This document shows, one piece after another, positions 1-64,000 of a stretch of DNA of 64,000 nucleotides. The DNA comes from a virus. The stretch spans positions 42,820-106,819 of IMG/VR virus record IMGVR_UViG_3300042451_001197. One strand, written 5' to 3'. How positions within the stretch are numbered: position 1 is the stretch's first letter; every line of letters starts with the position of its first letter. A program made the translations under genes and the position numbers. Below the pieces are notes generated by a model. That model made no database searches, had not been told where the DNA came from, and saw only the letters and a program-made list of their open reading frames with translations.

Positions 1-353
1 TTTTGAGTATGTTGGGAATATTCCCTAACATATATCTCAAGCTTATCTACTATTATCGGTATAAAGTAATCAAAATACTGATATAAACTATCCATATTTG
101 AGGTATCAAAACAAGTATTAAATTTACCGTAAGAATCGATATCACCGAAAAAAGCGGTCGAATTTCCTGATGGATAATGAAATATCATCGCGGGTTCTTT
201 AAAAAAAATCTCATAGTTATTGTTAACTACTAAAGTATAATTTAATGGATGGTAGTGGAGTTCTAAAATTTGTTTAACTGACTTTAATAATTTCTCATTA
301 TAAAAGTTATTATTTTGTGGTAAAACTTTTATATTGTTTGTCAGTTCAAACAT
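1..353 (-). CDS. Partial hypothetical protein (C-terminus outside window)
   Basis: An open frame starts at the ATG whose complement lies at 351-353 and stays open to the window edge, giving at least 117 residues (begins MFELTNNIKVLPQ). It sits just upstream of, and on the same strand as, the left-end block of small genes. It lacks the LITE-type N-terminal tag of its neighbours. I recognise no domain. It is rich in aromatic and acidic residues, like other proteins of this block. Confidence 0.6.
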   Translation of the reverse strand, partial: MFELTNNIKVLPQNNNFYNEKLLKSVKQILELHYHPLNYTLVVNNNYEIFFKEPAMIFHYPSGNSTAFFGDIDSYGKFNTCFDTSNMDSLYQYFDYFIPIIVDKLEIYVREYSQHTQ

Positions 354-359
354 ATTTTT

Positions 360-695
360 TTAAATTTTAATTAAAGTAACTCCATAAACTTCTAATTCCC
401 ACTCCGACCCATATTCTGTAAGACCTAAACCAAACATACTATCAAGAGAATTAAATAAATTCCTTCTAATATCATAAGGAAATCTATTGTGTATATCTTC
501 TAAATTACCATTAGATCTATTAAATGGGTCGACTACCACACAAATAACATTTCTTGTAATTGACTTGTCGTCTGATGCTAAATATACACCTTGTTCTTTA
601 AACGACACACTAATAACATTTAAGTCTGAAAATTCATTTAATATAAAATTTTCAATAATTTTCTCTAATTTAGATTCTGTTAAAAGGTATTTCAT
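360..695 (-). CDS. Small tagged protein (MKYLLTESKLEKII N-terminus)
   Basis: A protein of 111 residues. Residues 1-15 match the tag shared by many genes here (MK-hydrophobic-hydrophobic-hydrophobic-T-E-x-x-L). The rest is acidic, mixed alpha/beta and not recognised. Its ATG abuts the stop of the methyltransferase gene upstream (693-695 versus 696), so translation is probably coupled. The function is unknown; the tag may direct the protein to a shared location. Confidence 0.75.
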   Translation of the reverse strand: MKYLLTESKLEKIIENFILNEFSDLNVISVSFKEQGVYLASDDKSITRNVICVVVDPFNRSNGNLEDIHNRFPYDIRRNLFNSLDSMFGLGLTEYGSEWELEVYGVTLIKI

Positions 696-1514
696 TTAAG
701 ATAAATATTGTGAAATTCTGTTTTGGGCAAATTCCACATAACTTTCCTGTATTTCAAAACCTATAAAATTTCTCTTTATCTCTTTACAAGCGACCCCTGT
801 TGTTCCAGCACCCATAAACGGGTCTAAAACCAAATCACCTTCCTTTGTAGATCCTTTAATGAAATATTTTACAAACTCTACAGGATATACCGCCACGTGA
901 TTATCCACAATTTTTTTTGATTCTGAAGATATGTTAACAAGTGTTGTTGGTAATGCCCCTAACGGATTTGGTGCCCAATCTTTATATTCTTTTAAATCAT
1001 CATCACCTTCATTTCTAGAATATCTTTTTTTGAGTGGTTTTTTCATTCTATTTATTGAAACTTCAGAATAAGGTGTTCTCATAGAATCAATATCAAAATA
1101 AAATCCTTTTTGTTTTGCAAACCAAAATATATACTCAACCCTATCACCAAATCTACTTCTATTTGGTAGACCTTTCATTTTATTCCAAAACAATCTCTCA
1201 AATAATTTAAGATTTGATTCTTTATGTAATCTTGAGATTAAATCGAATACATATGGATGTCTAAACCCATCTTCTACTTTATCGTTAATGTTAAGAATGA
1301 AAGAGCCCGTTGGTTTTAAAACTCTACATATCTCAACACAATAAGGAATAAACCAATCAACATAATCATCTGCTAATATACCTTTAAAATCGATATATGT
1401 TTTCATATCGGCATAAGGTGGTGATGTTATGACAAGATCAATAGAATTGTCAGGTAATTCTTTTAATAAATTTAATGAATCTCCTTGGTATATTTTATTT
1501 AAATCAAACTTCAT
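696..1514 (-). CDS. DNA methyltransferase, beta-class (TSPPY motif)
   Basis: An S-adenosylmethionine-dependent amino-methyltransferase acting on DNA bases. The catalytic motif TSPPY lies at about residues 30-34 and the SAM-binding motif DPFMGAGTTG near the C-terminus. This order (catalytic motif first, SAM motif last) defines the beta class. TSPPY is most frequent in N4-cytosine enzymes, but N6-adenine activity cannot be excluded. I chose the ATG at 1514, which begins MKFDLNKIYQGDSL, because the 12 residues of open frame before it are hydrophobic and unlike family N-termini. No restriction endonuclease is adjacent, so it is an orphan, perhaps protecting phage DNA or marking it for regulation. 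Confidence 0.9.
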   Translation of the reverse strand: MKFDLNKIYQGDSLNLLKELPDNSIDLVITSPPYADMKTYIDFKGILADDYVDWFIPYCVEICRVLKPTGSFILNINDKVEDGFRHPYVFDLISRLHKESNLKLFERLFWNKMKGLPNRSRFGDRVEYIFWFAKQKGFYFDIDSMRTPYSEVSINRMKKPLKKRYSRNEGDDDLKEYKDWAPNPLGALPTTLVNISSESKKIVDNHVAVYPVEFVKYFIKGSTKEGDLVLDPFMGAGTTGVACKEIKRNFIGFEIQESYVEFAQNRISQYLS

Positions 1515-1556
1515 TAGATAAAATATAACTAAGATATATTTAAATGTCAAAAGTTA

Positions 1557-2051
1557 TTATTCTTCTATAGAACCAACACTAATTCTTATACCTATTTTGG
1601 TTCTAATCTCTTCATCAAAATACTCATTAATACAATCAACAACTTCACCTTCAACTTCCCAACCGTAATCCTCATTACTTAAAGCGTCATCTAGTGACAT
1701 TTGGTCATCTCCCTGAATATTCACCATACCATTTTTAGTATCAACTTTACAATCAACCAAGAAATCATTTTCGTTATGAACACTTTTTATTTTTGTTGTA
1801 AAAGTAAAATCATATGAACTATGATTACTTGGTTTTATATGATGTTCTTTACTAAGAAATTCACGAACCTCTTTTATTGCTTTATCCTTTCCAATATATT
1901 CAAATAACATATATTCTATATCAGATTCACTAATACCATTTTTCGCAGTATCAAAAAAATTTTTAAAACTTCTATCATAACCAGGTCCTGCGGTATCCCA
2001 ATACTTAAAGAAAAGTTTTTTATAAAAAGGTTTAACTTTGTTCTCTTCCAT
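1557..2051 (-). CDS. Hypothetical acidic protein
   Basis: 164 residues, with a basic N-terminus (MEENKVKPFYKKLFFKYW) and a strongly acidic C-terminal half. No known domain is recognised. It is divergent from the gene at 2118, and the region between them carries a duplicated AT-rich segment. It is in the same orientation as the methyltransferase. Confidence 0.75.
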   Translation of the reverse strand: MEENKVKPFYKKLFFKYWDTAGPGYDRSFKNFFDTAKNGISESDIEYMLFEYIGKDKAIKEVREFLSKEHHIKPSNHSSYDFTFTTKIKSVHNENDFLVDCKVDTKNGMVNIQGDDQMSLDDALSNEDYGWEVEGEVVDCINEYFDEEIRTKIGIRISVGSIEE

Positions 2052-2117
2052 AATTTATAAATATAAATAAATTAACTATTTATTTATATTTATAAATAAA
2101 TTAACTATTTATTACAT
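2052..2117. promoter_or_regulatory. Divergent AT-rich intergenic region with direct repeat
   Basis: About 66 bp separate two divergent genes. The segment ATAAATTAACTATTTATT occurs twice in direct orientation (around 2066-2084 and 2094-2112). ATATTTAT-like sequence, the element seen before most tagged genes, is present on both strands. This is a probable bidirectional late-type promoter; no TATCTTTG element is present. Confidence 0.5.
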
Positions 2118-2471
2118 ATGAAATACTTAATATCAGAAAATAAATTGGACAATCTAATATATGATTATGTTGTTGATATGTTTATGAACAATGAAGAGGG
2201 TGAGTTAAATTTTACTTACGATTATGATGAAGATGGTAATGAGACTGACGACGCAATTCAATTTTATTTTAGTGATTATGGTGAAGACTATGAAGCGTTT
2301 CGTTGGTATTCGGAAGAATATTTTGATGATGGTTGTGAAAGGTGTCCCATTGTAGAGTTAAGTCGTGAATTAAAGGATAATTTGGATTCAATGTTTTCCG
2401 ATAAATGGGAAAGTCAGTTTAAAAAATGGATGAATAATGAATTTAACATTTACGTTAAAACTATTCAGTAA
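2118..2471 (+). CDS. Small tagged acidic protein (MKYLISENKLDNLI)
   Basis: 117 residues starting with the shared LITE-type tag, followed by a very acidic body (YDYDEDGNETDDA) and several aromatic residues. It is a rightward gene in a mostly leftward block and is convergent with 2474-2791, with two bases between the stops. No domain is recognised. Confidence 0.75.
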   Translation: MKYLISENKLDNLIYDYVVDMFMNNEEGELNFTYDYDEDGNETDDAIQFYFSDYGEDYEAFRWYSEEYFDDGCERCPIVELSRELKDNLDSMFSDKWESQFKKWMNNEFNIYVKTIQ

Positions 2472-2473
2472 AA

Positions 2474-2791
2474 TTATCTTCTTTTAAAATACAATGAAGG
2501 TTCATAACCCGTAAGTTTATAATATTCTCTAGGGTCATATAATTTGGCGGAACAAAATTGTTGTTCAAGAGCGTTAAGATAATCGTCAATATAATAATTT
2601 ATTGCGTCCTGAACCGTCTCGTCTTCAGATTCACTTAAATAATCTTCAATATCTTCATCGGTAATTAAAAATTCTTCAACCTTTTCTACAGGATTTTTAC
2701 GATTAGGACATTTAATTACAGCAATAAATTTATGACCAGATAATTCTTCCATTATTAATTTATGTTGTGATTCAGTTATTATTATTTTCAT
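2474..2791 (-). CDS. Small tagged protein (MKIIITESQHKLIMEEL)
   Basis: 105 residues. The N-terminal tag is followed by an acidic middle and a basic C-terminus ending YFKRR. Its ATG overlaps the context of the next leftward gene by two bases, so it probably belongs to one transcription unit. The function is unknown. Confidence 0.75.
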   Translation of the reverse strand: MKIIITESQHKLIMEELSGHKFIAVIKCPNRKNPVEKVEEFLITDEDIEDYLSESEDETVQDAINYYIDDYLNALEQQFCSAKLYDPREYYKLTGYEPSLYFKRR

Positions 2792-2792
2792 A

Positions 2793-3152
2793 CTATTTCA
2801 AATTCATAAGCTTAACACCAACCGTATTCCCAAAAGACCTTGTATCTACGCCAATATTGGATAACATATCTTTAATTTCATTTGATAATATGCTATGATG
2901 GAATCCATCAAGTTTCTTTTTTATTTTATATTCATCATTATAGTTAAATGTTCGAGGTAAAGGAATGTCAGTATAAACCTCAACAATCCAATTATAATAT
3001 TCATCGTCATTAGCGTGTCTTGATTTTATTTCAAACTCATAATCAAAATCTATGTCGGTTACTTTTTTAAGATAAGAATTAATTACGTTATTAATTGTTT
3101 TTCCAAATACAACGTCAAATGACTTATTTCCAAAATACGAATGTAATCCCAT
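2793..3152 (-). CDS. Hypothetical protein
   Basis: 119 residues starting MGLHSYFGNKSFDVVF; it lacks the tag of its neighbours. Mixed alpha/beta composition, no recognised domain. ATATTTATTGTT lies directly upstream of the ATG, the late-type leader common in this block. Confidence 0.7.
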   Translation of the reverse strand: MGLHSYFGNKSFDVVFGKTINNVINSYLKKVTDIDFDYEFEIKSRHANDDEYYNWIVEVYTDIPLPRTFNYNDEYKIKKKLDGFHHSILSNEIKDMLSNIGVDTRSFGNTVGVKLMNLK

Positions 3153-3164
3153 AACAATAAATAT

Positions 3165-3488
3165 TTACACGGCTTTAATAAAATCGATATCAATCTCGAA
3201 TTTATATTCTACAAATTTTTTAAAAATTGGAATCCAATGTTCGCTAAATAAACCATTCATAGTATCAATAAAATTGGTATCATAAATCTCAAGTACGTTA
3301 TCACCTGAATTATTATAATCTCTCGAATAATAAAAAACATCGGTATAATCACCACTTGTATCTATAACAAATAAATTATCTTCAAATTCCTCATCCTCCT
3401 CGGTATAAAGTTCATCCCAGTTATAATACTCCTCAATATATTTTAAAATAGAATCGTTTAATCTGTTTTCGGTTATAATGTACTTCAT
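3165..3488 (-). CDS. Small tagged acidic protein (MKYIITENRLNDSI)
   Basis: 107 residues when started at the ATG at 3486-3488, which places the tag at the N-terminus as in the paralogues. A longer in-frame start at 3524 would only add 12 residues overlapping the neighbour's end. The body is acidic with many tyrosines (EYYNWDELYTEEDEE). An ATATTTATTATT leader lies just before the ATG. Confidence 0.75.
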   Translation of the reverse strand: MKYIITENRLNDSILKYIEEYYNWDELYTEEDEEFEDNLFVIDTSGDYTDVFYYSRDYNNSGDNVLEIYDTNFIDTMNGLFSEHWIPIFKKFVEYKFEIDIDFIKAV

Positions 3489-3501
3489 AATAATAAATAT
3501 T

Positions 3502-5007
3502 TTAGATTCCGGCAATTTTATCATAAACTACCGAGCCAATGTATTCCATTTGGTCTTTGAAATTGTCGGAACTACAACCTCCTTCAAAAATTTCATAATA
3601 TAACCTTTCATACAAAGTATTAATAACATTATATTTGTCTACTTTTTTTCCTGTGAAATGTCTAATTTCGTTATTTATTAAATCTTTATTAAAAAAATTA
3701 TTATTAACTTCATTAAAAAAACATTTTTTAAATCCTTCAATCATTTCTTTTTGTTTTTTTCCAAGTTCGTCTTCAAGTGTTTTTATATGTTCATTAAATT
3801 TTTCGTCATAATCATCTTCATCACCATCCAAAAGTTGTTGAATGCTATAAGTAATTTCACGCATCATATCAGATTCCGCCATATTATAAAAATCCTTAGA
3901 AATTTTATCAATATTTTCCACAAAAACTTTTTTAATTCCTTCGGTTACCTCATTAAGAAAGTCGTCATTAAAAATACCAATTCTTTCAGGACTATCGGCG
4001 TATAGTTTTTCATTTAAACAATAAAACCCTTCTTTACCAACACCATTAATTTCACTTAAAATATTATCAACCGTTTGTTTAAATTCAGGTCTTCCTTGAC
4101 CATACATTTGTTCATCAGATACCAAAATAAAATCATTTTTATTTTGTTCATTAATATATGGTTTAATGTTTAAAACTGAAATGGGGTTTTTAATGTCCTT
4201 ATCATTTTTATTAATTAAATATGAAACCAATGAACCTTCCTTAACATCTTCAATAATGTATTTAACGTTTTGACCTCTTTCTTTTCTACTTTCAATCTCT
4301 CTTTCTAATTTATCGATTTTTTTTGATACGGCCGCGGCATCGTCAAATTTTTTCTTCATTCCATCAAAATCAATATCTTCACCACGACTTAATTTTTCAT
4401 AATTTTGTTTTCTTAAAATATCTTCGGTATCTGGATTATTTTTAATTAAATCCTCATATTCTTTTTTTAACTTTTGAACTCTCTGTGATGATTCGTGACC
4501 CATTGTCATACAATTTGTCCAATTTCTATCTGTGTCCGAACCAGCAATATCATAAGGGTGTCTTGAAATAACAACCAATAAACCTCCAGAGTCAGATGTT
4601 AAAGCTTTCCTTGATTCATCCGAAACAAATTTTTTCATTAAGTTATCGGCTTTCATTCTTGTTAAAGCTTTACCAATTGTTGTCGTATTTTTTGATTCAC
4701 CAAATTTTACAATACCCTTAATATAATCCAATACCTGATATCCATTTTGTTTTAAAAAATCCTCAACCTCTTTTTGTATTGGTGATACAGGACCTTCTTT
4801 TTTTCCTTCAACCAAAGGAATATAAATTCTATAATAATTTTTATCGTGGTCGTATTTATCTCCCAAGGTTTTAAATATCTCAGAATATCTTTCTCTATTA
4901 AATTCTTTAACGTAAGGTCTATATTGTGATGGGGTTAATGCCTCATCAATATTATATAACGATAAAATATGTTTTTTTTCTTCTTCTGTAATTAGAAATT
5001 TTCCCAT
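3502..5007 (-). CDS. Large tagged protein with SRHPYDIAGSDT-DRNWTNCM motif
   Basis: 501 residues. It starts with a tag variant (MGKFLITEEEKKHILSLYN). Around residues 145-175 is the motif VISRHPYDIAGSDTDRNWTNCM, which I recall from uncharacterised proteins of large phages and their hosts. Its biochemical role is not known to me. The middle and C-terminus are highly charged with predicted coiled-coil segments. An ATATTTATTATT leader precedes the ATG, and a strong terminator follows the gene upstream at 5020-5059. It may be a packaged or structural protein; this rests only on the tag and its late-type leader. Confidence 0.8.
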   Translation of the reverse strand: MGKFLITEEEKKHILSLYNIDEALTPSQYRPYVKEFNRERYSEIFKTLGDKYDHDKNYYRIYIPLVEGKKEGPVSPIQKEVEDFLKQNGYQVLDYIKGIVKFGESKNTTTIGKALTRMKADNLMKKFVSDESRKALTSDSGGLLVVISRHPYDIAGSDTDRNWTNCMTMGHESSQRVQKLKKEYEDLIKNNPDTEDILRKQNYEKLSRGEDIDFDGMKKKFDDAAAVSKKIDKLEREIESRKERGQNVKYIIEDVKEGSLVSYLINKNDKDIKNPISVLNIKPYINEQNKNDFILVSDEQMYGQGRPEFKQTVDNILSEINGVGKEGFYCLNEKLYADSPERIGIFNDDFLNEVTEGIKKVFVENIDKISKDFYNMAESDMMREITYSIQQLLDGDEDDYDEKFNEHIKTLEDELGKKQKEMIEGFKKCFFNEVNNNFFNKDLINNEIRHFTGKKVDKYNVINTLYERLYYEIFEGGCSSDNFKDQMEYIGSVVYDKIAGI

Positions 5008-5019
5008 AATAATAAATAT

Positions 5020-5059
5020 AATAAAAAATAAAAAACCCCACCTGTATATGAAGGTGGGG
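5020..5059 (-). terminator. Rho-independent terminator
   Basis: The arms CCCCACCT (5036-5043) and AGGTGGGG (5052-5059) form an 8-bp GC-rich stem with an 8-nt loop. On the minus strand they are followed by a T-rich run (TTTTTTATTTTT). It ends the transcript of the gene at 5082-5543. Confidence 0.85.
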
Positions 5060-5081
5060 ACATATTAAATTATTTTTTTAT

Positions 5082-5543
5082 TTAAACATCATTAAAACTT
5101 GATAATATACTATTTGTAATTTTAAGAGCCTGAGATTCATTTCCTGATATATCTAATTGTCCTCTTTTACCATATTTGTCTTTATAAAAGAAAAATATCC
5201 CACTTTGTGTTTTAGTAAATCTAATGGAGGCAAATTCATCAGGAGTACCATTTACAAATACTGACCATTGTAATGGTTTATTATAATCCCAACATCTTGT
5301 ATCTCTAGTAACATCACCAACTTCCTTTACATTAACTTTTATTGACGACGCATAAAATTCGTTATTTGGATTTGGTTTCCAATGAGGAAATTTATTAGAT
5401 ATATTACCGCAATCAAAACCCTTTAAAAAATTGGATAATGATTTTACTGAAGATGGTAAAGTGGAAGATTGTTCTTCATTTATAACTCTTTTAATGAGTT
5501 TTACTAAATCAGATTCAGTTAATCTTATAACTCTTTTTTTCAT
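5082..5543 (-). CDS. Small tagged protein (MKKRVIRLTESDLVKLIKRVI)
   Basis: 153 residues. Residues 1-22 form the second tag type: basic, amphipathic, ending in INEEQ. The rest is a globular domain with a conserved-looking CWDYNKPLQWSV core, also partly seen in the gene at 5995-6417, so the two are probably paralogues. An ATATTTATATATAA leader lies upstream and a terminator downstream. Confidence 0.75.
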   Translation of the reverse strand: MKKRVIRLTESDLVKLIKRVINEEQSSTLPSSVKSLSNFLKGFDCGNISNKFPHWKPNPNNEFYASSIKVNVKEVGDVTRDTRCWDYNKPLQWSVFVNGTPDEFASIRFTKTQSGIFFFYKDKYGKRGQLDISGNESQALKITNSILSSFNDV

Positions 5544-5574
5544 AATATTATTTTTATATATAAATATATCGTAA

Positions 5575-5640
5575 TCTCAAAAAAAAAGGGGGCGGGGGGA
5601 TTGAGATCGAACGAAGTGAGTTCGGTCGGTTCGGGGTTAC
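5575..5640 (-). terminator. GC-rich hairpin followed by C-run and T-run
   Basis: An island of GC in AT-rich DNA. CGAAC and GTTCG form a 5-bp stem with a 7-nt loop (GAAGTGA on the plus strand). Read leftward this is followed by CCCCCCGCCCCC and nine T residues. It lies just past the stop of the gene at 5644-5922 and probably ends its transcript. The plus-strand G-runs (GGGGGCGGGGGG) could also adopt unusual structure. Confidence 0.5.
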
Positions 5641-5643
5641 GAA

Positions 5644-5922
5644 TTAACATCGTCTATCAAAATACAACTCAGTTATCTCAACATAAAACATATCTTGCAG
5701 TTCCTTCATTGTTCCCTTATAATCAAATCCTTCAATGTCATAAAAATGGGGATGAAGGTCATCCATCATATAATATAAAAATCTTCTTTCATAGTCATTA
5801 AAAGAATTAAATTTACAACGGTTAACATATTTGGCCGATTCCTTAAAAGCCTCCTCAACCAAATCATACCTTCTCAATAACCACATTCGATTACTTTGTG
5901 ATTCTGTTATAATGAATTTCAT
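5644..5922 (-). CDS. Small tagged protein (MKFIITESQSNRMWLLRRYD)
   Basis: 92 residues with the LITE-type tag. The body is rich in aromatic residues and ends in DRRC. It is flanked by its own terminator and by the next gene's terminator, so it may be monocistronic. Function unknown. Confidence 0.75.
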   Translation of the reverse strand: MKFIITESQSNRMWLLRRYDLVEEAFKESAKYVNRCKFNSFNDYERRFLYYMMDDLHPHFYDIEGFDYKGTMKELQDMFYVEITELYFDRRC

Positions 5923-5943
5923 ATAGATAAATATATTAACAAA

Positions 5944-5975
5944 TAAAAAACCCCACCTATATAAGATGGGGGGAT
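5944..5975 (-). terminator. Rho-independent terminator
   Basis: CCCCACCT pairs with AGATGGGG around a short ATATA loop and is followed on the minus strand by TTTTTTATTTG. It ends the transcript of the gene at 5995-6417. Confidence 0.75.
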
Positions 5976-5994
5976 TTAATTAATATCTAATTTA

Positions 5995-6417
5995 TTATTT
6001 TTGGTATTCAGTTGCCGAAAATACGGAAAAAAATTCAGTTAAATCGTCTTTAACTTTTTGAGCGTTATCAAATGATATTGGTATACTTGTTAAACTATTA
6101 AAGTTATATCCTCTATTTTTCCACCATATTTTAATTTCAGGTGTTTTAATTTGAGCTTCTATTGAAATCTCAGGTTTAACATTATTAATTGATACCGAAT
6201 ATAAATAATTTGGTGATGTAAACCAATTTAACGCTTGAGCATTTTTCTGTTCTGGATAATTATATTTAAAGTCACGTAATGTTGGTTTTGGTTTTACGGT
6301 CATCATAACTTTAACAAAATTTTCCCATAAAAGATTGTTATCTGTAGATTGTTCTTTAATCACCCTTTTAACCAGTTTTATCAAATCGGACTCAGTTAAT
6401 CTTATAGTTTTTTTCAT
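5995..6417 (-). CDS. Small tagged protein (MKKTIRLTESDLIKLVKRVI)
   Basis: 140 residues carrying the same basic amphipathic tag as the gene at 5082-5543 (about 18 of 20 residues alike, ending IKEQS). The globular body contains PEQKNAQALNWFTSPNYLYSV and is otherwise unrecognised. The near-identical tag on bodies of limited similarity argues that the tag is a separate functional module. Confidence 0.75.
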   Translation of the reverse strand: MKKTIRLTESDLIKLVKRVIKEQSTDNNLLWENFVKVMMTVKPKPTLRDFKYNYPEQKNAQALNWFTSPNYLYSVSINNVKPEISIEAQIKTPEIKIWWKNRGYNFNSLTSIPISFDNAQKVKDDLTEFFSVFSATEYQK

Positions 6418-6444
6418 AATAATATTTTTATATATAAATATATT

Positions 6445-6483
6445 AAAAAATAAAAAACCCCACCTGTATAAGAGAGTGGGGAT
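6445..6483 (-). terminator. Rho-independent terminator
   Basis: CCCCAC (6458-6463) and GTGGGG (6476-6481) form a stem followed on the minus strand by TTTTTTATTTTTT. It ends the transcript of the gene at 6499-6777. Confidence 0.7.
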
Positions 6484-6498
6484 TTAATAATAAATACA

Positions 6499-6777
6499 TT
6501 ATTGATTATCCCTATATATGTTTCTAATATACTCTTGAAAATGGTCATCAATAAAAGACATTAAATCATCCCTATCAATCTCATTCCAATGTAATCCTTC
6601 CTTATCTCCCAAAAATACATTCTTATAAACCAAATCTTTAATATCATTATAGAATTCATCCTCATCGTAATACATATCAGGATTACTTGATAAATTATCA
6701 ATTAGTTTTTTAATCTGACCATATCTTCTTTTATATATAAGGTCATTAAATTGTCTTTCGTTAATAATAATTTTCAT
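6499..6777 (-). CDS. Small tagged protein (MKIIINERQFNDLI)
   Basis: 92 residues. The tag is slightly divergent (NERQF instead of TESQL). The C-terminal half is acidic. It is the last leftward gene before the divergent non-coding region. Function unknown. Confidence 0.7.
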   Translation of the reverse strand: MKIIINERQFNDLIYKRRYGQIKKLIDNLSSNPDMYYDEDEFYNDIKDLVYKNVFLGDKEGLHWNEIDRDDLMSFIDDHFQEYIRNIYRDNQ

Positions 6778-7194
6778 ATTCTTATTTTAATCATAAATAC
6801 AAATATAAGAATTTCCTTAAAATTTTTCCAGAATTTTTTTTTCAGTTTTACACGCCTTTAGAAATATGGGGGATTTTTCTTAAAAATTTTTTCCAGATTT
6901 TTTTTACATATACTTTGCAAAAGGGATTAAGGCGGGTTTTTACAAGTCAAAATGTCATATATAGGGGGGGATACGGGGGAGGGAGGGGGTATACCCCCAT
7001 ATACCCCCACTCAGAGGGGAGGTATGTCATACTATTTGGTCTTTTAACCCCCCTACCAATTAGGTCTTCTTATAAGTAAGATATGGGGGTGATGTAATTA
7101 CAATGACATAACCAAATAAACTTATCAACATATAATCCACCATGCCAAATATTGTTAATAAGTTATAATGTTAATAACTATTAATACATTTTTA
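6778..7194. other. Gene-free region with T-rich direct repeat and G-runs
   Basis: About 420 bp with no plausible gene. It contains two near-copies of a T-rich segment (CTTAAAATTTTTCCAGATTT-like, about 6815-6842 and 6878-6904), a G-rich tract (6964-6989) and a perfect palindrome. It lies between divergent gene blocks, so it probably holds regulatory signals for both sides. Confidence 0.6.
6964..6998 (+). other. Potential G-quadruplex with overlapping GC palindrome
   Basis: Four G-runs of 7, 5, 3 and 5 bases lie within 26 nt on the plus strand (6964-6989), which fits the usual G-quadruplex pattern. The last run is the left arm of the palindrome GGGGGTATACCCCC (6985-6998), so a hairpin and a quadruplex would compete. 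Such G-richness is exceptional in this AT-rich window. Confidence 0.65.
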
Positions 7195-7226
7195 TTTGGT
7201 GGGGGAGAATAAAGTTTGTATCTTTG
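7195..7226 (+). promoter_or_regulatory. Bacteroidota-type promoter
   Basis: TTTG at 7195-7198 and TATCTTTG at 7219-7226 with 20 bp between. The expected start of transcription falls on or beside the ATG at 7231, so the mRNA would be almost leaderless. Confidence 0.85.
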
Positions 7227-7230
7227 TTAT

Positions 7231-7635
7231 ATGAAAAGTTCTACTAAACTAAACACCTTAACTAATAAACAATTAACGAAGGTACTGAAAAGTTCCCTTC
7301 AGTATTGTATGGTTACATTTGGGGTTAATAAAAGAAAGAGAACTACTCTTGGTATTAAGATATATGGTAACATGCTTGGGGATAAGAGATGTGCTGGTTG
7401 TTATGACCCCATTGATAATAGTATATCATTATTTCTTAATGCTAATAAAACCGTTGGGGAGTTACTAAGAACATTTGTTCACGAGTATACACATTATCTT
7501 CAACCTTGTAGAACTAAGTATATGGAACTGCTTAATACTCACGGGTATGATAATCATCCATTTGAGATTGAGGCATATTCTGTTGAGAAGAAGTATGGGA
7601 GAAAGTTATTAAACGTTATTAAAAAAGAAGTGTAA
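7231..7635 (+). CDS. Small zinc metallopeptidase-like protein (HEYTH)
   Basis: 134 residues with HEYTHYLQPC in the centre, an HExxH zinc motif, and a following acidic stretch HPFEIEAY that could give the third ligand. Size and motif recall SprT-like or anti-restriction-type small metallopeptidases, but I cannot assign a family. The start is the ATG at 7231 because the upstream codons lie inside the promoter TATCTTTG. A paralogue is at 8627-9049. Confidence 0.8.
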   Translation: MKSSTKLNTLTNKQLTKVLKSSLQYCMVTFGVNKRKRTTLGIKIYGNMLGDKRCAGCYDPIDNSISLFLNANKTVGELLRTFVHEYTHYLQPCRTKYMELLNTHGYDNHPFEIEAYSVEKKYGRKLLNVIKKEV

Positions 7636-7651
7636 TATTATCTTTAATAAA

Positions 7652-7683
7652 TTTGTTTATGTCAAAATAATTTAGTATCTTTG
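7652..7683 (+). promoter_or_regulatory. Bacteroidota-type promoter driving a non-coding transcript
   Basis: TTTG at 7652-7655 and TATCTTTG at 7676-7683, 20 bp apart. No start codon or open frame follows; the transcript would begin directly at the structured element 7688-7815. Confidence 0.8.
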
Positions 7684-7687
7684 TATT

Positions 7688-7815
7688 GTCGGTGGTGATA
7701 ACCGAGACGGGTTCGATGGGGGTTCTTATCGCAGAGGGTATACTCCTTCACGCCCCAACTTTTATTTTACATATATAAGCAGGGTGGAGTATACTCGGTC
7801 CCCATCTTTAACAAA
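7688..7815 (+). ncRNA. Candidate structured non-coding RNA
   Basis: This segment follows a strong promoter and lacks an open frame. Nested stems are visible: TCGGT/ACCGA at the 5' end, GATGGGG/CCCCATC as an outer stem, and GTATACTCC/GGAGTATAC as an inner 9-bp stem. ACCGAG near the 5' end can alternatively pair with CTCGGT near the 3' end, so two folds compete. A second promoter points into the element from the other side (7827-7858), so the functional strand is not certain. I do not recognise a known RNA family. Confidence 0.6.
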
Positions 7816-7826
7816 TGATTACAATA

Positions 7827-7858
7827 CAAAGGTATGAAAAAAAAATGACATAAACAAA
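7827..7858 (-). promoter_or_regulatory. Bacteroidota-type promoter facing left into the ncRNA
   Basis: On the minus strand TTTG (7855-7858) and TACCTTTG (7827-7834) are 20 bp apart. Transcription would run leftward through the structured element 7688-7815, convergent with the promoter at 7652-7683. No leftward gene follows within the element. Confidence 0.75.
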
Positions 7859-7894
7859 TTTTTTTATTTACAAATTATTTCGTATCTTTGTATT

Positions 7895-8224
7895 ATGGAA
7901 GATGTTGTAATCAGAATGGGAGTTAAATATCTTAAATCAAAAAGATTTAATGTTAATCAGCAATATGGATTTTACAAATTCTATGAATCTATAAACCATA
8001 ATGAAATTGAGTTAAGTAAGAGTTGTTCATTCATTGATATCTATTCTTCCATATATAATGAACTTAAATATATATTATCTACGGATGATGATACTATTAA
8101 GGTTATTGTAAAATCATTTCTTTCAGATAGTCTTTCAATACCGATGGATGAATTAACTGATACAATAGTTTGTTTTCCATTCAACATATCACTTTCAGGA
8201 ACATCCTTTACAATTAATGGATAA
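7895..8224 (+). CDS. Hypothetical protein
   Basis: 109 residues, preceded by TATCTTTG (7883-7890) five bases before the ATG, so the mRNA is near-leaderless. No domain is recognised. It overlaps the next gene by eight bases and is the first gene of a three-gene rightward operon ending with the metallopeptidase paralogue. Confidence 0.75.
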   Translation: MEDVVIRMGVKYLKSKRFNVNQQYGFYKFYESINHNEIELSKSCSFIDIYSSIYNELKYILSTDDDTIKVIVKSFLSDSLSIPMDELTDTIVCFPFNISLSGTSFTING

Positions 8225-8630
8225 GAAAAAGAAAATAATATTTGATTGGCTTGATGATCAGTTTAGGGACTGCACCATTCATTCACATTGTGATTATCCC
8301 CAATCTTACTTTTATAAAAAAGGTATTACTATAATCGGGGAACAGGATGTTAAGAACAATTACTTTTGGGTTCATAATGATGAGGTGTGGGGATTTATTG
8401 AAAAGGTATTCACTATGGGGAAAGAAGAAGTAAGGGATGTATTAATGGAATGGTTTGAGCATATTGGAAACAAGAAACTTGGAGTTGGTCACATCCCCCT
8501 TTATGTTGTAGAGTTAGATAAATTATTAAACCCACCTATAACTGAATTAAAATATTATACTCCTCTCATTATTACAGATAACGATTTAAGACCAGTATTA
8601 AAAGACGGAAAACTAAAACAAATAAGATGA
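8217..8630 (+). CDS. Hypothetical protein
   Basis: 137 residues, overlapping both neighbours by a few bases, which indicates translational coupling. It contains a WFEHIGNKKLGVGHIPLYVVELDKLL segment typical of a compact alpha/beta protein; the family is unknown. Confidence 0.75.
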   Translation: MDKKKKIIFDWLDDQFRDCTIHSHCDYPQSYFYKKGITIIGEQDVKNNYFWVHNDEVWGFIEKVFTMGKEEVRDVLMEWFEHIGNKKLGVGHIPLYVVELDKLLNPPITELKYYTPLIITDNDLRPVLKDGKLKQIR

Positions 8631-9049
8631 AACTAAAAAAGAAAATGAAATTAAAAGATATCCCCAAAGAAGATATGTGGTATATTGTGGACCTTCTCTC
8701 AGTTTTCTGTGGGAAAGAGATGGGGATTAATAAAAGAAGAAAAAAAGAATTGGTTTATGTCTTGGGGAAAAAAGAAGTTGATGGTGTTCACGGGTATTAC
8801 GACTCGGATGATAATGAGATTCACTTTATGAGAAAAAAAATTAAGACCTTGGATATGTTTATTAAAACTTTCATTCACGAATATACTCATTACTTACAAC
8901 CTTGTAAGACCCACTACTCAAGATTGTTAGATCTTCACGGATATGAGAATCACCCCTATGAAGTTGAAGCTTTTTCTAATGAGAATGTTTACTTTAAAAA
9001 AGCGTATAGAGAAATTAAGTATTGTTTTTCTTTAAGAGAAAATCCATAA
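8627..9049 (+). CDS. Small zinc metallopeptidase-like protein (HEYTH), paralogue
   Basis: 140 residues. FIHEYTHYLQPCKTHYSRLLDLHGYENHPYEVEAF is shared almost residue for residue with the protein at 7231-7635 and includes the HExxH motif and a downstream acidic residue. The N-terminus is lysine-rich. It is the third gene of the operon beginning at 7895. Its 3' end overlaps the convergent gene at 9015-9326 by 35 bp. Confidence 0.8.
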   Translation: MKLKKKMKLKDIPKEDMWYIVDLLSVFCGKEMGINKRRKKELVYVLGKKEVDGVHGYYDSDDNEIHFMRKKIKTLDMFIKTFIHEYTHYLQPCKTHYSRLLDLHGYENHPYEVEAFSNENVYFKKAYREIKYCFSLRENP

Positions 9050-9326
9050 CCCTATCATATGAATGATTTCTGATATCCATTGATACATCGTGAAAATCTT
9101 CTGATGATAATTTTTGGTTGTTGTGAATATCCTCTATAATGTCCCCCATCTCACAATGTGTTAATAATAGACACCTCTGAGAGATGGGTTTTTTATTTCC
9201 ATTAAGATTCAGTTCCCTATACTCACAAGTCCCCTTATAATCATTTTTCTCATAATATACTTTGTATATGTTCTCGTTTTTTTCTATTGAGGTTTTGTAG
9301 TCCTCTAAAATACCTGTTTTGTACAT
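9015..9326 (-). CDS. Hypothetical protein
   Basis: 103 residues, leftward and convergent with the metallopeptidase gene. It contains a CEYRELNLNGNKKPISQRC segment and ends in LLKKNNT. No domain is recognised. The overlap with the convergent gene lowers confidence slightly. Confidence 0.6.
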   Translation of the reverse strand: MYKTGILEDYKTSIEKNENIYKVYYEKNDYKGTCEYRELNLNGNKKPISQRCLLLTHCEMGDIIEDIHNNQKLSSEDFHDVSMDIRNHSYDRVMDFLLKKNNT

Positions 9327-10146
9327 ACTTTTTATATAAAAATAATTGAGATATTGGTATTAATAAAGGGGATTGTTAATAAAAATATATGTTAAATTTC
9401 TTGATTTTGTCAAAATGTCAGTTGAGTGTCAGATAGGGGATAATCCCCTTCACTAACATTTCTTACCACTTATTCCCACTCCACCATTATTATTTACCCC
9501 CATTATTGTCGTTCTCAGTATCAAAAACGTAAAAAATCCCTTCTCCTGATATCGTAGGAACCATTTTTTTTACTATATACGTTTCCCAGAGAAAAATTAG
9601 AGTTATTGTCCATAAACGCGGGAAACACTTTAGTGTGTTAGAAGAGTCATTCATATACCTTCAACGGGGAACTTTAGTGACAACTAAAGTGGTCAATTTA
9701 CACCACTTTAAAGTCCCCTTCATTATGGGGAATATACTATTCTGATACCATATAAGTTATTAGTATTATCTTCTTATGAGATGAAATCTCCCCATATAGA
9801 TATTAAATTAACTTACCATAAATTATCATACTAAACAATTCCCCATTTTGGTTATTTTAAAATTTAGCTTGGACACTTTGTCCAAGTATATGTCCAAGTT
9901 CGATGATTTTTTTACTCAAATAATATCTTAATAACCGAATTTATCTACAACACAATAATAGAATTACCATATCATACTTATAATTCCCTTCGTAAATGGG
10001 GACACCATAAATGGGGGAAAATAAAGGAACACAATTACGAATGAAAGTTTTTTAGTGACCCACATCGTAGATGGGGGGAACGATTACGAAGTAAAAAAAA
10101 CGTGAGTGAGTGATTGGGTTAATTTATTTTCGTATATTTATACTAT
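9327..10146. other. 820-bp gene-free region rich in palindromes
   Basis: No credible gene lies here. Visible structure includes an imperfect palindrome GGGGAACTTTAGTG...CACTTTAAAGTCCCC (9666-9718), the palindrome CTTGGACA-CTT-TGTCCAAG (9868-9886) with a third TGTCCAAG at 9891-9898, ACACTTTAGTGTG, and several ATGGGG boxes near the right end (10000-10080). It may hold operators or an origin of replication; the sequence does not decide which. Confidence 0.6.
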
Positions 10147-10425
10147 ATGGATATTTCTAAATCAAAATTAAAAGGTATTAAATTAGTTTTAATTAAACAT
10201 AGTAATGAATTGATTACTGATGTTGACTTCTTTGTTAACTACTTGGGTTATAGACCTGAGTTAGTTTTAATGGTTGATATTGATTGGGATAAATTACCCG
10301 ATGATGTAAAGAACAAACCCGTTTATTATTTAAAGGAAAAGTATGGTGAATCTGTCCACAATATTTTAAAGATGTTGGAGATTCCTTTTAATGGTGACAT
10401 TAATTTTGAGGTGATGAACAAATAA
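10147..10425 (+). CDS. Hypothetical protein
   Basis: 92 residues beginning MDISKSKLKGIKLVLIKH. No recognised domain. Its leader (TTAATTTATTTTCGTATATTT and the following TATACTATATG) is repeated before the gene at 10801. It opens the rightward cluster of variable-tail proteins but does not itself belong to that family. Confidence 0.75.
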   Translation: MDISKSKLKGIKLVLIKHSNELITDVDFFVNYLGYRPELVLMVDIDWDKLPDDVKNKPVYYLKEKYGESVHNILKMLEIPFNGDINFEVMNK

Positions 10426-10434
10426 TTATACTAT

Positions 10435-10767
10435 ATGAAATTTGAGATAGGTGACGATAAATTGGAACAGGTAATCTTTAAGTATTTAGATAGAAAAGAT
10501 TTCATTATTGAGGAGACTGATGATGACTATTATTTTTTAGAAGATAAGAGTGATATAATTTCTAGGATTAGGGTTAAAAAAGATAATATGTATTGTCTTG
10601 TTCATTATAAATTATCAAAAGAACTTAAAACATTTTTTTCACTAAACGATGATTACTTAATTAAGGTATTAACAAATTATGTTAATAAAACTTTGGATAT
10701 TAAATTATCAAAAATTGAAATAAAAAATGTTATTGGTTTATTCGTCGTTAACTATTGGTCTGAGTAA
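10435..10767 (+). CDS. Variable-tail family protein
   Basis: 110 residues. The family layout is a tag (MKFEIGDDKLEQVIFKYLD), a beta-rich core (ETDDDYYFLEDKSD, then IRVKKDNMYCLVHYKLS), the segment SFFS-like (TFFSLNDD) and a C-terminal helix (NYVNKTLDIKLSK). After this helix come about ten residues with no counterpart in other copies (EIKNVIGLFV), then VNYWSE, which begins exactly 66 bases after the start of the helix codons. The function is unknown. Confidence 0.8.
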   Translation: MKFEIGDDKLEQVIFKYLDRKDFIIEETDDDYYFLEDKSDIISRIRVKKDNMYCLVHYKLSKELKTFFSLNDDYLIKVLTNYVNKTLDIKLSKIEIKNVIGLFVVNYWSE

Positions 10768-10800
10768 TTATGTTAATTTATTTTCGTATATTTATACTAT

Positions 10801-11094
10801 ATGAAATTTGAAATTAATGAAAATAAGTTGGAGAAGGTTATCTTTAAGTACTTGGATAATAAGAATTTTGTTATTAGGGAAACTCCTTTGGAGTATATCT
10901 TTTTGACTTTGGATGATAAATATCCTCCGATTAAGATTAGAAAAAACAATATGATTTGTCTTATTTATTTTAAATTAGTAAAGGAAATTAGTTCCTTTTT
11001 TTCTATTAGTGAAATTGATTCTAAAAACTTTATAAGTAGGTATGTTAAAAACAAATTTAATCTTAAAATTTCTGTCTCCTATATTGACGGATAA
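10801..11094 (+). CDS. Variable-tail family protein
   Basis: 97 residues with the same layout as its neighbours: MKFEINENKLEKVIFKYLD tag, core with IKIRKNNMICLIYFKL, FFSISE, then YVKNKFNLKISV. Its variable tail is very short (SYIDG). The leader duplicates that of the gene at 10147. Confidence 0.8.
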   Translation: MKFEINENKLEKVIFKYLDNKNFVIRETPLEYIFLTLDDKYPPIKIRKNNMICLIYFKLVKEISSFFSISEIDSKNFISRYVKNKFNLKISVSYIDG

Positions 11095-11125
11095 TTAATC
11101 TTACCTCCCTTATATTTATTACTAT

Positions 11126-11431
11126 ATGAAATTTGAAATTAATGAGAATAAGTTAGATAAGATTATCTTTCGGTATTTAGATGGTAAAAACTTTATCATT
11201 AAGGAGACTGATAATTTTTATTATTTTTTTGAAAATGAGTCCGATGAATATGTTGAGATTAAGGTTAGAAAACGTGATATGAGTTGTTTTATTAGATACG
11301 AATTATCTGATGAAATTAAATCGTTTTTTACAATTGATAATCTTAAAGTAAAAGATGTTTTAAAAAAATATATTAATAATATTTTAAATGTTAAAATAAC
11401 TAATTCTTACGATAGTATTAATTGGAGGTGA
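11126..11431 (+). CDS. Variable-tail family protein
   Basis: 101 residues. The tag MKFEINENKLDKIIFRYLD, core EIKVRKRDMSCFIRYELSDEI and C-terminal helix YINNILNVKITN are followed by a short unique tail (SYDSINWR). A TATATTTATTACTATATG leader precedes it. Confidence 0.8.
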   Translation: MKFEINENKLDKIIFRYLDGKNFIIKETDNFYYFFENESDEYVEIKVRKRDMSCFIRYELSDEIKSFFTIDNLKVKDVLKKYINNILNVKITNSYDSINWR

Positions 11432-11452
11432 ATTATATATATTTATTACTAT

Positions 11453-11878
11453 ATGAAACTACAAGAACAAATACATAGAATACAAGAGATGATGGGTTTG
11501 AATGAGGATTATAAACCTATGGGAAAGAAACATAAACCAAGTAAATTTGTTTATCATAAATCCCCGCCTTTGGTTAGAGATAGTATTCTTAAATCAGGTT
11601 TATTGGTATCTGTTGGTGATTGTTATAAAACATACTCTGAAAACTTTTCTAAAGAAGAATGTGTTCCCGCTGTGTTTGCAACTGATTCTGAAAATGAAAA
11701 TTATTGGTATGAATCAACTTGGGATGATGATGTTTGGATGATTGATACAGAATGTGCTGGTGTTACTTGGTATAAAGATAATCATTATGAAGATTATGAT
11801 TACCATATTGTCACCTTTGAAGATATATCTCCCGATTGTATAAAATTAATCTATAAAGGAACGGGGGAAGATAATTAA
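11453..11878 (+). CDS. Tagged protein with ADP-ribosyltransferase-like signature
   Basis: 141 residues. The N-terminus MKLQEQIHRIQEMMGLNED is a third tag type, shared with the gene at 15944-16336. The body begins FVYHKSPPLVRDSILKSGLL and later has VFATDSENENYWYE. The order YHxSP...IxxxGL...VFAT resembles small ADP-ribosyltransferase or 2'-phosphotransferase folds, but catalytic residues cannot be assigned by eye. If right, it would parallel T4 Alt, a packaged ADP-ribosyltransferase with an N-terminal head-targeting sequence. This is a speculative comparison. Confidence 0.7.
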   Translation: MKLQEQIHRIQEMMGLNEDYKPMGKKHKPSKFVYHKSPPLVRDSILKSGLLVSVGDCYKTYSENFSKEECVPAVFATDSENENYWYESTWDDDVWMIDTECAGVTWYKDNHYEDYDYHIVTFEDISPDCIKLIYKGTGEDN

Positions 11879-11879
11879 T

Positions 11880-12191
11880 ATGAAATTCGAGATAAGTGAT
11901 AATAAGTTGGAGAAGGTTGTCTTTAAGTATTTGGAAGGTAAGAACTTTATCATTAGGGAAACCCCTTATGATTATTACTTTTTGGAAAACGAGGGCGATA
12001 AATATGTTCAAATTAGAATCAGAAAAAATGATATGGTTTGTTTTATTTATTACAAATTAAGTGAAGAAATTGAATCGTTTTTTTCAATTGAATTTCCTAT
12101 GGTTAAAGATGTTTTAAAAAAATATGTTGAGAATATCCTAAATATTAAAGTATCTAAAACATTTTTATCTCCAACTATTTTAATTGCGTAG
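11880..12191 (+). CDS. Variable-tail family protein
   Basis: 103 residues. Family layout: tag MKFEISDNKLEKVVFKYLEG, core FLENEGDKYVQIRIRKNDM, SFFSIE, helix YVENILNIKVSKT, then a unique tail FLSPTILIA. Downstream of the tail the sequence GTTGAGAATACCTTAAATTA repeats the start of the helix codons, 65 bases after the first copy and out of frame. Confidence 0.8.
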   Translation: MKFEISDNKLEKVVFKYLEGKNFIIRETPYDYYFLENEGDKYVQIRIRKNDMVCFIYYKLSEEIESFFSIEFPMVKDVLKKYVENILNIKVSKTFLSPTILIA

Positions 12192-12227
12192 TTGAGAATA
12201 CCTTAAATTAATCTATTTATGTAATAA
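12192..12227 (+). repeat. Out-of-frame second copy of the family 3' repeat
   Basis: GTTGAGAATACCTTAAATTA here matches the in-frame codons for VENILN in the gene just upstream (GTTGAGAATATCCTAAATAT). The two copies are separated by 36 bp of repeat and 29 bp of unique sequence. Related copies are found near 12968 and 15545. Confidence 0.65.
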
Positions 12228-12554
12228 ATGAAATTTTTAATAACAGAAAATAAATTGGATAATATAATCTTTCAGTATTTGGATAATAAGAACTTTATCA
12301 TTAAAGAAACTCCTTATGATTATTACTTTTTAGAAAACGAAGATGATGAATATCTTCAGATTAGAGTTAGAAAAAGTGATATGGAGTGTTCTTTATTCTA
12401 TGATTTAACCGAAGAAATTAAATCATTTTTTTCAATTAATAAACTTAAAATCAAAGATGTTTTAACAAGATATGTTGAGGAGACCTTAAACATTAAAGTT
12501 TCTCACGTATGGATGGATGGGTCGTTACACATCTCGATGTTAAAAAAGGGTTAA
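12228..12554 (+). CDS. Variable-tail family protein
   Basis: 108 residues: tag MKFLITENKLDNIIFQYLD, core FLENEDDEYLQIRVRKSDM, SFFSIN, helix YVEETLNIKVSH, then a unique tail VWMDGSLHISMLKKG. It links the two tag spellings (MKFEI and MKFLITE) within one family. Confidence 0.8.
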   Translation: MKFLITENKLDNIIFQYLDNKNFIIKETPYDYYFLENEDDEYLQIRVRKSDMECSLFYDLTEEIKSFFSINKLKIKDVLTRYVEETLNIKVSHVWMDGSLHISMLKKG

Positions 12555-12573
12555 AATATTATATTTATGTTAT

Positions 12574-12930
12574 ATGAAATTCTTAATCACCGAAAATAAA
12601 TTGGATAGGATTATTGATTCTTTTATCACCAAACAATTTGAAAATTTGGAACATATTAAAGAAGGTAATTTGGTTGTTTGGGTTGACCCTGATAAAAAAC
12701 CATATGTACTTATTAGACACGATGATAATGGTGATTACGATATTAATATTTTGGAAAGTATTTATTTTTTGATTAGTGATATGTTTTCTATTAAAGAACT
12801 TGAAGATGTGGAGAAATACTTATTAAAATGGTTTGAAAAACACACGGGGATGATTGCCGATGTTGTTTTCGCATTTGATAACGATATAACCTATGAAGAA
12901 ATTATTAGTATATATATTAAAGGTGCCTAA
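12574..12930 (+). CDS. Small tagged protein (MKFLITENKLDRIIDSFI)
   Basis: 118 residues. It has the tag, but the body (VVWVDPDKKPYVLIRHDDNGDYDINIL, DMFSIKELEDVEKYLLKWFEKHTG) differs from the variable-tail family core. The segment ISDMFSIKELEDVEKYLLKW corresponds in position to FFSI...VLxKYVE, so it may be a distant member. Confidence 0.75.
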   Translation: MKFLITENKLDRIIDSFITKQFENLEHIKEGNLVVWVDPDKKPYVLIRHDDNGDYDINILESIYFLISDMFSIKELEDVEKYLLKWFEKHTGMIADVVFAFDNDITYEEIISIYIKGA

Positions 12931-13000
12931 CACCAATAAAGAATTTTACCGGTTTTTCAATTTATTGATAATACCTTAAATTAATGTATTTATGTAATAT

Positions 13001-13348
13001 ATGAAATTCTTAATCACCGAAAATAAACTTACCAAAGTTATTCAAAAATATATTAATTTTAAAACTAATGACCCTGAATTTAATTGGGTGGATAAAATTG
13101 TTATTGAACGTGGAACAACTGAAGGAATTGGTTCTGATATATTCCCCCTGTATACTTACAAAGTTTATTTTAAAGAAGATAATCCCGATTACGAATCACA
13201 ATTAAAATTATGGCATGTTATATCTTCCGCCCATAAGTTATTATTTCAATCGGATAATGAGGGAAATCCTGTGGCTTATTTTACCACATCTTCCATTAAA
13301 CCTGATGGTTCAACTGATTCATTACCAAGCTATCAAAGTAAAAGTTAA
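13001..13348 (+). CDS. Small tagged protein (MKFLITENKLTKVIQKYI)
   Basis: 115 residues. The tag is followed by an unrelated body (GIGSDIFPLYTYKVYFKEDNPDY). A leader TTGATAATACCTTAAATTAA lies upstream, derived from the family 3' repeat. Function unknown. Confidence 0.75.
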   Translation: MKFLITENKLTKVIQKYINFKTNDPEFNWVDKIVIERGTTEGIGSDIFPLYTYKVYFKEDNPDYESQLKLWHVISSAHKLLFQSDNEGNPVAYFTTSSIKPDGSTDSLPSYQSKS

Positions 13349-13364
13349 TGCATATTTATACCAT

Positions 13365-13685
13365 ATGAAATTCGAGATAAATAGTGATAAATTGGGGCAG
13401 GTAATTTTTAAGTATTTGACTATTAAATTATCTATTAAAGAAACTCCCGACGGTTATTATTTTTCAGAAGATGGAAATAATGCACATATTGTGGTTAGAA
13501 AAGACAATATGATTTGTTATGTTAGTATTGATTTTTTGGATGAAATTGAATCATTTTTTTCTATTGAATATCCTTACTCTATAGATTTTGTTAGTGAATA
13601 CGTTGAAAATATTTTAGGTGTTAACTTGCTCAGGACTGTACCATATCTTAAAAGTTGGATTGTTCCTCCCCCTGATAATAATTAA
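13365..13685 (+). CDS. Variable-tail family protein
   Basis: 106 residues when started at the ATG at 13365, which restores the tag (MKFEINSDKLGQVIFKYL). Longer in-frame starts run back into the preceding gene in another frame and are rejected. The core has HIVVRKDNMICYVSIDF, SFFSIE and helix YVENILGVNLLRT, then the unique tail VPYLKSWIVPPPDNN. Confidence 0.8.
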   Translation: MKFEINSDKLGQVIFKYLTIKLSIKETPDGYYFSEDGNNAHIVVRKDNMICYVSIDFLDEIESFFSIEYPYSIDFVSEYVENILGVNLLRTVPYLKSWIVPPPDNN

Positions 13686-13698
13686 TTAAAATTTTGTA

Positions 13699-13730
13699 TT
13701 TGTTTATTTGATAATTTATCATTATCTTTG
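13699..13730 (+). promoter_or_regulatory. Bacteroidota-type promoter of the repeat-array gene
   Basis: TTTG at 13699-13702 and TATCTTTG at 13723-13730 with 20 bp between, four bases before the ATG. Its paralogues use ATATTTAT-type leaders instead, so this member is probably expressed at a different time. Confidence 0.85.
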
Positions 13731-13734
13731 TATT

Positions 13735-14457
13735 ATGATTTCAGATAAAATTAAAAAAATTATATTTGATAAATTATATAAGGATTTATCTAATGTTGAG
13801 ATTATTCCCCACGAAAATAGTATTTGGTTTATAGATAGGGAAGAGAAGTATTGGTATTTTGAATTTACCAAGTCAGGTGAATTGTGGTGGAGATATTCTT
13901 TCTTTGTTGATTTTTTTCAGTTTTTTTCTATGGAATATAAGGAGTTTGTACCGATTATTAGTGAATGGGTGGAAGAGGTTTTGAATTCTAAGGTGTTTGA
14001 AACAGGGAAATTATTTTACGACTATGCACCTGAAGTGGAAGAGATATTAAATTCTAAGGTATCTACAACTGAAAGTTTATCCTTTAAGTCAGTAGGGTTG
14101 GTGGAAGAGGTATTAAATTTTAAGGTGTCTACAACTACTTCTAAATTTTCAAAAAAAAGCATTATGGTGGAAGAGGTATTAAATTCTAAGGTGTCTACAA
14201 CTACGAAAAGACATTCCCCACATATCAGACAGGTGGAAAAAGTGTTAAATTCTAAGGTGTCTACAACAATTCAGGCACAATTTCTTCTTCAGTCTCGGGT
14301 GGAAGAGATATTAAATTCTAAGGTATCGACAACTTGGTTAAATGGTTGTAATAGGGATGAAAAGGTTGGGGAAGTATTGGATTGTAAGGTGACTGAAACC
14401 AAATTAGGTCCTACAAGTAAATTTTATGAAATAAATAAGGTTTTATCTCAAACATAA
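13735..14457 (+). CDS. Variable-tail family protein with coding 22-residue repeat array
   Basis: 240 residues when started at the ATG at 13735 just after the promoter. Residues 1-78 are a diverged family core (ISDKIKKIIFDKLYK ... FFSMEYKEFVPIISEW). Residues 79-240 are seven units of exactly 22 residues plus a partial eighth. Each has a conserved half (VEEVLNSKVSTT or close) and a ten-residue half that differs completely each time (for example KRHSPHIRQ versus QAQFLLQSR). The conserved half equals the C-terminal helix of the paralogues. No stop codon occurs in any unique segment. Function unknown; the layout suggests repeated addition of new short peptides to one scaffold. Confidence 0.85.
   Translation: MISDKIKKIIFDKLYKDLSNVEIIPHENSIWFIDREEKYWYFEFTKSGELWWRYSFFVDFFQFFSMEYKEFVPIISEWVEEVLNSKVFETGKLFYDYAPEVEEILNSKVSTTESLSFKSVGLVEEVLNFKVSTTTSKFSKKSIMVEEVLNSKVSTTTKRHSPHIRQVEKVLNSKVSTTIQAQFLLQSRVEEILNSKVSTTWLNGCNRDEKVGEVLDCKVTETKLGPTSKFYEINKVLSQT
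13969..14457 (+). repeat. CRISPR-like 36-bp repeat / 30-bp unique array inside a gene
   Basis: Repeats start at 13969, 14035, 14101, 14167, 14233, 14299 and 14365, with a partial one at 14431, a period of exactly 66 bp. The 36-bp repeat begins GTGGAAGAGGTATTAAATTC and ends GTGTCTACAACT. The 30-bp segments between are mutually dissimilar. Differences between repeats are largely synonymous or conservative (GTA/GTG, ATA/GTA, TCG/TCT), and the first and last copies are the most diverged. No cas gene lies in the window. I interpret it as protein-coding, with a layout that imitates a CRISPR array. Confidence 0.85.
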
Positions 14458-14488
14458 CTTAATTCAACATCTCATATATTTATATGAT

Positions 14489-14797
14489 ATGAAATTCGAG
14501 ATTAGTGGTGGTAAATTGGAACAAGTAATATTTAAATACTTGGACGGTAAAAACTTTACCATTAGGGAAACTCCAACCAATTATTATTTTTTTGGTGAGC
14601 CTCCACACCATTACGCAACAATAAATGTTAGAAAAAGTGATGAGAAGTGTTTTATATATCCAAACCTAATTGAACATCTATCTTCTTTTTTTTCTATTAG
14701 TGATATAATGTCAACTGACATTATATTAAAATATACCGAAAGTAAACTGAATAATGAATCAACTTCATTATCTCTAAAACTATATGGTGATAATTAG
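14489..14797 (+). CDS. Variable-tail family protein
   Basis: 102 residues: tag MKFEISGGKLEQVIFKYLDG, core INVRKSDEKCFIYPNL, SFFSIS, helix YTESKLNNES and tail LYGDN. It ends in TAG and overlaps the convergent gene at 14794 by four bases. Confidence 0.8.
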   Translation: MKFEISGGKLEQVIFKYLDGKNFTIRETPTNYYFFGEPPHHYATINVRKSDEKCFIYPNLIEHLSSFFSISDIMSTDIILKYTESKLNNESTSLSLKLYGDN

Positions 14798-15174
14798 TCG
14801 TTCACCCTCTCTATATTAACCATTTTACCATCAGTAAACTTAGCTGAGAACTCAAACCAAGTTTCATTAACATTTGTGTAGAATCTAACATATCCGTGGT
14901 GATTAATTGTCTCAAGTCTTTCGTTAACTCTTCTTAAACAACCAAAAAGATTAGATATTCCAACCTCATTCATATATGGTCTTTCTTCATTTGGAACTTC
15001 TTCCATTTCAAACCTGTTAACTTTAATCTCACCTTCATTGGTTATGTAAATTTCAGTTAATTCTCTGTCAAAATCCTTTGTCTGAAATTCGTGATTTTCA
15101 CCAATTAGTTCCTTTTCTTCTTTTGTTATTGGAAGTAAATTTGTATCAATAAATAAGTAATCGAACATTCCCAT
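14794..15174 (-). CDS. Conserved phage hypothetical protein (MGMFDYLFIDTNLLP)
   Basis: 126 residues. The N-terminus MGMFDY...LP resembles a small-protein family I recall from many phages; its function is unknown. It has its own early-type promoter (15191-15222), points left, and interrupts the rightward family cluster. Confidence 0.8.
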   Translation of the reverse strand: MGMFDYLFIDTNLLPITKEEKELIGENHEFQTKDFDRELTEIYITNEGEIKVNRFEMEEVPNEERPYMNEVGISNLFGCLRRVNERLETINHHGYVRFYTNVNETWFEFSAKFTDGKMVNIERVND

Positions 15175-15190
15175 ATCTTTTTCTTTTTTA

Positions 15191-15222
15191 CAAAGGTAAT
15201 AAAATATTATGGGAAAAACAAA
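15191..15222 (-). promoter_or_regulatory. Bacteroidota-type promoter
   Basis: On the minus strand TTTG (15219-15222) and TACCTTTG (15191-15198) are separated by 20 bp, upstream of the gene at 14794-15174. Confidence 0.8.
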
Positions 15223-15233
15223 TATTTATTAAT

Positions 15234-15560
15234 ATGAATTTTGAGATTAACGAAAACAAATTACAAAATATTGTCTTCAAGTATGTGGACAATAAAAACT
15301 ATGTCATTAAAGAAACTGATAATGATTATTACTTTATAGAAAACGAAGAAGATGAGTATGCTCAGATTAGAATTAGAAAAAGTGATAAAGTTTGTGTTAT
15401 TTATCACAAATTAACTGAAGAAATTGAATCGTTTTTTTCAATTGAATACCCTATGGTTGAAGATGTTTTAACGAGATATGTTGAGAATACCATAAATATT
15501 GAGGTGTCTAAAACCCTATTAGGTATAAATCTTAAAGCAGAAGCGTTGAGAATACCTTAA
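15234..15560 (+). CDS. Variable-tail family protein
   Basis: 108 residues: tag MNFEINENKLQNIVFKYVD, core FIENEEDEYAQIRIRKSDK, SFFSIE, helix YVENTINIEVSKT, then tail LLGINLKAEALRIP. The last codons (GCGTTGAGAATACCTTAA) come from a second, out-of-frame copy of the repeat GTTGAGAATACC, 65 bases after the in-frame copy. Confidence 0.8.
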   Translation: MNFEINENKLQNIVFKYVDNKNYVIKETDNDYYFIENEEDEYAQIRIRKSDKVCVIYHKLTEEIESFFSIEYPMVEDVLTRYVENTINIEVSKTLLGINLKAEALRIP

Positions 15561-15578
15561 ATTAAACTATTTATCATT

Positions 15579-15947
15579 ATGAAATACCTAATCACAGAAA
15601 ATAAATTAGAAAAGGTTGTCTTTAAATTTTTGGATGGTAAAGATTTAAAAATGATTAAGAAAAAAATTAAACATTATAGTAATATCACAAGTACTAGAAT
15701 ATTTTTTGTTTTAAATGAGTCTGATAAAACTTCTGAAATAACTTATGACGGTTGGAGTGGTAAACTTTTTATTAGTTCCGTTTTATGTGATGAGGTTTTT
15801 AATTTCTTTTCTCTTGAGGATGAGGATGATTCTGAATTAATAATTCAAGATTGGGTTGAATCGAAAATTAATAAGGAAATTGATATTTTTAAAGTACAAT
15901 CATATCATCCCAATAGTTTTTCAGGAAGTATTTTTGAGATTGATTAA
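15579..15947 (+). CDS. Small tagged protein (MKYLITENKLEKVVFKFLDG)
   Basis: 122 residues. The tag and a FNFFSLEDEDDSELIIQDWVESKINKEIDI segment align with the family's FFSI...YVExxLNIKV region, while the middle differs, so it is a distant member. It overlaps the convergent gene at 15944 by four bases. Confidence 0.75.
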   Translation: MKYLITENKLEKVVFKFLDGKDLKMIKKKIKHYSNITSTRIFFVLNESDKTSEITYDGWSGKLFISSVLCDEVFNFFSLEDEDDSELIIQDWVESKINKEIDIFKVQSYHPNSFSGSIFEID

Positions 15948-16336
15948 AAGGTTTCTAATTCGCCATCAAATTCATCACAGGATTTAACTTTTTTGTGATA
16001 AACATCCACAGGAATATTTGTAAAGTTATGAGTATAATCCCAAGCGTCGTCCATTAGTTTGTAATACATATCTTGGACTTTCATTGTTTGAGGCCAAAAC
16101 TTGGTTCCGTAACCACCAATTACATAAAGAGTGACACTATAATGTTTGTATTTTGGTTGTCCTTCTAAAACTTCTCTATTGTCGGGATGTGTGACCTCAA
16201 TCTTACATACAGCATCTTTATTTGGTTCAAGAATGGTTTGATTTAATAATGTCTCAATTAGTCCTGACAAATCTTTTTTGGATTCGTTTAAAGACATCAT
16301 TGATTGTATTCTTGATATTTGTTCTTGTAGTTTCAT
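15944..16336 (-). CDS. Tagged protein (MKLQEQISRIQSMMSLNES)
   Basis: 130 residues with the third tag type, nearly identical in its first 15 residues to the protein at 11453. The body (CKIEVTHPDNREVLEGQPKY, VTLYVIGGYGTKFWPQTM) is unrelated to that protein. The same tag on different bodies points to a modular targeting signal. Confidence 0.75.
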   Translation of the reverse strand: MKLQEQISRIQSMMSLNESKKDLSGLIETLLNQTILEPNKDAVCKIEVTHPDNREVLEGQPKYKHYSVTLYVIGGYGTKFWPQTMKVQDMYYKLMDDAWDYTHNFTNIPVDVYHKKVKSCDEFDGELETF

Positions 16337-16347
16337 TCCTTTTCAGA

Positions 16348-16956
16348 TTATTTTAAATTATTACTATCAGGTAAGTTTAAAAGAACACCCTCATTTCTCG
16401 AAAGATAATTATCTATTATTCTAATTATTTCAGGGGTCATATTTGGTATATCAGATATTTCAAAATTAAAACCCCATAATGGATTATCTTCCATATCGTA
16501 TATACCATTTTCTGGTGAGTAATATACAATATTGGTTGCGAAGTTATTTATGTCATTTGATATTGTGACATAATAGTCACCCATCTCTTGTTCGTTTTTA
16601 AATTGATAACCTAATATTTCACAAACATCCGCAAAACGATATCCACCTTCATCCCATCTTGACATAATTAAAATCTCTGATGGTATTGGTTGTCCTGTGA
16701 TACCTATCTTTTCTTTCTTTGGTTTTCTTTGAATGATAACCGCGTGTTTACCTTTATGGTAATCTTCCCACTCACCAACATCACTATTAATACACCATTG
16801 ACAGAAACTTGCGTATTTCTGTAAAGCCTTATGTGTTAATGGAACAACCACAATAACATTATCGTCTTTGTAAAGTTCAACTTTTTCTTTTTTTGGAACT
16901 CTTACTTCATTAAGTTCTTCCTTTAATATTCTTCTTATGGTTTGTTGTAAGTTCAT
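16348..16956 (-). CDS. Tagged protein (MNLQQTIRRILKEELNEV)
   Basis: 202 residues. The fourth tag type, an amphipathic basic helix ending in KEEL, is also seen at 36678-37067 and (as MRKLIRKLLREEML) at 34945. The body has a VVVPLTHKALQKYASFCQWCINSD segment, similar to a conserved phage motif in which a tryptophan-cysteine pair follows a KY-rich helix. Function unknown. Confidence 0.75.
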   Translation of the reverse strand: MNLQQTIRRILKEELNEVRVPKKEKVELYKDDNVIVVVPLTHKALQKYASFCQWCINSDVGEWEDYHKGKHAVIIQRKPKKEKIGITGQPIPSEILIMSRWDEGGYRFADVCEILGYQFKNEQEMGDYYVTISNDINNFATNIVYYSPENGIYDMEDNPLWGFNFEISDIPNMTPEIIRIIDNYLSRNEGVLLNLPDSNNLK

Positions 16957-17017
16957 TACAATATAAATATCGTTATGGTAACTATTATACCGTAACGAAT
17001 TGAGAAATTAATTTGTG

Positions 17018-17224
17018 TTATTTCTCTATAATGAATGGTACTGATGGGTTTGGTTGTAACATCGGATACATAACTTTAATTTTATCCAGTAACCCATTTT
17101 TTTCCAAATAATTTAATTTGAATATACATTCTTTTATTAATGGTATTCTTTTAGACTTTCGTAAATTCTTAATATTAACATCACTTAGATATTTTTTAAT
17201 TATTTGTTTTACTCTTGGTGTCAT
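17018..17224 (-). CDS. Small hypothetical protein
   Basis: 68 residues, basic N-terminal half (VKQIIKKYLSDVNIKNLRKSKR), overlapping the upstream gene by an ATGA-type junction (17221-17224). No recognised domain. Confidence 0.65.
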   Translation of the reverse strand: MTPRVKQIIKKYLSDVNIKNLRKSKRIPLIKECIFKLNYLEKNGLLDKIKVMYPMLQPNPSVPFIIEK

Positions 17225-17433
17225 AGTTTTTCTATTTCGGTTTTAAGTTCAATTAACTCATCAATAAAAATCTTTCTTATTGTGTAGTCTATTCCTATCA
17301 TTTCATTTTCAATGTAATTAATTTGATTATTAACCGCTATCAAAGCACATTGTTTTGATGTATCCGGGTCAATATCCCATCTCACATCTCTAAATTTGTT
17401 CCTTAACTCTATCGCTTTTTCTTTTAACATCAT
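17221..17433 (-). CDS. Small hypothetical protein
   Basis: 70 residues, mostly helical (MMLKEKAIELRNKFRDV ... IFIDELIELKTEIEKL). It overlaps both neighbours by four bases, so translation is coupled in a chain of three short genes. Confidence 0.65.
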   Translation of the reverse strand: MMLKEKAIELRNKFRDVRWDIDPDTSKQCALIAVNNQINYIENEMIGIDYTIRKIFIDELIELKTEIEKL

Positions 17434-17729
17434 ATATTAGTTTTACTCATTACTCTCCACTCACCCATTATTGTATCAGCTATTATGTAACAAACCTCTT
17501 CGTTTGTTTCCTTTCTTTTAAATGGTATTCTGTAACTACCATATTCACCCGATGTAAATAAACCCATTTCTATAGAGAATATGAGACCCATTCCATATTT
17601 GGGTATAATCACTTCGTTTATTAGTTTGGATAATGTTTTACAGAACTCCTCTCTATGTTTTTTGGTGTAGTCTGATTCACCCGTTTGTATAAAACAGGAA
17701 TAGGTTGGATTGTTTCCATATATGTTCAT
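17430..17729 (-). CDS. Hypothetical protein
   Basis: 99 residues beginning MNIYGNNPTYSCFIQTGESD. Mixed alpha/beta, no recognised domain. It is the first of three coupled leftward genes downstream of the gene at 17736. Confidence 0.7.
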   Translation of the reverse strand: MNIYGNNPTYSCFIQTGESDYTKKHREEFCKTLSKLINEVIIPKYGMGLIFSIEMGLFTSGEYGSYRIPFKRKETNEEVCYIIADTIMGEWRVMSKTNI

Positions 17730-17735
17730 ATTGTA

Positions 17736-18347
17736 TTAATTTAAAGAGTTGGGTAAGAATAATAATGAGGGATTCTTTTTTTGTACATCAGGTACATCAC
17801 CTTGTAATAACATATATTTATTAAACTCAAGAACGTCAAATCTTTTAGTTATTAAGTGGTATCCGTTTTTGGTTGGAATGGTTGCAATCACTTTATCTCC
17901 TTCAGGTCTGATAGAATTAATTAACTTACTAATTTTTAATAAAGCCTTTTCATCCTTACTATCAATATCGCAAATCCACCTTTTTTCGTATGTCTTAATC
18001 TGACCAACAACGGAATCAAATAAACCTTTTTGATTATGACTTCCATTCTTAATTCTCTCCGCTAATGACATCATCATTTCCAAGGAAACATCCTTATGAT
18101 TTTGTTTCTGAACGTGAATGTATGCTCTCGCTTTAAACATCTCACAGAGTTGTTTAATTTCATCGTATCGTTTATGTAGATATTCAATACTTTCAACACA
18201 ATAGGTCTTGATGGTTCTTACCGACTGATGATTATCTCTTTCTCCTTCGGGTTGGTCCTTCTTTCTTTTAAGAACGTAGACCATATAGAAATCACCTTTT
18301 TCTTCAAAGTTCAGTAATGGTTTAATAAGTTCAATGTTGTCTATCAT
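17736..18347 (-). CDS. Conserved phage protein with ICDIDS...GYHLITKRFD motif
   Basis: 203 residues. It resembles an uncharacterised family I recall from phages: MIDNIELIKPLLNF at the start, RWICDIDSKDEKAL in the middle and IPTKNGYHLITKRFD near the end. An hhDxDS motif followed by a histidine motif is reminiscent of archaeo-eukaryotic primase-like active sites, but this is only a suggestion. A TTTG-N20-TATCTTTG promoter lies at 18367-18398. Confidence 0.75.
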   Translation of the reverse strand: MIDNIELIKPLLNFEEKGDFYMVYVLKRKKDQPEGERDNHQSVRTIKTYCVESIEYLHKRYDEIKQLCEMFKARAYIHVQKQNHKDVSLEMMMSLAERIKNGSHNQKGLFDSVVGQIKTYEKRWICDIDSKDEKALLKISKLINSIRPEGDKVIATIPTKNGYHLITKRFDVLEFNKYMLLQGDVPDVQKKNPSLLFLPNSLN

Positions 18348-18366
18348 AAGTTTATTTTCTACATCA

Positions 18367-18398
18367 CAAAGATAGTAAATTATATTAACATTTACAAA
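18367..18398 (-). promoter_or_regulatory. Bacteroidota-type promoter
   Basis: On the minus strand TATCTTTG (18367-18374) with TTTG (18395-18398) 20 bp upstream. It drives the four-gene run 18347 to 17018. It lies a few bases before the terminator of the preceding gene. Confidence 0.75.
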
Positions 18399-18399
18399 T

Positions 18400-18428
18400 A
18401 AAAAACCCCGAGGATTATCTCAGGGTTC
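18400..18428 (-). terminator. Rho-independent terminator
   Basis: CCCTGAG and CTCGGGG on the minus strand form a stem with a short ATAATC loop, followed by TTTTTTATTTG. It ends the transcript of the gene at 18461-18751. Confidence 0.75.
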
Positions 18429-18460
18429 TTAATTGTTTTGAATTTAACAAAAATAACTTA

Positions 18461-18751
18461 TTAAAATTCTGGTACTTCTATCTCAGGACCGATTTTTTCA
18501 ACCTCATCAATATAAATACCCATTGATGACGAGTCACCCACTCCACCAGGAAGGAAACACTCATCCCCCTCTTCATACGAATAAAATGAATCAGGTCCCA
18601 TATACCAACAAGGTTTTGGTTTTTTATAACCCTTAATTAAAACCCAATACCATCCACTTTTTTCAGGTAATTGTTTATTACCTTCAGTATTACTATCTTC
18701 CTTTAATAAGTTCTTAAACTTATCCATTTGTTCTCTCATTTCTTTGCTCAT
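18461..18751 (-). CDS. Hypothetical protein
   Basis: 96 residues. A charged N-terminus is followed by a KSGWYWVLIKGYKKPKPCWYM segment, rich in tryptophan and tyrosine as in many small phage proteins. No recognised domain. It is followed by a clear terminator. Confidence 0.7.
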   Translation of the reverse strand: MSKEMREQMDKFKNLLKEDSNTEGNKQLPEKSGWYWVLIKGYKKPKPCWYMGPDSFYSYEEGDECFLPGGVGDSSSMGIYIDEVEKIGPEIEVPEF

Positions 18752-18803
18752 AATTTCTTTTTATTATAAATACTCCACAAAATAAAAAATACTATCTATC
18801 ATC

Positions 18804-18986
18804 TTAGTAACTCCAATATTCGTTTTGTATTTTTCTTACTTCTTCAATTCCTTCCATTATTTTTTTAAATGCCGGTTCCAACTCTGAGTTATCACCATAA
18901 AAGATATGACCATATTCTTCTATATGATGATAGAAGTCAATTATCTCTTCCATTTCCACTTTTCTAATGTCTTTAATGTTCGGCAT
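18804..18986 (-). CDS. Small hypothetical protein
   Basis: 60 residues, acidic and helical (MPNIKDIRKVEMEEIIDFYHH). It overlaps the 3' end of the phosphatase gene by 14 bases and is probably translated from the same mRNA. Confidence 0.65.
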   Translation of the reverse strand: MPNIKDIRKVEMEEIIDFYHHIEEYGHIFYGDNSELEPAFKKIMEGIEEVRKIQNEYWSY

Positions 18987-19731
18987 CCTGATTTACTTCT
19001 ATGTTATCAATATTTTGTTCCAAGTTGTTTAATATCTTAAATTCATTTGTTTCTTCAGTATAAACAATATAACTATTATTTTCAATCCAATCACCACAAT
19101 TTAGATAATGTATTCCGTTAATAGTTTTATTTTCAGGTTTATGAATATGTCCACAAATTACCCCAATACAATTTCTTTTTTTAGCCTCATCAGCTAATTG
19201 ATTTTCATAATTAGTAATAAACTTAACCGCGTTCTTTACTTTGTCTTTTGCCCACTTACTTAATGATTTTCTATATCCAATAGATTTCAAAAACATATCA
19301 ATTGTAATTGCTAATTCATAACCAAATGAACCTAACTTACCTAACCACTTTAATTTAACAATACCATCGTATAAATCTCCGTGTGTTATGTAATAGTTGT
19401 TCCATACATACTCATCACAAATTTTAATGTTATTTCCAAATTTTATTGGGGTGTATTCTCTTAAAAAGTCATCGTGATTTCCTGTAATGTAAACTACCTC
19501 ACAACCTTTCTTAGACATTGATAATATTCTCTTAATAACTGAAGTGTAGTTATCAGTCCAAAAATGTCTTTTCTTTAATAACCAACCATCAATAAAGTCA
19601 CCGACAATGAATAGTTTTTTAGGTTTATATTTCTTCAGTATTGTTAGTAGTTCTTTTGATTTAGAACCTTTACTACCTAAATGTACATCTGAAATGAAAA
19701 GTGCATCTATTTTAATCTTTTTTGGTTTCAT
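18973..19731 (-). CDS. Calcineurin-like phosphoesterase, LpxH-like
   Basis: 252 residues with the metal-binding motifs of calcineurin-type phosphoesterases in order: FISDVHLG (about residue 14), VGDFIDGW, TGNHDD, ITHGD and CGHIHKP. The spacing and the FIDGW/LFVGDF style fit the UDP-2,3-diacylglucosamine hydrolase (LpxH-like) group that acts on lipid A precursors in Gram-negative hosts. A phage copy could alter the host outer membrane, but substrate specificity is inferred. Its ATG overlaps the lipoprotein gene at 19712-20035. Confidence 0.85.
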   Translation of the reverse strand: MKPKKIKIDALFISDVHLGSKGSKSKELLTILKKYKPKKLFIVGDFIDGWLLKKRHFWTDNYTSVIKRILSMSKKGCEVVYITGNHDDFLREYTPIKFGNNIKICDEYVWNNYYITHGDLYDGIVKLKWLGKLGSFGYELAITIDMFLKSIGYRKSLSKWAKDKVKNAVKFITNYENQLADEAKKRNCIGVICGHIHKPENKTINGIHYLNCGDWIENNSYIVYTEETNEFKILNNLEQNIDNIEVNQDAEH

Positions 19732-20035
19732 TATCTTGAACTTTAAAATTATTGATTGGATAATCTAATTCTATTTCCCACCCCTTATGTTTTTTATGTA
19801 CAAAGTATAGTAAGTTTTGAACCTTGTCTGCATGATTCATATTCGTTAGCTTAAAGGTCATTTCCTTGACATACTTTCCATTGTCGATTGAGTATTCAAT
19901 TGCACTTAATGTTGCCACTGTATCCTTTTCATATAGGATTGTATTGTCTATGGAATGAAATCCTGTCGTGTCAATCTTTTTGATTGATGTACACCCAATT
20001 AAGAGTGTTGATAGTAGTATTGTTAGTTTTTTCAT
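19712..20035 (-). CDS. Small lipoprotein
   Basis: 107 residues. MKKLTILLSTLLIGCTSIKK is a typical lipoprotein signal: basic start, hydrophobic stretch, lipobox LIGC. The mature part would be exposed on a host membrane. It overlaps the LpxH-like gene by 20 bases, so the two envelope-directed proteins are co-expressed. Confidence 0.8.
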   Translation of the reverse strand: MKKLTILLSTLLIGCTSIKKIDTTGFHSIDNTILYEKDTVATLSAIEYSIDNGKYVKEMTFKLTNMNHADKVQNLLYFVHKKHKGWEIELDYPINNFKVQDNETKKD

Positions 20036-20190
20036 ATTGTGTTGTTTAATAAATGTATTCTCCTACTAATTGAGTAAGACCTTGTGAGTTAGTTGTTGTT
20101 TTAGGTATTGATTGACCAAAGAAATTGACCATATGCGCAAAATTCTGTTTCCATAACACAAAGATACAATTATTTTAATTGAAAAACAAA

Positions 20191-20766
20191 TTAATATTTG
20201 TCATAATATTCCCAAACTTCATCCAATTGAGATGGGTCAACAATAAAAGATTCCCAATCATCTTTTGCTACTTCAACATCCCTAACATCAATATAAAATG
20301 TTTTGGGTGTGAATGGGAATGATTTAACATATCCTCGTTTGTCAATCATTAAATTTCTATCTCCGTTCAACCAATCTTCTTCATTTAACCAACATCTTCC
20401 ACTCCAAGTAATTCCTCTTTGGTCACGTTTGATGATAGCATCAATGTAGTAAGGTTTTCCATCTTTACCATCTTTGAATAAACCCGAACAACGTTTGTTT
20501 TGATACCAGGGTTTGCCATCACCTAAATCTCTAACATCACTCCATTCTTCGTCTTTACCTGTAATAGGTTGTAGTGATTCGTACTTAGCCAATTTATGAA
20601 ATAAACTAGCAACCATCGGTGCTGACATTCCCGAATGTCCTTGTTTGGAAAATAATTCAATTAATTCCATTACGGATTTACCAGTGGCTCCTTCATAGAA
20701 GTCTCCTTTTTTATCAAATAGTCCCGCTATTTCGAGTTCCATTTTCGCGTGTTCAATTAGTCCCAT
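20191..20766 (-). CDS. Conserved phage hypothetical protein
   Basis: 191 residues. It starts MGLIEHAKMELEIAGL and contains GHSGMSAPMVASLFHKLAKYESLQPITGKDEEW, a pattern I recall from uncharacterised phage proteins. The interval 20036-20190 upstream of the next gene holds a promoter-like TATCTTTG but only a 28-codon frame. Confidence 0.8.
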   Translation of the reverse strand: MGLIEHAKMELEIAGLFDKKGDFYEGATGKSVMELIELFSKQGHSGMSAPMVASLFHKLAKYESLQPITGKDEEWSDVRDLGDGKPWYQNKRCSGLFKDGKDGKPYYIDAIIKRDQRGITWSGRCWLNEEDWLNGDRNLMIDKRGYVKSFPFTPKTFYIDVRDVEVAKDDWESFIVDPSQLDEVWEYYDKY

Positions 20767-20839
20767 ATTTTTATTTTACTTGTTTTTTCATATTTTTTAT
20801 TTAAGTTAAAAATACTAAATTTTAATCACATAAACAAGT

Positions 20840-21106
20840 CTATTTTTCTCTATATAATATCGCATCCTTCCAGAAATATCCTGAGTGTACTTTACCTATA
20901 TCAAGTCGTGATACCCAATAATACACTTGAGTATCTCTATTGATAGAAGTTATGGTTACATATTCAATTCCATATTGTTCTTTATCAAAGTCGGATGCTT
21001 TTAGTTTGTCTCCTACGTTATATAGGTACTTGTTACTGATTGGTGTGTCTTTGGGTTTTGGTCTTCCTCTATCTCCTCCTATTCTATTGTCTGTAAATTG
21101 TCCCAT
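20840..21106 (-). CDS. Small hypothetical protein
   Basis: 88 residues. It has an N-terminus rich in glycine, arginine and proline (FTDNRIGGDRGRPKPKDT) and a beta-rich remainder resembling a small SH3-like fold (YNVGDKLKASDF...YVTITSIN). Its ATG overlaps the stop of the upstream gene by one base. Confidence 0.75.
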   Translation of the reverse strand: MGQFTDNRIGGDRGRPKPKDTPISNKYLYNVGDKLKASDFDKEQYGIEYVTITSINRDTQVYYWVSRLDIGKVHSGYFWKDAILYREK

Positions 21107-21510
21107 TATCTTATTTGAAATTTAGTTACAACCCAATCAAAATCATTGTAATCTGTTACCTTGAAGTAATAATGTCCACCTGTTCGTTCGCATCTAAATT
21201 TTAATAACCACAAATCTGTATGTTTCAATTCTTCAATTATTTCTTCATTACCTGACCAACCATAAGTGTGGATTTCCAATAGTCCATTTTCATATTCAAT
21301 CGCGTCCTTATAAGTCCAAATGGTTTTAATGTATTCAATTAGTTCATCAAACTTTCCTTTTCCAAAAAACTTTCCTGTTTTCACTTCTATAATAGAACTA
21401 TTAGCTGACCAATTTTTAATATAGTCTAACGCTTCTGGAGTCGGATATCCTTCCTTATCTATTAATGTTTTTGGGTATTCCCAATGTACTATTGAACTCA
21501 TATTATTCAT
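21106..21510 (-). CDS. Conserved phage hypothetical protein
   Basis: 134 residues. The WEYPKTLIDKEGYPTPEALDYIKNW and EIHTYGWSGNEEIIEEL segments are familiar from uncharacterised phage proteins. It overlaps the small gene upstream (21503-21682) by eight bases. Confidence 0.8.
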   Translation of the reverse strand: MNNMSSIVHWEYPKTLIDKEGYPTPEALDYIKNWSANSSIIEVKTGKFFGKGKFDELIEYIKTIWTYKDAIEYENGLLEIHTYGWSGNEEIIEELKHTDLWLLKFRCERTGGHYYFKVTDYNDFDWVVTKFQIR

Positions 21511-21682
21511 CTTTATCTGTTAATCTATATTCCAAATGACAATAACCATTGTAAAGAATTAATGTTATAAAAAACCACCAATTACCAACTGATGGGTCAA
21601 CCTTTTTAATCATAATATCAAGTGCCACGATAACCATAAACCCAAACATTATTTTGAAAAAGTATTTGAAGTAATGTCCCAT
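21503..21682 (-). CDS. Small membrane protein
   Basis: 59 residues, beginning MGHYFKYFFKIMFGFMVIVA. Two hydrophobic stretches (MFGFMVIVALDIM and NWWFFITLILYNG) suggest two membrane segments. Its stop overlaps the ATG of the next leftward gene, which supports coupled translation. Confidence 0.7.
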   Translation of the reverse strand: MGHYFKYFFKIMFGFMVIVALDIMIKKVDPSVGNWWFFITLILYNGYCHLEYRLTDKDE

Positions 21683-21683
21683 A

Positions 21684-21902
21684 TTAGTTTTGTTTTTTTA
21701 TTCTATCTTTTTTACATCCCAATTTATAACATTCATCAGTCATATGAAAAGCCATACAAGTACAGGTAGTATCAAGTTTTTTAATCAAATTATTCAATAC
21801 ACTATATGAGAAATGTTCAAATGTAGTTTCATCGTGATTTAAAAAATAATCTCTAATTGACTTAATGTCTTTATATTCTTGTTCTGATAAATGTAATTGC
21901 AT
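21684..21902 (-). CDS. Small hypothetical protein with cysteine cluster
   Basis: 72 residues. The C-terminal half contains four cysteines (TTCTCMAFHMTDECYKLGC), possibly a small metal-binding site. It lies one base from both neighbours in a run of tightly packed genes. Confidence 0.7.
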   Translation of the reverse strand: MQLHLSEQEYKDIKSIRDYFLNHDETTFEHFSYSVLNNLIKKLDTTCTCMAFHMTDECYKLGCKKDRIKKQN

Positions 21903-21903
21903 A

Positions 21904-22362
21904 TTAATCTTGTTTGTTTAATGAGTCGATAATGTATTTAAAAAATTCACTCATATCCATTTTATACTCAACATCTCCTTCTTTAAAAGTATCCCATTTT
22001 GTAGCCATAAACATAAGATTGATAACATCCTCCTCTGTGTATTTATACTTGGACATTTCCATAGCTTGTTGATGCCAATGGTCAGATTCAGATTGCCAAT
22101 ACTCCACATCTTTAACCATCTCTTCCTGACATTTAGTATAACCTTTGATATAACCCATAGGTGCTGCCGTAAAAAATGGATTATGTAGATTATCTTTATA
22201 TTCCTCGTTGGCTAGTTTTTCTATTTCTCCCCTAGTTTTCATATTAGGATTTTGTTTCACACTAATATCTATTAAATTAAAATGTTTACATACTGCAGAT
22301 GTTCTTTGATATTGACCACATTCGCTACAAGTATAACCACCACCTAGTATTGGATTTTCCAT
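21904..22362 (-). CDS. KYTEED family protein with N-terminal zinc ribbon-like segment
   Basis: 152 residues. The N-terminus has CSECGQYQRTSAVCKHF, a likely zinc-binding CxxC...CxxH. It then continues with the family layout: TRGEIEKLANEEY, GYIKGYTKCQEEM and YKYTEEDVINLMF. It is the longest of five tandem paralogues (to 23467) and the only one with the zinc segment, suggesting a fusion. Confidence 0.8.
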   Translation of the reverse strand: MENPILGGGYTCSECGQYQRTSAVCKHFNLIDISVKQNPNMKTRGEIEKLANEEYKDNLHNPFFTAAPMGYIKGYTKCQEEMVKDVEYWQSESDHWHQQAMEMSKYKYTEEDVINLMFMATKWDTFKEGDVEYKMDMSEFFKYIIDSLNKQD

Positions 22363-22363
22363 A

Positions 22364-22663
22364 TTAATCTTGTTTGTTTAGTAATTGGATTATTTGATAA
22401 TCATTATATTCAAATTCTTTTTCGGTTTCCCATTCAGATATTCTCGTTACCCTTATTCCTTCCCTTGCCATTTCTATTGCCTTTATAATATCTTCCTCTG
22501 TATATTTCTTATCTTTACCATCTTCCTGACATTTTTGATAACCAATAATAAATCCATCACAAAATATATGTTCTTCTTCTTTTGTGGAAGTTATTAGGAC
22601 AAACTTTTCAAGAGAACCCAAAGTATTCTTGGCAAGTATTTCAATTTCTTCTTGTGTTTTCAT
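22364..22663 (-). CDS. KYTEED family small protein
   Basis: 99 residues: MKTQEEIEILAKNTL, FIIGYQKCQEDGKDKKYTEEDIIKAIEMAREG and the end QLLNKQD. The family is common in phages of this host group as I recall it; function unknown. Confidence 0.8.
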   Translation of the reverse strand: MKTQEEIEILAKNTLGSLEKFVLITSTKEEEHIFCDGFIIGYQKCQEDGKDKKYTEEDIIKAIEMAREGIRVTRISEWETEKEFEYNDYQIIQLLNKQD

Positions 22664-22664
22664 A

Positions 22665-22934
22665 TTAGTCTTGTTTGTTTAATTCATTAAACCATTCATC
22701 AAATTTAACTCTTGGTAATCTTTCATTACCACTATGGGTTCTGCCTTCTGAGTGAAAAGTATCTAACACCAATTTACCAAACTCATATAGTTCTTTAGTC
22801 ATATCTTTCTGACATTGGATATACCCATCTTGAAAACAAGCATTAACCAGATACTTACCTAATTTATCAGAGACATCCTCATGCGTAGTTGCAAAATTTT
22901 CTCCCATCTGTTTTATTTCTTGTTTAGTCTTCAT
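22665..22934 (-). CDS. KYTEED-like family small protein (motif degenerate)
   Basis: 89 residues: MKTKQEIKQMGENF, CFQDGYIQCQKDMTKELYEFGKLVLD and FDEWFNELNKQD. The KYTEED box itself is replaced by KELYEFG, but the surrounding layout is conserved. It overlaps the next gene by 11 bases. Confidence 0.75.
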   Translation of the reverse strand: MKTKQEIKQMGENFATTHEDVSDKLGKYLVNACFQDGYIQCQKDMTKELYEFGKLVLDTFHSEGRTHSGNERLPRVKFDEWFNELNKQD

Positions 22935-23220
22935 TGTCTTTTTTGTTTAGTGAGTTAATATATGCTTGAAATATCTCTTGTTTTGTCTTATTGTTACAGA
23001 GCATTTCCACCACTTCCATACCTAATGACCAATCTAAAAAGCCAACCATATCTTCCTCTGTGTATTTCCTATTGATATTATCCTGTTTACATCTTTTATA
23101 ACCAATAATGAATCCATCATAAAATAAAGTTTCTTCTTCATTTGTTGATGTTATACAAACTTCTTTCTCAATAGTTTTTAATGTTTCTTTAGCCAAAATT
23201 TCAATTTTATTTTCATCCAT
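22924..23220 (-). CDS. KYTEED family small protein
   Basis: 98 residues: MDENKIEILAKETLKTIEKE, FIIGYKRCKQDNINRKYTEEDMVGFLDWS, and the end NSLNKKDNED. Its first half is close to the protein at 22364-22663 (TSTxEEExxFxDGFIIGY), so these two duplicated most recently. Confidence 0.8.
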   Translation of the reverse strand: MDENKIEILAKETLKTIEKEVCITSTNEEETLFYDGFIIGYKRCKQDNINRKYTEEDMVGFLDWSLGMEVVEMLCNNKTKQEIFQAYINSLNKKDNED

Positions 23221-23224
23221 TTTG

Positions 23225-23467
23225 TTACTTGTTTAGTTTAATAAAATCCCTCACAACATTTTTATCGGTATGTGAGTACCACTCCCTTCTTAATTTTAAA
23301 ATAGTATGTAAATCTTCCTCAGTATATTTCTTATCAGCCATATCTTCTTGGCATTGAGTGTAACCTAAAACACAACCTTCATAAACAGATTGTTTATGTT
23401 GGTCATTAATAGATTCTGTGTCAACAATGTTACTACAAATATTTTCTATTTCTTTTTTAGTTTTCAT
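23225..23467 (-). CDS. KYTEED family small protein
   Basis: 80 residues when started at the ATG at 23467, giving MKTKKEIENICSN, which fits the paralogues; a longer frame upstream overlaps another gene. It continues YEGCVLGYTQCQEDMADKKYTEEDLHTILKL. Confidence 0.75.
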   Translation of the reverse strand: MKTKKEIENICSNIVDTESINDQHKQSVYEGCVLGYTQCQEDMADKKYTEEDLHTILKLRREWYSHTDKNVVRDFIKLNK

Positions 23468-23804
23468 TCTCCAATAATTTTTTAATTTCAGGCTTAAAAT
23501 CCAAATAATCCAAATCTGGGTCACAAACATTATCTACCAAAACTTCATAACCCATCAAAATTCTCATATGAATATGTGAGATATTTGAACGATAATAATC
23601 AAAATAATATTCATAAACAAACCCTCTTTCATCATCCTCACAATGTTTGATTATAGGTCCGAAATCTTCATCTTCCAACCAATCTTCTTTGAGTCTTTCC
23701 CATTCGTGGGAATTTTCGGGGTCAATCCGTGATAATTCATCAGTAAATTGTAACCAAGTTCTTAGTTTATTCCTATGTTCTATCGGTGCCTTCGCCATTC
23801 TCAT
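23457..23804 (-). CDS. Hypothetical protein
   Basis: 115 residues from the ATG at 23804. The five codons before it (M Y L C I) are the promoter sequence TATCTTTGTATT read as codons, so that start is rejected. The acidic helix-rich body ends with KPEIKKLLENEN and overlaps the next gene by 11 bases. Confidence 0.75.
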   Translation of the reverse strand: MRMAKAPIEHRNKLRTWLQFTDELSRIDPENSHEWERLKEDWLEDEDFGPIIKHCEDDERGFVYEYYFDYYRSNISHIHMRILMGYEVLVDNVCDPDLDYLDFKPEIKKLLENEN

Positions 23805-23808
23805 AATA

Positions 23809-23840
23809 CAAAGATACAAAATTGTTTTGAATTAAACAAA
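23809..23840 (-). promoter_or_regulatory. Bacteroidota-type promoter
   Basis: TATCTTTG (complement of 23809-23816) and TTTG (complement of 23837-23840) are 20 bp apart, four bases upstream of the ATG at 23804. It probably drives the KYTEED paralogue run. Confidence 0.85.
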
Positions 23841-23846
23841 TTTTTT

Positions 23847-24560
23847 TTAAAATTCCCTTTCCTTTTCCATTCGTTTTAAACAATCTAATGGAGTTTCGTT
23901 TGGTAATAATTCATAACCACATCCAAGTGTGCCGCCCTTCCAACTACTTTTTCTCTTACCACATTCTTTTGAAAAATGTACATCAATTGTTCTTCTTGTT
24001 TTGGCGAATAAACTTGTCCATTTTAACCATTTTGGTCGCCACTCTCTTTCATCAACATAAATGGTTGTAGGTATAATTTCTCCATCATAAGAATCTGTAT
24101 AGTCATATGCCCAAGATTTCTGTTTTTGTTTCCATTCATCATTATAGAAATCTTTCTTATTTCCTTTGGTTTCATGTTCCCAAGTATCATCATTTAATAA
24201 AATTGATGTTCTAACCCAATCCATAGTAAGGAATGGTATATTCCAAGTCCACCATTTATTCCCACCTTTCATATTTCCTTCCCCTCCTCGATGAACCCAA
24301 AGTGTATTGTCAAATATGGTAATTCCATATTTGGGTGGAACACATTCATCAGTCCATTCGTTTCTAAATGGTAGAACTAAACTTAAACTAAAGAATATAA
24401 GGTCTAAATTAATCCTGGGTCGATTATCGAAATAACCACATTTTTCATAACTGATGTCAAAATTCCATCCCCAGTAAAAAATTACCCAATCATTATAATC
24501 ATAATCATTTTTACTTGTTGTTGAGATGTAATAACATTTGTCTCTTTTTCTAAATTTCAT
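23847..24560 (-). CDS. Conserved phage hypothetical protein, tryptophan-rich
   Basis: 237 residues. It is unusually rich in tryptophan and tyrosine. Recognisable segments are YGITIFDNTLWVHRGGEGNMKGG, KWWTWNIPFLTMDWVRTS and the end CGYELLPNETPLDCLKRME. I recall related proteins in other phages; function unknown. It shares style with the shorter protein at 47923-48414. Confidence 0.8.
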   Translation of the reverse strand: MKFRKRDKCYYISTTSKNDYDYNDWVIFYWGWNFDISYEKCGYFDNRPRINLDLIFFSLSLVLPFRNEWTDECVPPKYGITIFDNTLWVHRGGEGNMKGGNKWWTWNIPFLTMDWVRTSILLNDDTWEHETKGNKKDFYNDEWKQKQKSWAYDYTDSYDGEIIPTTIYVDEREWRPKWLKWTSLFAKTRRTIDVHFSKECGKRKSSWKGGTLGCGYELLPNETPLDCLKRMEKEREF

Positions 24561-24563
24561 AAT

Positions 24564-24764
24564 TCATTTAATTTTATTTGTTTTTAAACCTTCCATTCCC
24601 GCTTTTATTATTGCCGCAATTGCCCACCATCCAAGTAAAATTACTATAAAGTCAAATCTAAGTTCTTTCCCCCACAAACCAGGGTTCAATTGCCATTTGA
24701 AAAAACTGATGATTAGATAAAATAGTATCGTACCTACTCCGGCTATGATTGTATATGTTTTCAT
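24564..24764 (-). CDS. Small membrane protein
   Basis: 66 residues with two membrane segments: YTIIAGVGTILFYLIISFF near the N-terminus and FIVILLGWWAIAAIIKAGM later. Basic residues sit at the C-terminus. Possible role in the host inner membrane; no family recognised. Confidence 0.75.
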   Translation of the reverse strand: MKTYTIIAGVGTILFYLIISFFKWQLNPGLWGKELRFDFIVILLGWWAIAAIIKAGMEGLKTNKIK

Positions 24765-24769
24765 ATTTT

Positions 24770-24964
24770 TTATTTTAATTTTTTCAGTTCATCACTTAGT
24801 TTTAATAGTTCCTCCGCCAATTTAGTTTTACCGTAAAAACAATTATCACAAGAACAATTAGGTTTCCTTTTTTTTCTGTCTATTATTTCATCATCATCCA
24901 AAGTACAATCTGGATTTCTTTTATCGTAATAACAGAGTGATTCTAAGATTTCTGAATATTCCAT
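24770..24964 (-). CDS. Small cysteine-containing protein
   Basis: 64 residues. Four cysteines (CYYDKRNPDC, CSCDNCF) suggest metal binding; the C-terminus is a charged helix. A TATCTTTG promoter (complement of 24984-24991) lies upstream with a 19-bp spacer. Confidence 0.7.
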   Translation of the reverse strand: MEYSEILESLCYYDKRNPDCTLDDDEIIDRKKRKPNCSCDNCFYGKTKLAEELLKLSDELKKLK

Positions 24965-25035
24965 ATTTTTAGTTTATATAATACAAAGATATGAAATTAA
25001 TTTTAAATTACAAAATTTAATTTTCAGAATTCATT

Positions 25036-25446
25036 CTAATTTTGTAACTCTAGATTTTCATAGATATTATCTATAACAATAAGATCGTAACCATCTATCG
25101 TAATATTTTTATGTGTTTGGTGTATCCCAACCATATCACCATATTCTTCTTTGGAATAAATGAATCTAAGATTGAATTTTGATTCTCTTCCACTCCATTC
25201 TACCACATATGTTCTTGACCAATCTTTAACGACATCGCCTTCATATATTTCTTTACCATTTTTGTCTTTTAGTCCAATATATTCTCTTCGAATTAAATTA
25301 TCCACACTCATAACACCTTTATTCCACTTAGTCATGGCATTGGAGTTAAATTCTGTTACAGACCATTCCCATTCCCCATAATGATTAATTCGTTCATAAC
25401 CAAAATGTTTATTGTCGCGTAAAACTTCAAATTTAATTTCTTTCAT
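25036..25446 (-). CDS. YopX-like phage protein
   Basis: 136 residues from MKEIKFEVLRD. The segment REYIGLKDKNGKEIYEGDVVK and the end IDNIYENLELQ are characteristic of the YopX family of small phage proteins, whose function is not known. An alternative start three codons upstream is possible (25455) and would overlap the next gene. Confidence 0.85.
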   Translation of the reverse strand: MKEIKFEVLRDNKHFGYERINHYGEWEWSVTEFNSNAMTKWNKGVMSVDNLIRREYIGLKDKNGKEIYEGDVVKDWSRTYVVEWSGRESKFNLRFIYSKEEYGDMVGIHQTHKNITIDGYDLIVIDNIYENLELQN

Positions 25447-25447
25447 T

Positions 25448-25756
25448 CTAGTCATTTTTTAATATTTTTGACAATTCTTCTGGTGTGGGATTTCTTCTTT
25501 CATTACACATAAGACACTCCATCTTAGTAAATTCCTTAGGGTATGTATGAGTTCTTTCCCACCTATGTTCACCCCCATTTAAACAATCCGCTTTATATGA
25601 TTCATAGTAATAGACTATTGATGTGGTATAAGTGAAATTTTTGCCACAATCATCACATTCTTGTTGATAGGTTTCACCCTCTTCATAACCATAACCATCA
25701 TCGTGGTTGATTTCTTGTCCTTTTTCACAATATGGGCATTCTACATCATAACTCAT
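25448..25756 (-). CDS. Double zinc-ribbon small protein
   Basis: 102 residues with four CxxC pairs: VECPYCEKG, QECDDCGKN, ADCLNGGEH and MECLMCNER. This suggests two small zinc-binding units. The N-terminus MSYDVECPYCEKGQEINHDDG resembles a phage family I recall. Nucleic-acid binding is plausible but not shown. Confidence 0.8.
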   Translation of the reverse strand: MSYDVECPYCEKGQEINHDDGYGYEEGETYQQECDDCGKNFTYTTSIVYYYESYKADCLNGGEHRWERTHTYPKEFTKMECLMCNERRNPTPEELSKILKND

Positions 25757-25805
25757 AATATTTATTTTTTTACGAAAATACGAAATTAATTTTAAATTAC
25801 AAAAT

Positions 25806-26042
25806 TTAAATCACTTCTTCAAGAAATTGTTTATATAATTTCAAGGCTAATTGACTATTTTGTAACTGACTTCTATAATGAGTTATAGTGACACTAAAAT
25901 CTGTTTCGGGACAAATTAATTTAACCCCCTGATGTAGTGGTACTCCAACAGATTGTCCTCCACTTGAAAGTCTATCTGGTGGATATCTTTCAACCTTAAT
26001 TTGATTGAGTAATCTTTCGATTATTTCTTCTTTAGTTACCAT
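25806..26042 (-). CDS. Small hypothetical protein
   Basis: 78 residues from MVTKEEIIERLLNQIKV. The longer frame upstream runs into the neighbouring gene and is rejected. It contains GGQSVGVPLHQGVKLICPETDFSVT and a C-terminal helix. No recognised domain. Confidence 0.7.
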   Translation of the reverse strand: MVTKEEIIERLLNQIKVERYPPDRLSSGGQSVGVPLHQGVKLICPETDFSVTITHYRSQLQNSQLALKLYKQFLEEVI

Positions 26043-26044
26043 AA

Positions 26045-26710
26045 TTAATATCCGTAATAAAACATTACATTTTTCTCCCAATCAAATGATTTATAAATTC
26101 TAACGAGTTCGAAGATACCATATTCGTATTTCCAACTAGTTGTTATTTGATCTCCTTTTTCTAAATTAAATGGGGTTAAATAATTCCATTCTGATCTCAT
26201 ACTTCTAATATGTTCTATAATTTCAAAAAGAGCCGTTTGTTGGTCATCTGTTATTTTAGTAAAATCAAACTTATACTTGTTTTTAATACCATAATCAACT
26301 TTAATACTATTTAGAAAATCATTATCTCTTTTATCAAATTTACCATCCCCAAAAAAAGGGGTTATCATTTCGTTATAATAATCAGTAATATTTGATTTAT
26401 AAGTCCCTATAAGGTATTTTAAAAATTCGGGCGTAACCACCCAAAAGTCATATTCTTCATATCTGTCTTTCATTTCTTTTTTCTTAAAGAATGGTTTCAT
26501 ACATCCTTTAGGTGGGTTGAAGTCGGTATATTTTCCGAAATTATATAACTCTTTACCGTATTCATAAACTCCTTTGTACCAATAGTCTGTACCATCATAT
26601 TCTTTTTCAAGTTCAATCCCGTAAAACTCTCTAACTTGTTCAGAGGTCATTGATTTAATCTTGTTATATTCTTTTTTAGGTATTTCCGCTATGTATGTTC
26701 TATATCCCAT
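26045..26710 (-). CDS. Conserved phage hypothetical protein (MGYRTYIAEI)
   Basis: 221 residues. MGYRTYIAEIPKKEYNKIKSMTSEQVREFYG and the IIEHIRSMRSEWNYLTPFNL segment recall an uncharacterised family of Bacteroidota phages. Alpha-helical, no catalytic motif visible. One base separates it from the next gene. Confidence 0.8.
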   Translation of the reverse strand: MGYRTYIAEIPKKEYNKIKSMTSEQVREFYGIELEKEYDGTDYWYKGVYEYGKELYNFGKYTDFNPPKGCMKPFFKKKEMKDRYEEYDFWVVTPEFLKYLIGTYKSNITDYYNEMITPFFGDGKFDKRDNDFLNSIKVDYGIKNKYKFDFTKITDDQQTALFEIIEHIRSMRSEWNYLTPFNLEKGDQITTSWKYEYGIFELVRIYKSFDWEKNVMFYYGY

Positions 26711-26711
26711 C

Positions 26712-26918
26712 TTATTTGTTAATTCTGTAAATGAATAATGTATCTACCTTTTTACCATCGGTTGTGAGTTTAATCTCTGGTGTAATTCTTTTTGGTGATT
26801 CAATAGATTTTTCTTTGAAGTAGTCATAACTTATATACCCACCAAAACCTATTGTACCTATAATTCCGATGATTGTTAATGTAACTAAACAACCTATCGC
26901 TTTTCCTAATCCTTCCAT
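26712..26918 (-). CDS. Small membrane protein
   Basis: 68 residues. A single strong membrane segment GCLVTLTIIGIIGTIGFGGY lies near the N-terminus, followed by a basic and hydrophilic tail. Probably a single-span protein. Confidence 0.75.
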   Translation of the reverse strand: MEGLGKAIGCLVTLTIIGIIGTIGFGGYISYDYFKEKSIESPKRITPEIKLTTDGKKVDTLFIYRINK

Positions 26919-26919
26919 T

Positions 26920-27327
26920 TTAGTTATGTTTTATTATTTCAAATTGTTTCCCACTCATTACTTTGAGAGAGTTTACCCAATCACAAGCCTCTTCGTAGGT
27001 CACAAAGGATTGGTAAGCGTGTTGTTTGTGTTCAAGATTAATCGTAACTTTTGGTCTATTCCAAACATTTGTATCGTTATCGATTAAGTAACCTGACTTA
27101 ATCAAATCTTCTCTTGTACTTGGAGTTTGGTCCCATTCATAATCAAAACTACCATTTTTATAGGACCCATACATATAAAACCCTTCTTCGTGGTACCTAT
27201 CCAATTTAATTAAACCAAAGAAAGTTGTTTTTTGTTTTCTTGGTAACCATTTGTAGTAGGAAGGGGATTTATCAAATATCTCAATTCCAACTATTCTACT
27301 TACATCAAAGTGTATTTCTCTTTTCAT
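26920..27327 (-). CDS. Hypothetical protein
   Basis: 135 residues, basic and beta-rich in the first two thirds, with a helix SFVTYEEACDWVNSLKVMSG near the end. One base separates it from both neighbours. Family unknown. Confidence 0.75.
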   Translation of the reverse strand: MKREIHFDVSRIVGIEIFDKSPSYYKWLPRKQKTTFFGLIKLDRYHEEGFYMYGSYKNGSFDYEWDQTPSTREDLIKSGYLIDNDTNVWNRPKVTINLEHKQHAYQSFVTYEEACDWVNSLKVMSGKQFEIIKHN

Positions 27328-27328
27328 A

Positions 27329-27679
27329 TTATTTTCTTTTAGGTGTTTCGTAATTTTCTTTTAACCAATTCCAAATATCATTTAGGTTTGTTAAATCTTG
27401 GTCACAAATGTTTTTAAATATATCGTCCCAAGTTTCTTCATCCGGTATGATGAATATATCTTCAGTAATATCCATTCTAGGTAAAAAATTCTTAATAAAA
27501 TTAACCTCTCTACCCTCAACCCAATATGTTGATAAATCTGGATTGATTAAACTTATTTTAGATACTTCAGTTTCAAAAACAATTTGTTTTACATCCCCAG
27601 GACTACCTTTATAATGGGGGTCATTATCCCAATACTTAACAACCCATCCCTTTTCTGTTTTATGTAATGTTCCTGTCAT
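27329..27679 (-). CDS. Small protein of the MxGTLHKTExxW family
   Basis: 116 residues beginning MTGTLHKTEKGWVVKYWDN, shared with the gene at 28479-28868 (MKGTLHKTEDSWFVKHDG). I recall this family from phages of this host group. The C-terminus NLNDIWNWLKENYETPKRK resembles the C-terminus of the gene at 28872. Confidence 0.8.
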   Translation of the reverse strand: MTGTLHKTEKGWVVKYWDNDPHYKGSPGDVKQIVFETEVSKISLINPDLSTYWVEGREVNFIKNFLPRMDITEDIFIIPDEETWDDIFKNICDQDLTNLNDIWNWLKENYETPKRK

Positions 27680-27680
27680 A

Positions 27681-28166
27681 TTAAAAACTTACGAGATTTA
27701 ATTGTTTTTTTCCACTTTCCACATTTTCAATATCTTTCTTTAACCATTCAATTTTGTTGGTATTATATCTAATGTCATTCTCAAGTTCAACTATTTTATT
27801 TTTTAAACCTTGGATAACAACATCTTTCGACATTTCAGTTCCTTTCTTAATTAGATATTTTGCACGATATCCTTTATGAATTCCCAAAAACACCACATCT
27901 TCTTTGTTATAGTATTTTGATTTCCACTCATTAATTTCCTCCATTTCACCCAGATTACATAAAAACTTTATATCACCTTTAGTTTTAATTTCATCCATAG
28001 AATTAAAAGTTTTATTATCAGAGGACCAATATGTGTCCTCATAATAGGTAACACCATTTCTTTCCTTTTCAATTAATATACCGTCAAAACAATGGTATAA
28101 ATCTCTATTTGGATTTTGTTTTATAAATTCCTCCGAATAACGGAATCGGTAAACATCGTTTTTCAT
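27681..28166 (-). CDS. Hypothetical protein with C-terminal coiled coil
   Basis: 161 residues. An alpha/beta N-terminal domain (YRFRYSEEFIKQNPNRDLYHCFDG) precedes a heptad-like C-terminus (IVELENDIRYNTNKIEWLKKDIENVE). One base separates it from its neighbours. Confidence 0.75.
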   Translation of the reverse strand: MKNDVYRFRYSEEFIKQNPNRDLYHCFDGILIEKERNGVTYYEDTYWSSDNKTFNSMDEIKTKGDIKFLCNLGEMEEINEWKSKYYNKEDVVFLGIHKGYRAKYLIKKGTEMSKDVVIQGLKNKIVELENDIRYNTNKIEWLKKDIENVESGKKQLNLVSF

Positions 28167-28167
28167 A

Positions 28168-28482
28168 TCACTTTCTACAGATTATTAAACTATCATTTTC
28201 CATTACAACATCACTTACCTCAATTGTCTTATTGGTTTGTTTGTTGACTAATATTACTGACTCCATACGCTTACCTACTTGATATGTAACTGAGTTTAAA
28301 TTACTATTAAGTACCGCAACATTAATTGAATGTCCTCGACCAGTTGAAACATTATATATTTTTAAACCTTTCAATTCTGTTGGAAGATTTTTATGGTCAT
28401 CCAAAAGGATTTCTGACGTTCCTGGGTCTGAACAACTTGATATTAATAATAAAGTTGTTATTGTTAAAATTATTTTTTTCAT
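28168..28482 (-). CDS. Small lipoprotein
   Basis: 104 residues with a clear lipoprotein signal MKKIILTITTLLLISSCSDP (lipobox ISSC). The mature part is beta-rich. It overlaps the upstream gene by four bases. A periplasmic or outer-membrane role in the infected host is likely. Confidence 0.85.
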   Translation of the reverse strand: MKKIILTITTLLLISSCSDPGTSEILLDDHKNLPTELKGLKIYNVSTGRGHSINVAVLNSNLNSVTYQVGKRMESVILVNKQTNKTIEVSDVVMENDSLIICRK

Positions 28483-28868
28483 TTTTTCTTCTTAGATTTT
28501 GATTTGGTTTCAAATTCTTCGGTATGTTCGTATGCTCCGTCAGGACCTATTTGAAAGTCGTCAGATACAAAAGGCGGCTCATCTTCTAATCCATCCATTA
28601 ATGTTACATCCCATATAGTTAAATCTTCACGTAATGATATTCTAGCGTATTTAATCGCTTCAAACGATAATGTCTCTCCACGAGTAGGTTCTAAGTCTTT
28701 TGGTATATAAGGAATTATTTCAAAGTCTACTTCATCACCATCTTTATAAAATCCTTGTTTACCTGATTGTTCACCTAACCACCAGTTTTGATTTGGTTCT
28801 ATTGGTGTTGGTTTTCCATCGTGTTTAACAAACCAACTATCTTCTGTTTTATGTAGAGTGCCTTTCAT
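28479..28868 (-). CDS. MxGTLHKTExxW family protein carrying a shared module
   Basis: 129 residues. The N-terminus is the MKGTLHKTEDSWFVKHDG family domain. The C-terminal region WDVTLMDGLEDEPP...SDDFQIGPDGAYEHTEEF is nearly identical to part of the neighbouring protein at 28872-29324, which belongs to a different family. This indicates recent gene conversion or a mobile segment. Confidence 0.8.
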   Translation of the reverse strand: MKGTLHKTEDSWFVKHDGKPTPIEPNQNWWLGEQSGKQGFYKDGDEVDFEIIPYIPKDLEPTRGETLSFEAIKYARISLREDLTIWDVTLMDGLEDEPPFVSDDFQIGPDGAYEHTEEFETKSKSKKKK

Positions 28869-28871
28869 ATG

Positions 28872-29324
28872 TTATTTTGTTTTAGGTGATTCTAAATTTT
28901 CCTTCAGCCAATTCCAAACCATTTTTCTATATTCCTCGTCCCAAGTTTCAAACTCTTCGGTGTGTTCACATACTCCGTCAGCTCCGTCAAATTCTTCGGT
29001 ATGTTCGTATGCTCCGTCAGGACCTATTTGAAAGTCATCAGATATATATGGTGGTTCATCTTCCAATCCATCCATTAATGTTACATCCCAATCAGATAGG
29101 TCATCAGAATAAGTTTCGTTGTAGTATTCTTCACCCTTTTTAAGTACTTCTTTTAGGTGATGTGTTTTTAATCCACTTCCGTGAACAACAGAATATATTA
29201 CCTGTTCTTTCTCCATTTCTTTAGCTTGTTCAAAAGCCTTTGAACCTTCCTGAATTGTTGCTTCTTGGTTATCATTGAACCATCTAAATAACCACTCAAC
29301 CGCGGTTTGTTTTTTATTTTCCAT
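28872..29324 (-). CDS. MENKKQTAVEWL family protein carrying a shared module
   Basis: 150 residues from MENKKQTAVEWLFRWFNDN, chosen because the two upstream paralogues start the same way. QAKEMEKEQVIYSVVHGSG and YYNETY are family landmarks. Before the C-terminus the WDVTLMDGLEDEPP...AYEHTEEF module is inserted, followed by a partial second copy of its end (GVCEHTEEFETW). It overlaps the upstream gene by 11 bases. Confidence 0.8.
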   Translation of the reverse strand: MENKKQTAVEWLFRWFNDNQEATIQEGSKAFEQAKEMEKEQVIYSVVHGSGLKTHHLKEVLKKGEEYYNETYSDDLSDWDVTLMDGLEDEPPYISDDFQIGPDGAYEHTEEFDGADGVCEHTEEFETWDEEYRKMVWNWLKENLESPKTK

Positions 29325-29541
29325 AAATTTCATTATAATAATTTTCAGCGTCTTTAGCTCCACCCCAATCTGAACATCCGTATTTTACCGCACTACATAT
29401 TTGTTCCTTTTCCTCTTCTAATAACTCAACCGCCTTGTCGATTGCTTCTCCAAAGCTAAGTGTTTTTTGTGGGTGTTTGAGTAACATTTCATCACCCCAA
29501 GATATTAGTTCTTGTAATGCTGTTCGTTTTTTATTTTCCAT
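29314..29541 (-). CDS. MENKK(Q/R)TA family small protein
   Basis: 75 residues from MENKKRTALQELISWGDEM. It contains AVELLEEEKEQICSAVKYG and ends NYYNEIYGK. It overlaps the genes on both sides by 11 bases through the shared sequence ATGGAAAATAAA, so stop and start are interlocked. Confidence 0.75.
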   Translation of the reverse strand: MENKKRTALQELISWGDEMLLKHPQKTLSFGEAIDKAVELLEEEKEQICSAVKYGCSDWGGAKDAENYYNEIYGK

Positions 29542-29767
29542 AAATTTTGTTATAATCTTCTTCAAAATCATTATCTGTTGGTGAATCATAACAACCGCAT
29601 GAGTAGTCATCACCTCTATAAAAAAAATCTTTCATTTGTTTTTTTTCCATTTCTTTGGCTTTGATGGCGATATCTTCAGGTATTCCAAAATCCAAATCAT
29701 AGTTTTCGTCATTTAAACGACTAACTTCTCCGAGTAACCACTCAACTGCAGTTTGTTTCTTTTCCAT
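29531..29767 (-). CDS. MEKKQTAVEWL family small protein
   Basis: 78 residues: MEKKQTAVEWLLGEVSRLND, AIKAKEMEKKQMKDFFYRGD and the end EDYNKIYGK. It is the first of three tandem paralogues with identical 11-base overlaps. The family is common in phages of Bacteroidota as I recall it; function unknown. Confidence 0.8.
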   Translation of the reverse strand: MEKKQTAVEWLLGEVSRLNDENYDLDFGIPEDIAIKAKEMEKKQMKDFFYRGDDYSCGCYDSPTDNDFEEDYNKIYGK

Positions 29768-30267
29768 TACTTTAAAAACTTTAAAATCTTTTCTTTAATT
29801 CCACATTGTTTGATACCTTCTTTACTCCGAGGTGTTTGAACGAAGTTACTTAAATAACTTAAATCCATATCATCAACCGCAACCCAATGTGTAACTTCGG
29901 GATGTTCTTTTAACCAATCCTGTATCTCAAAACAACGAGTCATTTCCAACTCATTACCAGGATGAACATCTTTGAATAATTTCCAATCCAAGTCATTACG
30001 AGTATAATCAATTGGTGACTTTTTAATTCCACGAATCTTATATAGTTCCTTCATCTGTTCCAAGGTACAATGAAATCTCCAATCAGAACTAACCACGATT
30101 TCACAATCTGTTTCTTCTATAATTTGGTTTAATGTTTTGATTGCTTTGTCATTGAATCGGTCGAATAAAGAATCAAACCCTTCTTTGTTTTTAAAACGTG
30201 AACCCCATTCTGTGGACAAACAAATTACCGAATCGTGGTCCAAGAAAATTATCTTATTTGTTTTCAT
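29767..30267 (-). CDS. HAD-fold hydrolase, RNA-repair-associated type
   Basis: 166 residues. HAD motifs are visible: IIFLDHDSVIC (nucleophile motif, Asp-His-Asp), VVSSDWR (motif II) and VAVDDMDL (acidic motif IV). The pattern matches small HAD proteins linked to RNA repair or 5'/3' phosphate processing; the exact substrate is unknown. Promoter at 30272-30303. Confidence 0.85.
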   Translation of the reverse strand: MKTNKIIFLDHDSVICLSTEWGSRFKNKEGFDSLFDRFNDKAIKTLNQIIEETDCEIVVSSDWRFHCTLEQMKELYKIRGIKKSPIDYTRNDLDWKLFKDVHPGNELEMTRCFEIQDWLKEHPEVTHWVAVDDMDLSYLSNFVQTPRSKEGIKQCGIKEKILKFLK

Positions 30268-30271
30268 ATCA

Positions 30272-30303
30272 CAAAGATACGAAATTAATTTGAAATAAAC
30301 AAA
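30272..30303 (-). promoter_or_regulatory. Bacteroidota-type promoter
   Basis: TATCTTTG (complement of 30272-30279) and TTTG (complement of 30300-30303), 20 bp apart, upstream of the HAD gene and the paralogue run that follows. Confidence 0.8.
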
Positions 30304-30317
30304 TAATTTAAAAAAAA

Positions 30318-30578
30318 TTAATCAAAATTATTACCTTTGAACCTGTCATTATCCAAATCATCGACATATGATTTTAGGTTGGAGAGTTCAATTGATATTC
30401 TTCTATTCTCATCTTCAAGGATTCTATTATCTTCCAATTTTTCTGAGAATATTGTGTAACCATATTCGATAATGGACATCTCATTATCCGTTAAATCTTC
30501 GACGCTAACGGATATTCTGTTTGACATCATCTCAACATATCTTTCCTTTAAGGTTTTAATTTTAAATGGTTTTTCCAT
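30318..30578 (-). CDS. Small coiled-coil protein
   Basis: 86 residues from MEKPFKIKTLKERYVEMM. The C-terminal half (KLEDNRILEDENRRISIELSNLKSYVDDL) has heptad spacing. The start is set by overlap with the small gene upstream (30562-30711); the longer frame is rejected. Confidence 0.7.
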   Translation of the reverse strand: MEKPFKIKTLKERYVEMMSNRISVSVEDLTDNEMSIIEYGYTIFSEKLEDNRILEDENRRISIELSNLKSYVDDLDNDRFKGNNFD

Positions 30579-30711
30579 AATCAGAATTCTTTTTCCAACA
30601 TTCAAACATTTTTTCAAGCCATTCAGGTCCGTCATCATAGGTTAGACCATCAATCTCTGCGTGAGTATTCCTGATAACCCAAGATGTCCAATTTAATAAC
30701 CAATTTTCCAT
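30562..30711 (-). CDS. Very small hypothetical protein
   Basis: 49 residues, MENWLLNWTSWVIRNTHAE to YGKTI. A TATCTTTG promoter lies four bases upstream (complement of 30715-30722). Its stop overlaps the start of the next gene by 17 bases. The promoter position and coupling support it as a real gene. Confidence 0.65.
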   Translation of the reverse strand: MENWLLNWTSWVIRNTHAEIDGLTYDDGPEWLEKMFECWKKNSDYGKTI

Positions 30712-30734
30712 ATTACAAAGATACGAAATTATTT

Positions 30735-31592
30735 TTATTTGGTTTTATATTTCCCCAAAAAATTTTCAATTTCTTCTCTTGTTACGTTTACCGACTTATC
30801 ACCTAATTCTTCCATAAATTTTTCTTTAAGTTCAATTGGGATATTAATCTTTGAAAGTTTCAAATTAATTTTACCTTCTTTTGAATTGTCTAAATCCTTT
30901 TCAAAGAAAAAAATCGAAGCGTGTGTAATCTTTTCTGTATTTAACCCAAAAAGTTCATTTTTTTCAAAACCCGATTCACTTTCAACAATTTCAAACATAC
31001 CTCTAACCATAACACCTTTTTCGCCTTTAATTTGATAAGTTTCAGGATTATCTAAAATTTTATCTAAAGTTTCGTGAAGTTGTTTTCTTAATTGTTGCTC
31101 GTGAGTATCTTCTATGTCATTAATCATACTCGGACTTCCATAGGCATAAATTGTTTTGTCTTGTGATATTTCGGGTGAGAATTCCAAAACAATTTTCTTT
31201 TTTGGTCCAAACGTTTCAGGGTTATAAATTGTTGGAGTAATGCAAGCACCATCTAAAACGGGTTCGTGAATTTTTTTTGGGTCATACATTTCGGGAGTTA
31301 ATGCCAATGATAATAAATAACATTTTCCCTTAAATTTTTGATTTGGTCCGACTTTATAAGTTAGACTTTGTATTGTTTTTTTATTTTCATCAAGTGTAAC
31401 AGGATGTTTCATAATGACAATTTCATCACACTCCGAAAACTCTTCACATTGTTTAATCCTATCAATATATGGTTCAAGTTCTTCCCCATAAATCGTAATA
31501 TCAGTAAGACCCTGAATATTCAATAAATAACCTTTTTTATTTTCCAGTTCTCCCGAACTTAAAATTTCTTCCACTAATTCTTTTAATTTCAT
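30735..31592 (-). CDS. Hypothetical protein
   Basis: 285 residues. MKLKELVEEILSSGELE at the start could be a weak version of the amphipathic tags. The body is alpha/beta with repeated proline-containing turns (LALTPEMYDPKKIHEPVLDGACITPTIYN). The C-terminal REEIENFLGKYKTK is helical. I recognise no domain or catalytic motif. Confidence 0.75.
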   Translation of the reverse strand: MKLKELVEEILSSGELENKKGYLLNIQGLTDITIYGEELEPYIDRIKQCEEFSECDEIVIMKHPVTLDENKKTIQSLTYKVGPNQKFKGKCYLLSLALTPEMYDPKKIHEPVLDGACITPTIYNPETFGPKKKIVLEFSPEISQDKTIYAYGSPSMINDIEDTHEQQLRKQLHETLDKILDNPETYQIKGEKGVMVRGMFEIVESESGFEKNELFGLNTEKITHASIFFFEKDLDNSKEGKINLKLSKINIPIELKEKFMEELGDKSVNVTREEIENFLGKYKTK

Positions 31593-31595
31593 AAT

Positions 31596-31805
31596 TTAAT
31601 TTGTATTATATAGTTTATTGTTAATCCAATTTTCCCTAAACTGATTTGTTTTCTCAGTTAGTTCTTGACTTTCTTCGGGTGTAAGAATTTTAATAACTCT
31701 TCTTGGTGTTCCATCTGGTCGTTCCAATAATTGTGGTGCAATAATTCCTTGGTTATACAACCAACTTGCTAACTTAAATTGTAATTTTACTAGTAGTGTT
31801 TCCAT
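31596..31805 (-). CDS. Small hypothetical protein
   Basis: 69 residues: METLLVKLQFKLASWLYNQGI, a RPDGTPRRVIKILTPEESQEL middle and a charged C-terminus. Packed tightly between neighbours. Confidence 0.7.
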   Translation of the reverse strand: METLLVKLQFKLASWLYNQGIIAPQLLERPDGTPRRVIKILTPEESQELTEKTNQFRENWINNKLYNTN

Positions 31806-31811
31806 AATTTT

Positions 31812-31937
31812 TCATTTTGTTAATCTATATCCGACAAACCATAGGTCAACTCTGAAAAACCATAAACCATTATGTTTTCCTAGTCCAACCCTTAACATTC
31901 GGTTATCCTTGTCTAATTGGATTTTAGTTATTTTCAT
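31812..31937 (-). CDS. Very small conserved phage protein
   Basis: 41 residues. The segment LRVGLGKHNGLWFFRVDLWF with YRLTK after it matches a short family I recall from Bacteroidota phages. The start overlaps the 3' end of the upstream gene by 14 bases. Confidence 0.75.
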   Translation of the reverse strand: MKITKIQLDKDNRMLRVGLGKHNGLWFFRVDLWFVGYRLTK

Positions 31938-32274
31938 TTTTGAATAATTCAGTCCAATTTGTATTCTCATCCATTATTTCAATCTCAGAATCATATTCTT
32001 TTGATTTATCCATTAATGAATCGAGGACTCCTTTTGTGTAATATGTTCGAACACCATAATAGTCTTTTCTACATTTATAACAACTTCCCGAATTACCATA
32101 AAAGTAATAATAATCACCTTCTTCTTCAAGTTTTGTTATTCCACTATTAATTTTCCAAGCATCACCATTAAGATAACCACCAACCCAGGTTGCAAATACT
32201 TTGTGGTGAATTTGTTCTTTGTTTGTTATTTTTAATATAACCCAACCATCAGGTATTTCAGATACATTTCTCAT
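31924..32274 (-). CDS. Conserved phage hypothetical protein
   Basis: 116 residues. MRNVSEIPDGWVILKI...VFATWVGGYLNGDAWKINSGI is a familiar pattern of phage small proteins. The SCYKCRKDYYGVRTYY segment is typical of that family. Promoter at 32289-32320. Confidence 0.8.
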   Translation of the reverse strand: MRNVSEIPDGWVILKITNKEQIHHKVFATWVGGYLNGDAWKINSGITKLEEEGDYYYFYGNSGSCYKCRKDYYGVRTYYTKGVLDSLMDKSKEYDSEIEIMDENTNWTELFKNENN

Positions 32275-32288
32275 ATTATTTTATAATA

Positions 32289-32320
32289 CAAAGATACAAA
32301 ATTTATTTGAATTAAACAAA
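32289..32320 (-). promoter_or_regulatory. Bacteroidota-type promoter
   Basis: TATCTTTG (complement of 32289-32296) and TTTG (complement of 32317-32320), 20 bp apart. It lies just after the stop of the recombinase gene and drives the leftward run below 32274. Confidence 0.8.
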
Positions 32321-32323
32321 TTT

Positions 32324-33124
32324 TTAGATGGGTAAATTTACCTTTGATAGTAGTTGGTTTGAAACGTGAGTGTAAATTTCGGTAGTTTTTACATTTGAGT
32401 GACCTAATATTTTCTGAATTACTCTTATATCAGTACCATTCTCTAAAAGATTTGTTGCAAAACTATGTCTTAATTGATGTATGTGATATTTTTCACCCAA
32501 ATATTTTTTAACAATTTGATTACAACTACCAGAACTATATTGTAAACTATTTTGACCATTGAAAAGGTATTCTTTTGGTTGACACTCTTTGAAGTATATT
32601 CTTAATAAGAATAAGATGTTCTGGGAAAGTGGAACTACTCTATCTTTTCTACCTTTAGCGTTTTTAATATGAATAATCATTCTTTTGGAATCGATATCTT
32701 CAATTTTAAGGTTAATTACTTCCGATACTCTTAATCCGACCGAATAAGTTAAAGATAATATCGTTTTATGTTTAAGATTGGTAATTTTAGATAATTGTTC
32801 TTTAATATACTCTCCATCAATAACCTGTGGTAACTTCTTCTCAGATTTAGGTCGTTTGAATGAAACTTTATCATACTTCTTATTTAACCCAAATTTGTAA
32901 AGAAAACGGATTGCGTTTATTACTTGGTTTTGTTGAGATACTGAGGTGAATTTATAATTATCCAGATACGTTTGAAAATCTTTGGAATTGCAGTGTGTTA
33001 TTTGTTTAGCGCCTAACGTATTTAAGAAATTTCGTATATGCGAAAGATAATTATCGCGAGTTCTTGGTGAATAGTTTAAATATATAAACTTTTCTTCACA
33101 AATCTTTATAATTTTAGTGTTCAA
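32324..33124 (-). CDS. Tyrosine recombinase of the integron-like array
   Basis: 266 residues. Catalytic residues are all visible: Arg132 in SVGLRVSE, a lysine near 156-158 in the beta-hairpin, His216 and Arg219 in HIHQLRHSF, His242 in LGHSN and Tyr251 in TEIYTHV. An N-terminal core-binding domain occupies about 1-95. The extra patch typical of IntI integron integrases between the second and third boxes is not evident, so it is closer to XerC/XerD-type enzymes. The best start is TTG at 33124, as stop codons lie just upstream. Cassettes with attC-like sites lie immediately on its 5' side. Confidence 0.9.
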   Translation of the reverse strand: MNTKIIKICEEKFIYLNYSPRTRDNYLSHIRNFLNTLGAKQITHCNSKDFQTYLDNYKFTSVSQQNQVINAIRFLYKFGLNKKYDKVSFKRPKSEKKLPQVIDGEYIKEQLSKITNLKHKTILSLTYSVGLRVSEVINLKIEDIDSKRMIIHIKNAKGRKDRVVPLSQNILFLLRIYFKECQPKEYLFNGQNSLQYSSGSCNQIVKKYLGEKYHIHQLRHSFATNLLENGTDIRVIQKILGHSNVKTTEIYTHVSNQLLSKVNLPI

Positions 33125-33170
33125 GTTATTTATTTTTAATCAGTTAGACTATACTTGTTTATATATAATA

Positions 33171-33275
33171 GTTATAAGTAATTTTTGAAACCGAAGACCC
33201 GAACTTCTTTAGTACTCCCTAATCACACCCGAAAAGAGTAGTGATTCCCATAAGTTTCAAAAACATACTTATAAC
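33171..33275 (-). repeat. Gene-less cassette: 105-bp imperfect palindrome with pseudoknot potential
   Basis: The outer arms GTTATAAGTA (33171-33180) and TACTTATAAC (33266-33275) are perfectly complementary. A second pair, TTTTTGAAAC and GTTTCAAAAA, lies inside. In the centre AATCAC/GTGATT and TACTC/GAGTA interleave as in an H-type pseudoknot (minus strand). No open frame. It may be a structured RNA cassette, a regulatory element or the remains of the primary attachment site. Confidence 0.6.
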
Positions 33276-33323
33276 AAATGATAAACAACATTAAAACGAT
33301 TGTTTATCATCAGTCGTTAGGTT
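33268..33323 (-). other. attC-like site A
   Basis: On the minus strand R'' AACCTAAC, then L'' ATGATAAACAA, loop TCGTTTTAATG, L' TTGTTTATCAT and R' GTTATAAG. The L arms pair perfectly over 11 bp. R'' matches RYYYAAC. It follows the gene of cassette 1. Confidence 0.75.
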
Positions 33324-33331
33324 CAATTAAA

Positions 33332-33553
33332 TTATTGTTTTGAGTTTAATATATTTTTCTCAACCCATTCAGAAGAAAAATATGGTAGTCCTTCTTCATT
33401 GATAACTCTATTCAAATCTTCAACAAGTTCCTTTCTTTGTGTCATTTGTTTCAATTTTTCTTCTTCATTAAATTTCATACACTCTCTATCAAACTTAATA
33501 CGTTCTTTCATATCAAGATTTTTATACATTTCAAATAATTCTTTCATTTTCAT
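33332..33553 (-). CDS. Cassette 1 protein, hypothetical
   Basis: 73 residues from the first in-frame ATG (MKMKELFEMYKNLDMKERIK), ending NILNSKQ. Highly charged and helical. The stop codon lies nine bases before attC site A, as in integron cassettes. Upstream frame extension crosses attC site B and is not needed. No recognised domain. Confidence 0.7.
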   Translation of the reverse strand: MKMKELFEMYKNLDMKERIKFDRECMKFNEEEKLKQMTQRKELVEDLNRVINEEGLPYFSSEWVEKNILNSKQ

Positions 33554-33591
33554 ATTTATATTTTTTAATTTGTAAAACAATAATTTAACTA

Positions 33592-33648
33592 AACCTAACA
33601 AATGATAAACAACATTAAAACGATTGTTTATCATCGGACGTTAGTGGC
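33592..33648 (-). other. attC-like site B
   Basis: On the minus strand R'' GCCACTAAC and R' GTTAGGTT, the latter a perfect GTTRRRY. The central region is identical to site A apart from three bases (about 44 bp repeated 324 bp apart). The stop codon TAA of the cassette 2 gene lies inside R'', a classical integron feature. Confidence 0.8.
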
Positions 33649-33853
33649 AATTTGAGCCAAATAAATAATTATATTCGTTCATATACCATTTTTCATCTAT
33701 TGAATGTTGTATAAATCTAAGAGGATGTGTGCTTTTTAAGCATTTATTGCGTATTTTAGCTAATGCCTCTGAATGAGATAAACTGCCACTAACAACAGAT
33801 ATAATCAATGGTGAGAATATCTTTTCATCTAACCTTTGTTCTTTATTCATCAT
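33641..33853 (-). CDS. Cassette 2 protein, hypothetical
   Basis: 70 residues. The start codon and first 18-20 residues (MMNKEQRLDEKIFSPLIIS) are encoded in the large loop and arm of attC site C, which belongs to the preceding cassette. The rest, from VVSGSLSHSEAL, is encoded in cassette 2. The stop is in R'' of site B. So the protein is a fusion across a recombination junction. Function unknown. Confidence 0.65.
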   Translation of the reverse strand: MMNKEQRLDEKIFSPLIISVVSGSLSHSEALAKIRNKCLKSTHPLRFIQHSIDEKWYMNEYNYLFGSNCH

Positions 33854-33913
33854 TTTTTGTTTTTAAATTTGTTCCTTTTACACCACTGATTATATCTGCA
33901 AACCGTTAGTGAT
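33785..33913 (-). other. attC-like site C with start codon in its loop
   Basis: On the minus strand R'' ATCACTAAC and R' GTTAGTGGC. The arms beginning CAGATATAATCA pair with the mirror TGATTATATCTG and continue to 18 bp with a single G-T pair. The 69-nt loop carries ATGATGAATAAAG, the start of the next gene. Length about 129 bp, within the known attC range. Confidence 0.75.
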
Positions 33914-33916
33914 AAT

Positions 33917-34159
33917 TTATTTCTTAACAATCTTATATCCAAATTTGTCCAAAAGTTCTCTTATTTCCTTAGGTATTTCTCTTTCCATACCACCACAACT
34001 CATTCTGGTTCCAAGTGGTATTCTTTCCCAAATTTTCATAAGTAGTGTTAAAGTTTCCTTCGGAGATAAACTATCACTAACATCAGATATATTCAAGTTT
34101 TCTGATTCAGTTAGTTTCTGTTTGAAAGTGTCTATGTATTTTCTCATTTCGTGTTTCAT
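33917..34159 (-). CDS. Cassette 3 protein, hypothetical
   Basis: 80 residues. The N-terminus MKHEMRKYIDTFKQKLTESENLNIS is encoded within attC site D; from DVSDSLSPKETLTLL onward it is encoded in cassette 3. The junction codons GTT-AGT (Val-Ser) are in the same frame as in cassette 2. The stop lies just before R'' of site C. The C-terminal EIPKEIRELLDKFGYKIVKK is helical. Function unknown. Confidence 0.7.
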   Translation of the reverse strand: MKHEMRKYIDTFKQKLTESENLNISDVSDSLSPKETLTLLMKIWERIPLGTRMSCGGMEREIPKEIRELLDKFGYKIVKK

Positions 34160-34218
34160 AATTTTGTTTTATATATAAATATCAGAAAACCTAAATATAT
34201 CTGAGTACCGTTATATAT
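34073..34218 (-). other. attC-like site D with start codon in its loop
   Basis: On the minus strand R'' TATATAAC and R' GTTAGTGAT. The arms TCAGATATATT/AATATATCTGA (11 bp) and GTTTTCTGAT/ATCAGAAAAC (10 bp) are perfect, separated by a 3-nt internal loop. The terminal loop contains the ATG of the cassette 3 gene. The stop of the phosphoesterase gene at 34211 falls in R''. Confidence 0.75.
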
Positions 34219-34888
34219 CAAAAACATTTCCATTACTACATAATTTACCAAACTTACCATCTGTTACCACACTACCATTACTGAATATGGTATCGATATT
34301 CGGTATCTTTCTAACACCAGAGTTTATAATGTCCTCACAATTGTGTATGTGTCCGAATAAAGATAACTTTGGTTTAATCTCAAAGATACGTTTTCTTAAA
34401 GATGTGTCACCACAAAACTCCAATTCGTTTTCTCTATTATAAGATAAATCTAAGATTGTGCTTGGTGGTCCGTGAGTGATAACAATATCGGTATCAGTTG
34501 GAATCTGTTTCCAAACTTCGTGGGTTTTCATTCTGTTTTTATTGAATGCCCATCCTATACCAAATGTTGGTGTTATCGGAGAACCCCATATCTTAATTCC
34601 TTCAATCTCAACGGACTCGTTCTCCAAGTAAATTATTCCACCATCATTGAAATTATCTTTTGTGATATATTTTCTTTCTATTGATGTGTCGTGATTTCCC
34701 GAAACAAAAATCTTATACTTTATAGGTAAAGATTTATACCACTCAATAAAGTTTTCCATCTCAATCTTGTTTGGTAAAGGTTCTCTTGGGTTGGTTGCGT
34801 CTCCACTATGGATGACCATATCAATATTCTCGGGTATTGTTAATAACCCGTGAAAGGTGTGAGTGTCAGATATGTGCCAGATTTTCAT
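34211..34888 (-). CDS. Calcineurin-like metallophosphoesterase
   Basis: 225 residues from MKIWHISDTHTFHG. Motifs in order: HISDTH, VIHSGDA, VSGNHDT, ITHGPP and LFGHIH, all expected for the two-metal site. The layout resembles the MPPED-type group of phosphodiesterases. The start at 34888 follows the promoter; earlier codons are promoter sequence. Its stop codon lies in attC site D, so it may be the oldest cassette or simply the gene next to the array. It supplies the nearest promoter for the cassettes. Confidence 0.9.
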   Translation of the reverse strand: MKIWHISDTHTFHGLLTIPENIDMVIHSGDATNPREPLPNKIEMENFIEWYKSLPIKYKIFVSGNHDTSIERKYITKDNFNDGGIIYLENESVEIEGIKIWGSPITPTFGIGWAFNKNRMKTHEVWKQIPTDTDIVITHGPPSTILDLSYNRENELEFCGDTSLRKRIFEIKPKLSLFGHIHNCEDIINSGVRKIPNIDTIFSNGSVVTDGKFGKLCSNGNVFDI

Positions 34889-34892
34889 AATA

Positions 34893-34924
34893 CAAAGATA
34901 CGAAATTATTCTCAAATAACCAAA
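34893..34924 (-). promoter_or_regulatory. Bacteroidota-type promoter
   Basis: TATCTTTG (complement of 34893-34900) and TTTG (complement of 34921-34924), 20 bp apart, four bases before the ATG at 34888. Read-through would transcribe cassettes 3, 2, 1 and the recombinase. Confidence 0.85.
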
Positions 34925-34944
34925 AAAAATGTATATTTATTAAT

Positions 34945-35601
34945 ATGAGGAAATTAATAAGAAAATTATTAAGGGAGGAAATGTTGTCAAAAATTAAAAA
35001 TTATAAAGAAAATACGTCCATATTAAAAGAAGATGATACGATATCCGTAGTAACATTAATAAGTACTGACGAATCTAGTAATGATAAATTGTGGTTATTC
35101 GTATCGTTTAAAAATTTCGGTAATTATAGCGAATATTCATATTCATTCATAGTTACCGACAAAAATAACTCCCCCCTCACAAATTATATTACTAAAAGAG
35201 AAGATGTTAGTTATTTCATACCGATAGAATTAAAACATAAAAAACAAATATTTCCGATAATTATGGATTCAACTAGAAAATTAATGGACGAAGAATTACC
35301 TCAAAATATATACAGGAAAACCGTAGAACCAATAGAAGGTAATTCATTAAAAAGATATGAAGAAATAACCAATATTATGGTTAATGAATATGGTTATAAA
35401 TTAATTGAATATTCGAAAGATAAATGGGGTTATACATATTGGAAATTAAGTAGGGAAAATGTGACAGATGATAATAAAAATATGAATGAATCTTACGAGA
35501 TAACTCATTCATATACATTAGAAGAGACTTTAAGACAAACAAATGATTGTTTATTACCTAAATTATCATTCTTAAATCTCGAACCTATTTTCAAGAATTA
35601 A
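34945..35601 (+). CDS. Tagged protein (MRKLIRKLLREEML)
   Basis: 218 residues. The basic amphipathic N-terminus ending LLREE is the fourth tag type. The body is unrecognised (YSYSFIVTDKNNSPLTNYI; YKLIEYSKDKWGYTYWKLS). An ATATTTATTAATATG leader precedes it. Confidence 0.75.
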   Translation: MRKLIRKLLREEMLSKIKNYKENTSILKEDDTISVVTLISTDESSNDKLWLFVSFKNFGNYSEYSYSFIVTDKNNSPLTNYITKREDVSYFIPIELKHKKQIFPIIMDSTRKLMDEELPQNIYRKTVEPIEGNSLKRYEEITNIMVNEYGYKLIEYSKDKWGYTYWKLSRENVTDDNKNMNESYEITHSYTLEETLRQTNDCLLPKLSFLNLEPIFKN

Positions 35602-35665
35602 CGTCTAAACCGATAACTTTTGATTGGATTTTACCAAAATTACCAAAAATTAAATAATTATTAAT

Positions 35666-36259
35666 ATGAGATTTATCGTTACTGAAACACAATATAGGAA
35701 ATTTGCAAAAAGTTCTGTAAACTTACAAAATGTAATATACAAATACCTAAATAACTACATATCAAGTGGTGAAAGAAAAATAGGCAAAAAATCTCGTAAT
35801 TACGGTAATCTTCGTGAGGATTGGTGTATTAATGGTAAAGAAGAAATCACATCCGTTTATTACTTTGAGAATGGTGAAATATATGAAGGTATGTTATTTG
35901 TTAATGAAGAATTAGTTAAAACAATATCATCAGTTTTTAGTGTTAGAAAATCATTTGTCCTTACTTGTATTGAAGAGTGGTATGATGATATTATGGTTCC
36001 GAAATTTGAACAACTTATTGGTGAATCGGGTTTATTCATTAGTGAAATTGGTACTCTTGATAAAATACATCAATGTATTCCAGAACCTGTAAAACCCGAA
36101 GGAATTACTGATGATGAAATGATTGATTTTATTGCTAACAATACATTATATAGGAAAAATGAAGTTATTAAAATGATTGAGTCGGGTGAAAGGGAACTTG
36201 AAGATTTCTATTTGGATATTGTCGATACGGTAAATAGAAAAAAACAACTAGGGTATTAA
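35666..36259 (+). CDS. Tagged protein (MRFIVTETQYRKFAKSS)
   Basis: 197 residues with a LITE-type tag variant, then VIYKYLNNYISSGERK, a FSVRKSFVLTCIEEWYDDIMVP segment that resembles the family FFSI...YVE helix, and a C-terminal region with a possible helix-turn-helix-like IDFIANNTLYRKNEVIKMIESG. Function unknown. Confidence 0.75.
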   Translation: MRFIVTETQYRKFAKSSVNLQNVIYKYLNNYISSGERKIGKKSRNYGNLREDWCINGKEEITSVYYFENGEIYEGMLFVNEELVKTISSVFSVRKSFVLTCIEEWYDDIMVPKFEQLIGESGLFISEIGTLDKIHQCIPEPVKPEGITDDEMIDFIANNTLYRKNEVIKMIESGERELEDFYLDIVDTVNRKKQLGY

Positions 36260-36262
36260 ACT

Positions 36263-36676
36263 CTACTTTAATATCTTAGTCAATTTTTTAATCAACTTAA
36301 CACTTTCATCTATTTGTTCTTCTTCTACTAATCGAACATTCATACCTGAAAAAGTTAAATACATTGTGTTAACAAAACCATATATACTTTTGAAAGTATC
36401 AATAAATATTTCTCTTAATTCTTCAGCCAGTGAACCTCCAATAATATCACCAAAATCTTCTCCATTTTCAAAGTCAGGTGGATCGCCATAATGATATTCT
36501 TTCCATTGTTTATAACCCCAGTCTTCATAAACAAATATTTCACCTTCCATAGTTATATAATGACCATTAAACCCTGCGGAACTAACATCAATTCTAACAA
36601 ACCAATCGTATTGTTGTTTAAGTACTTTGTTTAATATTAAATTAAACATTCTTAATTCGTGTCCGTCTAATTTCAT
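36263..36676 (-). CDS. Hypothetical protein
   Basis: 137 residues beginning MKLDGHELRMFNLILNKVLKQQ. The region of alternating glycine, aspartate and aromatics (GHYITMEGEIFVYEDWGYKQW) suggests beta structure. It is convergent with the gene at 35666 and one base from its upstream neighbour. Confidence 0.7.
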   Translation of the reverse strand: MKLDGHELRMFNLILNKVLKQQYDWFVRIDVSSAGFNGHYITMEGEIFVYEDWGYKQWKEYHYGDPPDFENGEDFGDIIGGSLAEELREIFIDTFKSIYGFVNTMYLTFSGMNVRLVEEEQIDESVKLIKKLTKILK

Positions 36677-36677
36677 A

Positions 36678-37067
36678 TTACCATTGTCTTTTTTCTTCAG
36701 GGAATGTATTTATACTATCTTCCGATTCTATTTTTATCACAGGTACAAATTTTTTAACCTCATTTCTAAGCTCAATAAGTAAAAAATCCGTATCGATAAA
36801 ACTATAATTATTATATTTAATTACAACAACAATTATAAAACTTTCATTATGTTTTTTAACGTCAGTAACTTCAACATTTAAACCTGAATCTATTAACTCA
36901 CAAGTACTATAACTAACATATTCATCATCTTCAGTATTAAGATTTTCACACATATATTTTAAAGTATCGATAGCTTCATCAACTACGTGTTGAATCATTT
37001 CTATTTTACGACCCCTATTAGTTATTTCTTCTTTTATTATTTTCTTTATAGTTTGTCTTAAATTCAT
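36678..37067 (-). CDS. Tagged protein (MNLRQTIKKIIKEEI)
   Basis: 129 residues. The tag matches that of the protein at 16348 (MNLQQTIRRILKEEL). The body is alpha/beta and acidic. An ATATTTATCATTA leader precedes the ATG. Confidence 0.75.
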   Translation of the reverse strand: MNLRQTIKKIIKEEITNRGRKIEMIQHVVDEAIDTLKYMCENLNTEDDEYVSYSTCELIDSGLNVEVTDVKKHNESFIIVVVIKYNNYSFIDTDFLLIELRNEVKKFVPVIKIESEDSINTFPEEKRQW

Positions 37068-37117
37068 TAATGATAAATATTTATTGATTATGAAATATTC
37101 TAAAACAAAAACAATTT

Positions 37118-37504
37118 ATGGATATTAATGTAGTTTCATTATTAATTCTCGATAGAAAAAATAAGTTTTTATTACTTAAAAAAACTGATGACGGTAAATG
37201 GGGTTTGCCAGGTGGTCACTTAACCACGGGTGAAACTCCAAAACAAGGTTTGGTTAGAGAAATAAAAGAAGAATTGGGTATTAACATAAAATCCAAAAAT
37301 TATCATTTTTTAAAAAAATATATGAAAGGTAAAAAAGAACTTAATGTTTTTTATTTGAAGGACGATATTGATTCTAACGATATTAAATTATCTGAAGAAC
37401 ATTCTGAATTTGATTTTTTCTCATATAAACAAATTATGGATTTAAGAGGCAAGTCAATTTCTTCAAATTTGGATTTCATTTTGGATTATTTAAATAATAA
37501 TTAA
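37118..37504 (+). CDS. Nudix hydrolase
   Basis: 128 residues. The Nudix box GGHLTTGETPKQGLVREIKEELG (about residues 32-55) has all expected residues: Gly, five spaced Glu, REhxEExG. It would hydrolyse a nucleoside diphosphate linked to another group; the substrate cannot be read from the sequence. It opens a five-gene rightward run. Confidence 0.92.
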   Translation: MDINVVSLLILDRKNKFLLLKKTDDGKWGLPGGHLTTGETPKQGLVREIKEELGINIKSKNYHFLKKYMKGKKELNVFYLKDDIDSNDIKLSEEHSEFDFFSYKQIMDLRGKSISSNLDFILDYLNNN

Positions 37505-37517
37505 TATATTTATAGGT

Positions 37518-38027
37518 ATGGAAGACAGATCAGAATTAGAAAATTACTCAGATAAAGTAATTCACATTTTACTTAAAAAAACTATGGACGAATTTGGTTC
37601 AGAGTTTGATTTTAACCATAATAATCCTCCAATGGAAGATAGTGATTTTATTTCAGCATTAGATTCATCATTAAAATTATTAGGTAATCACAATGGAAAT
37701 ATTGAAGATATTAATTACATTTCATCGTTAATTTTATTAAATGATGGTTATGATTTTTCATCGGATAAACCAACCTCAAAATTAAAAAGACCTCAAGGTT
37801 TTTTATATACTTTTGATGTTGATGAACACAGAACCGAATATGTTAGAAGAACTCATAAAGTGGATGTATTTTCGTATGATGAAAAATTGGTTTTTGATAC
37901 TTTCCGTTACGCAGAAGGTGAAGGTGTGGTATCATATTATGATTATCCTGAAACTGATACCGACTATTACGATGGTGAAACTACTGATGTAAATTATGAT
38001 AGAGCCTCTTTAAGAAAAATTAAATAA
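37518..38027 (+). CDS. Hypothetical acidic protein
   Basis: 169 residues, rich in Asp and Tyr in the C-terminal third (YDYPETDTDYYDGETTDVNYD). Its stop and the next ATG overlap by one base. No recognised domain. Confidence 0.7.
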   Translation: MEDRSELENYSDKVIHILLKKTMDEFGSEFDFNHNNPPMEDSDFISALDSSLKLLGNHNGNIEDINYISSLILLNDGYDFSSDKPTSKLKRPQGFLYTFDVDEHRTEYVRRTHKVDVFSYDEKLVFDTFRYAEGEGVVSYYDYPETDTDYYDGETTDVNYDRASLRKIK

Positions 38028-38350
38028 TGCTTGAGAAAGTTTTAGAAATTATCTACAATAGAATTAATCAACTTGAAAATGAAATTAATTCTTTTTTGGT
38101 ACTTTCAAACGAAATTGATTTAAAAAATATTAATAGTCGTATTGAAGAATTAGAGGATTTAGTTAATTTTTTAATTGAGATGAATGGTAACGAATCTTTA
38201 GATATTAGATTGTTAAAATTAAGAATTGTTCTTCTAATTAAATTAGAGGAATATGAAATCGCTAATAGAATTAAAAATTGGATTATCGAATTAGGTGGTG
38301 ATCCTGATATATCGGAATACATAAATTCCGATAAAACAAAAAAAATTTAA
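38027..38350 (+). CDS. Helical protein
   Basis: 107 residues with long amphipathic helices (IIYNRINQLENEINSF; IEELEDLVNFLIEM). Probably a small coiled-coil protein, coupled to its neighbour. Family unknown. Confidence 0.7.
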   Translation: MLEKVLEIIYNRINQLENEINSFLVLSNEIDLKNINSRIEELEDLVNFLIEMNGNESLDIRLLKLRIVLLIKLEEYEIANRIKNWIIELGGDPDISEYINSDKTKKI

Positions 38351-38352
38351 AT

Positions 38353-38766
38353 ATGGAATTAAATGTAAAAAAAATTGATGGTAAAAATGTATCCCCAGTT
38401 TTACCTGAAAATGTTAAAAACTATCTTATCGATATTGATGGGACTATATGTGAGGATATCCCCAACGAGGAACCTCATAGGATGGTCGATGCTGAGTTAT
38501 TTCCTGACGCATTAATTATTTTAAATAAATGGTACGATGAGGGTCATATTATCACTTTCTTTACGTCAAGAACGGAATTACATCGAGAAGTTACTGAAAC
38601 TTGGTTAAAAAAACACGGGTTTAAATATCACGGATTATTGATGGGTAAACCTAGAGGAGGTAATTACCATTGGATAGATAATCATATTGTTAGAGCAACT
38701 AGATATGAAGGTAAATTTACTGATTTAGTTGAGAGAACATCAAAAATACAGGTATTTGAAAAATGA
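38353..38766 (+). CDS. HAD-family phosphatase
   Basis: 137 residues. HAD motifs: YLIDIDGTICED (nucleophile Asp), FFTSRTELHR (motif II), a lysine in MGKPRGG and WIDNHIVRATRYEG in the motif IV region. It resembles small phosphatases of sugar or nucleotide metabolism. Overlaps the next gene by four bases. Confidence 0.88.
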   Translation: MELNVKKIDGKNVSPVLPENVKNYLIDIDGTICEDIPNEEPHRMVDAELFPDALIILNKWYDEGHIITFFTSRTELHREVTETWLKKHGFKYHGLLMGKPRGGNYHWIDNHIVRATRYEGKFTDLVERTSKIQVFEK

Positions 38767-38981
38767 AAAAAGAATTAGAGTTTAACAAGGTTATTAAGGA
38801 GTTAGGTGAAAATTTAACTAAAATCGAATATAATAATGGTGATGTTTCTGATATTGGAAATGAGGTAGGTTATATTTTAGGTAATTTACTTAAAAATATG
38901 TCAGAAAAAGAAATAAATGAGTTCATTTTCGGTTTTAGACACGGAGTAAGTTTAACTAATGGAACTCATTCTTTTAGTTGA
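38763..38981 (+). CDS. Small hypothetical protein
   Basis: 72 residues with a helical NEVGYILGNLLKNMSEKEINEFIFGFRHG region. It is coupled to the HAD gene (ATGA overlap) and convergent with the uvrC-like gene with an 8-bp overlap. Confidence 0.7.
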   Translation: MKKELEFNKVIKELGENLTKIEYNNGDVSDIGNEVGYILGNLLKNMSEKEINEFIFGFRHGVSLTNGTHSFS

Positions 38982-40245
38982 GTAATTTCTTACTTTGTTT
39001 TTGTCTGTGAAAATTAATCACAAATCTGTGAACTTCTTCTTGAACTTTACCCAATATAGTAAATGTAGTATTACTTAATATTGAATGAGTTTTACCATCA
39101 ATAGTATGGACTATAGATGATTTATGATTACTATCTTTAGATACGGATATCAAGTCAACTTTGTTTAGAATACCTAATCGTTCAAATACTTTTATTGCAA
39201 CATTCAATTGTCCTTTACCTCCATCAATCAAAACAAGATTAGGTAGTTGTTGTTTTTCTTTTATTAGTTTACCAAATCTTCTGTTAAGAATCTCATCAAA
39301 AGACGCATAGTCATCAATACCCTGAAAAGATTTTATATTATATTTTCTATAATCATTCTTGTTCGGTATTTCATTTATAAACCTAACTGATGCGGCAACA
39401 TTAGAATCTCCCTGATTATGTGAATTATCAAAACCTTCAATGATTAATGGTACGTTGTTAAGGTTAAGTAACTTTTTAAGTTCAAAAGCATTTTTATTTG
39501 ATTTTCTGATTCTAATTGTTTCAACTTTACTTTCAAGTTCTTTAATCATTTCTACCTTTGAGTGTAGGTTTCCCGCAATTTCAAACTCCAATTTGTCTGA
39601 ATGATACTTAACAAGTTTTTTTAATTTGTTCTCAACATATTTCAAATCCAATTCAAATATTTTTTTAACCAATTGGATTTTTGATTGATATATTATCTCG
39701 GTAATTTTGTTTACGCAAGGACCTGAACATCTCATCATTTGATACTCTAAACAAATTTTGAATTTACCTTTATCAATGTTTTCTTGGGTAAGGTCATACG
39801 AACAACTTCTCAGGTCTATAATGTCGTGTATTAGGTTATAAACCTCTCTACAAAGAAGTCCACTTGTGAAATCTAAACTATCTCTATTATCTGTATTGTT
39901 TCTAACAATTTCAAGTTTTGGAAATCTTTCATCTGTTATACAGATTGACCACTTTCTTGTTTTATCATCTTTACCTTTTATGTTAAACTTTGGTTTGTAA
40001 ACTTTAATAAGTTCTTCTTCCATTAGAATCGCTTCCTGTTCTGAAGAAGTTATAACAAAATCAACATCTTTAATTTGTTCAACAAGGTATTTTGTTTTTT
40101 GATTATCGTGATTTTTTTGGAAATAGGATGTAACTCTTTTTGGTAAGAATTTTGACATACCAACATAGATTATTTGGTCTTTGTCATCTTTGAATAAATA
40201 ACACCCAGGAAATTGTGGTATATTTTTTAGTTTCTCTGTTATCAC
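38974..40245 (-). CDS. uvrC: UvrC-like excinuclease subunit, short form
   Basis: 423 residues from the GTG at 40245. The ATG at 40260 is rejected because it lies in the promoter (ATGTATCTTTG). Domains: GIY-YIG nuclease at the N-terminus (GCYLF...IIYVGMS), a cysteine cluster region (CLEYQMMRCSGPCVNKI), and the RNase H-like nuclease domain (GFDNSHNQG, LVLIDGGKGQLN, VHRFVINFHR). Bacterial UvrC is around 600 residues; the C-terminal helix-hairpin-helix domain appears to be missing. It would act in nucleotide excision repair with host UvrA and UvrB or as a stand-alone nuclease. Confidence 0.93.
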   Translation of the reverse strand: MITEKLKNIPQFPGCYLFKDDKDQIIYVGMSKFLPKRVTSYFQKNHDNQKTKYLVEQIKDVDFVITSSEQEAILMEEELIKVYKPKFNIKGKDDKTRKWSICITDERFPKLEIVRNNTDNRDSLDFTSGLLCREVYNLIHDIIDLRSCSYDLTQENIDKGKFKICLEYQMMRCSGPCVNKITEIIYQSKIQLVKKIFELDLKYVENKLKKLVKYHSDKLEFEIAGNLHSKVEMIKELESKVETIRIRKSNKNAFELKKLLNLNNVPLIIEGFDNSHNQGDSNVAASVRFINEIPNKNDYRKYNIKSFQGIDDYASFDEILNRRFGKLIKEKQQLPNLVLIDGGKGQLNVAIKVFERLGILNKVDLISVSKDSNHKSSIVHTIDGKTHSILSNTTFTILGKVQEEVHRFVINFHRQKQSKKLLN

Positions 40246-40267
40246 ATTACAAAGATACAAAAAAAAA

Positions 40268-40786
40268 TTAAATAACCTTATTTAAAAGATTAAAAGCTTC
40301 AGAATCTTTAATTACGTCAAAATTTTCGGCGTAATGTCTTTGTTGTTGTGTTGGTTTGATACCATTAAAACTATCAATGTATATCATTTTAGGCATTTTG
40401 ACCATTTCATAGTCGGCTCTGTTAAGATAGATATCACCCGTTAAATCTAAAGCAAGAGCCATTAACCAAGTCTCTAACTGGAGTTTATCTCCTTTTGAGA
40501 TTCTATCTAAATTTAATTTAATATCAACAATTAACGTTAGATTACCATCATCCACAATGGCATGTATTATTTTAAAAGGAATATGGAAAGTACCTCTTCT
40601 ACCGGTAGCAATTGTCCATTCACCTGTAATACCCTCATTAAAAATTTTCTTTAATTCGGGATGTTTGTTTAAATTACTATCAATAAACTTTTCAAGTTCT
40701 TCTATACCTCCAAACAACTTCGCGGTGTCAATTACTCCGTTTTCTTCGAAATTATCTAATAGTCTATTCGCTAATTTGATGCTCAT
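40268..40786 (-). CDS. Hypothetical protein
   Basis: 172 residues. It has a helical N-terminus and a segment TGEWTIATGRRGTFHIPFKIIHAIVDDG that looks like a beta-sheet core. I recognise no family. It overlaps the small gene upstream by 23 bases. Confidence 0.75.
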   Translation of the reverse strand: MSIKLANRLLDNFEENGVIDTAKLFGGIEELEKFIDSNLNKHPELKKIFNEGITGEWTIATGRRGTFHIPFKIIHAIVDDGNLTLIVDIKLNLDRISKGDKLQLETWLMALALDLTGDIYLNRADYEMVKMPKMIYIDSFNGIKPTQQQRHYAENFDVIKDSEAFNLLNKVI

Positions 40787-40889
40787 AAGTGTAAATATTT
40801 TCTTCAGGTAATTTATCTTTTTCGGTTACAAAAAACCAAATGTGTTCAAATTCATCATTATTAATTGTGATGGTGTTGTCTTCTTTCAT
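40764..40889 (-). CDS. Very small hypothetical protein
   Basis: 41 residues (MKEDNTITINNDEFEHIWFF ... YEHQISE), ending in TAG inside the next gene. The overlaps on both sides with genes on the same strand support it. Function unknown. Confidence 0.55.
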   Translation of the reverse strand: MKEDNTITINNDEFEHIWFFVTEKDKLPEENIYTYEHQISE

Positions 40890-41275
40890 CTTAAAATTTT
40901 ATTATAAAATAAACTAAATGTTATGTTCCAAATAGTACCATATAATCCAACATATATGATATAATAATATGGTTTCAAAATTAACTCACTATTAAATGTA
41001 ACAACAGAAATGGTTAAAAATATAATCATTAATGTTTTAAACAAATGCCAACAATCTGTTAATTGTACCGGATAGTTAATATTTTTCCATATTTTTCTAA
41101 ACCCTAATGAAGGATCACCATTAACATATTTGTTCTTCCAAGATATTTCGGCGTTCCACCACATTGGATTTAGTTTTTTAAATATTGACGTACTAAAATG
41201 GTGTGCGGAAGTATCCATAATAGAATTACAAACGGACGCTAAAATAAAAAAACTAAGGCTTACGATTAAGTCCAT
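40886..41275 (-). CDS. Membrane protein
   Basis: 129 residues with several hydrophobic segments: LIVSLSFFILASVCNSIMD, HLFKTLMIIFLTISVVTF and YYYIIYVGLYGTIWNITFSLFY. The central WWNAEISWKNKYVNGDPSLGFRK is hydrophilic. Probably three membrane spans; family not recognised. Confidence 0.75.
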   Translation of the reverse strand: MDLIVSLSFFILASVCNSIMDTSAHHFSTSIFKKLNPMWWNAEISWKNKYVNGDPSLGFRKIWKNINYPVQLTDCWHLFKTLMIIFLTISVVTFNSELILKPYYYIIYVGLYGTIWNITFSLFYNKILR

Positions 41276-41486
41276 CTTTCCATTCTTTATAAGGTTGATA
41301 ATTTCCTAAAATAAATGTTAAAATTGTTAATATTGTTAAAACAAAAAACACAAATTCTGAACTTTCATCAACCACATATTCGTAATTTGAAAAAAGAAAA
41401 ATTAAAAGTGGTAATGTGAATAAATTAACAAATAACACAAACAATAACCTAGTTTTATTTTTTAAAAGATACTTTATATATTCCAT
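41253..41486 (-). CDS. Small membrane protein
   Basis: 77 residues from MEYIKYLLKNKTRLLFVLF, with two membrane segments. Overlaps the gene on each side. The longer in-frame start at 41531 is less likely because it covers the upstream small gene. Confidence 0.7.
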   Translation of the reverse strand: MEYIKYLLKNKTRLLFVLFVNLFTLPLLIFLFSNYEYVVDESSEFVFFVLTILTILTFILGNYQPYKEWKDGLNRKP

Positions 41487-41635
41487 AATTCTTGTGATAG
41501 ATATAAATTTATTAATAATAGTTTCGCCCATTTAAAATCATCAACTCTGTTTAATTTTAAATCATATTGTTTTGCGATTAATTTTAATTGGGGAATTACT
41601 TCGCTCATTCTTAATTCTCCTAAATTAGTTGTCAT
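41474..41635 (-). CDS. Very small helical protein
   Basis: 53 residues: MTTNLGELRMSEVIPQLKLI to LSQELWNI. Its stop overlaps the start of the following membrane-protein gene by 13 bases. The tight packing supports a real gene. Confidence 0.6.
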   Translation of the reverse strand: MTTNLGELRMSEVIPQLKLIAKQYDLKLNRVDDFKWAKLLLINLYLSQELWNI

Positions 41636-41637
41636 AT

Positions 41638-42138
41638 TTAATTGTAAATAAATTTTTCGTTAGTTTCTAATCCTTTAACTTCGTGGGTATAAAAATTTCC
41701 AGTTCCTTTTGGGGTTTTAACCATAAATTGTTCGTAAAACACTCCATCCATAGTTGTTGATTTAATTTTCTGTATTACTTCACCTTCAATTAAATTACCT
41801 TTATCGTCCCATCTATTCGGTACCAAAACTTTACCAATTAATACGAAAACATTCTCATACAAATGTTCATTTTCTTTAACGTAAAGATACGCCGTTTCTA
41901 AATCCATTCCAACCCACTTTGGGTTACGATATTCTTTGTTTGTATCAATCCAATTATCCTCTCCTGAAAATGTTGTCCAACCTTTTGATTTTAAATAATT
42001 CTCTTTTTTAATTTTCTCCTCCAACTTCATAATATTAAATTTAATTCTTTTTCCAAACCAATTCTTCCAATCCTTAGCACTTATTTTAGTGTTAGGATTT
42101 TGTTTTAAGTAATCTTTATAGTGTTTTTTTAACTTCAT
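41638..42138 (-). CDS. Hypothetical protein
   Basis: 166 residues. A lysine-rich N-terminus (MKLKKHYKDYLKQNPNTK) is followed by an acidic alpha/beta body. No recognised domain. A promoter-like TACCTTTG lies upstream (near 42150). Confidence 0.7.
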   Translation of the reverse strand: MKLKKHYKDYLKQNPNTKISAKDWKNWFGKRIKFNIMKLEEKIKKENYLKSKGWTTFSGEDNWIDTNKEYRNPKWVGMDLETAYLYVKENEHLYENVFVLIGKVLVPNRWDDKGNLIEGEVIQKIKSTTMDGVFYEQFMVKTPKGTGNFYTHEVKGLETNEKFIYN

Positions 42139-42181
42139 TTCGAATTACAAAGGTAGGAAAAAAATTTAATTTTACCAAATT

Positions 42182-43201
42182 TTATAGATAGTCTCCGAAA
42201 TATTCGTTTACCATTTTATCGACTTCCCTTGAGTCTGGATAGTCAGGAACTCTAAAAGTTAAAAGTCCGTCACCTTCTTTAAGGTAAGTTTTAAATAAAC
42301 TTTCAAAATTTCCGTGATAACCTAAATTCTCACTATAACCAATATTGTTATATAAATAATCTATAATCACATTTTCAAGTGTTTTAGGTCTTACTTCAAT
42401 TTTAAACCTATATTTATCTCCGTATTTATATTCATCTTGATTTTCCCAAACAAAATAACCTTTTAGTTCATTAATAACGTTTTTATATATTTCATCGGAA
42501 TATGCCGTTTCATAAGCATTACGATGAAGACTATATAATTCAATTCCCATATCTTCCAAATTATTTTTAAATAACCAAATCATCGTGTCTTCATCTTTTA
42601 ATACATTATCAATATTTGAATTGTCTATTATAATATATTCTTCGTGTCCTTGTCTTTGAGCTTCCTCTTCCATCCAATCAGAACTTCTACCATCCAATTC
42701 TACTTGTGTTCCATTCAATTCTTTTAAAATCAATCCTTTTAAATAATTTAAATTTTCAGGATTTAATTCGTCAACAACATCTCTATATACATTATCGGTT
42801 GTGTCCCAAAAATCATAATCACCATAATCACCATCAATTCGTTTTTTAACTATTGCCTCATAGTCATAATCTCTACTTCTACCAGAATCAAAAAATTCAG
42901 ATAAATCGGACATACTTCTAAAATCACACATTATCTTACCATTCTCAATTGAGATATCGGATAAATATTTTTCAATAATCTTATTTAATATTTCCTGTTT
43001 TTTTGGTGTTTGTAATAAATTATATAAAATCTCGTTTTGAACATCCTCTAAGTCATATGAAAATGGGTCAATCATTTCCGTTAACCCGGCTTTATCAATA
43101 ATATTAAGAAAATTTTCAATTGTTTCAAAATGAGGTTGTAAAGTTTCATCCCACTCACCATCATTAAACATTTGAACTACTTTTTTAAATTTTTCACTCA
43201 T
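42182..43201 (-). CDS. Large acidic hypothetical protein
   Basis: 339 residues from MSEKFKKVVQMFNDGEW; the frame before this start is hydrophobic and is rejected. Very acidic throughout (YDLEDVQNEI; DGDYGDYDFWDTTDN). An ATATTTATTTGTT leader sits before the ATG. No recognised domain; an acidic decoy or scaffold role is only a guess. Confidence 0.75.
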   Translation of the reverse strand: MSEKFKKVVQMFNDGEWDETLQPHFETIENFLNIIDKAGLTEMIDPFSYDLEDVQNEILYNLLQTPKKQEILNKIIEKYLSDISIENGKIMCDFRSMSDLSEFFDSGRSRDYDYEAIVKKRIDGDYGDYDFWDTTDNVYRDVVDELNPENLNYLKGLILKELNGTQVELDGRSSDWMEEEAQRQGHEEYIIIDNSNIDNVLKDEDTMIWLFKNNLEDMGIELYSLHRNAYETAYSDEIYKNVINELKGYFVWENQDEYKYGDKYRFKIEVRPKTLENVIIDYLYNNIGYSENLGYHGNFESLFKTYLKEGDGLLTFRVPDYPDSREVDKMVNEYFGDYL

Positions 43202-43226
43202 AACAAATAAATATCTTACAAGGGTA

Positions 43227-43412
43227 TTATTTAGCAAAAATTTGTGTTATTAGGTTATTTGGAGGTAATGGACTATAATAACTAATAAGAAAACTATGTT
43301 CGGTTTCTGAAACTATTATTCCATAAGTTCTAATTTCTCTCGGACCTATTAAGGTGTCATTATCTAAGTTAATTTTAACTACCACGTAGTTATTACCAAT
43401 ATATTCTATCAT
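43227..43412 (-). CDS. Small hypothetical protein
   Basis: 61 residues, predicted beta-rich (NNYVVVKINLDNDTLIGPREI). Family unknown. It is five bases from the next gene. Confidence 0.65.
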   Translation of the reverse strand: MIEYIGNNYVVVKINLDNDTLIGPREIRTYGIIVSETEHSFLISYYSPLPPNNLITQIFAK

Positions 43413-43417
43413 AATTT

Positions 43418-43645
43418 TTAATTAACAATTCTCATTATTGTATTAGCGATTGGTAGTCTCAATACGGGGACTCTGACCGTACTTTCACCATTAGAATGGG
43501 GAACATCTTGTAATACCAAGTAATAACCTTCGGGACTTGATTGTACTGTCGGTACGTTTTCATAAAAAACCAATTTTACCGTTGTTGTTAAATCCGGATA
43601 AATTGCCAGATTTTTTAGTTTTGTGTTAAATGTTACAACTATCAT
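43418..43645 (-). CDS. Small hypothetical protein
   Basis: 75 residues, beta-rich. A TATCTTTG promoter (complement of 43665-43672) with an upstream TTTG (19-bp spacer) lies before it. No recognised domain. Confidence 0.7.
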   Translation of the reverse strand: MIVVTFNTKLKNLAIYPDLTTTVKLVFYENVPTVQSSPEGYYLVLQDVPHSNGESTVRVPVLRLPIANTIMRIVN

Positions 43646-43709
43646 ACTTACTTTATTTATAATACAAAGATACTAAATTTATTTTGATTTACAAAATATT
43701 TATAATGAT

Positions 43710-44402
43710 ATGAGTTTTAGAAGTGGTGTACTGAATAACAAAATGCTTAAAATATATATTGACAAATATATAGATGGTGAGTTGGATTTTTATGGTATAA
43801 AACTAATCCCAACTATTACCGATAATCAAGGTATGGTGTGGAATGTTGAAAATCCTAAAAATTTATCTTTCACTAATTATGCTGCAACAATGTTCATATA
43901 TGATTCTTTATTAGAATACCACGCTTTATTAGGTGACGCAAACCTTAATTACACCGAATCAATTAGAAAAATTTCAAGTTATTGTTATTTTAATTTTGGA
44001 GATGAAATTACAGGTGAGTTTTTTGAAAAATTGTATAGAGAGGCTTCTAAAATAAAAAATATTGAGTTTCCCGCCATTAATAAATCACCAGGGTTTTATT
44101 CTGATTGTAAGGTTAAAGTAATTGATTTATTTTCGGATGATAATGAATTAGAATTATCATTAGATGTTTTTTTAAAAAATGCTACCGATAATTTAACAGG
44201 TGAAATTATAGATGATGAAGAAAAAATCTCTGACATAATCAGTAAACTGATAGATGATGGTTATATTTTTGATTTAGAAAATGATTTTTCTGAAAATATT
44301 TTAAGTTTAATTAGAAGTGACAAACGTGTATTTGATATGGATACATCATACACTAGAATTAGTCCGATATACTTTTTTAAAGGTAGTAGATTGACTTATT
44401 AA
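43710..44402 (+). CDS. Hypothetical protein
   Basis: 230 residues. Starts MSFRSGVLNNKMLKIYIDKYID with an ATATTTATAATGATATG leader. The C-terminal half is acidic and helical (EIIDDEEKISDIISKLIDDG). Convergent with the gene at 44406. No recognised domain. Confidence 0.75.
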   Translation: MSFRSGVLNNKMLKIYIDKYIDGELDFYGIKLIPTITDNQGMVWNVENPKNLSFTNYAATMFIYDSLLEYHALLGDANLNYTESIRKISSYCYFNFGDEITGEFFEKLYREASKIKNIEFPAINKSPGFYSDCKVKVIDLFSDDNELELSLDVFLKNATDNLTGEIIDDEEKISDIISKLIDDGYIFDLENDFSENILSLIRSDKRVFDMDTSYTRISPIYFFKGSRLTY

Positions 44403-44405
44403 AGT

Positions 44406-44777
44406 TTAAAAACTAGCCCTTATATTAACACAAACATCAGGTATATGTTTGAAAAGTTCATTTTCAATATACTCGTAAAGTTCATCCCAACCGGTTTCGG
44501 TTAAGTCATCTTTATAATAGAAATCTTCCCATTCATCATTAAAATTCATAGATAATTTATTTATTTTTAAATGAATAGTCCCTTCATATATACAAGGGAT
44601 TAGGTCAATTCTTGATTCTAAACTAGTTTCTTTTAACGATACTTTAACAGGTGAGAAATTTATTTTAACATAAATACTATCATCATCGTAAGTATTATAA
44701 ACCCAACCCTCATACGGTTCTTTGGATATTAACTCAATGAATTTAAATACAACTTTTTCAACATTCTCAACATTCAT
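44406..44777 (-). CDS. Hypothetical protein
   Basis: 123 residues, with a MNVENVEKVVFKFIELISKE start that looks like a diverged tag helix and an acidic C-terminus (DLTETGWDELYEYIENELF). Family unknown. Confidence 0.7.
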   Translation of the reverse strand: MNVENVEKVVFKFIELISKEPYEGWVYNTYDDDSIYVKINFSPVKVSLKETSLESRIDLIPCIYEGTIHLKINKLSMNFNDEWEDFYYKDDLTETGWDELYEYIENELFKHIPDVCVNIRASF

Positions 44778-44835
44778 ACAATGATAAATATAATTGATAA
44801 TGTCTTTTTTTATAATTAAATTTGTAAAAAAAATT

Positions 44836-45183
44836 ATGCACCCGATTATACACGCAAAATCATCAGCAAAAAAATTCGGTGGAAAATGGGAAGATTATAT
44901 CCATATCCACGAATGGTTTGACCAAACAAAGGCATGGATACCTAATACTGACCATAGAGTATTTTTACATCATTCTGAAGGTATATTCTTATGTGAAAAG
45001 TTTTTCGGCCCTAGTTTTGAAAATAGTGATGGTAAAATAGTATACACTAGATATATTGGAGAACAACACGTAAGAGAAGATCTCTATAACCATATTCCAA
45101 CATCAAAAGAATTTTTTGATACGTTACGGGCAAATCAAAGACCTATGTGGATTATAAGAACAATGGATATTGGAATTGATTAA
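44836..45183 (+). CDS. DUF6915-like protein
   Basis: 115 residues from MHPIIHAKSSAKKFGGKWEDY. The body HEWFDQTKAWIPNTDHRVFLHHSEGIFLCEKFFG and GEQHVREDLYNHIPT matches a conserved small family found in phages and bacteria (DUF6915 as I recall it). Several conserved histidines suggest a metal site. Function unknown. The hydrophobic upstream extension is rejected. Confidence 0.85.
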   Translation: MHPIIHAKSSAKKFGGKWEDYIHIHEWFDQTKAWIPNTDHRVFLHHSEGIFLCEKFFGPSFENSDGKIVYTRYIGEQHVREDLYNHIPTSKEFFDTLRANQRPMWIIRTMDIGID

Positions 45184-45212
45184 TTTTTTTATGTTTGTAA
45201 TATTTATTAGTT

Positions 45213-45875
45213 ATGGAACTAAGTAAAGAAGATTTAAAAACGTTAAAATTATTCGCATATATGTGTAAATCATATGGTATTGATGAGGCTGTGGTTGAAG
45301 TTCAATTTTACGGTGGAGGTGATTCAGATATTGATGTTTACGCTTATGAAGTAGACGGACCTAGTAAGGTTGAATTGTATGACGCAATTTCTAATTTAAT
45401 TCAAAGAATTATTGATGAAAATGATTTATCAGATTATGCTTATGACGATTCAACAGAAAGAGGATATTTAAGTTTTAATTTTGATTGTAACGAAAAAAAC
45501 TTAAAAGTTGTTGGATATAGTTATGTTATGTCGTCTAAACCTATGGGTGATAGATTTGAAGAAGAACAATTATCTGAAAATTATCCTTCAGTTATTGAAT
45601 TTTTAAACGGACTTAAAGATTCAGGTGAGATTAAAAAAGAAGTTTATTTTAATGGTGGTGGAGATAGTGGTGAAGTCGAATCTTATGGAATACCTAAAGA
45701 TGTTGAGGATTTCCTTTACTATTGGTTAAGTGTATTTTACGGGGGTTGGGAAATTAATGAGGGTTCTTATGGTGAATTTGTTTTTGATACCAATGATATG
45801 TCCGTAACATTAAATTTTAATGAGAATGTAGAAATGGCCGAAAGTAATGGTCAAGTATTTTACGTTGAATTTTAA
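45213..45875 (+). CDS. Protein with duplicated GGGDS domain
   Basis: 220 residues. Two copies of a VEVQFYGGGDSDID-like segment occur (about residue 30 and residue 146: KKEVYFNGGGDSGEV), each followed by an acidic, strand-rich region, so the protein is an internal duplication. The motif resembles a small DUF family with YxGGGDSGxI. Function unknown. Confidence 0.8.
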   Translation: MELSKEDLKTLKLFAYMCKSYGIDEAVVEVQFYGGGDSDIDVYAYEVDGPSKVELYDAISNLIQRIIDENDLSDYAYDDSTERGYLSFNFDCNEKNLKVVGYSYVMSSKPMGDRFEEEQLSENYPSVIEFLNGLKDSGEIKKEVYFNGGGDSGEVESYGIPKDVEDFLYYWLSVFYGGWEINEGSYGEFVFDTNDMSVTLNFNENVEMAESNGQVFYVEF

Positions 45876-46312
45876 TTCAAAAATCTTAATTTATATAATG
45901 TCGAATTAATTAACTGACACACATTATCAATTTGATTTTGTATGTAGGAATCATCACAACATTTTCTTAAAGATTCTACTTTTGAACATAAATCCTGTAA
46001 GTATTTAATGGTCATCTCAGGTGTCTTATAGTTCATAATATCATATGACTTATAACCTTTTAACAATTCATATTTACCCTGATATGATTCAACAAGACCA
46101 TCAACAAGGTCTCCAATCTCATCGTAATATTCGTTAAGTGCCTTATGCTCCGCAAATGATTTTGTTTGTAGGTGTAATATATGTATTTGAGTTCTTGAAT
46201 GTAATATCAAAGATATCATCTCTGTAAAATCAGAGGTTCCGCTTTTTTGTTCGACAACTAATCCTCTTTTTTTAACTTCTTCAAATAGTTTCTTTTTAAT
46301 ATTCTCGTTCAT
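45872..46312 (-). CDS. Helical hypothetical protein
   Basis: 146 residues, almost entirely alpha-helical, with heptad spacing in several places. An ATATTTATAG leader lies upstream. It overlaps the convergent gene by four bases. Confidence 0.7.
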   Translation of the reverse strand: MNENIKKKLFEEVKKRGLVVEQKSGTSDFTEMISLILHSRTQIHILHLQTKSFAEHKALNEYYDEIGDLVDGLVESYQGKYELLKGYKSYDIMNYKTPEMTIKYLQDLCSKVESLRKCCDDSYIQNQIDNVCQLINSTLYKLRFLN

Positions 46313-46336
46313 ATGACGTATTTTAATCTATAAATA

Positions 46337-46600
46337 TCACTCATACTGAAAACGGACAAAAATTTTACCTTCAATATAGAAACTTCTTATATAGTATTTA
46401 AAATAATCATATACCTCATCCTCCATCATTTTTTTAGATGTCTTATTGTTATAACCTTTAATTATTAAAGCGAAGTAATATTCGTTATTATAATCATCCA
46501 AAACGTTTTTATCAGTAAGATATACTGAAACACTCTTATTATCGGAAAGAGTTATTACCATCGGTATTTCTTTGTGTTTTTTAATTATTTCTTCTATCAT
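46337..46600 (-). CDS. Small hypothetical protein
   Basis: 87 residues: MIEEIIKKHKEIPMVITLSD, a beta-rich middle and the end IFVRFQYE. ATATTTATTATTATG leader; terminator-like hairpin upstream at 46618-46641. Confidence 0.7.
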   Translation of the reverse strand: MIEEIIKKHKEIPMVITLSDNKSVSVYLTDKNVLDDYNNEYYFALIIKGYNNKTSKKMMEDEVYDYFKYYIRSFYIEGKIFVRFQYE

Positions 46601-46604
46601 AATA

Positions 46605-46641
46605 ATAAATATAACAAAATAAGGAGGTTTTCACCTCCTTA
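46605..46641 (-). terminator. Rho-independent terminator
   Basis: AATAAGGAGGT and ACCTCCTTATT form an 11-bp stem with a 4-nt loop (46617-46642 region), followed on the minus strand by TTATTTTGTT. It ends the transcript coming from 46985. Confidence 0.75.
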
Positions 46642-46709
46642 TTGGACCCATCAGGGTTTAGTCCACCACCTTATTTAACGAACAAGGAAACGTTTACTTT
46701 AAAAGGTGA

Positions 46710-46985
46710 TTACTTTGTTACTAACGCCTCGATTTTACTTTTCATATGATCTGACAATTCATAGTTTTCGGTATTTGTAAGAACTACTGAATCCGCCAAA
46801 TATTTGTATGGAAGATGAACCAAAAAATCCAAACCATTAAAGAACGTTAAATCGTTTTTAAGTTCCAAACATCCGTGAATCATTTTTAAAAATAATTTGA
46901 ATTGTTTTTGGTCTACGAATGTTTCATTAAGAACTTTACCAAATTTTTCATTCTCAATCGTTACGTTGTATTTCATTGTTATCAT
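46710..46985 (-). CDS. Small hypothetical protein
   Basis: 91 residues (88 if started at the second ATG, MKYNVTIENEKFGKVLNE). TATCTTTG lies directly upstream. Mixed alpha/beta. No recognised domain. Confidence 0.75.
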   Translation of the reverse strand: MITMKYNVTIENEKFGKVLNETFVDQKQFKLFLKMIHGCLELKNDLTFFNGLDFLVHLPYKYLADSVVLTNTENYELSDHMKSKIEALVTK

Positions 46986-47008
46986 AATACAAAGATACGA
47001 AAATTATT

Positions 47009-47770
47009 TCAATTTGCCAAATTTATTTTTGAATGTTTTAAATAAAAGTCGGGGAAACTTTCATCAGTATACCACTCATATTTTATTCTTCTGTCATTTT
47101 CATCGTAGAATTCATAGTCATCATTGTCGTACGCTTTATTAATAACCAACATATCTTTAAGATGATACTTTTCTTCACCTATTTGACACCACATATCATC
47201 CCTATTGTATGAACTCCAAATATCACACTTAATTAGATTTTTTTCAGATTTAACAATTTTATCCAATAACAACATAAAAGCACCATCTTTAATTGATTCT
47301 AATCTTTTTCTCCACCCTCCCCTTCTTTGGTCATCTAACATTTCTTCAAATAGTGATTGAATTTTGTTATGAAGAATTAATTCATCAAAAGTACATATTA
47401 AACCATATCCCCAATAACTATTCTCAACTAAAAAGTTAAGTGTGACATCCTTTTCCTCAAATTCATCGGTTTCTGAACAATAACCACTTCTTTTAATAGT
47501 TATTGTTCCTATTGAAAACTCCACTTTTTTATGTCCATACTCAATTATAAGGTCTTCATAATTGTCTTTAACATTATGGTCGGGGATTTTTAATATTTCT
47601 TCATCCCTTTCTTTTACTTTCAACCATTTCTCAGAACCAGGTTTATATTCATTAAGTTTTGATGAATAGGTTTTTTTTTGATAAAATTCTGAAATCTTAT
47701 CCCTAACATAACCACAATTAATGAAGTCTTTTAATGAATATATATTTTTTAAATCAACTACCTTGTCCAT
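47009..47770 (-). CDS. Hypothetical protein
   Basis: 253 residues. Segments YKPGSEKWLKVKERDEEIL, GYGLICTFDELILHNKIQSLFEEMLDDQRRGGW and the end SFPDFYLKHSKINLAN; charged and aromatic-rich. Overlaps the next gene upstream by 17 bases. No family recognised. Confidence 0.75.
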   Translation of the reverse strand: MDKVVDLKNIYSLKDFINCGYVRDKISEFYQKKTYSSKLNEYKPGSEKWLKVKERDEEILKIPDHNVKDNYEDLIIEYGHKKVEFSIGTITIKRSGYCSETDEFEEKDVTLNFLVENSYWGYGLICTFDELILHNKIQSLFEEMLDDQRRGGWRKRLESIKDGAFMLLLDKIVKSEKNLIKCDIWSSYNRDDMWCQIGEEKYHLKDMLVINKAYDNDDYEFYDENDRRIKYEWYTDESFPDFYLKHSKINLAN

Positions 47771-47939
47771 CTTCTTGTTTATTAATTCGTTCTTTGATTG
47801 TTACAAATCTTCTAACTTCTCTACCTAAATCTTGGTCATTTGTATAATTTTTAACCAACATTTCTATCATTTCCATTCTAAGAGATTCGTGTTTTAACGA
47901 CAACTCATCTTTCTTTTTTTCTTCAGAATTCATATGCAA
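47754..47939 (-). CDS. Small charged protein
   Basis: 61 residues (59 from the second ATG), very rich in Lys and Glu, helical. It overlaps both neighbours by 17 bases. Function unknown. Confidence 0.65.
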   Translation of the reverse strand: MHMNSEEKKKDELSLKHESLRMEMIEMLVKNYTNDQDLGREVRRFVTIKERINKQEDGQGS

Positions 47940-48414
47940 ATTTTAAGTATTTTTCTTTTAAAATTAATTCGTAATAATTAATCGTTTTTGTTTCACTTTT
48001 GGATGACACCGTATATACCATAGGAAATTCCTTAATACATTTTTTAATTCTATCTTCCTTTGATAAGAGTTTACTTGTACTCTTTTCATAGTATAACCAA
48101 GCCTCCCAATAATGATGATACTCTGGTGGTTCAAAAGTTACAGCGATTTGATAACCAAAGAACACGAATGAAAAAACTGGAGACCACTCAAATCTGTAAT
48201 CAGTTTCAGTCCATTTTGTTTTCCACCCCAACCCAACAAAATCGAACCCAATTCTTTTTGGTACAGGTTTCTGATATCTAGGATTTTGAGGGTCTTTAAC
48301 CCATCTTCTTGGATAGAAGAATGGTGTTCCTACCGCAGTTTTTCCAAAATACCAATTAAGTTTTGGTCTTTTAAATGGTGAATTAAATGCTTTCAAAAAA
48401 TCTAACGTTCTCAT
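47923..48414 (-). CDS. Conserved phage hypothetical protein
   Basis: 163 residues. NWYFGKTAVGTPFFYPRRWVKDP and GFDFVGLGWKTKWTETDYRFEWSPVFSFVFFGYQIAVTF are recognisable from uncharacterised phage proteins, and its style is related to the protein at 23847-24560. Overlaps the upstream gene by four bases. Confidence 0.8.
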   Translation of the reverse strand: MRTLDFLKAFNSPFKRPKLNWYFGKTAVGTPFFYPRRWVKDPQNPRYQKPVPKRIGFDFVGLGWKTKWTETDYRFEWSPVFSFVFFGYQIAVTFEPPEYHHYWEAWLYYEKSTSKLLSKEDRIKKCIKEFPMVYTVSSKSETKTINYYELILKEKYLKFAYEF

Positions 48415-48797
48415 TTACTTATATACTTTTCAGCGTTTTTTAAATATTCTCTAATGTTACGATTTCCTACCGGGTTAGCGGAATGTACAAACCATTTAGG
48501 GATTTTTTTATCATTATTAATACAATATTCCACTAACCATTTAGCCGCGTCATATCCGGTCTTTTCTTTAAAATCTCCATCGATAGGATCTGGTGGATTT
48601 TCGTGTCCTCCATTATTAAAGAAGAACCTTGTATGTTCAAAACCCAAATCGTGGTCAAAACTAACAAATTCGGGAATTCCGTATTTGTTAATATAATTAA
48701 CAAACTGATGAAAGTCACGAACAATTACCCACTCATTTGAATCAAATTCGGGATAAACCATATCAATTGTTCTTACATCGTCAAGAAATACTTTCAT
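48411..48797 (-). CDS. Cyclic-phosphate-processing receiver-like domain protein
   Basis: 128 residues. MKVFLDDVRTIDM with DHDLG in the middle and WFVHSANPVGNRNIREYL at the end match a receiver-like domain that has been linked to RNA-repair and cyclic-phosphate processing. Together with the HAD protein at 29767 it may help repair damaged tRNA during infection; this link is inference. Confidence 0.85.
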   Translation of the reverse strand: MKVFLDDVRTIDMVYPEFDSNEWVIVRDFHQFVNYINKYGIPEFVSFDHDLGFEHTRFFFNNGGHENPPDPIDGDFKEKTGYDAAKWLVEYCINNDKKIPKWFVHSANPVGNRNIREYLKNAEKYISK

Positions 48798-48799
48798 TT

Positions 48800-49000
48800 T
48801 TAAACCATTTTAGATATCATAACTATTTTACTTTGAATTTCTCCTGTAAGGTCATTATAGTCCATATCAGAATACTTCTCAGAATGTCCCATCTCATTTA
48901 AAAGTTTCTTACGAGAATTTGAAGTACTATGTTCCCAAATTGTTTTTAAATACTTGTTAGTTTTCTCATCGGTAATATCCGCAACAAATTTTATTTTCAT
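48800..49000 (-). CDS. Small hypothetical protein
   Basis: 66 residues from MKIKFVADITDEKTNKYLKT, directly after TATCTTTG. The longer frame reads through the promoter and is rejected. The second half is helical and charged. Function unknown. Confidence 0.7.
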   Translation of the reverse strand: MKIKFVADITDEKTNKYLKTIWEHSTSNSRKKLLNEMGHSEKYSDMDYNDLTGEIQSKIVMISKMV

Positions 49001-49023
49001 AATACAAAGATAATAAATTTTTT

Positions 49024-49338
49024 TTAATCTACAAAAAAAATACTTTCTAATTGAATAAACGAATTTGGTATCCATTTTGTCTCGATTCTATATCTTAATT
49101 CTGACATAAAATCATCGTATTCTATCTCATCTTCTTCTTTTGAGTTAGAATATATGTCAACATATATCGTTACTCTTGTTTGAGATGTGACTCTATCAAC
49201 CACAATTTTATCTATTGAGTTAATAATTCTTAACTCTTCCATTTCACCCAAACCCCATTCTTCGGATTCTTTAACGATTGAATCCAATTCTGAATCAATC
49301 ACATTTTGGCAAACTATTTTTATTTTTTCATCTTTCAT
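49024..49338 (-). CDS. Hypothetical protein
   Basis: 104 residues with a strongly acidic N-terminal half and a beta-strand pair (VTSQTRVTIYVDIYSNS). Three bases from the upstream gene. No recognised domain. Confidence 0.7.
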   Translation of the reverse strand: MKDEKIKIVCQNVIDSELDSIVKESEEWGLGEMEELRIINSIDKIVVDRVTSQTRVTIYVDIYSNSKEEDEIEYDDFMSELRYRIETKWIPNSFIQLESIFFVD

Positions 49339-49341
49339 ATT

Positions 49342-49581
49342 CTATTGATCTAATAAACTGGCGATAGCCGAAATTATATAGATAAATACAAAATATAATA
49401 GGATAGTAATAAAAAGATTTATTGTGAATGTAAATAACCACAATAATAATCTAATCAAAGGAAACCATTCAGATGCTGAAACCGGAAATAAACTCATTAT
49501 TGAGTTAACAACCGTACTACCAACAAGGTAGAAGAAGAAAATAAATGTTCCAAAGAATAATATTTTACCTATTGTTTTCAT
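49342..49581 (-). CDS. Small membrane protein
   Basis: 79 residues from MKTIGKILFFGTFIFFFYLV; two long hydrophobic segments with no charged residues in between suggest two membrane spans. TATCTTTG promoter directly upstream; codons before the chosen start are promoter sequence. Confidence 0.75.
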   Translation of the reverse strand: MKTIGKILFFGTFIFFFYLVGSTVVNSIMSLFPVSASEWFPLIRLLLWLFTFTINLFITILLYFVFIYIISAIASLLDQ

Positions 49582-49618
49582 AATACAAAGATACAAAATT
49601 TAGTTTAATCCGCCAAAT

Positions 49619-49798
49619 TTATTTTAAATTTTTACCTTTAAATAATTTGAAAAACCCGTGAAAAATTAATATTATAAAGAATACTCCTAAAATTATTAAA
49701 ATAGTTATAGGGTATTTCAAACACAATTGAAAATACCCATAAAGTAGAAATAATGTTCCTATTGTAGCTAATGTCGATTTTAAAATTAGTTTTGTCAT
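49619..49798 (-). CDS. Small membrane protein
   Basis: 59 residues: MTKLILKSTLATIGTLFLLY, then YPITILIILGVFFIILIFHG and a basic tail KLFKGKNLK. Two membrane spans. It follows the gene at 49805 by six bases and is co-transcribed. Confidence 0.7.
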   Translation of the reverse strand: MTKLILKSTLATIGTLFLLYGYFQLCLKYPITILIILGVFFIILIFHGFFKLFKGKNLK

Positions 49799-49804
49799 AT
49801 TTTT

Positions 49805-50332
49805 TTATTTAACTAGATATCTGTAATGAGGTTTTTGAATTTCTCCTTCCGCTATTATGGTGAACGCTCTAACACTTTTTTCACCATCACTTAAAGTCAT
49901 CTCGATATTAACACCAACGTGTCCTGTTACAACGGACATATTATCAATATTCAATTTTTTAACTTCGATTCTGTGAGCAAGTTTAATTAAAGAACTTTCA
50001 TAATGGTCTTCAGCCTTTTTAATTTCTTTTTGAATGAACTTATCTTTACCCATATTTAAAGTTTTCCTAATTTCGTCTTGTATTCTTCTATAAGTTACAG
50101 AATTTTTTGTATTATAAAAACCTGATGGAAAAGAATAAAAACTACTTGTCGGTAAATGTTTGTTTTTTAATTCAGGTTCTAAACCAAAATACTTACACCA
50201 ATCGATATCACTCCACTTACTTTTTTTAACCAGGTCTTCATATTTTTTTTCAGACCATTTTTGAGTCATTTCGATAAATTGTTCTTTTAATGTTGTTGTT
50301 TCGGTTCGTAGTATGTTTATTAATTTTTCCAT
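49805..50332 (-). CDS. Hypothetical protein
   Basis: 175 residues. The N-terminal half is helical and lysine-rich (QMTQKWSEKKYEDLVKKSKWSD); the C-terminal half is beta-rich (VTGHVGVNIEMTLSDGEKSV). A TATCTTTG promoter lies right upstream. Family unknown. Confidence 0.75.
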   Translation of the reverse strand: MEKLINILRTETTTLKEQFIEMTQKWSEKKYEDLVKKSKWSDIDWCKYFGLEPELKNKHLPTSSFYSFPSGFYNTKNSVTYRRIQDEIRKTLNMGKDKFIQKEIKKAEDHYESSLIKLAHRIEVKKLNIDNMSVVTGHVGVNIEMTLSDGEKSVRAFTIIAEGEIQKPHYRYLVK

Positions 50333-50379
50333 AATACAAAGATACGAACTTTATTTCAATCTGCCAAATTTATTTTTTG

Positions 50380-50487
50380 TAGTCAGGTCAGGGATCGAAC
50401 CTGCATTTATACCACTACATAACTCTCTTTATGGGTGAGCCGCACGAACTCTTGTTATGTATGTGTTACCAATTCCGCCACCTGACT
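50380..50487 (-). ncRNA. tRNA-like RNA with oversized anticodon-arm loop
   Basis: The ends form a 7-bp acceptor (AGTCAGG/CCTGACT) and there is a T-arm with a canonical loop (GCAGG-TTCGATC-CCTGA). The 5' side GTGGCGGAATTGGTA looks like a leucine-tRNA D-arm. The anticodon position instead has an 8-bp stem (TACATAAC/GTTATGTA) around a 30-nt loop, with no ordinary 7-nt anticodon loop. It may be a tRNA with a short insertion, a degraded tRNA or a new tRNA-like RNA. It is downstream of the gene at 50506. Confidence 0.6.
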
Positions 50488-50505
50488 ATTAAGTGGCAAT
50501 AACCA

Positions 50506-50838
50506 CTAATAACTACTACTAGATCTTAATTGATTTTCTTCAAATGTCGCACTTTCCCACTCATCGTCTTCGTGATTTGTTACGTTATGAAAATACCTTG
50601 ACAAACTATCCGCAATTTCAATTAGTTTTGGGTCGTTTCTCCAACCTCTAATCGTACAATCATTGTTGATTCTACCTAACATTCCTCCACCTAAATAATT
50701 TTGGTAGGCAGTCATTTTTTCACCAGGATAACCCCATTGAGTTAGGTCGATTTCAACTCCACCACCTCTATATGATGCTTCGATACGTAATGTTGTTTCT
50801 TTAATTTTGTCGATTGTTTCTTGTGTTAGTTTACTCAT
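50506..50838 (-). CDS. Hypothetical protein
   Basis: 110 residues from MSKLTQETIDKIKETTLRIE. Codons before this start lie in or near the promoter region. The middle has RGGGVEIDLTQWGYPGEKM. The end is serine-rich (ENQLRSSSSY). Family unknown. Confidence 0.7.
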   Translation of the reverse strand: MSKLTQETIDKIKETTLRIEASYRGGGVEIDLTQWGYPGEKMTAYQNYLGGGMLGRINNDCTIRGWRNDPKLIEIADSLSRYFHNVTNHEDDEWESATFEENQLRSSSSY

Positions 50839-50896
50839 ATTGTTATTGTTTTTATTTATAATACAAAGATACAAAATTTACTTTAATCTGCCAAAT

Positions 50897-51103
50897 TTAT
50901 TTTGACTTTTCTAAAAAATACTCAATATTATCTTTTTTAAACGTCCATTTTATGAATTTTTCAGACATTCCGTTGAAGTAGTGGGAGTCTAATGCGTCAT
51001 TAATAAACTCAATTATCATCTCTTCTTGGATATTTTCGTCAGTAATTTCGAGTTCTTTCATTCTATTTAAAACTCCATCGGGTATATTAATCATTATTTT
51101 CAT
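50897..51103 (-). CDS. Small hypothetical protein, possible ribbon-helix-helix
   Basis: 68 residues. The N-terminal MKIMINIPDGVLNRMKELEI followed by a helix resembles ribbon-helix-helix DNA-binding proteins, but length and the remaining sequence do not confirm it. TATCTTTG promoter upstream. Confidence 0.65.
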   Translation of the reverse strand: MKIMINIPDGVLNRMKELEITDENIQEEMIIEFINDALDSHYFNGMSEKFIKWTFKKDNIEYFLEKSK

Positions 51104-51140
51104 AACACAAAGATACTAATTATTTTCTAATCCACCAAAT

Positions 51141-51590
51141 TTATTTTGTTCTGTCAATTACAACGTAAATAGTGTCAATAACTCTACCTGTCACTTTCGG
51201 TTCTTGGTTATTAAAAACATTACCAAAGTTTTTTTCCAATACCTCAACTTTTGTTATAAAGTGATTTGTAAGACCTCTGTTTGAAAACCAATTCCATCCT
51301 TTTGTTTGATGATATACTAATTTAACTTTCCATCCGTGTTGTGCCGCGGAATCCAATTTGTTGATAACCTCTTGATTTGGGTTATCGTTGTCTATTGAGA
51401 AGTCAAAAGGTATTGAACTATTCATACCTGTTTGAGTTACGTTTAAGTGTCCCTCCCAACTTTTCCAAATTAAACCTGTCTCTGAGAATTGTGTTATCAC
51501 TCCGATTCGTTCTCCATTTGAATAGTTTTCTGAACAACTTGATAGGGTTAATAAACCCAACAATGATAGTGATAAGATTATTTTTTTCAT
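51141..51590 (-). CDS. Lipoprotein
   Basis: 149 residues with signal MKKIILSLSLLGLLTLSSCS (lipobox LSSC). The mature part contains GERIGVITQFSETGLIWKSWEGHLN and a VKLVYHQTKGWNWFSNRG segment typical of a small periplasmic or outer-membrane lipoprotein family found in Bacteroidota and their phages. A superinfection-exclusion role is possible but not shown. Confidence 0.85.
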   Translation of the reverse strand: MKKIILSLSLLGLLTLSSCSENYSNGERIGVITQFSETGLIWKSWEGHLNVTQTGMNSSIPFDFSIDNDNPNQEVINKLDSAAQHGWKVKLVYHQTKGWNWFSNRGLTNHFITKVEVLEKNFGNVFNNQEPKVTGRVIDTIYVVIDRTK

Positions 51591-51635
51591 AATACAAAGA
51601 TATAAATTTTATTTGAGGTAACCAAATTTATTTTT

Positions 51636-51709
51636 AAGTTCGGATAGAATTACGATATCTCATACCACGTTTTGAGACCGCAATTCTAGTCTTTAGAGTA
51701 TCCGAACTT
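51636..51709 (-). ncRNA. Compact three-stem structured RNA element
   Basis: Nested perfect stems: AAGTTCGGAT/ATCCGAACTT (10 bp), AGAATTGCG/CGTAATTCT with one wobble (9 bp) and GTCTCA/TGAGAT (6 bp) around a 10-nt loop. It fills the gap between a stop codon at 51710 and the next promoter. No T-run follows, so it is not an ordinary terminator. Family unknown. Confidence 0.55.
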
Positions 51710-51907
51710 TTATTCTTCTATTGAAATATCATACGTTTCTTCATCCTCAATGGAATCCCATTCCAAATCTTGATTAGAACGATAATCAACTTCATCCAGA
51801 AATTTTTGTTCATCCTGATAAAATAATTCCGCATCTTCATCACTTATTTCTGCTGAGTATTTACATATTGTTGTAAATTTTTCAAACCAAACTAATTTTT
51901 TTACCAT
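51710..51907 (-). CDS. Small acidic protein
   Basis: 65 residues, strongly acidic after the first 15 residues (EISDEDAELFYQDEQKFLDEVD). TATCTTTG lies upstream. Function unknown. Confidence 0.7.
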   Translation of the reverse strand: MVKKLVWFEKFTTICKYSAEISDEDAELFYQDEQKFLDEVDYRSNQDLEWDSIEDEETYDISIEE

Positions 51908-51940
51908 AATATTTTTTTTAATAAAGATACGAAATTTATT

Positions 51941-52189
51941 CTAATAATCCAAACTTAAACCATTTTCATATACAATGTCTCTTAACATCTGTCTATATTT
52001 CTCAGCAATTTGATACTCCATTTCTGACGCTTCTTCTCCTTCAGTTATTACACTATTTCCATACTTTGTGGTGGCTCTAAGTTTATTATCTAATTCATCC
52101 ACAACGTGTCTCCACTTCCAACCATTTAACGCCGCTGACGCTGATTCAAATTCTGTTTCACTATCAAATTCTAAAATTATTTTACTCAT
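51941..52189 (-). CDS. Small hypothetical protein
   Basis: 82 residues: MSKIILEFDSETEFESASAALNGWKWRHVVDELDNKLR is a pattern I recall from a phage family; function unknown. It follows the RNA element at 52208-52309. Confidence 0.75.
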   Translation of the reverse strand: MSKIILEFDSETEFESASAALNGWKWRHVVDELDNKLRATTKYGNSVITEGEEASEMEYQIAEKYRQMLRDIVYENGLSLDY

Positions 52190-52207
52190 AAGTTTTATTT
52201 TTTAAAT

Positions 52208-52309
52208 GGAACTAAGATGGGACTCGAACCCACAATGTGAACCTGTCTCAGGTACCATAACCGTTTCGGCTTTGATGTCTAGAACATCGGACTATTCACT
52301 ACTTAATTC
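52208..52309 (-). ncRNA. Promoter-driven tRNA-like RNA with CUA triplet loop
   Basis: TATCTTTG (complement of 52317-52324) places the start of transcription at the first base of the element. The acceptor AATTAAG/CTTAGTT and T-arm GTGGG-TTCGAGT-CCCAT are canonical in form. A 4-bp hairpin GATG-TTCTAGA-CATC holds a 7-nt loop with U33 and the triplet CUA, the anticodon of an amber suppressor. However the D-arm is too short and the variable region (about 40 nt, containing ACCTG-AGA-CAGGT) too long for a normal tRNA. A decayed or unconventional tRNA. Confidence 0.5.
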
Positions 52310-52335
52310 TCTAACACAAAGATACTAATTATTTC

Positions 52336-52662
52336 TTAATCCTGATAAATTTTAGAAACAACCTCATCAACTAATTTAACCGCATTTAGAATATCCCTTT
52401 CCTTATCTTTCTCATACCCCACATAACTTACGGTATGTGTGTGACCAATATCTAACTTATTTAGAATATACTTAAATTCACCATTAGAATCCATAACATA
52501 GACATCAACATTACTAACTCCGTTTCTCAAGTCATAAACTAACTTGAATTTTTTACCGTTAAGTTCAAAAAATCTTGACAATCTTCCTACCTCACGATTA
52601 ACTATTTTAGATTCGTGTATGACTTTAATTTTACTTGTTGTGGTTGTTTTTTTAGTTCTCAT
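52336..52662 (-). CDS. Hypothetical protein
   Basis: 108 residues from MRTKKTTTTSKIKVIHESK, after rejecting promoter-derived codons. Beta-rich. Ends with a helix KLVDEVVSKIYQD. TATCTTTG promoter directly upstream. Confidence 0.7.
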   Translation of the reverse strand: MRTKKTTTTSKIKVIHESKIVNREVGRLSRFFELNGKKFKLVYDLRNGVSNVDVYVMDSNGEFKYILNKLDIGHTHTVSYVGYEKDKERDILNAVKLVDEVVSKIYQD

Positions 52663-52708
52663 AATACAAAGATACAAAATTTAATTTAATCTGCCAAATT
52701 TATTTTAA

Positions 52709-53002
52709 TTAACTCCAAGCCAATTGAAATGTTAAACTCATTCCCCAAGGTAATTTGTAAGCCATAAACCCACCTGTACCAACATTAATAACTTCATTAC
52801 TATACGCCGCTCGTGTCAGTAAACTCCTTGCGGTATTTCTTAGGTCTTGAATATCAGGAACTTTCATACCCGATGAACTACCCATATACCATTGGTGGTT
52901 GGTTTCTACCATATGTTGATGAACCTTCTCAAAATTAAAGGTTGACATTATTTTTGAGTTTTGTTCTTCTAATTCCGATTCTGTAAATTTTTTCTGTGTC
53001 AT
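52709..53002 (-). CDS. Hypothetical protein
   Basis: 97 residues from MTQKKFTESELEEQNSKIM. It contains HQWYMGSSSGMKVPDIQDLRNTARSLLTRAA, which recalls an uncharacterised phage family. The longer start is promoter-derived and is rejected. Confidence 0.75.
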   Translation of the reverse strand: MTQKKFTESELEEQNSKIMSTFNFEKVHQHMVETNHQWYMGSSSGMKVPDIQDLRNTARSLLTRAAYSNEVINVGTGGFMAYKLPWGMSLTFQLAWS

Positions 53003-53126
53003 TGTTGTTGTTTTAATTGTTTTACAAATATACAAAATTTGTTTTAATCTACCAAATTTATTTTGTTTAAAATTACCCCCAAAACTATACTATTAGTATT
53101 GAAAATCGAATAAAAATAAACAAACC

Positions 53127-53345
53127 TTAATCAATCATATTAACCCAATCGTTTTTAAAGTCAGGATAGTATAATTTAAACTTATTAAATCTGGTCGTCA
53201 TTGAGTCGATCTCGATTGATACGACAAAAGCGTATAACAAACAAATGTACTCACCATTGTTAAATGATTTAATTAAAAGGAGGGTTAAGAAATAACATAC
53301 AATTATGTTAAATATTTCCCTGATTGAATAGTCTAGTAGTTTCAT
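53127..53345 (-). CDS. Small membrane protein
   Basis: 72 residues with a hydrophobic first half (IFNIIVCYFLTLLLIKSF and YICLLYAFVVSIEI), so probably two membrane spans, and a basic hydrophilic C-terminus. No recognised family. Confidence 0.7.
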   Translation of the reverse strand: MKLLDYSIREIFNIIVCYFLTLLLIKSFNNGEYICLLYAFVVSIEIDSMTTRFNKFKLYYPDFKNDWVNMID

Positions 53346-53353
53346 AATTTATT

Positions 53354-53551
53354 TTAAGCGTCTAAAGTTTGAATTAAGTACATCATCGATTTATTTCTAT
53401 CCCCTTCACATTCTCTAACCCATAATGATATTGTATCAACAAGGTCTTCCAAATATTCTTCTGAGGAGATTGCTTCCAAGTATTCTTCACTATGTGAATT
53501 ACTTTGTGTTTCACAAAATACAAAGTGTTCTATTATATCTTTATTTGTCAT
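53354..53551 (-). CDS. Small acidic protein
   Basis: 65 residues, acidic and helical (HSEEYLEAISSEEYLEDLVDT with an internal SEEYLE duplication). Function unknown. Confidence 0.7.
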   Translation of the reverse strand: MTNKDIIEHFVFCETQSNSHSEEYLEAISSEEYLEDLVDTISLWVRECEGDRNKSMMYLIQTLDA

Positions 53552-53552
53552 A

Positions 53553-53726
53553 TTAATCTTTATAAGGGTCTAACACAACTTTAGTAATTGAAACCATCAT
53601 CATCACAAAGGAGACATACGTGATACCATATTGTTCTGTAATCAAACCATACATCCCCATAATTAATAACCCAACAATTCCAAGTAGGATTATCGTGTCA
53701 AACATTTTTATAAGTTTATTTTCCAT
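53553..53726 (-). CDS. Small membrane protein
   Basis: 57 residues: a MENKLIKMFDTIILLGIVGL start and two hydrophobic stretches ending before DPYKD. One base separates its stop from the next ATG. Two membrane spans likely. Confidence 0.7.
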   Translation of the reverse strand: MENKLIKMFDTIILLGIVGLLIMGMYGLITEQYGITYVSFVMMMVSITKVVLDPYKD

Positions 53727-53836
53727 ATCATTTTTAGTTTATTAATACAAAGATAGTATTTTTTATTTAGAAAACAAAATAAATCGAACTTATGATGATA
53801 TTTATTATATATAAACTAAGTTCGAAAAAAAATATT

Positions 53837-54334
53837 ATGGAATGTATATTATGTGGTAAAGAAACTAACAACCCTAAATTTTGTAGTAGGAGTTGTGCGG
53901 CTAAACATACTAATAAAATTTACCCTAAAAGAAAAACAAAAAAAACTTGTACAATATGTGGGGACCCTGTTAAAAGTTATAAACATAGCCATTGTGAGAA
54001 ACATCATAATGAATATGTTGAAAATAAAATTGAGACATTAAAAAATTTACCATTAAAAAGTTTTTGGAATAAAAAGTCATTAGAGTATTTACCTAAATCA
54101 TCTAAAAACGTTTATATTAGGAACTTTGCGAGAAGTCATTTTAAATATTTAACTGAAAAACCTTGTTATAATTGTGGGTATAATAAACACGTGGAATTGT
54201 GTCACATTAAACCTATTTCAAAATTTGATGAAGATTCAAAACTATGTGAGATTAATTGTGAAGATAATTTAATACAATTGTGTAGAAATTGTCATTGGGA
54301 ATTTGACAATGGTTTATTAAAAATTAATAAGTAG
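53837..54334 (+). CDS. HNH endonuclease
   Basis: 165 residues from MECILCGKETNNPKFCSRSC. Several CxxC zinc knuckles (CILCGK, CTICGD, CYNCGY) precede the HNH core: VELCHIKPISKF, then NLIQLCRNCHWEFDNG. It is the only rightward gene in this region and stands at the edge of the tRNA cluster, as expected for a mobile endonuclease. Its TAG stop directly abuts the 3' end of the tRNA-Arg gene on the other strand. Confidence 0.9.
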   Translation: MECILCGKETNNPKFCSRSCAAKHTNKIYPKRKTKKTCTICGDPVKSYKHSHCEKHHNEYVENKIETLKNLPLKSFWNKKSLEYLPKSSKNVYIRNFARSHFKYLTEKPCYNCGYNKHVELCHIKPISKFDEDSKLCEINCEDNLIQLCRNCHWEFDNGLLKINK

Positions 54335-54408
54335 TGGTCCCGACAGGATTCCAACCTGTAACCCTCGTCTTAGAAGGACGATGCTCTATGCAGTTGAGCT
54401 ACGAAACC
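54335..54408 (-). tRNA. tRNA-Arg (anticodon UCU)
   Basis: Cloverleaf: acceptor GGTTTCG/CGGGACC, D-arm GCTC...GAGC, anticodon arm TCGTC-CTTCTAA-GACGA giving UCU (reads AGA), T-arm ACAGG-TTGGAAT-CCTGT, discriminator A. CCA is not encoded. AGA is a frequent codon in AT-rich phage genes. Confidence 0.93.
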
Positions 54409-54414
54409 AATTTT

Positions 54415-54595
54415 AAGTCAGGACAGGATTCGAACCTGTATAATATAACAGCACACAATGAAGCAATTGGGTAGATGCCAACGATTTGTTATATCTATAT
54501 TCTACCTCGCCTTAAGCTTACCTTTCCGCTTTAGCGTCTAACCAAGCATCCAATAACCTATCAGAAGTTATTGTGACACATTCCGCCACCTGACT
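54415..54595 (-). ncRNA. Large tRNA-like RNA with insertions
   Basis: It has the same 7-bp acceptor as the element at 50380-50487 (AGTCAGG/CCTGACT), the same 5' side GTGGCGGAAT and a canonical T-arm ACAGG-TTCGAAT-CCTGT. About 140 nt lie between, where a tRNA would have about 50. Inside are CAATAAC/GTTATTG, a leucine D-loop-like GGTTAGACGC and ATATAACA/TGTTATAT around a 36-nt loop. It may be a tRNA interrupted by two insertions or a distinct tRNA-like RNA. Confidence 0.55.
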
Positions 54596-54599
54596 ATTT

Positions 54600-54750
54600 G
54601 AGGATGAGAAGTCCTCTGTGTTGGTAGTCCAGTCATTCATACTACTGCTCGAATCTTCCTTTCTCAAGGGAACAACACTTTTGCAACCTTTACAACATAC
54701 TACAATTTAGTATGAATGGGACATTCTGTTACAACGCTTTACCCACCAAC
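54600..54750 (-). ncRNA. Structured RNA between tRNA-like genes
   Basis: Outer pair GTTGGT/ACCAAC (54745-54750 with 54620-54625) encloses an 11-bp stem CATTCATACTA/TAGTATGAATG (54708-54718 with 54634-54644). A competing local hairpin CATACTA-AATTG-TAGTATG is present. A separate hairpin GAGGA-CTTCTCA-TCCTC (54600-54616) with a 7-nt loop follows. No open frame; family unknown. Confidence 0.5.
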
Positions 54751-54756
54751 GTTTTG

Positions 54757-54828
54757 TACTCCCAACGAGAATCGAACTCGTCTCTCATCCGTGAAAGGGA
54801 TGCGTCCTAACCGATAGACTATGGGAGC
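54757..54828 (-). tRNA. tRNA-Glu (anticodon UUC)
   Basis: Acceptor GCTCCCA/TGGGAGT, anticodon arm CATCC-CTTTCAC-GGATG giving UUC (reads GAA), T-arm ACGAG-TTCGATT-CTCGT, discriminator A. Standard proportions, CCA not encoded. Confidence 0.93.
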
Positions 54829-54835
54829 ATATCCG

Positions 54836-54922
54836 CGGAGGCTTAGGGATTCGAACCCCAGTTACAATTTCTTGTAAGTCAGTTTTCAAGACTGATGCGT
54901 TAAACCACTCTGCCAAACCTCC
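54836..54922 (-). tRNA. tRNA-Ser (anticodon UGA)
   Basis: Acceptor GGAGGTT/AGCCTCC, anticodon arm TCAGT-CTTGAAA-ACTGA giving UGA (reads UCA), long class II variable arm (CTTACAAGAAATTGTAA), T-arm CTGGG-TTCGAAT-CCCTA, discriminator G as usual for serine. Confidence 0.92.
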
Positions 54923-54970
54923 ATTAATATTTCATCTTTCAAAGAACAATACAAAGATAAGAATTTTATT

Positions 54971-55171
54971 TTACATTACCAAATCTTTATCAGGAACCGG
55001 AACATAACTCACAACCTTTCTTGAGACGGTAATGAAATATCCCTCACTCTGAGGGAAAGCCTTATCCAATCTTAATATGATATCGGTGGCTTCCCTCAAT
55101 GTATTAATAGACTTTTCGTGTGTTGCAAATACGTGTCTACCATTCTTACTAACATTTATCTCGTAACTCAT
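54971..55171 (-). CDS. Small hypothetical protein
   Basis: 66 residues from MSYEINVSKNGRHVFATHEK. It contains LREATDIILRLDKAFPQSEGYFITVSRK, a familiar small phage protein layout. TATCTTTG lies upstream; the promoter-derived start is rejected. It is the first protein gene after the tRNA cluster on this strand. Confidence 0.75.
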   Translation of the reverse strand: MSYEINVSKNGRHVFATHEKSINTLREATDIILRLDKAFPQSEGYFITVSRKVVSYVPVPDKDLVM

Positions 55172-55223
55172 ATGTTTTATTTTTATAATACAAAGATACA
55201 AAATTTACTTTAATCTACCAAAT

Positions 55224-55424
55224 TTATTTTTCTTCGTATTCGGGTAATTTTGTTGTAAATAATTTTTGTATACTATAACGGCTCATCCATTGAATATCGT
55301 CCCAATCACCATTGGTGGTTTTGATGTGTAAGTGCCACTTATTCATCCCACCAAAATCACTTGTATCTTTTACTGCTCTAAGGTTTCCCTCAATTACTTC
55401 GAAAGGTTTTATCTTGTTTTTCAT
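55224..55424 (-). CDS. Small hypothetical protein
   Basis: 66 residues from MKNKIKPFEVIEGNLRAVKD. Contains FGGMNKWHLHIKTTNGDWDDIQWMSRYSI. TATCTTCG/TATCTTTG-like promoter directly upstream. Function unknown. Confidence 0.7.
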   Translation of the reverse strand: MKNKIKPFEVIEGNLRAVKDTSDFGGMNKWHLHIKTTNGDWDDIQWMSRYSIQKLFTTKLPEYEEK

Positions 55425-55447
55425 AATACGAAGATACAAAATTTATT

Positions 55448-55876
55448 TTAACCCACCAAATTTTTCATAAGATATTTTGAACAATCGGTAATTTCTTTGT
55501 TTCTATAAGCGTCACAGACAACCCATTTACCCTCTTTTGTAAATAAATACCCATACTCTTGAATATCCCCTGAAAAATAAGATTCTTTACTACTATCAAT
55601 ATCAGGTTTATCATAAGAATCTCCCCTGTCTCTATGATAGGCTATGACAACATCTTCTTCAGGGCTGTTAAAAGAATGAGTTTCTTTTGTTGGTTCAACC
55701 AATGGCCTCAAAGAAGATAATGAACCCAATTCAATTAATTTTTTAACTTTATCCCTGTTTTTATAGTGTCTTTCCAATATAACCCCATTATTGTTGGGAT
55801 AACCATCCCAATGACAATAAACAGAACTTACACTTCCATCTTCATTTTCAATTCCAATTCTAGACCTTGTTGCCAT
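55448..55876 (-). CDS. Conserved phage hypothetical protein (MATRSRIGIEN)
   Basis: 142 residues. MATRSRIGIENEDGSVSSVYCHWDGYPNNNG is a well-recognisable N-terminus of a conserved phage protein family of unknown function. Its last residues are KYLMKNLVG. TATCTTTG promoter upstream. Confidence 0.85.
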   Translation of the reverse strand: MATRSRIGIENEDGSVSSVYCHWDGYPNNNGVILERHYKNRDKVKKLIELGSLSSLRPLVEPTKETHSFNSPEEDVVIAYHRDRGDSYDKPDIDSSKESYFSGDIQEYGYLFTKEGKWVVCDAYRNKEITDCSKYLMKNLVG

Positions 55877-55924
55877 ATCTCTTAATTTTAGAATACAAAG
55901 ATATAAAACTTTCTTTAATCCACA

Positions 55925-55961
55925 AAATAAAAAACCCCAAATTTTTTTACGAATTCGGGGG
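55925..55961 (-). terminator. Rho-independent terminator
   Basis: CCCCGAATT and AATTTGGGG pair on the minus strand around a TCGTAAAAA-type loop, followed by TTTTTTATTTTG. It ends the transcript of the metallopeptidase gene at 55967-56548. Confidence 0.8.
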
Positions 55962-55966
55962 TTAAA

Positions 55967-56548
55967 TTATTTTTTAATCTGTTTAAGACATTTTTCACAT
56001 ATCCAAATTTTTTCTCTATCGACTTGTTTTATAGTTCCGCCGGCATCGTTCATTAAACATTGTTTATCATTAAAACAATGGTCTAATCCTAAATTATGAC
56101 CAACTTCGTGAACTACAACTTTTTTTAATCTTTCTTTTAGTAAAGAATCGTTAGCATTTCTTTTTAATCTAAAAGTTGAAACCACGCAAGTAGTTCCTGG
56201 AAAATCCCCCAACCCAAATATTCCCCATTCAGGGTATTTACCATCCTTACAAGCAATATCTTTTTCAGTAATAATAATTGTGTTGTTTTTAGAATTAAAT
56301 TTTTCTAAAATTTTAGACGCCTCGTATCTTGTTTTACTACCCGCCAAAATATCGTCAGTAAGGTTAACTTTAGGTTTTATATCGCATTTGTATTTATAAA
56401 AATTTTCTAAACAATTTTTAATTGTTTGTAGATATTCTTGATTAACATTACCTAGTGGCACAATAAAAATTATTTTTTTATCTAAATTTTTTTGACTAAA
56501 TAAATTGAATGAGGTGAGTAATGTGATTATTAATATTATATTTTTCAT
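55967..56548 (-). CDS. Archaemetzincin-type zinc metallopeptidase, secreted
   Basis: 193 residues. A signal peptide MKNIILIITLLTSFNLFSQK precedes the mature enzyme. The active-site region HEVGHNLGLDHC, then CLM after five residues and CxxC after 17 more (CEKC), follows the archaemetzincin layout in which one zinc is catalytic and one structural. An archaemetzincin in a phage-like genome with an export signal is unusual. It may act on envelope proteins. Leftward, with its own terminator. Confidence 0.88.
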   Translation of the reverse strand: MKNIILIITLLTSFNLFSQKNLDKKIIFIVPLGNVNQEYLQTIKNCLENFYKYKCDIKPKVNLTDDILAGSKTRYEASKILEKFNSKNNTIIITEKDIACKDGKYPEWGIFGLGDFPGTTCVVSTFRLKRNANDSLLKERLKKVVVHEVGHNLGLDHCFNDKQCLMNDAGGTIKQVDREKIWICEKCLKQIKK

Positions 56549-56641
56549 ACTACAAAGGTAGTATTTTTTTACATAAATAAAAAAAAATATAACTATTTAA
56601 TTGTCAAATTATTACTTATTTACGATAAATTAAATGGTTTT

Positions 56642-57883
56642 TTATGCAACTCTAGTCGGTTCTACCGCACCTAAAGATTGAGGTGATGGGCAATTTTCAT
56701 AATTTAACATTTTATCAAAATAATTTTCAGCATTATTGACTAAATAATTATCACCTGTTTCACCAATATTAAAAACATAAGAATTAACCATATATTTTCT
56801 TAAAACAGGTAAAAACTCTGAAGGAACATTAATACATCCGTAAGACCTCGATAAATTTATTTTACCCACACCTATTGAATCTAGAAACTCTTTACTTACG
56901 TTGGGGTCATTTGGATTTGATAATAACTTTTTCGCATTTGCTAACGCAATTTCTCTAGGTTTCTCAAGATAGTACCCGTGAATTGCCTGTCCAATTTCTT
57001 TATTATCTTTAAATAAAGAAAGCATATTATCTTTATTACCCGCATATTCTTCGTCACTATCTAAACTTTTACCTGTAGTATATATCCCTTTAGGTAAAAA
57101 TTTAGTTCCACTCTTTTCAGTATCACTATATACTAATTCTGGGCTATATTTTCTATTTTTACCCGTTGTATCAACATATTGTTTTTTATTGGTATCCCAT
57201 TTAAATCCTAAATTTTTTACTTGGTCATCCCACCCAAGAAGAGCCTTGGCAATTGTTTTGGGGTCTTGAGATTGTTTATTCTCACCTGAAATTATTACAG
57301 ATTTTTGAACGAACTTACCATTTTTTTCGAAAACAAATATTAATTTTTGTAATGTGTCAACAATTATTAAATTTTTATCTTTATATCCAGGTCTTATCTT
57401 ATTTAAAGATAGTTCACAAGAGATTCTTTGTGGAAACCCTTGATTAGAAAAAATTTTAGCACCAATATTTAAAAATGTATTTATTTTTTCATAACTTTTA
57501 TAAGTTTGAAGTAATGTGTTTAAATCCTTAATATCTTTACTTTTATCACTTATAGTTGGGCAAAATTCACTATTTACATTAGTATTTTTACTTTTTATAT
57601 TTTCAGTTTGTAAAAATAAATTTCTATTTTTTATATTATCCCATTGTTTGATTGTTCTAGGTCCACAGGTACCAAACCCTTTATTAGCATCTTGTGGAAC
57701 ACCTTCAGGGTATTTTTCATGCCATCCCGGCACATTCTTATTTAACCACAATTGAAATTTTTTAACGGTTTCAGAATTACCTATAGGACAATTATTACTT
57801 TGTTCTTGCAAATTTATATTTTTTAACTTATACAAGTCAACAATTCTATTTTTTTCCTCTTCAGTAATAATTAATCTTTTCAT
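56642..57883 (-). CDS. Tagged L,D-transpeptidase-like (YkuD) protein
   Basis: 413 residues. The N-terminal tag MKRLIITEEEKNRIVDLYKLKN is followed by a peptidoglycan-binding-like region (SETVKKFQLWLNKNVPGW; GFGTCGPRTIKQWD). The catalytic region is QAIHGYYL...SRSYGCINVPSEF, with the nucleophilic cysteine in SxGCxN. It would modify or cut peptidoglycan cross-links. The tag suggests incorporation into the virion for cell-wall entry; inference. An ATATTTATAG leader lies upstream. Confidence 0.88.
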   Translation of the reverse strand: MKRLIITEEEKNRIVDLYKLKNINLQEQSNNCPIGNSETVKKFQLWLNKNVPGWHEKYPEGVPQDANKGFGTCGPRTIKQWDNIKNRNLFLQTENIKSKNTNVNSEFCPTISDKSKDIKDLNTLLQTYKSYEKINTFLNIGAKIFSNQGFPQRISCELSLNKIRPGYKDKNLIIVDTLQKLIFVFEKNGKFVQKSVIISGENKQSQDPKTIAKALLGWDDQVKNLGFKWDTNKKQYVDTTGKNRKYSPELVYSDTEKSGTKFLPKGIYTTGKSLDSDEEYAGNKDNMLSLFKDNKEIGQAIHGYYLEKPREIALANAKKLLSNPNDPNVSKEFLDSIGVGKINLSRSYGCINVPSEFLPVLRKYMVNSYVFNIGETGDNYLVNNAENYFDKMLNYENCPSPQSLGAVEPTRVA

Positions 57884-57919
57884 ATTTATTTTCTTTATTA
57901 ACTATAAATATAATTAAAA

Positions 57920-57954
57920 ATAAAAAACCCCAAATTTTTTTACAAATTCGGGGT
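57920..57954 (-). terminator. Rho-independent terminator
   Basis: CCCCGAATTTG and AAATTTGGGG-type arms around a run of A, followed on the minus strand by TTTTTTATTTTT. Near-identical to the one at 55925. Confidence 0.75.
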
Positions 57955-58074
57955 CAATATTAACCAATAAATAAGAAAGGGTTGTTTGTTTTGGTATTAA
58001 ATAAATATATCGAAAAAATTAAAAGTTCAAAAAATATTTATTTTTTTTATTAAAATCAAAATATTTATTATAGT

Positions 58075-58413
58075 ATGTTAGTAACTATCAATGATGTTCA
58101 GTTTAAAGTTAAACTATTAAACACCCAAGAAGAGACTAGAAAAGGAATGATGGGTAAAGATTTTGATAAATCTTTTAGTGGAATGTTATTCGATATGGGT
58201 AAAGGTGAACATTGTTTTTGGATGAAAAATTGTATTATACCTCTCGATATCATCTTTATTAAAGATGATAAGATTTCAAAAATTCACCACAAATGTCCTC
58301 CTTGTAAAACAGAAGATTGTAAAAACTATTGTGGTAATGGTGAATATGTTCTTGAAGTAAAGGGCGGAACTTGTAAAAAATTAGGTATTAAGGTTGGTGA
58401 CTTAGTTGAATAG
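58075..58413 (+). CDS. DUF192 family protein
   Basis: 112 residues. TRKGMMGKDFDKSFSGMLFDMGKGEHCFWMKNCIIPLDIIFI with EVKGGTCKKLGIKVGD matches the DUF192 fold (compare the family's FWMKNT..PLDxxF). Additional cysteines (CPPCKTEDCKNYC) may bind metal. It is a rightward gene in a leftward block, with an ATATTTATTATAGTATG leader. It ends in TAG, with a 26-bp overlap with the convergent gene. Confidence 0.9.
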   Translation: MLVTINDVQFKVKLLNTQEETRKGMMGKDFDKSFSGMLFDMGKGEHCFWMKNCIIPLDIIFIKDDKISKIHHKCPPCKTEDCKNYCGNGEYVLEVKGGTCKKLGIKVGDLVE

Positions 58414-59863
58414 GTCTATAGTAGTACTTATCATTTCCACAATTAAAAATTCTATTATACCCCATTTCGGTCATTATTTGATGTTCGGTTTTATTTTTAT
58501 CGGCACCATTCTTAACTAATTTATGTTTCTGATAGTTAACACGATTTTCTCTAACCCCATTAACAACATAATGGTAATTAGGTTTTGTTCTGCCAACATA
58601 ATTAAAACCCAATTTTTTATATAATTCACCACTAGCCCAAGAAATATCGCAATATGATATCACCCCTAAAGGTTTATATTCATTAAGAAATGAATTAAAT
58701 AATTTTGACGCCCCTCCAATAACTGAGGTATTTAATTTATTACAAAATCTAACTAACTCATATTCACCATCTTTCACATTTTTATTCAAAACTTTTCTCA
58801 TTTTCATAAAAGTCATAAGTGAAACTAATTCGTTATTATAATATAACCCATAATTAATATTAGTATTAACAAACCCTTGTAAGTGATTTAGAGTTAAAAA
58901 GTGTTTAACAATTTCTTTATCCGTTATTTTTCTAATTTCAGTTTTACGAGCATAAATTTTTTCAGACTTATTTAAAAGATTTTTTATTATAGATTCAACG
59001 ATTTCTCTTTTCTTATCGAAATCATCTTCAAATATATGAATTAATCTTATATTATTTTTTTCACATAATAATGTTTTATTAATGTGGTAATCTTTATCAA
59101 CGAACAAATCGGAATGCCATCTTACTCCGTTGAATTCAAATCCCAACTTTAATTCAGGTATGTAAATATCAATTTCTTTTCTTTCTACTTTGAAGGAGGT
59201 TATAACCTCATTTTCATACACTTCACTTATTATTTTCCCCAATAAAATTTCTTTACCCGATACATTACTATCGATTGGTTTACAAATCGGACAAACTTCG
59301 GTACCTACAATTTTTCTATTTGAGAATATTCCTTTAGGTAATTTATTATCACCATGCAATTGACATCTAATTATGAAATTTTTATCGTCTTGATCAACAA
59401 CATCCGGATTTTTTTTCTTAAAATTTTCAAATGCAGTTTTTTTTATTTTCTCTCGTTCGATCGAACCTCTACTTTCTTTCCATAGTTCACTTTGTCTAAA
59501 ATGTTCAGTTCCCCATTTTTTTAAACTTGTTTGTTTTGATTTTTCTTTGAAAATTTTTGTCTTATACGGATTATTACCTCCGAATACCTCAATTAATTTT
59601 TTCTCTCTTTTTTCTTTACTACATTTAGTGGAACAACTATAATATCCACCATTATTAATGGATTTATTATATCTCCTTAATTGTATCTTGACATCTTTAC
59701 CACAAACATCACATTTGGCATCGACAATTAAATGACTTTGGGGGTTAACTAATTCTATGGGTAATTTATTAACTTGATTGAAAACAACGGGTATGTTATT
59801 TTTTCTATAATAATCACATACATTCCCAGTAATTCTTATTTCGAGTTCTTTAGTTAAAAGCAT
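58388..59863 (-). CDS. Vsr-like (EDxHD) homing endonuclease
   Basis: 491 residues from the ATG at 59863 (MLLTKELEIRITGN). The N-terminal region has zinc-finger pairs (CDVCGK, CSTKCSK) and a repeated DNA-binding type helix (KKWGTEHFRQSELW). The nuclease domain has EIDIYIPELKLGFEFNGVRWHSD and RLIHIFEDDF, the layout of Vsr-like homing endonucleases found in phage introns and free-standing. The C-terminal half contains an acetyltransferase-like region also seen in such enzymes. It lies beside the interrupted DHH gene. Confidence 0.87.
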   Translation of the reverse strand: MLLTKELEIRITGNVCDYYRKNNIPVVFNQVNKLPIELVNPQSHLIVDAKCDVCGKDVKIQLRRYNKSINNGGYYSCSTKCSKEKREKKLIEVFGGNNPYKTKIFKEKSKQTSLKKWGTEHFRQSELWKESRGSIEREKIKKTAFENFKKKNPDVVDQDDKNFIIRCQLHGDNKLPKGIFSNRKIVGTEVCPICKPIDSNVSGKEILLGKIISEVYENEVITSFKVERKEIDIYIPELKLGFEFNGVRWHSDLFVDKDYHINKTLLCEKNNIRLIHIFEDDFDKKREIVESIIKNLLNKSEKIYARKTEIRKITDKEIVKHFLTLNHLQGFVNTNINYGLYYNNELVSLMTFMKMRKVLNKNVKDGEYELVRFCNKLNTSVIGGASKLFNSFLNEYKPLGVISYCDISWASGELYKKLGFNYVGRTKPNYHYVVNGVRENRVNYQKHKLVKNGADKNKTEHQIMTEMGYNRIFNCGNDKYYYRPIQLSHQP

Positions 59864-59867
59864 AGTA

Positions 59868-59897
59868 AATGGTTTACTATAAATATAGTAAACCATT
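59868..59897. repeat. 30-bp near-perfect palindrome between endonuclease and DHH genes
   Basis: AATGGTTTACTATA and TATAGTAAACCATT form 14-bp arms around AA. It overlaps the ATATTTAT promoter-like sequence of the endonuclease gene, so it could be an operator or a terminator for the DHH gene. Confidence 0.7.
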
Positions 59898-59916
59898 CAT
59901 TTGTGTCCACCGATTT

Positions 59917-61386
59917 TTAAAAATATTTTCTTAAATGTTTTCTTATCGATTCTCTTAAATTCCGACTATTTTCTTCAATTTTTTGCTTCAATACATTCAC
60001 AAATTCGGATTGAACCATCTTCGTGAACTTAACATAGGGAGCATCTTCAGCATTAGGATCATATTTATATTTCCCTTCAGGTGGTCTTTTTGACCTTCCG
60101 AGATAATTTAAACTTGAAATGTTCGTAATACATTTGTGTCCCCCACTATTAGCCTGAATCAAATCCCAAGCATTTATGGTGACCCCATCAAGTAAAGTTT
60201 TTTCTTCTTCAGTCAAATCTTTAAATGGTTTATCCATAATTTCTTCAAGTCTTGATATTGATTCTTCATTTTTTGAATTAAACTTATCTCCGTATAACGC
60301 TTTAAAATCTTTGAATGTAAATCCTACCGACTCTTCACCGAATTCTTTTGAGCTTTCAGATATCCACTTAATAGTTGATAATGGAATTTCTTTTTCTTTT
60401 AATTTACCTTCCCATTTACTTAAAACCTCTTGCGCAATTTCGCCAAGATTTACTCCTTTAAGTTCTCTTTCTTTTTTAAATGGATTACAAGACGCTTGTA
60501 CTAAACCTAACGGCCAAGCAATAACTAAAAAGTCAGCTTCAGGATTGTTTTTAAATGGTGTATATCTATCATAAGAACCAGGAGAAGTCATCTTACCCCC
60601 ACCATACTGAACAATTATATTCCCATCAACTTTAACATTTGGGTGGGATTTCATCTGTTCAATATATGATTCTTTATTTTTTTGTAGTTGTGGAATTGTT
60701 GCGTAACCTTTTTCAGTCATTAAACGTTTTATGTTCAATAATATGCTAAGTAAAGATGGTTTTGAGGTCATTACAAGTTCCTCTAAAAAACCTGGTTTGT
60801 TTTTAAATGCTAATAATAATTTGTTTGTCACCAAACCCATTTTCATTTTATTAACCCCTGCCGATGAATCTTTATCTAATTTGAATAAATAATTTATAAC
60901 CTCGTCCACACTAATATCTTTTGACGCATAGTTCGCCGAATCTACCGTTGATATTAAAGTTAAGTCTTCGTTCGGGAATATTTCTTTTGGTGAAACAATT
61001 TGTGATATAGTTTCAACGTTTGATCTTGACGGCCTAAAACTTGTTGACGTTCCTTTTTCAACACCGGCTTGTCTATCGTGATGGTCTGTATGTATAATAA
61101 ACATTGGTTTCCCGTGAGCAAAATCAACTAAAACAGGCATAACATCACCACTCGCGTCATTCTTTTTTACGGCAAATTCTTTATCCCCGTATTGAATGAC
61201 GTGAGCATCGATAACTTTAATTCCGTTATTTTCGAGATACTCTCTAATAGCTATTGCGGTAGTTACTCCGTCAAGCTAAAGATCCTGGTGGAAGTAGATT
61301 TCCGCTTTTTTGTAGCGTTCTGCGAGAGATTTAATCCCTCTTAATCCACTTTCCGCCAGGACCGATTTGTTTTTTCTGGTAGTCAT
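59917..61386 (-). pseudogene. DHH-family phosphoesterase interrupted by an in-frame amber codon
   Basis: 489 codons from the ATG at 61386, in one frame with a single TAG at 61276-61278. Upstream of it reads RYKKAEIYFHQDL, downstream LDGVTTAIAIREYLENNG, together the metal-binding motif I of DHH enzymes. The later HTDHHD is the signature DHH motif, and a QANSGGHKCITNISS motif near the C-terminus corresponds to the DHHA1-type GGH region. Without read-through only the first 36 residues or a truncated product from the internal ATG at 61140 would form. It may be a recent mutation, an assembly error or true suppression. Homing endonuclease genes flank it on both sides. Confidence 0.8.
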
Positions 61387-61399
61387 AGTTTATATTGTT

Positions 61400-62296
61400 T
61401 TATAATAAATATTTAGTTAATGAAAATAATTCGTCCAATGTTATAGAACATTTGTCTTGTTTTCTACAATTTTCGCTCTCCGTTAAAACTTCTAAATTTT
61501 CTTTAGCCGAAATTATTTTAGGTGGTACATTATTTTTAAATCCTTCAAAAATACTAAACTTATGGTCAATATGATAAAATCCTCTACCAATTTTTAACTG
61601 ATTAGGATTTATCGATTCTTTATGTAATTTATAATTTTTTGTTGTTAAAGACCTAACCTGTTTTTTATAATTTTCTATTTTTTTAATTTCTTCATCAGTC
61701 AATGAAAGTTTTAAAGAATCATAGTAACACTTTTCACATATGTATTTATTATTTTTTCTACTAAAGTTAAGATATTTCTTTATCAATAAGTGATTGTTAT
61801 TACATTTAACTTTCATTAAACTATTTTTACCATTTATTTTGACAATTTCAACTAAATTAAAATTTTTATCTTCTACAATTTTTTTTAAAAAAAATTCGTC
61901 TATTATGGGTTGATTTTTCTTTATTTTAACTTCGTTTTTTTTGGACGGGTTATTATCCCCAATCCACTTTTTAGAAAAAAAATCTTTCAATTTATTTAAT
62001 TTTTCAGTTTCTAAAAAATCCTCCCATTTTCTATGGTCTCCAAATCTACCATTACCTTCACCGGTACATTGGCATGGTCTACAAATTTGAGTCTGAAAAC
62101 TCATTTTTTCTTTTTTCAAATGACAAGCAGATATTGAATGTATTTTGTTAGGATATTTACAATTTTGGTTATCGCAAACCCAAATAACTTTAAAATTAGA
62201 TATTCCAGGTTTTTTACAGGTGATATTTTCATCAACTAATTCATAGTGAATTAATTTTTTTTTATTAAATCTAGGTTTCCAAATACTTTTTATCAT
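61400..62296 (-). CDS. HNH-type homing endonuclease
   Basis: 298 residues. Several cysteine pairs (CDNQNC, CRPCQC, CEKCYY) for zinc, then the nuclease core FYHIDHKFSIFEGF...ISAKENLEVLTESENCRKQ, a phage HNH layout. Together with the endonuclease at 58388 it flanks the DHH gene, typical of mobile endonucleases that spread by cutting neighbouring alleles. ATATTTATAATT leader upstream. Confidence 0.87.
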   Translation of the reverse strand: MIKSIWKPRFNKKKLIHYELVDENITCKKPGISNFKVIWVCDNQNCKYPNKIHSISACHLKKEKMSFQTQICRPCQCTGEGNGRFGDHRKWEDFLETEKLNKLKDFFSKKWIGDNNPSKKNEVKIKKNQPIIDEFFLKKIVEDKNFNLVEIVKINGKNSLMKVKCNNNHLLIKKYLNFSRKNNKYICEKCYYDSLKLSLTDEEIKKIENYKKQVRSLTTKNYKLHKESINPNQLKIGRGFYHIDHKFSIFEGFKNNVPPKIISAKENLEVLTESENCRKQDKCSITLDELFSLTKYLL

Positions 62297-62369
62297 AAAG
62301 GAGGTTTTAATTATAAATATTTGTTTTTTATAAAAAACCCATCTAAATCGTTATGGAAGTAGTTATTTT

Positions 62370-63416
62370 TTAAATTAATTTACCTATTGCAGATGGTCCA
62401 CCGATTAAATTAATTAAATCACCAATAACGTCTACGTTAGATTTATTTGTTGTTTGTTGAGTTTGGGTTGGTGTTTCGGGGGTAGTCTCTTGTTTAAATA
62501 AATTACTCAAATCAGTATTTCTAAAGTCTTGTAATGCCAATGCCTGACCTTCAGGTGTTTTATTGTATTCAGCGATTTTAGCATCTAAATCAGGAACTTT
62601 TTGAGCCAATTCTTCAGGAGAACCTGTAAAATTAGTCAAACCTATTTTATCTAAAAGTCTTAAATACCATTTACTGCGTCTAAGTAAAGATCTTGTTGCC
62701 GGATTACCTCCAAATAATCTTGGTGCTCCAGCCGCAAATTTTTCTAAAAATGTTCTATCCGCTGAGGTCATATATTTAAGATAAGACCATTTACCGGTTC
62801 CGTGACCTCTAAACATTTTAGGTCTAACACCTGATTTATATTCTTTAGTTGCCTTTACTATCATATCAACCCATTCTTCAATAGTTTTAACAAACCCTTT
62901 ACCTCCAGGAACTCTTTTAATTAATTCAACTAATTTAGGCCCTAAAGTACCGATTTCTTTGAACAATTTAACCAAAATAGGATATTTTGAAGCCGCCATA
63001 GCCCATTCAGTTGGAGTTTTTAATCCTTTTAAAAATTTAGCCCCCTTTCCTCCGGCCTTTAAAGCACCAATTATTGGTTTACCTACTAGGTCACCAACAT
63101 ATGGGACTGCAGATATTAAAGACATCAATCCAAATAATTTATCTCCTTGTCTAAAATAATCAAGAGCGTTAATAATATCAACAACTCCTGTCGGGTCAAA
63201 AACCCCAACAATATCTCCAAGAGTATTCCACCATCTCGCTTCATTTATTTTTTTTGAATTTTTTGGTGAAAATTCTTTAATAAATTCAACCACAAATTTT
63301 TTATCACTTGAAGATAATTTATCCCATTTTTCTTCAAGTATTTTGAATTGCTCTTCCTTATAGATTTCAACTAATCTAAATTTTAGTTGTGTCTCAGTTA
63401 ATATTGTTTGTTTCAT
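62370..63416 (-). CDS. Large tagged protein with hydrophobic central region
   Basis: 348 residues. Tag MKQTILTETQLKFRLVEIYKEE. Around residues 60-125 lies ARWWNTLGDIVGVFDPTGVVDIINALDYFRQGDKLFGLMSLISAVPYVGDLVGKP, a moderately hydrophobic, glycine-rich stretch seen in uncharacterised large-phage proteins and in toxin-associated pre-domains. The C-terminus is rich in Thr, Pro and Gln. It may be a virion protein that inserts into a membrane; inference. Confidence 0.8.
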   Translation of the reverse strand: MKQTILTETQLKFRLVEIYKEEQFKILEEKWDKLSSSDKKFVVEFIKEFSPKNSKKINEARWWNTLGDIVGVFDPTGVVDIINALDYFRQGDKLFGLMSLISAVPYVGDLVGKPIIGALKAGGKGAKFLKGLKTPTEWAMAASKYPILVKLFKEIGTLGPKLVELIKRVPGGKGFVKTIEEWVDMIVKATKEYKSGVRPKMFRGHGTGKWSYLKYMTSADRTFLEKFAAGAPRLFGGNPATRSLLRRSKWYLRLLDKIGLTNFTGSPEELAQKVPDLDAKIAEYNKTPEGQALALQDFRNTDLSNLFKQETTPETPTQTQQTTNKSNVDVIGDLINLIGGPSAIGKLI

Positions 63417-63432
63417 ACTATAATAAATATAC

Positions 63433-63813
63433 TTATCTATCTCTTCTTATAGGTTTATTTGTACTTATTTCAGTAAATTTACTTATATTGTTTAGTTGTT
63501 CTATTTTATCAACCCTTTTTTCTAATAATTCTACTCTAAATTTAGTTTCTGACGGAGGATTTTTCATAAAATTTTCTGTCGCCAAATTAACTCCTGATAT
63601 CTGACCTTCTAACTTTGCGACTTGTATTTCTAAAGTTCCGTTTTTAGACTCAAGAACTTCTATTCTCGCCTTTTGTTTATTCTTATCTTGAACCCAAAAA
63701 ACAATTGTTATTACCCATCCTATAACAACTACTAATGTTGAAATAACCCATTTAATATCCTTTACCGAAAAAGAAAATTTTTTATCCATTATGTTGTTTT
63801 CCAAATCACTCAT
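63433..63813 (-). CDS. Membrane-anchored coiled-coil protein
   Basis: 126 residues. One membrane segment (WVISTLVVVIGWVITIVFWV, about residues 23-42) followed by a long coiled coil (RIEVLESKNGTLEIQVAKLEGQIS). This layout is typical of phage spanin-like or holin-associated proteins, but assignment is tentative. Its ATG overlaps the stop of the upstream gene by four bases. Confidence 0.8.
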   Translation of the reverse strand: MSDLENNIMDKKFSFSVKDIKWVISTLVVVIGWVITIVFWVQDKNKQKARIEVLESKNGTLEIQVAKLEGQISGVNLATENFMKNPPSETKFRVELLEKRVDKIEQLNNISKFTEISTNKPIRRDR

Positions 63814-64000
63814 AAAGCCGACATATTATTCCACTTAATAACTAACATAGGATTAAATGAACGAGATTTTATTGTTAAGTTTTTGGCGCAAAATTGTCCA
63901 AAAAAAGTTATACCTAATGGAGTGTAATCATAATTAATTAATTTTAAACCATATCCCTCATTAATGAATATTGATATGTTTCTAACATTAGTTGATGTGT
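63810..64000 (-). CDS. Partial hypothetical protein (N-terminus outside window)
   Basis: The last 62 residues of a protein running in from the right edge, ending MLVIKWNNMSAL. Segments INEGYGLKLINYDYTPLGITFFGQFCAKNLTIKS suggest a beta-rich phage structural-type protein. ATGA overlap with the next gene. Confidence 0.65.
   Translation of the reverse strand, partial: TSTNVRNISIFINEGYGLKLINYDYTPLGITFFGQFCAKNLTIKSRSFNPMLVIKWNNMSAL

What the first reader, a model, noticed from the sequence alone, without database searches (positions are those of the whole stretch)
32324..34218. Integron-like gene cassette array in a phage-like genome
Four attC-like sites with complementary R and L arms sit next to a tyrosine recombinase. 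In each unit the R'' core is exactly complementary, over 8-10 bases, to the core opening the same cassette. This covariation is the expected trace of circular cassettes. One stop codon lies inside R'' as in classical cassettes. The recombinase is transcribed in the same direction as the cassettes, opposite to standard integrons.
Basis: partly seen in the sequence, partly recalled or inferred. Interest (0 to 1): 0.92.

Follow-up and report, generated by a model that had tools for sequence, protein, structure and literature searches.

The report
Phage integron with a patch-less integrase
A phage genome carries what looks like a gene-capture platform of the integron type, but its recombinase lacks the extra helix thought essential for handling hairpin cassette sites, and the same kind of platform sits in dozens of related phages and in Bacteroidota and other bacteria.

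Summary
On the minus strand of 33171-34212 lie four attC-like hairpins, four self-matching cassettes and an attI-like end before a tyrosine recombinase (32324-33124). A simple scanner finds exactly these four sites in 64 kb. Among ~80 IMG/VR loci with related recombinases there are 200 such sites in 275 kb upstream, 2 in 403 kb downstream. Of 223 cassettes, 147 have end boxes matching their own partner at 6-7 of 7 positions, against 10 for random partners and 6 across the same attC: the trace of circular cassettes. A model trained on other phages hits two window sites at 2.5e-17 and 1.9e-16. An attI motif precedes 47 of 60 recombinases (0.5 expected). The recombinase is not an IntI: it lacks the I2 region and lies outside the IntI clade. 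Its attC sites carry a conserved G.T mismatch, almost no bulged bases, and 198 of 206 fold better on one strand. Cassette ORFs run opposite to classical ones, toward the integrase; long hairpins often contain the start codon. Bacterial relatives carry similar arrays in classical ORF orientation. Recombination is untested. Verdict: works like an integron; new variant run by a non-IntI recombinase.

The parts
32324..33124 (-). Tyrosine recombinase, 266 aa (TTG start), invariant R132, K157, H216, R219, H242, Y251; no I2/patch insertion
   Evidence: PF00589 1.3e-38; NCBIfam XerA_Arch 199 bits, integrase_gron 169 bits below cut-off in two stretches; conserved residues; spacing test
33151..33173 (-). 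attI-like site: last cassette R box AAC followed by TATTATATATAA
   Evidence: Motif AACTA(N1-2)(A/T)TATAT/G lies within 150 bp 5' of 47 of 60 related recombinases, 0.54 expected
33273..33318 (-). attC-like site S4, 46 nt, loop TCGTTTTAATG
   Evidence: Scanner; covariance model from other phages, E 2.5e-17
33597..33642 (-). attC-like site S3, 46 nt, loop TCGTTTTAATG
   Evidence: Scanner; covariance model from other phages, E 1.9e-16
33791..33907 (-). attC-like site S2, 117 nt, contains the start of the 70-aa ORF
   Evidence: Scanner, 15-bp L stem; DNA fold -18.2 versus -14.3 on the opposite strand
34079..34212 (-). attC-like site S1, 134 nt, contains the start of the 80-aa ORF; near-identical hairpin in L292/L037 fused to a different ORF body
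   Evidence: Scanner; L292 2951-3085
33905..34212 (-). Cassette 1 (80-aa ORF 33917-34159); end cores GTTAGTGATA / TATCACTAAC
   Evidence: 10 contiguous complementary bases
33640..33907 (-). Cassette 2 (70-aa ORF 33641-33853); end cores GTTAGTGGCA / TGCCACTAAC
   Evidence: 10 contiguous complementary bases
33316..33642 (-). Cassette 3 (73-aa ORF 33332-33553); end cores GTTAGGTTTAG / TTGAACCTAAC
   Evidence: 8 contiguous complementary bases, 6 of 7 test positions; 41-nt inverted repeat across it, 83%
33171..33318 (-). Cassette 4, no ORF, long terminal inverted repeat, very stable fold
   Evidence: 10 contiguous complementary bases; RNA fold -32.9, z -5.6
34211..34888 (-). Metallophosphoesterase, backbone gene next to the distal end of the array; its TAA stop is inside the outermost R box
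   Evidence: PF00149 6.5e-16; homologues in many phages, mostly without an array beside them

Best explanation
A phage-borne integron-like platform. The recombinase at 32324-33124 recognises hairpins formed by one DNA strand of each cassette (attC-like) and a double-stranded site next to its own gene (attI-like). It inserts circular cassettes at that end, and excises and reshuffles them, building a discrete array of small genes. On the plus strand the layout is classical: integrase reading away, attI, then GTTRRRY - cassette - RYYYAAC - L'' - L' - C GTTRRRY. The cassette ORFs are reversed relative to attC, so phosphoesterase, cassettes and integrase can be read as one unit. Shown by sequence: sites, cassette boundaries, self-covariation, attI motif, linkage, differences between phages, absence of the I2 region. 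Inferred: that this recombinase does the recombining, that the folded minus (bottom) strand is the substrate, that cleavage is at RYYYAA^C, and that the cargo helps the phage against hosts.
For: Exactly four sites in the window, all in the array, shuffles 0.65. Relatives: 200 sites in 275 kb upstream of the recombinase versus 2 in 403 kb downstream. Own-cassette core complementarity at least 6/7 in 147/223 versus 10/223 random and 6/223 across the same attC. attI motif 47/60 versus 0.54 expected. Covariance model from other phages hits the window at 2.5e-17 and 1.9e-16; 9 of 11 L-stem pairs vary with compensatory change. 198/206 sites fold better on the array strand. Arrays are discrete, ending about 1.4 to 7 kb from the recombinase. 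One 242-bp cassette, 86% identical, in L005 and L009 with unrelated neighbours. Best solved-structure match of the model is the Vibrio cholerae integron integrase 2a3v, 9.4e-14.
Against: No recombination was observed and no empty site was found. The recombinase lacks the I2 helix that the literature calls necessary for cassette capture and ssDNA recombination (PMC7790495). Some attC clusters lie far from the recombinase in the same phages. The site scanner selects for stems, so stem statistics alone are partly circular.
Confidence: 0.85

Rival explanations
1. The array is a passenger: cassettes were captured by a genuine host IntI (a cluster of attC sites lacking an integrase), and the phage recombinase has another job such as dimer resolution or genome integration.
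For: Integrase-less attC clusters in phages are known (PMC9892861). Some clusters here lie far from the recombinase. The closest named family is XerA-like.
Against: The recombinase sits at one end of the array in dozens of phages with a conserved attI-like motif directly before it. Sites almost never occur on its other side. Of 14 bacterial genomes with a related recombinase only one has an IntI over the cut-off, yet several of them carry arrays beside that recombinase.
Confidence: 0.1
2. The recombinase acts on double-stranded dif-like sites (the R cores), as with Xer-mobilised modules, and the hairpins are incidental.
For: XerA-like sequence without I2; attI-like site is AT-rich and dyad-like.
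Against: L-arm sequences vary (110 different 9-mers in 223 cassettes) while pairing is kept with compensatory changes. One strand is consistently favoured for folding. Spacer lengths are kept.
Confidence: 0.1
3. The palindromes are terminators, promoter repeats or another interspersed repeat, with no cassette movement.
For: Hairpins lie between genes; the region is AT-rich.
Against: Sites are confined to arrays at the recombinase. Cassette ends covary with their own partner and not across the hairpin. Many hairpins contain start codons. TAnnTTTG-type promoters are not enriched in cassettes.
Confidence: 0.02

Closest known systems
Integrons (IntI, attI, attC cassettes), including sedentary chromosomal integrons
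   Same: Recombinase, attI-like site, array of small cassettes bounded by RYYYAAC/GTTRRRY hairpins, self-complementary cassette ends, bottom-strand folding preference, attC length classes up to about 125 nt
   Different: Integrase lacks the I2/patch helix and is outside the IntI clade; attC has a G.T mismatch instead of bulged bases and a 46-nt class with a constant TCGTTTTAATG loop; phage cassette ORFs are reversed relative to attC
Integrons and attC clusters reported in phages (PMC9892861)
   Same: attC-like cassettes in a phage genome
   Different: Those use IntI or have no integrase; here a non-IntI recombinase is linked to the arrays in dozens of phages, many large
Reverse-oriented integrons (Spirochaetota type; noted in PMC9668308)
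   Same: Integrase and cassette ORFs read in the same direction
   Different: There, to my knowledge, the integrase is flipped (as in the bacterial relatives here); in the phages the integrase keeps the classical orientation to attI and the ORFs are flipped
Archaeal XerA / bacterial XerCD-dif
   Same: Short two-domain tyrosine recombinase; closest NCBIfam model is XerA_Arch
   Different: Below that family's cut-off (199 versus 220 bits), XerCD-type host recombinases fall outside in the tree, and it is linked to hairpin cassettes

Membership tests
Integron | Integrase with the IntI-specific additional domain (I2/patch) | tested here: not met
   KGxxDR-to-LRH spacing 61 (phage), 66-67 (bacterial relatives), 108-109 (IntI), 71-76 (Xer); TIGR02249 positions about 182-237 unmatched in the bacterial relatives; window protein 169 bits versus cut-off 265
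Integron | Integrase inside the IntI clade | tested here: not met
   IntI is one clade (100/100); window protein groups with phage recombinases (99/94 with 3 bacterial ones); these plus IntI are separated from XerCD (100/100), base unresolved
Integron | attI site next to the integrase where cassettes enter | tested here: met
   Conserved motif at the last cassette end in 47/60 loci; entry there not observed
Integron | attC sites: RYYYAAC-L''...L'-GTTRRRY imperfect hairpins | tested here: met
Integron | Cassette ends complementary to each other within one cassette | tested here: met
   147/223 at 6-7 of 7, controls 10 and 6; bacterial 26/35 versus 1/35
Integron | Extrahelical (bulged) bases giving strand choice | tested here: not met
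   Strand bias present (198/206) but 79 of about 90 single-position stem defects are G.T mismatches and only 4 are bulges; no IntI attC control could be run
Integron | attC at the 3' end of the cassette ORF | tested here: not met
   Phage ORFs on the attC bottom strand in 210/223 cassettes, attC at their 5' end; classical in bacterial relatives 33/35
Integron | Cassettes differ between related genomes | tested here: met
Integron | Demonstrated attC x attI recombination via single strands | not testable with these tools
   Needs bench assay
XerA (NF040815) | Score over the equivalog cut-off | tested here: not met
   199.3 versus 220 bits

The most novel reading that the evidence does not exclude
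A separate or ancestral lineage of integrons exists, in Bacteroidota, Nitrospirota and other bacteria and in large phages, in which hairpin-cassette recombination works without the I2 helix and without extrahelical bases; IntI with I2 would then be a later specialisation inside or beside this group.
Probability: 0.5. Interest if true: 0.93.

Novelty: new variant of a known kind. Interest (0 to 1): 0.86.

Why it matters
The current model says the I2 helix, docking extrahelical bases, is what made hairpin cassette recombination possible. Here cassette arrays with the traces of circular-cassette recombination are linked to recombinases without I2, on sites almost without bulged bases. That makes the origin of integrons directly testable. 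Standard finders require an IntI-specific profile and would miss the integrase. It also gives large phages a private gene-capture platform; the few recognisable cassettes encode DNA methyltransferases, a Mom-type DNA modifier and an RNA ligase, which suggests a swappable counter-defence stock.

Tried and rejected
Rfam search of the locus found nothing relevant. Exact search for an empty attI (TATATAACTANNATATATNA) in viral contigs gave two more recombinase loci but no clear empty site. The idea that GATATATAAC|TATTATATATAA is the original empty site is not established: in L012 the phosphoesterase also ends in GATATATAA with no array there. The phosphoesterase as a fixed flank: rejected, most homologues have no array beside them. 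Cassettes carrying Bacteroidota-type promoters: not enriched, 17 cassettes versus about 22 matches expected. tRNA genes in the arrays: none found by ARAGORN upstream of the recombinases. Genuine IntI attC as a control for bulges: my scanner found none in the Shewanella phage integron or the Aquabacterium plasmid, so bulge absence is compared with the literature only. Scans for the 70-aa and 73-aa cassette proteins found no relative in IMG/VR. The 46-nt attC model found nothing in 14 bacterial genomes, so that class may be phage-specific.

Full report
Observation. The window lies in a 106.8-kb virus record. Reading the minus strand from 34212 to 33171, four attC-like sites (AACG - stem - loop - stem - GTT) alternate with cassette bodies, and the last body ends in an R box followed by TATTATATATAA, about 50 nt before the recombinase. 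The scanner found these four sites and no other on either strand of 64 kb. Markov shuffles gave 0-2 per strand, mean 0.65. The cassette cores pair over 10, 10, 8 and 10 contiguous bases.

Related phages. One scan of IMG/VR with the recombinase returned 80 loci, many from contigs over 100 kb. Upstream of the recombinase they hold 200 sites in 275 kb; downstream 2 in 403 kb; the antisense strand is nearly empty. From 60 arrays (a few are near-duplicates: L002/L004, L040/L041, L066/L067) I parsed 223 cassettes. Seven positions beyond GTT match the cassette's own other end at 6-7 positions in 147 cases; a random other locus gives 10, the two sides of the same attC give 6. The mean is 5.49 against 3.30 and 3.23. 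This is the expected trace of units that were circles, and it does not follow from how sites were found, because only the L stem and the AACG/GTT letters were used to find them. An attI motif is present before 47 of 60 recombinases (0.54 expected). Where I fetched longer upstream DNA, arrays stop about 1.4, 4.8 and 7.2 kb from the recombinase with essentially no sites for several kilobases beyond. Some phages have further clusters elsewhere.

Turnover. A 242-bp cassette is 86% identical in L005 and L009 but has different neighbours. The S1 hairpin with its encoded N-terminus recurs, nearly identical, in L037/L292, whose recombinase is only 63% identical, and is followed there by a different ORF body from the R box on. 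This resembles the uniform attC sites of chromosomal integrons.

Site structure. Thirty-seven 46-nt sites from other phages share R boxes and a TCGTTTTAATG loop, while 9 of 11 L-stem pairs change on both sides (65 cells, shuffles 11.6; the stem filter makes the pairing level partly circular). A covariance model built from them finds S4 and S3 at 2.5e-17 and 1.9e-16, next best 0.014. The loop motif occurs 52 times upstream on the array strand and never elsewhere in those loci. Of 206 sites, 198 fold better on the array strand. A frequent cause is a G opposite T in the stem: 79 of about 90 single-position defects, against 4 bulges.

Recombinase. Catalytic R, K, HxxR, H and Y are invariant in the phage clade. 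The region that holds I2 in IntI is absent: 61 residues between KGxxDR and LRH in phages, 66-67 in bacterial relatives, 108-109 in IntI, 71-76 in Xer. The AlphaFold model (pLDDT 81, pTM 0.59, low at the C-terminus) shows no extra helix there; its best solved match is the Vibrio cholerae integron integrase, then XerA. The tree puts the phage and bacterial patch-less recombinases together with, but outside, a single IntI clade, apart from XerC/D. The order at the base is unresolved and the root is only a midpoint. The published view is that I2 is necessary for cassette capture and confers single-strand recombination (PMC7790495), and archaeal integrons were also recognised by the IntI-specific domain (PMC9668308).

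Bacteria. Related recombinases (about 40-55%) occur in Bacteroidota, Nitrospirota and others. Downstream of them, on the expected strand, 43 sites were found, against 8, 5 and 2 in the other three positions. Twenty-four of 46 loci with enough sequence have at least one. Cassette ends match their own partner in 26/35 cases (control 1/35), and 33/35 cassette ORFs have the classical orientation. Of 14 such genomes only one has an IntI over the curated cut-off. NCBI names this family 'tyrosine recombinase/integron integrase', so annotation hints at the link. My searches of the open-access library found no description of a patch-less integron system; subscription papers and preprints were not searchable.

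Orientation and expression. On the plus strand, integrase, attI and attC have classical polarity; the ORFs are reversed, on the strand that folds. In 66 of 102 long-attC cassettes the ORF starts inside the hairpin. A TTG-N-TAnnTTTG element stands at 34923 (minus), before the phosphoesterase, with none between it and the integrase. I infer one transcription unit of phosphoesterase, cassettes and integrase.

Cargo. Of 126 cassette proteins scanned, few have Pfam matches: five DNA methyltransferases, a Mom protein, an RNA ligase, YopX and DUFs. The counter-defence role is a guess from these few.

Verdict. It works like an integron; it is not an integron by the integrase definition. I rate it a new variant of a known kind, with confidence 0.85 for a recombinase-run cassette array and lower confidence (about 0.7) for hairpin, single-strand recombination.

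Noticed in passing
window 33171-33276, minus strand: Cassette 4 has no ORF, a long terminal inverted repeat and a fold far more stable than shuffles (z -5.6): possibly a non-coding RNA cassette.
   Followed up: partly
window S1 (34079-34212); L292 2951-3085 and 3895-4025; L018, L030, L033, L034: One family of long attC encodes a shared N-terminus such as MKDLKHIKRFNESEENLNISDV fused to many different ORF bodies. From memory it resembles capsid-targeting leaders of T4-type internal proteins; untested.
   Followed up: partly
L012, L016, L024, L030 just before the attI-like site: About 30-bp units such as GTTATGTTCTCGTTTTAATGGAACATAAC: apparent minimal cassettes with no gene, built on the TCGTTTTAATG loop.
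   Followed up: no
G026 about 245 kb, G021 116-122 kb, G025 166-167 kb, G019 about 26 kb: attC clusters far from the recombinase in the same phage contigs, like integrase-less clusters in bacteria.
   Followed up: no
L066/L067 6001-6799: Recombinase is split between two reading frames although its array looks intact.
   Followed up: no
window 28872-29363 and 28479-28868: Neighbouring minus-strand ORFs share the repeated stretch DWDVTLMDGLEDEPP..SDDFQIGPDGAYEHTEEFE; L011 has a related stretch.
   Followed up: no
Acinetobacter and other plasmids, hits H31-H50: A plasmid tyrosine recombinase (TnpF in FJ012881) matches residues 48/61-266 at 47-49%, closer than most; whether it has cassette arrays was not checked.
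   Followed up: no
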